Shown one piece after another: positions 1-12,215 of a stretch of DNA of 12,215 bases (positions within the stretch are counted from its first letter, which is position 1; the number at the start of each line of letters is the position of its first letter). The position numbers were made by a program, and so were the translations under genes. The notes beneath the pieces were generated by a model. The model ran no database searches, was not told where the DNA came from, and was given only the letters and a program-made list of their open reading frames with translations. Source of the DNA: an uncultured Acidaminococcus sp. (GTDB lineage: Bacteria; Bacillota_C; Negativicutes; Acidaminococcales; Acidaminococcaceae); NCBI GenBank assembly GCA_900314165.1, contig OMUE01000128.1:1-12215 (forward strand), in the 5' to 3' direction.

Positions 1-665
1 CCGGTTTCTTCTACATAGGTCCGGGTGCCGGGATCCAGGTACAGGTTTTCAGCAAAGCCTCTCTGGTGAGCCAGTACGTAAGGATACAGGCTCATAGCAT
101 AGTTCAGGCCAGCTTTGATACCGCCGGTGCCATGGGGGGCCGCACGGTCGAAGTCGCTGACGCAGATGGTGATAGGTTTAGCACCACCCTTGAAGTATGC
201 GCCTACAGGGGTAGCAATCAGACGGAATTGATATTCGTTAGAGGGTTTTACACCGATGACAGGACCGGATGCAAACATATAAGGACGCAGATACAGGGAA
301 CCGCCGGTACCAGCAGGAGGTACGTAAGCAGCATTAGCTTTAACCACAGCATCTACGGCTTCAATGAATTTATCTTTCGGGAATTGAGGCATTTCCAGAC
401 GAGCAGCAGAATCGAACATACGGTCTGCGTTCAGGTCAGGACGGAAAGCTACGATATCGCCGTTGTCAGCAGTGTAAGCTTTCAGGCCTTCAAAGCATTC
501 CTGGCAATATTGCAGGATGCCGGCGCATTCGCTAATTGTGACCATAGGATCATCAATCAGGCCGCCTTCTTCCCATTTCCCATCTTTAAAGTTAGAAACA
601 TAGCGTTTCGGAGTAACCCGATATTCAAAACCCAGGTTGCCCCAGTCCAGATTGGCTTTTTCCAT
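1..665 (-). CDS. ilvE: Branched-chain amino acid aminotransferase, 3' end outside window
   Basis: PLP-dependent fold-type IV aminotransferase (EC 2.6.1.42). It interconverts valine, leucine and isoleucine with their 2-oxo acids, using 2-oxoglutarate/glutamate, in the cytoplasm. I translated the first 221 codons from the sequence. They show the family blocks QECFEGLKAY (about residues 55-64), LYLRPYMFASG (124-134) and GTGGIKAGLNYA (179-190), in which K184 is the expected Schiff-base lysine. The family is usually about 340-360 residues, so roughly the last third is missing beyond position 1. The ATG at 665-663 is the natural start because the Met-Glu-Lys N-terminus leads straight into the conserved DWGNLGFEY region. 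A good promoter lies just upstream. The gene is separated from its neighbour by about 390 non-coding bases and looks like an independent transcription unit unrelated to Pel. Family assignment is firm; exact substrate preference is inferred. Confidence 0.95.
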   Translation of the reverse strand, partial: MEKANLDWGNLGFEYRVTPKRYVSNFKDGKWEEGGLIDDPMVTISECAGILQYCQECFEGLKAYTADNGDIVAFRPDLNADRMFDSAARLEMPQFPKDKFIEAVDAVVKANAAYVPPAGTGGSLYLRPYMFASGPVIGVKPSNEYQFRLIATPVGAYFKGGAKPITICVSDFDRAAPHGTGGIKAGLNYAMSLYPYVLAHQRGFAENLYLDPGTRTYVEET

Positions 666-697
666 AAAGTATCACTCACTTTCTAATAAGTGTATTA

Positions 698-727
698 ATC
701 ATATCACTCTGTCCCCTCTTTAGGCAA
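698..727 (-). promoter_or_regulatory. Probable sigma-70/sigma-A promoter of ilvE
   Basis: Reading the minus strand, TTGCCT (727-722) is followed by an 18-base spacer and TATGAT (703-698). These match the -35 and -10 consensus at 4/6 and 5/6. The -10 box ends about 32 bases before the ilvE ATG, leaving a short leader that contains a weak purine-rich ribosome site (GTGAGTG). I saw no T-box or other long leader structure in that short leader. The call rests on motif match and position only. Confidence 0.6.
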
Positions 728-872
728 ACATTTTTAATTCCCGTTCTGTTTCGCCGATTTTTGGAGACTTTTTTGCATAATATTGTAACGTTTAAAACAA
801 TTTTACTCCGTCTGAATTTTCGTTGTTTTAATGTTTTTGTCTATATTTCGTATATTGGATACATTGCTGGGG

Positions 873-1054
873 AAAGTGAAGAGCGAAGAGTGAAAAGGCA
901 CCTGCGGCGGGCAAGGTAGTCAGCTGAGCTGACAAAATAAAGCAAAGAGTATTAATGTACTAGTGGTTCGCTGAACTGCACTGTTAATCTCTTATCCCCT
1001 TTATCCTGCAAGGCCAGAGGCCAACTTTTCGCTCTTCACTATTCGCTCTTCGCT
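873..1054. repeat. Palindromic repeat element with heptamer arrays at both ends
   Basis: The left end carries three tandem 7-base units of the form GYGAARA (876-896) followed by a GC-rich tail ending in GCGGGCAAGG near 916. The right end carries four such units on the opposite strand (1026-1053). The two ends form a long imperfect inverted repeat around a roughly 130-base core. A related copy in the left-end orientation sits at 1854-1901. The core contains a perfect 7-base-arm palindrome (919-933). There is no coding capacity for a transposase, so this looks like a non-autonomous or structural intergenic repeat. It sits immediately downstream of the hydrolase gene and could form a hairpin that ends transcription, although I see no U-tract. 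Confidence 0.6.
919..933. repeat. Perfect 15-base palindrome inside the repeat element
   Basis: GTCAGCT-G-AGCTGAC has perfect 7-base arms around one central base. It lies inside the core of the palindromic repeat element, just after its GC-rich tail. It could be a protein-binding site or simply part of the element's fold. Nothing in the sequence distinguishes these. Confidence 0.5.
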
Positions 1055-1055
1055 A

Positions 1056-1586
1056 TTATTTCACTTCCACCTGGCAGCTTCTCATGGTTTCCAGGGCTGC
1101 CTCGTGTTTGGCGGGCGTTACGCCGGCACAGCAGCTGCTGTCCACGCTGACCGGCACTTCCGGCAGAGCGGCCTTGATGAGCAGGGCATTGGATACCACG
1201 CAGATATCCGTGCACAGCCCGATGACTTCGATTTCGCTGATAGGGGCTTCTGCATTCCGTTTCTGCAGATCCTCTGCCAGTTTCATGGAGCCAAACGTGG
1301 GCTTTTCGTACATCTTATAATGACGGTCCCGCTGCAGTTCCTTTACGCCGCCCACCAATTCCCAGCCAGGCGTTCCCTTGATGCAATGCTTTACCGGCAG
1401 GTTCTGCCCTTCCTGGGTCAGCAGATAGTTGTTGGGATGGGTATCCATGGTAAACACCACCTGGCCGGGATATTCCATAATTTTCCTGACCACCTTAGGT
1501 ACAATGGCCTGCGCTTCCTTAGTGCCCAGGCTCCCATCCACAAAATCCTTTTGCATATCCACCACAACCAAAATCGTATTCGTCAT
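1056..1586 (-). CDS. Nicotinamidase/isochorismatase-family cysteine hydrolase
   Basis: A 176-residue cytoplasmic hydrolase of the isochorismatase-like superfamily. The likely reaction is nicotinamide to nicotinate plus ammonia in NAD salvage. The catalytic triad is visible as D10 (VVVDMQKDF), a Lys in MYEKPTFGS (K95) and C129 (GLCTDICV). The nicotinamidase-type metal ligands are also present as D48-x-H50 (TMDTHP) and H67 (PVKHCIKG), which favours an amidase over a true isochorismatase. Length is normal for the family. The frame is open further upstream to an ATG at 1667, but I chose ATG 1586. It has a GAGGT ribosome site (1598-1594) at good spacing and begins directly with the conserved first strand, whereas the extra 27 codons run through a repeat element. 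There is no link to Pel apart from position. Substrate is inferred, so no gene symbol is given. Confidence 0.85.
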   Translation of the reverse strand: MTNTILVVVDMQKDFVDGSLGTKEAQAIVPKVVRKIMEYPGQVVFTMDTHPNNYLLTQEGQNLPVKHCIKGTPGWELVGGVKELQRDRHYKMYEKPTFGSMKLAEDLQKRNAEAPISEIEVIGLCTDICVVSNALLIKAALPEVPVSVDSSCCAGVTPAKHEAALETMRSCQVEVK

Positions 1587-1650
1587 TTCAAAGACCTCGT
1601 TTCTGTTCCCCGGAGTATGGAAAACAGCAATTAACATTCTCGTGTAATTT

Positions 1651-1782
1651 CGTAGGGGTGGCACCAAACTTTTTGCGTAAGCAAAAATGTTGCCTGTGCC
1701 ACCCGCCAGACACGGTCTCCACTGGCGATATTTTCAACCTGGAATACTATAATTTGTTGAAAAATCTTGTGGAGCCCCTACG
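1651..1782. repeat. MITE-like element with CGTAGGGG terminal inverted repeats and three internal hairpins
   Basis: The ends are perfect 8-base inverted repeats, CGTAGGGG (1651-1658) and CCCCTACG (1775-1782). Inside are three separate perfect inverted repeats. The first is GGGTGGCAC/GTGCCACCC (1656-1664 with 1696-1704), enclosing TTTTTGC-GTAA-GCAAAAA (1670-1687). The second is CGCCAG/CTGGCG (1704-1709 with 1722-1727). The third is TTTTCAAC/GTTGAAAA (1731-1738 with 1756-1763). A closed multi-hairpin fold of about 132 bases with no open frame fits a small non-autonomous element. It could also act as a structured RNA at the end of the Pel transcript or in the leader of the next gene. No target-site duplication is obvious. 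Confidence 0.6.
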
Positions 1783-1853
1783 GGTGAGTGCTAAAATCAC
1801 GTTAAATGTGGTTTTCTATATTCGGGTATTTATGAATAGTATACCATGAATAA

Positions 1854-1901
1854 GCGAAAAGCGAAGAGTGAAGAGCGAAGAGGCGCCTGCAGCGGGCAAG
1901 G
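1854..1901 (+). repeat. Heptamer tandem array with conserved GC-rich tail
   Basis: Four tandem 7-base units GYGAARA (1854-1881) are followed by a tail GCGCCTGCAGCGGGCAAGG ending at 1901. The same unit and tail occur at 876-916, with three units and two tail differences, and the unit array occurs inverted at 1026-1053. The tail stops three bases short of the stop codon (1906-1904) of the hydrolase gene. It is a dispersed repeat, not a gene. Confidence 0.65.
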
Positions 1902-1903
1902 AT

Positions 1904-2887
1904 TCACCGAAACGTCTGCCAGGCATCCAGGACGTCCAAAAAGGCACCATCAAAGCCAGCGTGAAGGATTTCGTCCAGGTAAGCCTCGTCACTGCCGTAG
2001 AGGATCCGCTGCCAGGGCTTTTCCCAATACCGGACCCGATAGGCACCGGGCCAATTGGGGTTGCTCCGGGCAATCCAGGAAGGGCGGCTCCCCGGATCGT
2101 TCCATTCCGTTTGCCAATAGGTCCGGTAATCCGCGGCTTCACCCACGCTCATATAAGCCAGGATCAGACGACGGCCCCCCTGGGGTTTAGCCTGGAGCTT
2201 GCGGACCTCCTCCCTCGTCAGAGGCTCGCTGCCGTAGTACAGGTCTAAGATGAGCACGTCGTAGGGTGTCTCTGCCAAGGCTTCCAGATAGGCGGAGCGG
2301 CTCTCGAAACCGCCGGGATTCAGCAGGATGAGAAAATTTTCAGCCTGGGCAACTCCCCTGACGTCCCGGTCGTTCTTGTCCGGGACCGTCCCCTCAGGAA
2401 TCCCATCCAGGCTGCTGCGGGCAGAGGTCATGCTGATATAGCCCCGCTCCCCGCCCAAGGCTTCCACTTTCTTCCGTTTCTGATCCGGCGCATAATCCAG
2501 GGTCCAAACCGCCTTGCCGGCCGCCTTGGGCTTTGCCAGCATGGCGTCGATATACGTCAGGACCTTCGGATCCTGTTCCGCTGTCTTCTCCCCGTTTCCG
2601 GTAAAGAACACGCTTTCCGCCAGGAAGCCGTCCAGGGAGCCCACCAGCTTATCCACAGCCTCCTGAGTTTCCGTCTTCGTGACCTCCAACAGGCCCAGGG
2701 CTCCGTTGCCCACAAGCTGGAAATCCGGCTGTTTTTCTTTTGCGTAGGAGCAGATTTCCTCCGTCAACTCCACCATGGCCTGTTCCGGGGTCTGGTTTAG
2801 CGCTTCCACTGGGGAAGCCGCAGCACCGGGGCTGGCAGCACAGAAGATTCCTGCCGACAGCCAGCAGAGCAGTGAAGAAAACTTCAT
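1904..2887 (-). CDS. Secreted GH114/TM1410-like glycoside hydrolase, circularly permuted order
   Basis: A 327-residue secreted protein, with signal peptide about 1-24 and a cleavage-like GAAAS. It matches the alpha-1,4-polygalactosaminidase-like (GH114, COG2342) TIM-barrel family, related to the hydrolase domain of PelA (GH166). Motifs normally in the first half of the barrel sit in the second half here: YDVLILDLYY (209-218), LAYMSVGEAADYRTYW (243-258), NPNWPGAYRVRYW (276-288) and GFDGAFLDVLDAW (311-323). Blocks resembling the usual C-terminal half come first: KQPDFQLVGNG (52-62), LDGFLAESVFF (85-95, with E91 a candidate catalytic acid), GKAVWTLDY (124-132) and ERGYISMTSARSSLDG (147-162). It starts 24 bases after the barrel gene with an AAAGGAA ribosome site (2900-2894) and is the last Pel-operon gene. 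Inferred role: periplasmic trimming or release of the galactosamine-rich polymer. Superfamily is confident; substrate and permutation are inference. Confidence 0.8.
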   Translation of the reverse strand: MKFSSLLCWLSAGIFCAASPGAAASPVEALNQTPEQAMVELTEEICSYAKEKQPDFQLVGNGALGLLEVTKTETQEAVDKLVGSLDGFLAESVFFTGNGEKTAEQDPKVLTYIDAMLAKPKAAGKAVWTLDYAPDQKRKKVEALGGERGYISMTSARSSLDGIPEGTVPDKNDRDVRGVAQAENFLILLNPGGFESRSAYLEALAETPYDVLILDLYYGSEPLTREEVRKLQAKPQGGRRLILAYMSVGEAADYRTYWQTEWNDPGSRPSWIARSNPNWPGAYRVRYWEKPWQRILYGSDEAYLDEILHAGFDGAFLDVLDAWQTFR

Positions 2888-2911
2888 AGCAGGTTCCTTT
2901 CTTTGTAAAAC

Positions 2912-5062
2912 TCAAAACGTATGGGTATACCAGAACGATACACCGTAACCGTTATAATTTGAAGAATCTTTCTGGGTGCGGACGTACCGCTCCAGATCCA
3001 GGCTCCAATGATCCACCTGGGATGCTTTCCATTCCAGCCGCAGACCAAGGCCGTACCGTTCCCATCGGCCTTCATTCTTTACCTGATACAGCGGATCATA
3101 GCCCACCGTAGCTGCATACCAGCTGGCAAAGCCCTGCCAGGAAAATTCAGGTGTCACTTTATGGCGCAGGGACAGCAGGATACCGCCTTCGTTCATAGCC
3201 GGCACATCAAAGTCCCCTGCCGTGGCTCCCGCATGGCCCACGGTAGTGTAAAGGCCCAGCTCGTCTTTGGGACGGAGCTGGAAATTTGCAGCTGCTCCGG
3301 CTTCTACGGCAGCTCCATCCCGATAGTGCAGCAGGCTGCCCTTCTGCCAGACAGGTCTGTCTGCGCGCCAATTCCAAACAACACCGTCTTCCTGGGAACC
3401 GTCCGTATACGTATAGGAAAGCCATGTACGCAGCTGGTGCTTGTCACCGATATGATCATAGGCAAGACGGGCAATGGTCTGGTCCCCCGGATTCACTTCT
3501 GCACCCGGCACTTCCTTGGAATAGTGGTAAGAGTGCCGGTTATTATAGATCAATTTTCCAGTAATACTATCTCGCTCTGTGAAATGATGGACGCCCTCGA
3601 TTTCCGGCTGGAACTGCCAGCCTCCTCCAAAGTCCTGGAAAAGACCAACGCCTTTGGGCACATAGGCGTCCCTATAATACCGGCTTTCCCCCGTAGGAGC
3701 TACAATAGCTATCCCATACCTTACACTATTGACCGGATTATCATTATGGTAGCGCAGGCTCAGCGTCGTGTCCATCCAATCGGAAAAACGTCCCGGCGTT
3801 CCGTCCAGCCCGCTGCCCCCACCGGTGTCCGACAACAGATGACCTGTGTCAACGCCGATTTCCAGCCCATGGACTTTTTCTCCTACGGGCCAGTCCTTGG
3901 GATTCACGCGGGTCTCCCCCGGATATTTATCCAGCCGTTCTGCCACATAGGCGGAAATAGGCACATAGGCCTGATGACCGGCATGTCTGCCATGCCAGCC
4001 CCGGTACAGGAAGCCGGTCCGGGTACTGACGATGTCATAGCCCAGATTCCAAACAGCAGAAGCGGTGTTGGACACATTATCGCGGGATTGGACGAGAGCC
4101 TTTCCGGCTTCTTCTTCCCACTGCCGCGTTTTCACTTCATTTTCTTTTGCTTCACGGAGCCGTCCGTCGGCCTCCCCTACCCATTTGCGGGCACCTTCCT
4201 GCCAATGAGCCGCACTCTGAGCCGTGGCTTCTGCCGCACTCCGTTCAGCCCGGGCAGCATCGTAAGCGCTCTTCAATTTTGCTAAAGGGACGGACGCTTC
4301 TCTCAGACGGTCATTGATCGTATCCAGACGCTGGCTGGCCTCCGTACCCTGAGCCGAAACCTGCTCTGCCTGAGCGGAGATTTCAGCAGTCCTGGTTTTT
4401 TTCAGTTCTTCTAAAGCCGCCACATCAGAGACACCATAGCTGTAGGCATCTGCCCGTTCCACAGCTTCCATCAGCCGGTTCTGGTCATAGCCCACGTCTT
4501 CTACAGCTCGCTGGACAGCAGCAATCCGGTCTTCACTGAGGTCCGAACCTGTATTATAAAGTTCATCCATCTCCCCGGTCAGTTCGTCCATGCGGTTGTT
4601 CAGGTCTCTCAGCTCGTCCACCACTGCCTGGGACTCTGCCGTAAGCTGGTCCACAATCGCCTGTTGCTGATTCAGGGGATCTTGCAGGGAAGCCATGACA
4701 GCCGCAGCCTGTTCCATCTGCTTCCGGGCAGCCTGAAGCGCTGCTGTAGCGTCGGCAAGGGCCTGGCGGCTGGCAGTCCTATCCTGTTCCGCCTGGAAAA
4801 TGTATTGTTTTTCAAGTTTTACTGCTTTTCGTGCAGCCTGAAGGTTTTTCTCGGACTCCAGGACGGCCGCCCGGGCTGCCTGGAGATTTTTCATTGCCTC
4901 GTGACGGGACTTCAGATCAGCCTGCTTTTGCCGCAACTCCTGCAGCGTCATGAGAGCATCCGTCGTAGGATCGTGGTAAGCTCCATAAGTCGTGGCAGTA
5001 GTTCCCGTAAGAAGCATCGTCAACAATAGCGCTGCCGCCAGCTTTCTTTGTCTGAGCTTCAT
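2912..5062 (-). CDS. Coiled-coil plus beta-barrel outer-membrane protein, candidate Pel exporter
   Basis: A 716-residue protein not recognised as a named family. It has a signal peptide (about 1-28, Lys/Arg-rich then LLLTMLLTG, cleavage near TYGA). A long charged, Ala/Glu/Gln-rich helical region follows (about 35-335) and should form coiled coils, with a break near 165-215. A C-terminal region of about 375 residues (340-716) has alternating aromatic/hydrophobic short strands with Gly/Asn/Asp turns, ending in FWYTHTF. A terminal Phe after an amphipathic strand is the classic outer-membrane barrel signature. I see no SLH, POTRA or TPR domain. Its ATG overlaps the pelG stop as ATGA (5062-5059), so translation is coupled to pelG. 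By position and architecture (periplasmic helical part plus barrel) it could replace PelB, but it shares no recognised PelB sequence. It could alternatively be a porin or envelope tether. Barrel call strong; Pel export role inferred. Confidence 0.8.
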   Translation of the reverse strand: MKLRQRKLAAALLLTMLLTGTTATTYGAYHDPTTDALMTLQELRQKQADLKSRHEAMKNLQAARAAVLESEKNLQAARKAVKLEKQYIFQAEQDRTASRQALADATAALQAARKQMEQAAAVMASLQDPLNQQQAIVDQLTAESQAVVDELRDLNNRMDELTGEMDELYNTGSDLSEDRIAAVQRAVEDVGYDQNRLMEAVERADAYSYGVSDVAALEELKKTRTAEISAQAEQVSAQGTEASQRLDTINDRLREASVPLAKLKSAYDAARAERSAAEATAQSAAHWQEGARKWVGEADGRLREAKENEVKTRQWEEEAGKALVQSRDNVSNTASAVWNLGYDIVSTRTGFLYRGWHGRHAGHQAYVPISAYVAERLDKYPGETRVNPKDWPVGEKVHGLEIGVDTGHLLSDTGGGSGLDGTPGRFSDWMDTTLSLRYHNDNPVNSVRYGIAIVAPTGESRYYRDAYVPKGVGLFQDFGGGWQFQPEIEGVHHFTERDSITGKLIYNNRHSYHYSKEVPGAEVNPGDQTIARLAYDHIGDKHQLRTWLSYTYTDGSQEDGVVWNWRADRPVWQKGSLLHYRDGAAVEAGAAANFQLRPKDELGLYTTVGHAGATAGDFDVPAMNEGGILLSLRHKVTPEFSWQGFASWYAATVGYDPLYQVKNEGRWERYGLGLRLEWKASQVDHWSLDLERYVRTQKDSSNYNGYGVSFWYTHTF

Positions 5063-6552
5063 TCTGCATCCCCCCAGTCTTCCGGCCGCAGGTTCATAAT
5101 ATCCACGAGCCGGCCGCCGCTGAGCCGCTGGGCAAGATGGGTCAGCGGACCATTGGGCGGACGATAGAAGATGGGCTGGGAACAGTACACGTAAAAACCT
5201 ACATTGGACACAAAGCGTGTCAGTTCACGCCACCCCATGCAAAAAGCTCCTATAGCTGCGATAAAGAACGTAAAGCCGTAAGAATCAGGACCCCCGTAAC
5301 CAAGACCCCAGAGCCCCAGGGTCAGGCTCAGCAGGAAAAATGTCCCGCCAAGGCGCAGAAGGGCAGCCTGATCATCAAAATAAGTCAACAAGATAAAAAG
5401 AATTTCCACCAGGCCCGCAAAGAACACTGCGAAGAGGAGCACGTCAAACATCTGCATATCCGAATCTGGAATTCCGGACCAGACAAAGAGAGTGTCCCCT
5501 ATAGCCAGGAAGACCAGCGTCACTGCCAGTTGGAATTCCACCAGCTGACGCAGTTCAAACCAGAAGACATGCAGCAGGTCCTTCAACAGATACTCAATTT
5601 CCCGCAGGTTAGCGCCCTGAACTATAGCCGCAAAGAACGCGGAATGATGCGTATGGAAATGAGTTTCCGAACGGACCACGAATACCGTCATGAGGGGAAG
5701 GATGGACAGGAAGGCATAAAAAGAGGCTACATCATATTCCGGCGCATAAATATAGGTTTGGGCAATCACCTTCCCCCAGGGGCCCAGCCAGATGAGGATA
5801 TTTGGCAGATACAGGCTGGCAGTATACCCGACTGTAGCCAGTCCCAATCGCCAATGACGTTCGAAATAAGGCAGGAACCCGAAACAGAGGCCCTTCTCAG
5901 GCAGGCCGAAGCAACGGACCACTTGGATGAAGAAAATGGTTAGAAGCAGCCAAAGACCTGCATCCACAGCCGCCAGACCTGCAAGGTGGGGCGCAAGGCT
6001 CGTATAGTGCAGCAGGATATAGGACGTAAGCATGGCCAGTACAAGACCCGCTGCAAAGCCCAGCACAAGGCGCATATAGCGGCGCAGGGCCGTAAGGTAA
6101 ATGGTCTCAGTCCAGATGACCAGTAATTCCATAAACAAGAGATAGGCTAACCCCTTGTCAAGATAGGGCAAAGGACTGTGAGCAAAAAAGATAGTGGCGA
6201 GCACACCACCCAAGGATAGCAGCACGGCACACAGGCCAAACAGGGAGGCAGTCACATCCCGGAGGAAATTTGTGGAAATACAGTCCGAAAGATAGCGGGT
6301 CTGCATCATGGTAAAGCCGCTTGATAGGAACTGGGAAAACACGAAGGAATAGATAATGGGCCCCAAAAAGAGATCCTGCTCTCCCTGGGACACACCGTTT
6401 AACCGGAACTGCAGCTGGATCAGGAAGATCGTCAGCGTAAGGAGCAGGAACGGACCGGTGGTGATGATGGCGGAATAGGTAAACGCCCGGAGATACCCCA
6501 GTGCCGTCCGGGATTTATACAGTTTTTTCAATTCAAAGCCGACGCCTGCCAT
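5059..6552 (-). CDS. pelG: Pel polysaccharide inner-membrane transporter PelG
   Basis: A 497-residue polytopic membrane protein of the PelG family (MOP flippase-like superfamily), the presumed inner-membrane translocator of the Pel chain. The N-terminus MAGVGFELKKLYKS followed by a first membrane segment (about 23-48, with TTGPFLLL) is characteristic of PelG. Around twelve hydrophobic segments run through to about residue 440, and a hydrophilic tail of some 40 residues follows. Length is slightly above the Pseudomonas protein (about 456 residues), mainly in loops and tail. The ATG at 6552 is preceded by AAAGGAGG (6569-6562), which overlaps the end of pelF. The gap to pelF is only 5 bases, and the 3' end overlaps the next gene by 4 bases. 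In known systems PelG works with PelD, PelE and PelF at the inner membrane. Family assignment is confident. Confidence 0.93.
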   Translation of the reverse strand: MAGVGFELKKLYKSRTALGYLRAFTYSAIITTGPFLLLTLTIFLIQLQFRLNGVSQGEQDLFLGPIIYSFVFSQFLSSGFTMMQTRYLSDCISTNFLRDVTASLFGLCAVLLSLGGVLATIFFAHSPLPYLDKGLAYLLFMELLVIWTETIYLTALRRYMRLVLGFAAGLVLAMLTSYILLHYTSLAPHLAGLAAVDAGLWLLLTIFFIQVVRCFGLPEKGLCFGFLPYFERHWRLGLATVGYTASLYLPNILIWLGPWGKVIAQTYIYAPEYDVASFYAFLSILPLMTVFVVRSETHFHTHHSAFFAAIVQGANLREIEYLLKDLLHVFWFELRQLVEFQLAVTLVFLAIGDTLFVWSGIPDSDMQMFDVLLFAVFFAGLVEILFILLTYFDDQAALLRLGGTFFLLSLTLGLWGLGYGGPDSYGFTFFIAAIGAFCMGWRELTRFVSNVGFYVYCSQPIFYRPPNGPLTHLAQRLSGGRLVDIMNLRPEDWGDAE

Positions 6553-6557
6553 GCCGT

Positions 6558-7994
6558 TCAGCCTCCTTTCTTAGTCAATTTGTGGCACGACTGATAGATC
6601 TCCCGATAGGCGTTAATGAAGAGTTCATACGTATAGCTGTTTTTCACGCGCTCATAGCCGATATCGGCCATGCGGCTGCGCAGCTGGAAACTGCCTGCCA
6701 AACGCAGGATTTCATCAGCCAGGGCCTTATCATTCATGGGAGGTACCACACTGCCGGCGCTGCCAAGATGATCCTGGCTGTCCCCATAGATCAACTCCCG
6801 GCAGCAGCCAACGTCCGTTGTAACATACGGGCGATGGGCCGCAAAGCCTTCCAATACGGCCAGAGGCTGGCCTTCACTGATACTGGAGAGCACCAGGATA
6901 TCCATGCGGGGCAGGTACTCCGCCACATTGACAGTACCCGTAAAATGAACGTGTTTCAGGGAAAGGTTCCTGGCCAGGCTCTTCATAAGGGCAGCGTATT
7001 CCGGTTCCTCTTCCAGGTTACCCATAATGTAGAACTCTGTGTCCGTTCTCTCCTGCTGCACCCGGTAAAACGCATACAGCAGCGTGGAAATATCTTTGAT
7101 GGGCACCACCCGCACAACGGCGCCTATGACGATGGGCCCTGGATGGTCCGTCAACTTCGGCACCGAGGCAAAGCGCTCCATATGGATGCCATTGGGTACC
7201 ACGTGGATTTTCTCCGGTGGACAGCCGATTTCAGCCTCTATGTGGGCATTGTGTTCGAATAACGTATAGACCTGGTCCGCCTTCTGATAGGCAAGGCGCC
7301 CCAGATTGTAGAAATAATCGATCCAGATGCCCTTGAAATCTCCACGGACCCAGTCGCTCTTGATGATTTCGTTTTCCCGTTCCCGGGCATAGATGCCATG
7401 CTCCGTCAGGATAAAGGGCTTATGGTATTGTGCTGCGGCCACGGCCCCAATGATACCGCAATACCCCGTAGCTACACTGTGGTACACGTCGGCCTGGGGC
7501 AGATTTTTCTGCTGCAGCAGATAAAAGAACGGCAGCAGCATAGAGCGAATAGTCCAGAAATAATCTGTAAAAGGCAGATAGCTAAACTGTTCCTTATAGG
7601 CCCTTTGAATGACCTTGAAGAAGTCCTCGGACATAAAGATATCGAAAGGGCTTTTCCACTGCCGATTGCGGAAGATCCCCATGAGGCAGTCAAAGTCTAT
7701 ATCATCCTTGTTGCCGACCAGAGAAGTCAGGGCCTGGCATTCCTCATTCGTCAGCATAGGCGGAATCAGTCCCGTTGCCCGTTCGGATAACACTTCATCT
7801 AAAAAGACTTCCTGGACGGCTGTACAGTTTTCCGGAAGCTTATATTTAAAATTTCCCCTGTCCTTGGCCAGGGCCCCGATGGAATATACGGTAAATTCCA
7901 CCTCTGGCAGGCCCTGTATGAGCATGTGTGTCCAGGCTGACACGCCACCCACCACATAGGGATAGGATCCCTCTGTCAGGAGACAGACCTTCAT
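6558..7994 (-). CDS. pelF: Pel glycosyltransferase PelF (GT4)
   Basis: A 478-residue cytoplasmic GT-B glycosyltransferase of family GT4 that polymerises Pel, with UDP-GalNAc/UDP-GlcNAc donors in characterised PelF. The N-terminal glycine loop is EGSYPYVVGGVSAW (8-21), typical of PelF. TEHGIYARERENEI (197-210) is also characteristic. The donor-site EX7E motif of retaining GT4 enzymes is seen as E374-GQPLAVL-E382, followed by the conserved TTDVGCCREL (392-401). Length is close to the family norm and there is no membrane segment. Its ATG overlaps the deacetylase stop as ATGA (7994-7991), with a GGAAGGAT-type ribosome site in the preceding gene. It is the best-conserved marker that this is a Pel cluster. 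Confidence 0.95.
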   Translation of the reverse strand: MKVCLLTEGSYPYVVGGVSAWTHMLIQGLPEVEFTVYSIGALAKDRGNFKYKLPENCTAVQEVFLDEVLSERATGLIPPMLTNEECQALTSLVGNKDDIDFDCLMGIFRNRQWKSPFDIFMSEDFFKVIQRAYKEQFSYLPFTDYFWTIRSMLLPFFYLLQQKNLPQADVYHSVATGYCGIIGAVAAAQYHKPFILTEHGIYARERENEIIKSDWVRGDFKGIWIDYFYNLGRLAYQKADQVYTLFEHNAHIEAEIGCPPEKIHVVPNGIHMERFASVPKLTDHPGPIVIGAVVRVVPIKDISTLLYAFYRVQQERTDTEFYIMGNLEEEPEYAALMKSLARNLSLKHVHFTGTVNVAEYLPRMDILVLSSISEGQPLAVLEGFAAHRPYVTTDVGCCRELIYGDSQDHLGSAGSVVPPMNDKALADEILRLAGSFQLRSRMADIGYERVKNSYTYELFINAYREIYQSCHKLTKKGG

Positions 7995-9817
7995 GATACA
8001 TCATCCTTCCAATAAAGCCGTGCTGTTTCTCCCTTCATACGGATGAGATACACCCCTTGGTCTACCCTATGTGCGGTACAGCCTTCCGTATGGTCAGGTA
8101 CATGCTTCGAGCGCAGCAGGAAACAGGCTTCCTGCTGATGCCCCCAGGCATGGATCTCCAGGTAAGCTGGCGTGCGCAGGACACGGTAATCCAGATCAAA
8201 GTACGTGTCGAAATAAGGCAGGCTGCCCGAAGCAGTAACCGGCGTCAGCCAAGGGAACTTCATGGTCAGCTTATTTAAGAACGTATCCAATCCCACCTTT
8301 AGTTCGGACCAGCTGGTATTTCGGTCCTCTTCAAAAAGGATTTCATCCGGATGGATAAAATGGGAGAATACTCCTAAGTCATTGATTGCGGAAATGACCC
8401 GCCAGGATAACGATCCAGAGGGTCTGTGACCGGAAGAAATCCGCGGCAGGTCATACAGACCGTCCTTCCGGCGCCGGAACTCCTGCACATCCTGGGGATT
8501 GCTATTGCTTTCATCATAGCTGGCGCAGATGACGCGGACCGACGGCACCGCCTGGCGAACCGCCCGGACACCATTTTCATCAAGGATGTTCGAGGGGGCA
8601 ATGTATACCTGGAACGTATACTCCGGATACACGGACCGACTGTACTGGTGCAGCGCCTCCAGAGACGCTGCCATAGTCTTTTCATCGGGCCAGGGCTTAT
8701 ATCTCAGTGGCTCCAGACCTTTGGGATTCATAGTCAGGGGCTGGTGGTTATAGCCGTGCAGGGCCAGCTCCCCTTTTTTGTTCAGGATCTCCCGTCCGTA
8801 CCGAATCAGGCTGTTGCGGCCATCTTTGACGTCAGCAGGAAAGGGTCCCTGGACCTGGTTATCATAGGTAGCGATAATTCCGCCGGTCAGCCGCAGGTCA
8901 TAGGTTTCTGCCAGCTTCCGTATGAAAGGCCACCATTCGTTCCGGTAAAAATCCCTTGTGGCAAGGCCCGTATCCTCGTAAATCTTTGCTTCCCGCCCTT
9001 TCGGAATTGGGGCAGGAAAATCGTCCAGATAAAAGAGTTTGACTCCAACCACTGGATAGATGGCCTCGTTGCCGGCATGGAATAGCATAGCCGCCAACAG
9101 GCCCCGCAGGGTTTTGTCCTCCCTTTCATTTCCGTTATAGGCGATCACCTGACCTTTTCCATAGGGATGGGTCCAAAGCAGGGGAATTGTACCGTCAGAG
9201 GAGGCTATTTCCACAGTCGTATCCTCTGTCAGGGAGACCCCATTGGCCTGGGTCGTGTAATCGGCGGCTACGGAGATCCCCTGGCCACCCAGTAAAAAGG
9301 ACGTGCGGAATTCCATTCCGTGAGCCCAGCCCAAGGTTCCCAGGCTACTGATGCCCATAGCCTCGCGGACTGCCGGCGCAACTCCGTCGGGAGTCCCGGG
9401 AACCAGGCGCTGCAGGAAGAGTACCGTGCCTCCCTCCTTCCCATAGGACAGGATTTCTGTCATAGCCCGGATGAGGTCAGGATTTTCTGCTGCGATCAGG
9501 ACCCCACGGACGGACTGCGGGATGGGCACTGCCAGTGCATCCACCCGGCGGCTCTCATAGGTTTTCTTCTGGCGTTCCAGCATCATTTCCACATTATGCC
9601 GGGCGTACATGCTGGTCACACTGCTGGGATCATAGTAAATGACATACGAATCCCGCTGCAGGGAGTCGGCGCCCTGCCAGGGCTCAGCAGCCAACCGCTG
9701 CTGGGCTTCGTTATGAAACGAGCCGAACGTCAGGAACCCATCTACACGCATATACTGGAACAGGCAGCCCAGAATGATGGCAAAGAGCAGGCAAAAGAAA
9801 ATGCCCTTATTTTTCAT
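7991..9817 (-). CDS. pelA: DUF2194 polysaccharide deacetylase, PelA deacetylase-type (no hydrolase domain)
   Basis: A 608-residue protein with an N-terminal membrane anchor or uncleaved signal (about 5-22), so its bulk faces outside the inner membrane. An alpha/beta domain (about 55-250) precedes a deacetylase domain (about 255-550) with metal-site motifs like those of carbohydrate esterase family 4. These are YLDDFPAP (D265, D266), LALHGYNHQP (H354, H358) and a further FSHFIHPDE (H486, H489). This matches DUF2194 proteins that act as the stand-alone PelA deacetylase in Firmicute pel clusters. They remove acetyl groups from GalNAc residues to give the cationic polymer. The GH166 hydrolase half of Pseudomonas PelA (about 950 residues in total) is absent. 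The start follows a perfect GGAGGTGA ribosome site (9831-9824), and its ATG overlaps the pelE stop (9817-9814). Domain call firm; enzyme specificity inferred from context. Confidence 0.88.
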   Translation of the reverse strand: MKNKGIFFCLLFAIILGCLFQYMRVDGFLTFGSFHNEAQQRLAAEPWQGADSLQRDSYVIYYDPSSVTSMYARHNVEMMLERQKKTYESRRVDALAVPIPQSVRGVLIAAENPDLIRAMTEILSYGKEGGTVLFLQRLVPGTPDGVAPAVREAMGISSLGTLGWAHGMEFRTSFLLGGQGISVAADYTTQANGVSLTEDTTVEIASSDGTIPLLWTHPYGKGQVIAYNGNEREDKTLRGLLAAMLFHAGNEAIYPVVGVKLFYLDDFPAPIPKGREAKIYEDTGLATRDFYRNEWWPFIRKLAETYDLRLTGGIIATYDNQVQGPFPADVKDGRNSLIRYGREILNKKGELALHGYNHQPLTMNPKGLEPLRYKPWPDEKTMAASLEALHQYSRSVYPEYTFQVYIAPSNILDENGVRAVRQAVPSVRVICASYDESNSNPQDVQEFRRRKDGLYDLPRISSGHRPSGSLSWRVISAINDLGVFSHFIHPDEILFEEDRNTSWSELKVGLDTFLNKLTMKFPWLTPVTASGSLPYFDTYFDLDYRVLRTPAYLEIHAWGHQQEACFLLRSKHVPDHTEGCTAHRVDQGVYLIRMKGETARLYWKDDVS

Positions 9818-10701
9818 GCGGGCTCACCTCCCCAATAGCGGACGGCCTGTTCGACCTGTGGCGACCGCTTCCCGGGCAGGGCTGCCAGCTCACGGGCGGC
9901 CTGCCGAATGCCTTGGAGGTCATGCCGGGCAACTGCCAGCTGCAGCGCCAGATACAGGGGTTCCTCCGCCTGGGGATTTTGTTGACGCTCCAGGGCTATA
10001 GCCTGCTCAGCCTGGGGAAAATCTTCCAGACTTATGGCAAGCCGAATAGACAGATACCGATAGGTTTTCTGTTCAGGTTCCTGCGCGGACAGGCGTAGGG
10101 CCACAGAACGCAGTTCATTCTCGTACATCCGCCGCTGCAGAGAAGTTACATAGCCTCCTTCAAGGTAGGCTTCCAGTTCTTTGGCATACTGCTTTAGGAG
10201 TGCAGTTTTCTCCCCGCCTTCCGCCTTCTTCAATTTAAGTTCCAATGCTTCCAACCGAGCCTGTATTTTTTCACTGCGGGCCTTCAGCAGTGACACGGCA
10301 TAATAAGAAATTTCCCGGTCCTGGTCATTGACGGCCTCCCGCAGAAAGTCCGATTTCTCCACAACTTCCTGTTTAATAGCCGTCGTAAAAATGCGCCGCC
10401 TGGCCTGGTCGTCCTGCACAAAGGACAGGTTACCCAGCGGCATAGCATCTGTCTGAGAGAGCAGCCGTCCTAACGGCTCCGTATCACGCAGTTTTTGGGC
10501 CCGCCGATAGCGGTGAGATCGCTGCTGGCTGAACTGGCAGAACCCCTCCCAGACCAGCAGAGCCAGGAAACCCGCTGCAGGCAGGAAGAACACTACAGCC
10601 GTTTCGGCCAAGGCGTGCTGCCGATCTGTTTGCCGGCTCCGCAGCGTGAACCAGAACAACGTAAGCACCACATGAAGTACAATTGCATAGGTCATATTCA
10701 T
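9814..10701 (-). CDS. pelE: PelE-like inner-membrane protein with helical repeats
   Basis: A 295-residue protein with two N-terminal membrane segments (about 3-19 and 30-51) followed by a cytoplasmic all-helical region. This region includes a conserved-looking NDQDREISYYAVSLLKAR stretch and TPR-like helix pairs to the C-terminus. This is the layout of PelE, which binds PelD and organises the synthase complex in Pseudomonas. I chose ATG 10701, one base after the pelD stop (TGATATG) with an AAAGAGG-type site upstream. An upstream ATG at 10749 would add 16 basic residues, overlap pelD by 47 bases and put charge ahead of the first membrane segment. Its stop overlaps the next start as ATGA. Sequence similarity to PelE is low by eye, so the call rests on architecture plus position between pelD and the deacetylase. 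Confidence 0.8.
   Translation of the reverse strand: MNMTYAIVLHVVLTLFWFTLRSRQTDRQHALAETAVVFFLPAAGFLALLVWEGFCQFSQQRSHRYRRAQKLRDTEPLGRLLSQTDAMPLGNLSFVQDDQARRRIFTTAIKQEVVEKSDFLREAVNDQDREISYYAVSLLKARSEKIQARLEALELKLKKAEGGEKTALLKQYAKELEAYLEGGYVTSLQRRMYENELRSVALRLSAQEPEQKTYRYLSIRLAISLEDFPQAEQAIALERQQNPQAEEPLYLALQLAVARHDLQGIRQAARELAALPGKRSPQVEQAVRYWGGEPA
9824..9831 (-). promoter_or_regulatory. Strong Shine-Dalgarno site for the deacetylase gene, inside pelE
   Basis: GGAGGTGA on the minus strand is a full-length match to the 16S anti-Shine-Dalgarno sequence, 6 bases before the ATG at 9817. It lies within the last codons of pelE, so the deacetylase can be initiated efficiently as well as by coupling through the ATGA overlap. 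Confidence 0.7.
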
Positions 10702-10702
10702 A

Positions 10703-12215
10703 TCAGATGACCTCTTTCTTTTCCCCGGTCCGTTCCCGTTCCGCTGCACGGGACAGGGCTAAAGAGACAAGGCGGGCCGTCAGGGAAAGCAGGTTCTGCT
10801 CATTGCAGCTCCATTGGGCAAAGGAAAGACCGTACACTTCTATAACAGCAACGACCTGGTCCTTATAGACAACCGGTGCCGCCAGATCCGGCACATTCTC
10901 CTTAAATTGCCGGTTCATAAACGTACGCTGGGCAGCCAGCACGTCCTTCAAATAGCCGGAATCTTCTACCTGCAGCAACTGAGGGCGGGCACCAGCCCGT
11001 TCCCCGCAAAAAGCCTTGCGGTGCAGCTCCTGGTTATTTGTCCCGCTGCCCATCACATAAATGGCCACGTCGGAGACTCTGAGGGTATCGGCAGTCACCT
11101 TGACGGCCTGGGTATAGATCTGATTCATAGCCACATTGTCCAACTTTTGAACGGTCCGGTAGATCCGCCCCACACTGTCGTCCGAATTGACAATCTGACG
11201 ATACAGGCGGTCCCGTACCTGCAGGCTATCGGACAACATACGCTGCAGCAGCGTGTTCTGCCGTGTCAACCGTTGCCGACTCAATTCATTGGATTGCCGT
11301 TCAAACCGGGTACTGTCATAGAAATACCCTGTAACACCAGCCGTCACGATATACGCCACATAGTGCAGGACCATGGCCGGATCGTAGAGCAGTCCCACCA
11401 GGTCGGCACCTTCATGAATATATCCTGCAGAAAGCAGGAAAGCTGAAAGAGCGGCTGCCAGTACGCTGTGGAGTTTTCCATACAACAGCCCCATGACCCC
11501 GATATACAGGAAATTAGGGTCAAAATAACCCCGCAGGCCATACATTTCCCCAATCCTGGCCACGCCGGCCATCAGGACAGCCCCAAAAAGGTTTTCCCCA
11601 TAGGGGATGAGCCGTTTCAATATACGTTTTCGGTTTTCGAGGCTGAAGAAACGCTTGCTTTCCTCCAGAGAATACTGCCGCTGGGCAACCATAGCAGCCA
11701 CTGTGTCCCGGATCCCGGCTCTGTCGTCCGTCCCCAGTTTCCAGCCAAACATATGCTCCGCCTTGGTTCCATCCAGCAAAGACGTTCCATAGCGGATACG
11801 GGGTGCTGCACCGGTCAGGTCAGAGCTTTGCCATGGACGGATAGCCGGCAATGTTTTGCCTTGCGGCAGGACAGGAGCCACGATGGTTGAAAAATCCTGC
11901 CAGGACAGCGGCGTTCCCTTTCCCAGATTTATGACCGGATCAGCATTTCCGCTGGCAGCCCATTGCCAGATGCCCGTAGCAGCATCCTGTGCCGAAAGAA
12001 AAGGCTGAAGGCCCACGTCAGCAATCGCAGAATCCGTGTTGTCCAGTGCCGCCTCTACGATGCGCCCTAACAACCCTTGCCCCAGCTGCTGGCCCTTACC
12101 ATAAAGTTCCGGCAGGTTCATGATGGTAATCTTCAGTCCTTCGTACCTGCGCCAGCTGTCTGCAAGGGCATAGAGCCGGCCCAATTGCCGTCCGCTCCGG
12201 CTCTGGGGGTCGTAA
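10703..12215 (-). CDS. pelD: PelD-like protein: SDR-like domain, membrane segments, GAF; 5' end outside window
   Basis: The frame is open to the right edge. The codon at 12184-12182 is TTG, and coding similarity continues upstream of it, so the true start is outside the window. The visible 503 residues (counted from 12214) begin with the C-terminal part of an NAD-dependent epimerase/dehydratase (SDR) domain, about 1-180: LKITIMNLPELYGKG, then LLDGTKAEHMFGWKLG and GIRDTVAAM. Three or four membrane segments follow (about 207-300), then a charged helical linker (about 300-335) and a GAF domain (about 345-490). The protein ends roughly ten residues after the GAF. PelD of Pseudomonas has membrane segments, GAF and a degenerate GGDEF that binds c-di-GMP; that last domain is absent here. 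As I recall, an N-terminal SDR domain is a feature of Firmicute PelD. Inferred role: inner-membrane scaffold and regulator of PelE, PelF and PelG. Confidence 0.85.
   Translation of the reverse strand, partial: YDPQSRSGRQLGRLYALADSWRRYEGLKITIMNLPELYGKGQQLGQGLLGRIVEAALDNTDSAIADVGLQPFLSAQDAATGIWQWAASGNADPVINLGKGTPLSWQDFSTIVAPVLPQGKTLPAIRPWQSSDLTGAAPRIRYGTSLLDGTKAEHMFGWKLGTDDRAGIRDTVAAMVAQRQYSLEESKRFFSLENRKRILKRLIPYGENLFGAVLMAGVARIGEMYGLRGYFDPNFLYIGVMGLLYGKLHSVLAAALSAFLLSAGYIHEGADLVGLLYDPAMVLHYVAYIVTAGVTGYFYDSTRFERQSNELSRQRLTRQNTLLQRMLSDSLQVRDRLYRQIVNSDDSVGRIYRTVQKLDNVAMNQIYTQAVKVTADTLRVSDVAIYVMGSGTNNQELHRKAFCGERAGARPQLLQVEDSGYLKDVLAAQRTFMNRQFKENVPDLAAPVVYKDQVVAVIEVYGLSFAQWSCNEQNLLSLTARLVSLALSRAAERERTGEKKEVI

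Follow-up and report, generated by a model that had tools for sequence, protein, structure and literature searches.

Pel of Pseudomonas aeruginosa is exported through PelBC, in which PelB is an operon partner of PelF and PelG and joins a long periplasmic helical part, built of TPRs, to a C-terminal barrel of 16 strands (PMC12141448). The Gram-positive arrangement pelDEA(DA)FG (Bacillus cereus type) has a deacetylase-only PelA, and a PelD of the epimerase/GAF type has been described in the same source (PMC7112168). Another stalked barrel is known from the class considered here. OmpM of Negativicutes joins a barrel of 16 strands to a coiled-coil stalk, and it is widespread in diderm Terrabacteria (PMC10628300). 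Word searches of open-licence papers returned no description of how a synthase-made polysaccharide leaves diderm Firmicutes, nor of the exporter proposed below. By word search, the main texts of PMC7112168 and PMC7112194 do not mention Selenomonas, Negativicutes or diderm, and neither Pel nor the export of polysaccharides comes up in an outer-membrane proteome of Veillonella (PMC5491611).

Here we analysed a stretch of 12,215 nucleotides from an uncultured Acidaminococcus sp. (the window). Its pel cluster includes, behind pelG, a gene for a protein of 716 residues (Table 1), through which Pel probably crosses the outer membrane of diderm Firmicutes (Negativicutes).

The pel cluster of the window

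PelF and PelG were identified unambiguously by their profile matches, while PelD and PelE are putative assignments made from their place in the cluster and from weak matches. The pelD-like part showed no GGDEF match in the family scan. The pelE-like protein had no Pfam match over the cut-off, and its start codon is uncertain, with an ATG at 10701. The DUF2194 protein is taken as PelA(DA) from its position and from the description in PMC7112168. The order of PelD, PelE, deacetylase-only PelA, PelF and PelG is the same as in the Gram-positive clusters, to which the window adds the barrel gene. The joint presence of these genes agrees with an earlier note on this DNA, which had called the cluster Firmicute-type. 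That note had also reported that the visible operon lacks PelB and PelC; indeed, at E ≤ 0.1, the seven pel-region proteins scanned gave no match to a TPR family, to PF24604 (PelB barrel), or to PelB or PelC. The barrel gene begins with ATG inside the pelG stop, the two frames having the bases ATGA (5059-5062) in common.

Table 1 Features of the window
Feature	Coordinates	Strand	Basis
GH114-type (TM1410-like) glycoside hydrolase, halves in swapped order	1904..2887	-	PF03537, 51 bits
Coiled-coil/16-strand-barrel protein, candidate outer-membrane exporter (716 aa)	2912..5062	-	ORF, AlphaFold2 model, survey
Predicted signal peptide, residues 1-28	4979..5062	-	by eye: KLRQRK, hydrophobic stretch, TTYGA
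Predicted coiled-coil region, residues 32-338	4049..4969	-	AlphaFold2 model
Predicted C-terminal barrel, residues 344-716	2915..4033	-	AlphaFold2 model; fold neighbours; region of survey profile A3
Conserved long loop, residues 456-482 (PTGESRYY...FGGGW)	3617..3697	-	alignment; loop position in AlphaFold2 model
pelG	5059..6552	-	PF16933, 362 bits
pelF, GT4 glycosyltransferase	6558..7994	-	NF038011 (PelF), 382 bits
DUF2194 protein, taken as deacetylase-type PelA	7991..9817	-	PF09960, 410 bits
pelE-like	9814..10749	-	between PelD and DUF2194, same position in relatives
pelD-like, 5' end cut by window edge; epimerase-like part and GAF	10703..12214	-	Epimerase and GAF matches below cut-off

The hydrolase on the other side of the barrel gene matches TIGR01370 in two stretches. 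In an alignment to TM1410, its residues 241-324 fall on positions 59-136, and its residues 35-135 align weakly (6 bits) to positions 150-239. Two-stretch matches were likewise obtained at L005:13635-14636, L074:3782-4681 and L078:13280-14239, and a Paraburkholderia relative (L080) was matched in one stretch. These alignments suggest a circular permutation of the GH114-type hydrolase in such pel clusters, with the C-terminal half of TM1410-like enzymes placed first.

Firmicute-type pel clusters were also observed in the Fusobacteria Cetobacterium somerae (L074:10001-13025) and Fusobacterium vincentii (L078:10001-13270). Behind a lipobox-like segment, their PelG is extended at the C-terminus by about 250-300 residues made of YDxxGF-type repeats. 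The product of the next gene (305 or 316 residues) is a secreted protein that, by eye, resembles a small barrel. This arrangement is perhaps another outer-membrane solution.

Predicted architecture of the 716-residue protein

The end of the signal peptide (about residue 28, YGA), the coiled-coil character and the C-terminal Phe were read by eye from the sequence. The AlphaFold2 model, based on 45 aligned sequences, had a mean pLDDT of 83.8 and a pTM of 0.64. It predicts two long helices (32-169 and 214-338) with shorter helices between them; at 0.15 nm per residue, the long helices would measure about 20 and 19 nm. SMC/Rad50-like profiles matched this region below the cut-off only. Predicted strands from residue 344 to 715, some of them split by DSSP, were grouped by hand into 16. 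A signal peptide, some 300 helical residues and a C-terminal barrel ending in Phe had all been described in the earlier note, with a barrel of 12 to 18 strands as a point to check, and our reading and the model agree with it. The acidic lumen that it had put up for checking was not supported: by a crude strand-parity inference made without PelB as a control, the inward-facing barrel residues have a net charge of +4 in the window protein and of about 0 on average (range -7 to +6) over the 45 members. The outer loops of the window protein have a charge of -5. Residues P456, T457, G458, F478 and G481 are invariant across the 45-row alignment, and they belong to a loop that is predicted to be extracellular. 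Judging from its place in the model, this loop is a candidate plug or gate.

Some relatives depart from this plan. Four Selenomonas members (L004:11479-11640, L006, L008 and L011) have an overlong, Arg/Lys-rich repeated N-terminal stretch (MRMSRK...MRMTRR) ahead of the signal-peptide-like segment. A member of 1194 residues (L007:11469-15053) has an insertion of roughly 450 residues within the barrel region. Two public records of Selenomonas members (P0040 and P0058) carry the name "peroxidase", which is probably a misannotation.

The fold neighbourhood of the barrel model among solved structures was generic, including PgaA, BcsC and porins. PelB was the top solved secretin for a model built from 9 sequences, but it was absent among the matches listed for the 45-sequence model, which weakens the lead. 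The COG4313 channel 4rl8 was in the Foldseek list for the barrel. The corresponding family (PF13557, Phenol_MetA_deg) matched 9 of the 45 members weakly at E ≤ 0.01 (best E 1.4e-6); it gave no match in the window protein at that threshold and fell below the cut-off in L001, the one member scanned with a score. Proteins of this family are not known to have a coiled coil. A profile search of solved structures with the whole protein returned weak coiled-coil matches.

Compared with PelB, the window protein shares a 16-strand barrel, as predicted and with DSSP strands grouped by hand, whereas its scaffold would consist of two long helices instead of TPRs; a coiled coil likewise takes the place of the TPR scaffold of PgaA and BcsC. 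No TPR family was matched at E ≤ 0.1 in the window protein or at 0.01 among the families matched by the 45 members. By hhalign, the barrel matched PelB (four sequences) with a probability of 0.9% and one PgaA-like protein with 2.1%; the barrel against one Cetobacterium barrel-like protein, and the coil against the PelB TPRs, gave nothing. The earlier note had considered the protein unrelated to PelB. No sequence likeness was seen, but the test is a weak one: PelB against the PgaA-like protein reached only 9%, and therefore hhalign cannot prove independent origin.

Distribution and linkage to synthase operons

The survey with the barrel profile A3 covered 380 genomes from the class to which a Selenomonas genome belongs (taken as Negativicutes). 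PelG was found over the cut-off in 59 genomes, the barrel family in 66, and both in 57 (Fisher's exact test: p = 1.8e-55, not to be read literally because the genomes are related). The barrel gene lies directly downstream of pelG on the same strand in 52 of these 57 genomes, that is, in 52 of all 66 barrel genomes, and a four-base start/stop overlap was present in 31 of the 52 neighbour pairs examined, the window included. In one of the surveyed genomes (G002), a weak fragment (32.5 bits) was matched in addition to the main barrel match behind pelG. The five non-adjacent cases correspond to rearrangement, with the barrel gene away from pelG in G009 and G230 and a rearranged operon in G235, or to split contigs (G237 and G282), although in G237 a coil frame still follows pelG. 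Both genomes with PelG only are cut by contig ends, one (G003) 52 bases past the pelG frame and the other (G120) inside the coiled-coil frame. Nine genomes have the barrel family without PelG. More than 200 residues, signal peptide included, precede the barrel in 59 of 68 rows, which include fragments (median 346, range 231-444). The class of a Clostridium genome is monoderm. Among its 245 sampled genomes, PelG was over the cut-off in 9 (11 at E ≤ 0.001), and the barrel family had no match.

Searches with the protein itself recovered few relatives. The full-length protein found three proteins, its own included, among 7998 scored candidates; we think that coiled-coil words crowd this list. The barrel alone found nine including its own, and the barrel of L005 as query found 83 among 7999 scored. 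The window protein had no match in a first genome scan and none in plasmids (tblastn); a scan with PelG found 13 loci. In genome G076 (L129:10156-13578), pelG and the coiled-coil/barrel gene lie in one open frame with no stop between them. This may be a fusion or an internal start; we do not claim a fusion, because a TTG preceded by AGGAGG would allow the barrel gene to start on its own.

PelB and PelC were looked for in the 59 PelG genomes, a pair of them being what the earlier note had named as contrary evidence. PF24604 matched in none, and the PelC profile gave one weak fragment of 47 residues (E 2.5e-4). Both profiles matched three of three proteobacterial pel records (two over the cut-off for PF24604) and neither of two fusobacterial ones.

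Some members of the family are found outside pel operons. Two (L086 and L093) lie beside a BcsA-like synthase with PilZ, L093 being accompanied also by an MBOAT acyltransferase and a GH5 cellulase. In L091, the barrel gene stands behind BcsB, with GT2, a DUF2334 deacetylase and a GGDEF protein; L092 resembles it, judging from sequence starts. GT2 and deacetylase operons were found at L083 (GT2 scanned, deacetylase below the cut-off) and L085 (deacetylase over the cut-off), and L084 was placed with them by likeness. No synthase-type neighbours were recognised for L088 and L090, while L087 and L089 are at contig ends. A midpoint-rooted tree was made of 65 of the 66 candidate barrel domains, L007 being dropped by length on account of its insertion. 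The pel label, which here includes two rows (L094 and L095) away from pelG in their genomes, changes at least three times on this tree, and all seven members with other synthases fall within one group of 14 rows, together with six pel rows and one orphan. The barrel family therefore seems to have been exchanged among synthase systems and not to be Pel-only, which favours polymer export over a Pel-specific side task. The earlier proposal of a Pel exporter is supported by most members, which stand beside pelG, and is too narrow for distant ones in BcsA-, BcsB- and GT2-type operons.

Proposed working and alternatives

In the mechanism that we propose, the polymer would be made by PelF, cross the inner membrane through PelG with PelD and PelE, and be deacetylated in the periplasm by the DUF2194 protein. 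The helical part of roughly 20 nm, folded back as a hairpin, would span from the barrel towards the inner-membrane complex and act as a docking arm or guide in place of the PelB TPR scaffold. The C-terminal 16-strand barrel would let the polymer out, with the conserved loop perhaps serving as a gate, and the GH114-type enzyme would trim the polymer. That the barrel protein plays the role of PelB, as the earlier note had suggested, is supported by its relatives, export itself being inferred.

Alternatively, the barrel might hold Pel, or an enzyme that processes it, at the outer membrane, with export through another pore. The position next to the hydrolase would suit such a retention or assembly factor, and the net negative coil (-14 in the window protein, family mean -26) could bind a cationic polymer. 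However, the family scan recognised no other barrel among the proteins of the locus, a PgaA-like alternative was matched in only 10 of the 59 pel genomes (with a single query sequence, which may miss distant ones), and the barrel family is similarly placed in the operons of other synthases. We regard this role as improbable.

Quite improbable, too, is a tether or porin like OmpM, which would anchor the outer membrane or admit nutrients as a mere passenger in the operon. The two proteins resemble each other in stalk, predicted strand number and class of bacteria, porins are close fold neighbours of the barrel model, and, by analogy with OmpM, the stalk of the exporter candidate may be trimeric. 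However, the window protein showed no SLH domain, none is included in the 16 Pfam families that the 45 members matched between them, and the A3 profile had no sequence match to any PDB chain. The barrel family is tied to exopolysaccharide operons, above all to PelG, and had no match in 314 of the 380 genomes, whereas OmpM is described as widespread (PMC10628300).

It is highly improbable that Pel leaves by a TPR secretin of the PgaA or PelB kind whose gene lies elsewhere: PgaA-like TPR-barrel genes do occur in some of these genomes, but at the frequency given above they are unlikely as a general exit, and the PelB barrel had no match in any of the 59. In Selenomonas sp. AE3005 (L004:14623-20134), the PgaA-like gene lies downstream of pel and is followed by deacetylase-like and GT2-like frames, both named from the sequence start only.

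The outer-membrane exit thus remains the preferred function for the 716-residue protein, which is a well-supported candidate for a new exporter type, a function that we infer. By analogy with PelB, PgaA and BcsC, the best reading of its family is that of TPR-less outer-membrane exporters of synthase-dependent exopolysaccharides. We incline slightly to the wider view that it forms a second class of exopolysaccharide secretin in diderm Firmicutes. In this class, a coiled-coil hairpin that spans the periplasm would carry the 16-strand barrel in place of TPRs; Pel, cellulose-like and other synthase systems would share and exchange the class, which would have arisen independently of PelB, PgaA and BcsC.

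The exporter candidate bears on oral biofilms. The record P0058, a member of the barrel family, is from Selenomonas sputigena. In one study, PelF/PelG homologues were reported in all its S. sputigena strains, and the type strain ATCC 35185 formed surface biofilms, while ATCC 33150, which is without PelF/PelG and differs in much else, formed none (PMC13339959). This pattern fits, as a correlation. If the proposal is true, there is a named gene to delete, and it would explain how a Gram-positive-type pel cluster could function behind an outer membrane. It would also show that the TPR scaffold, which PelB, PgaA and BcsC share, can be replaced.
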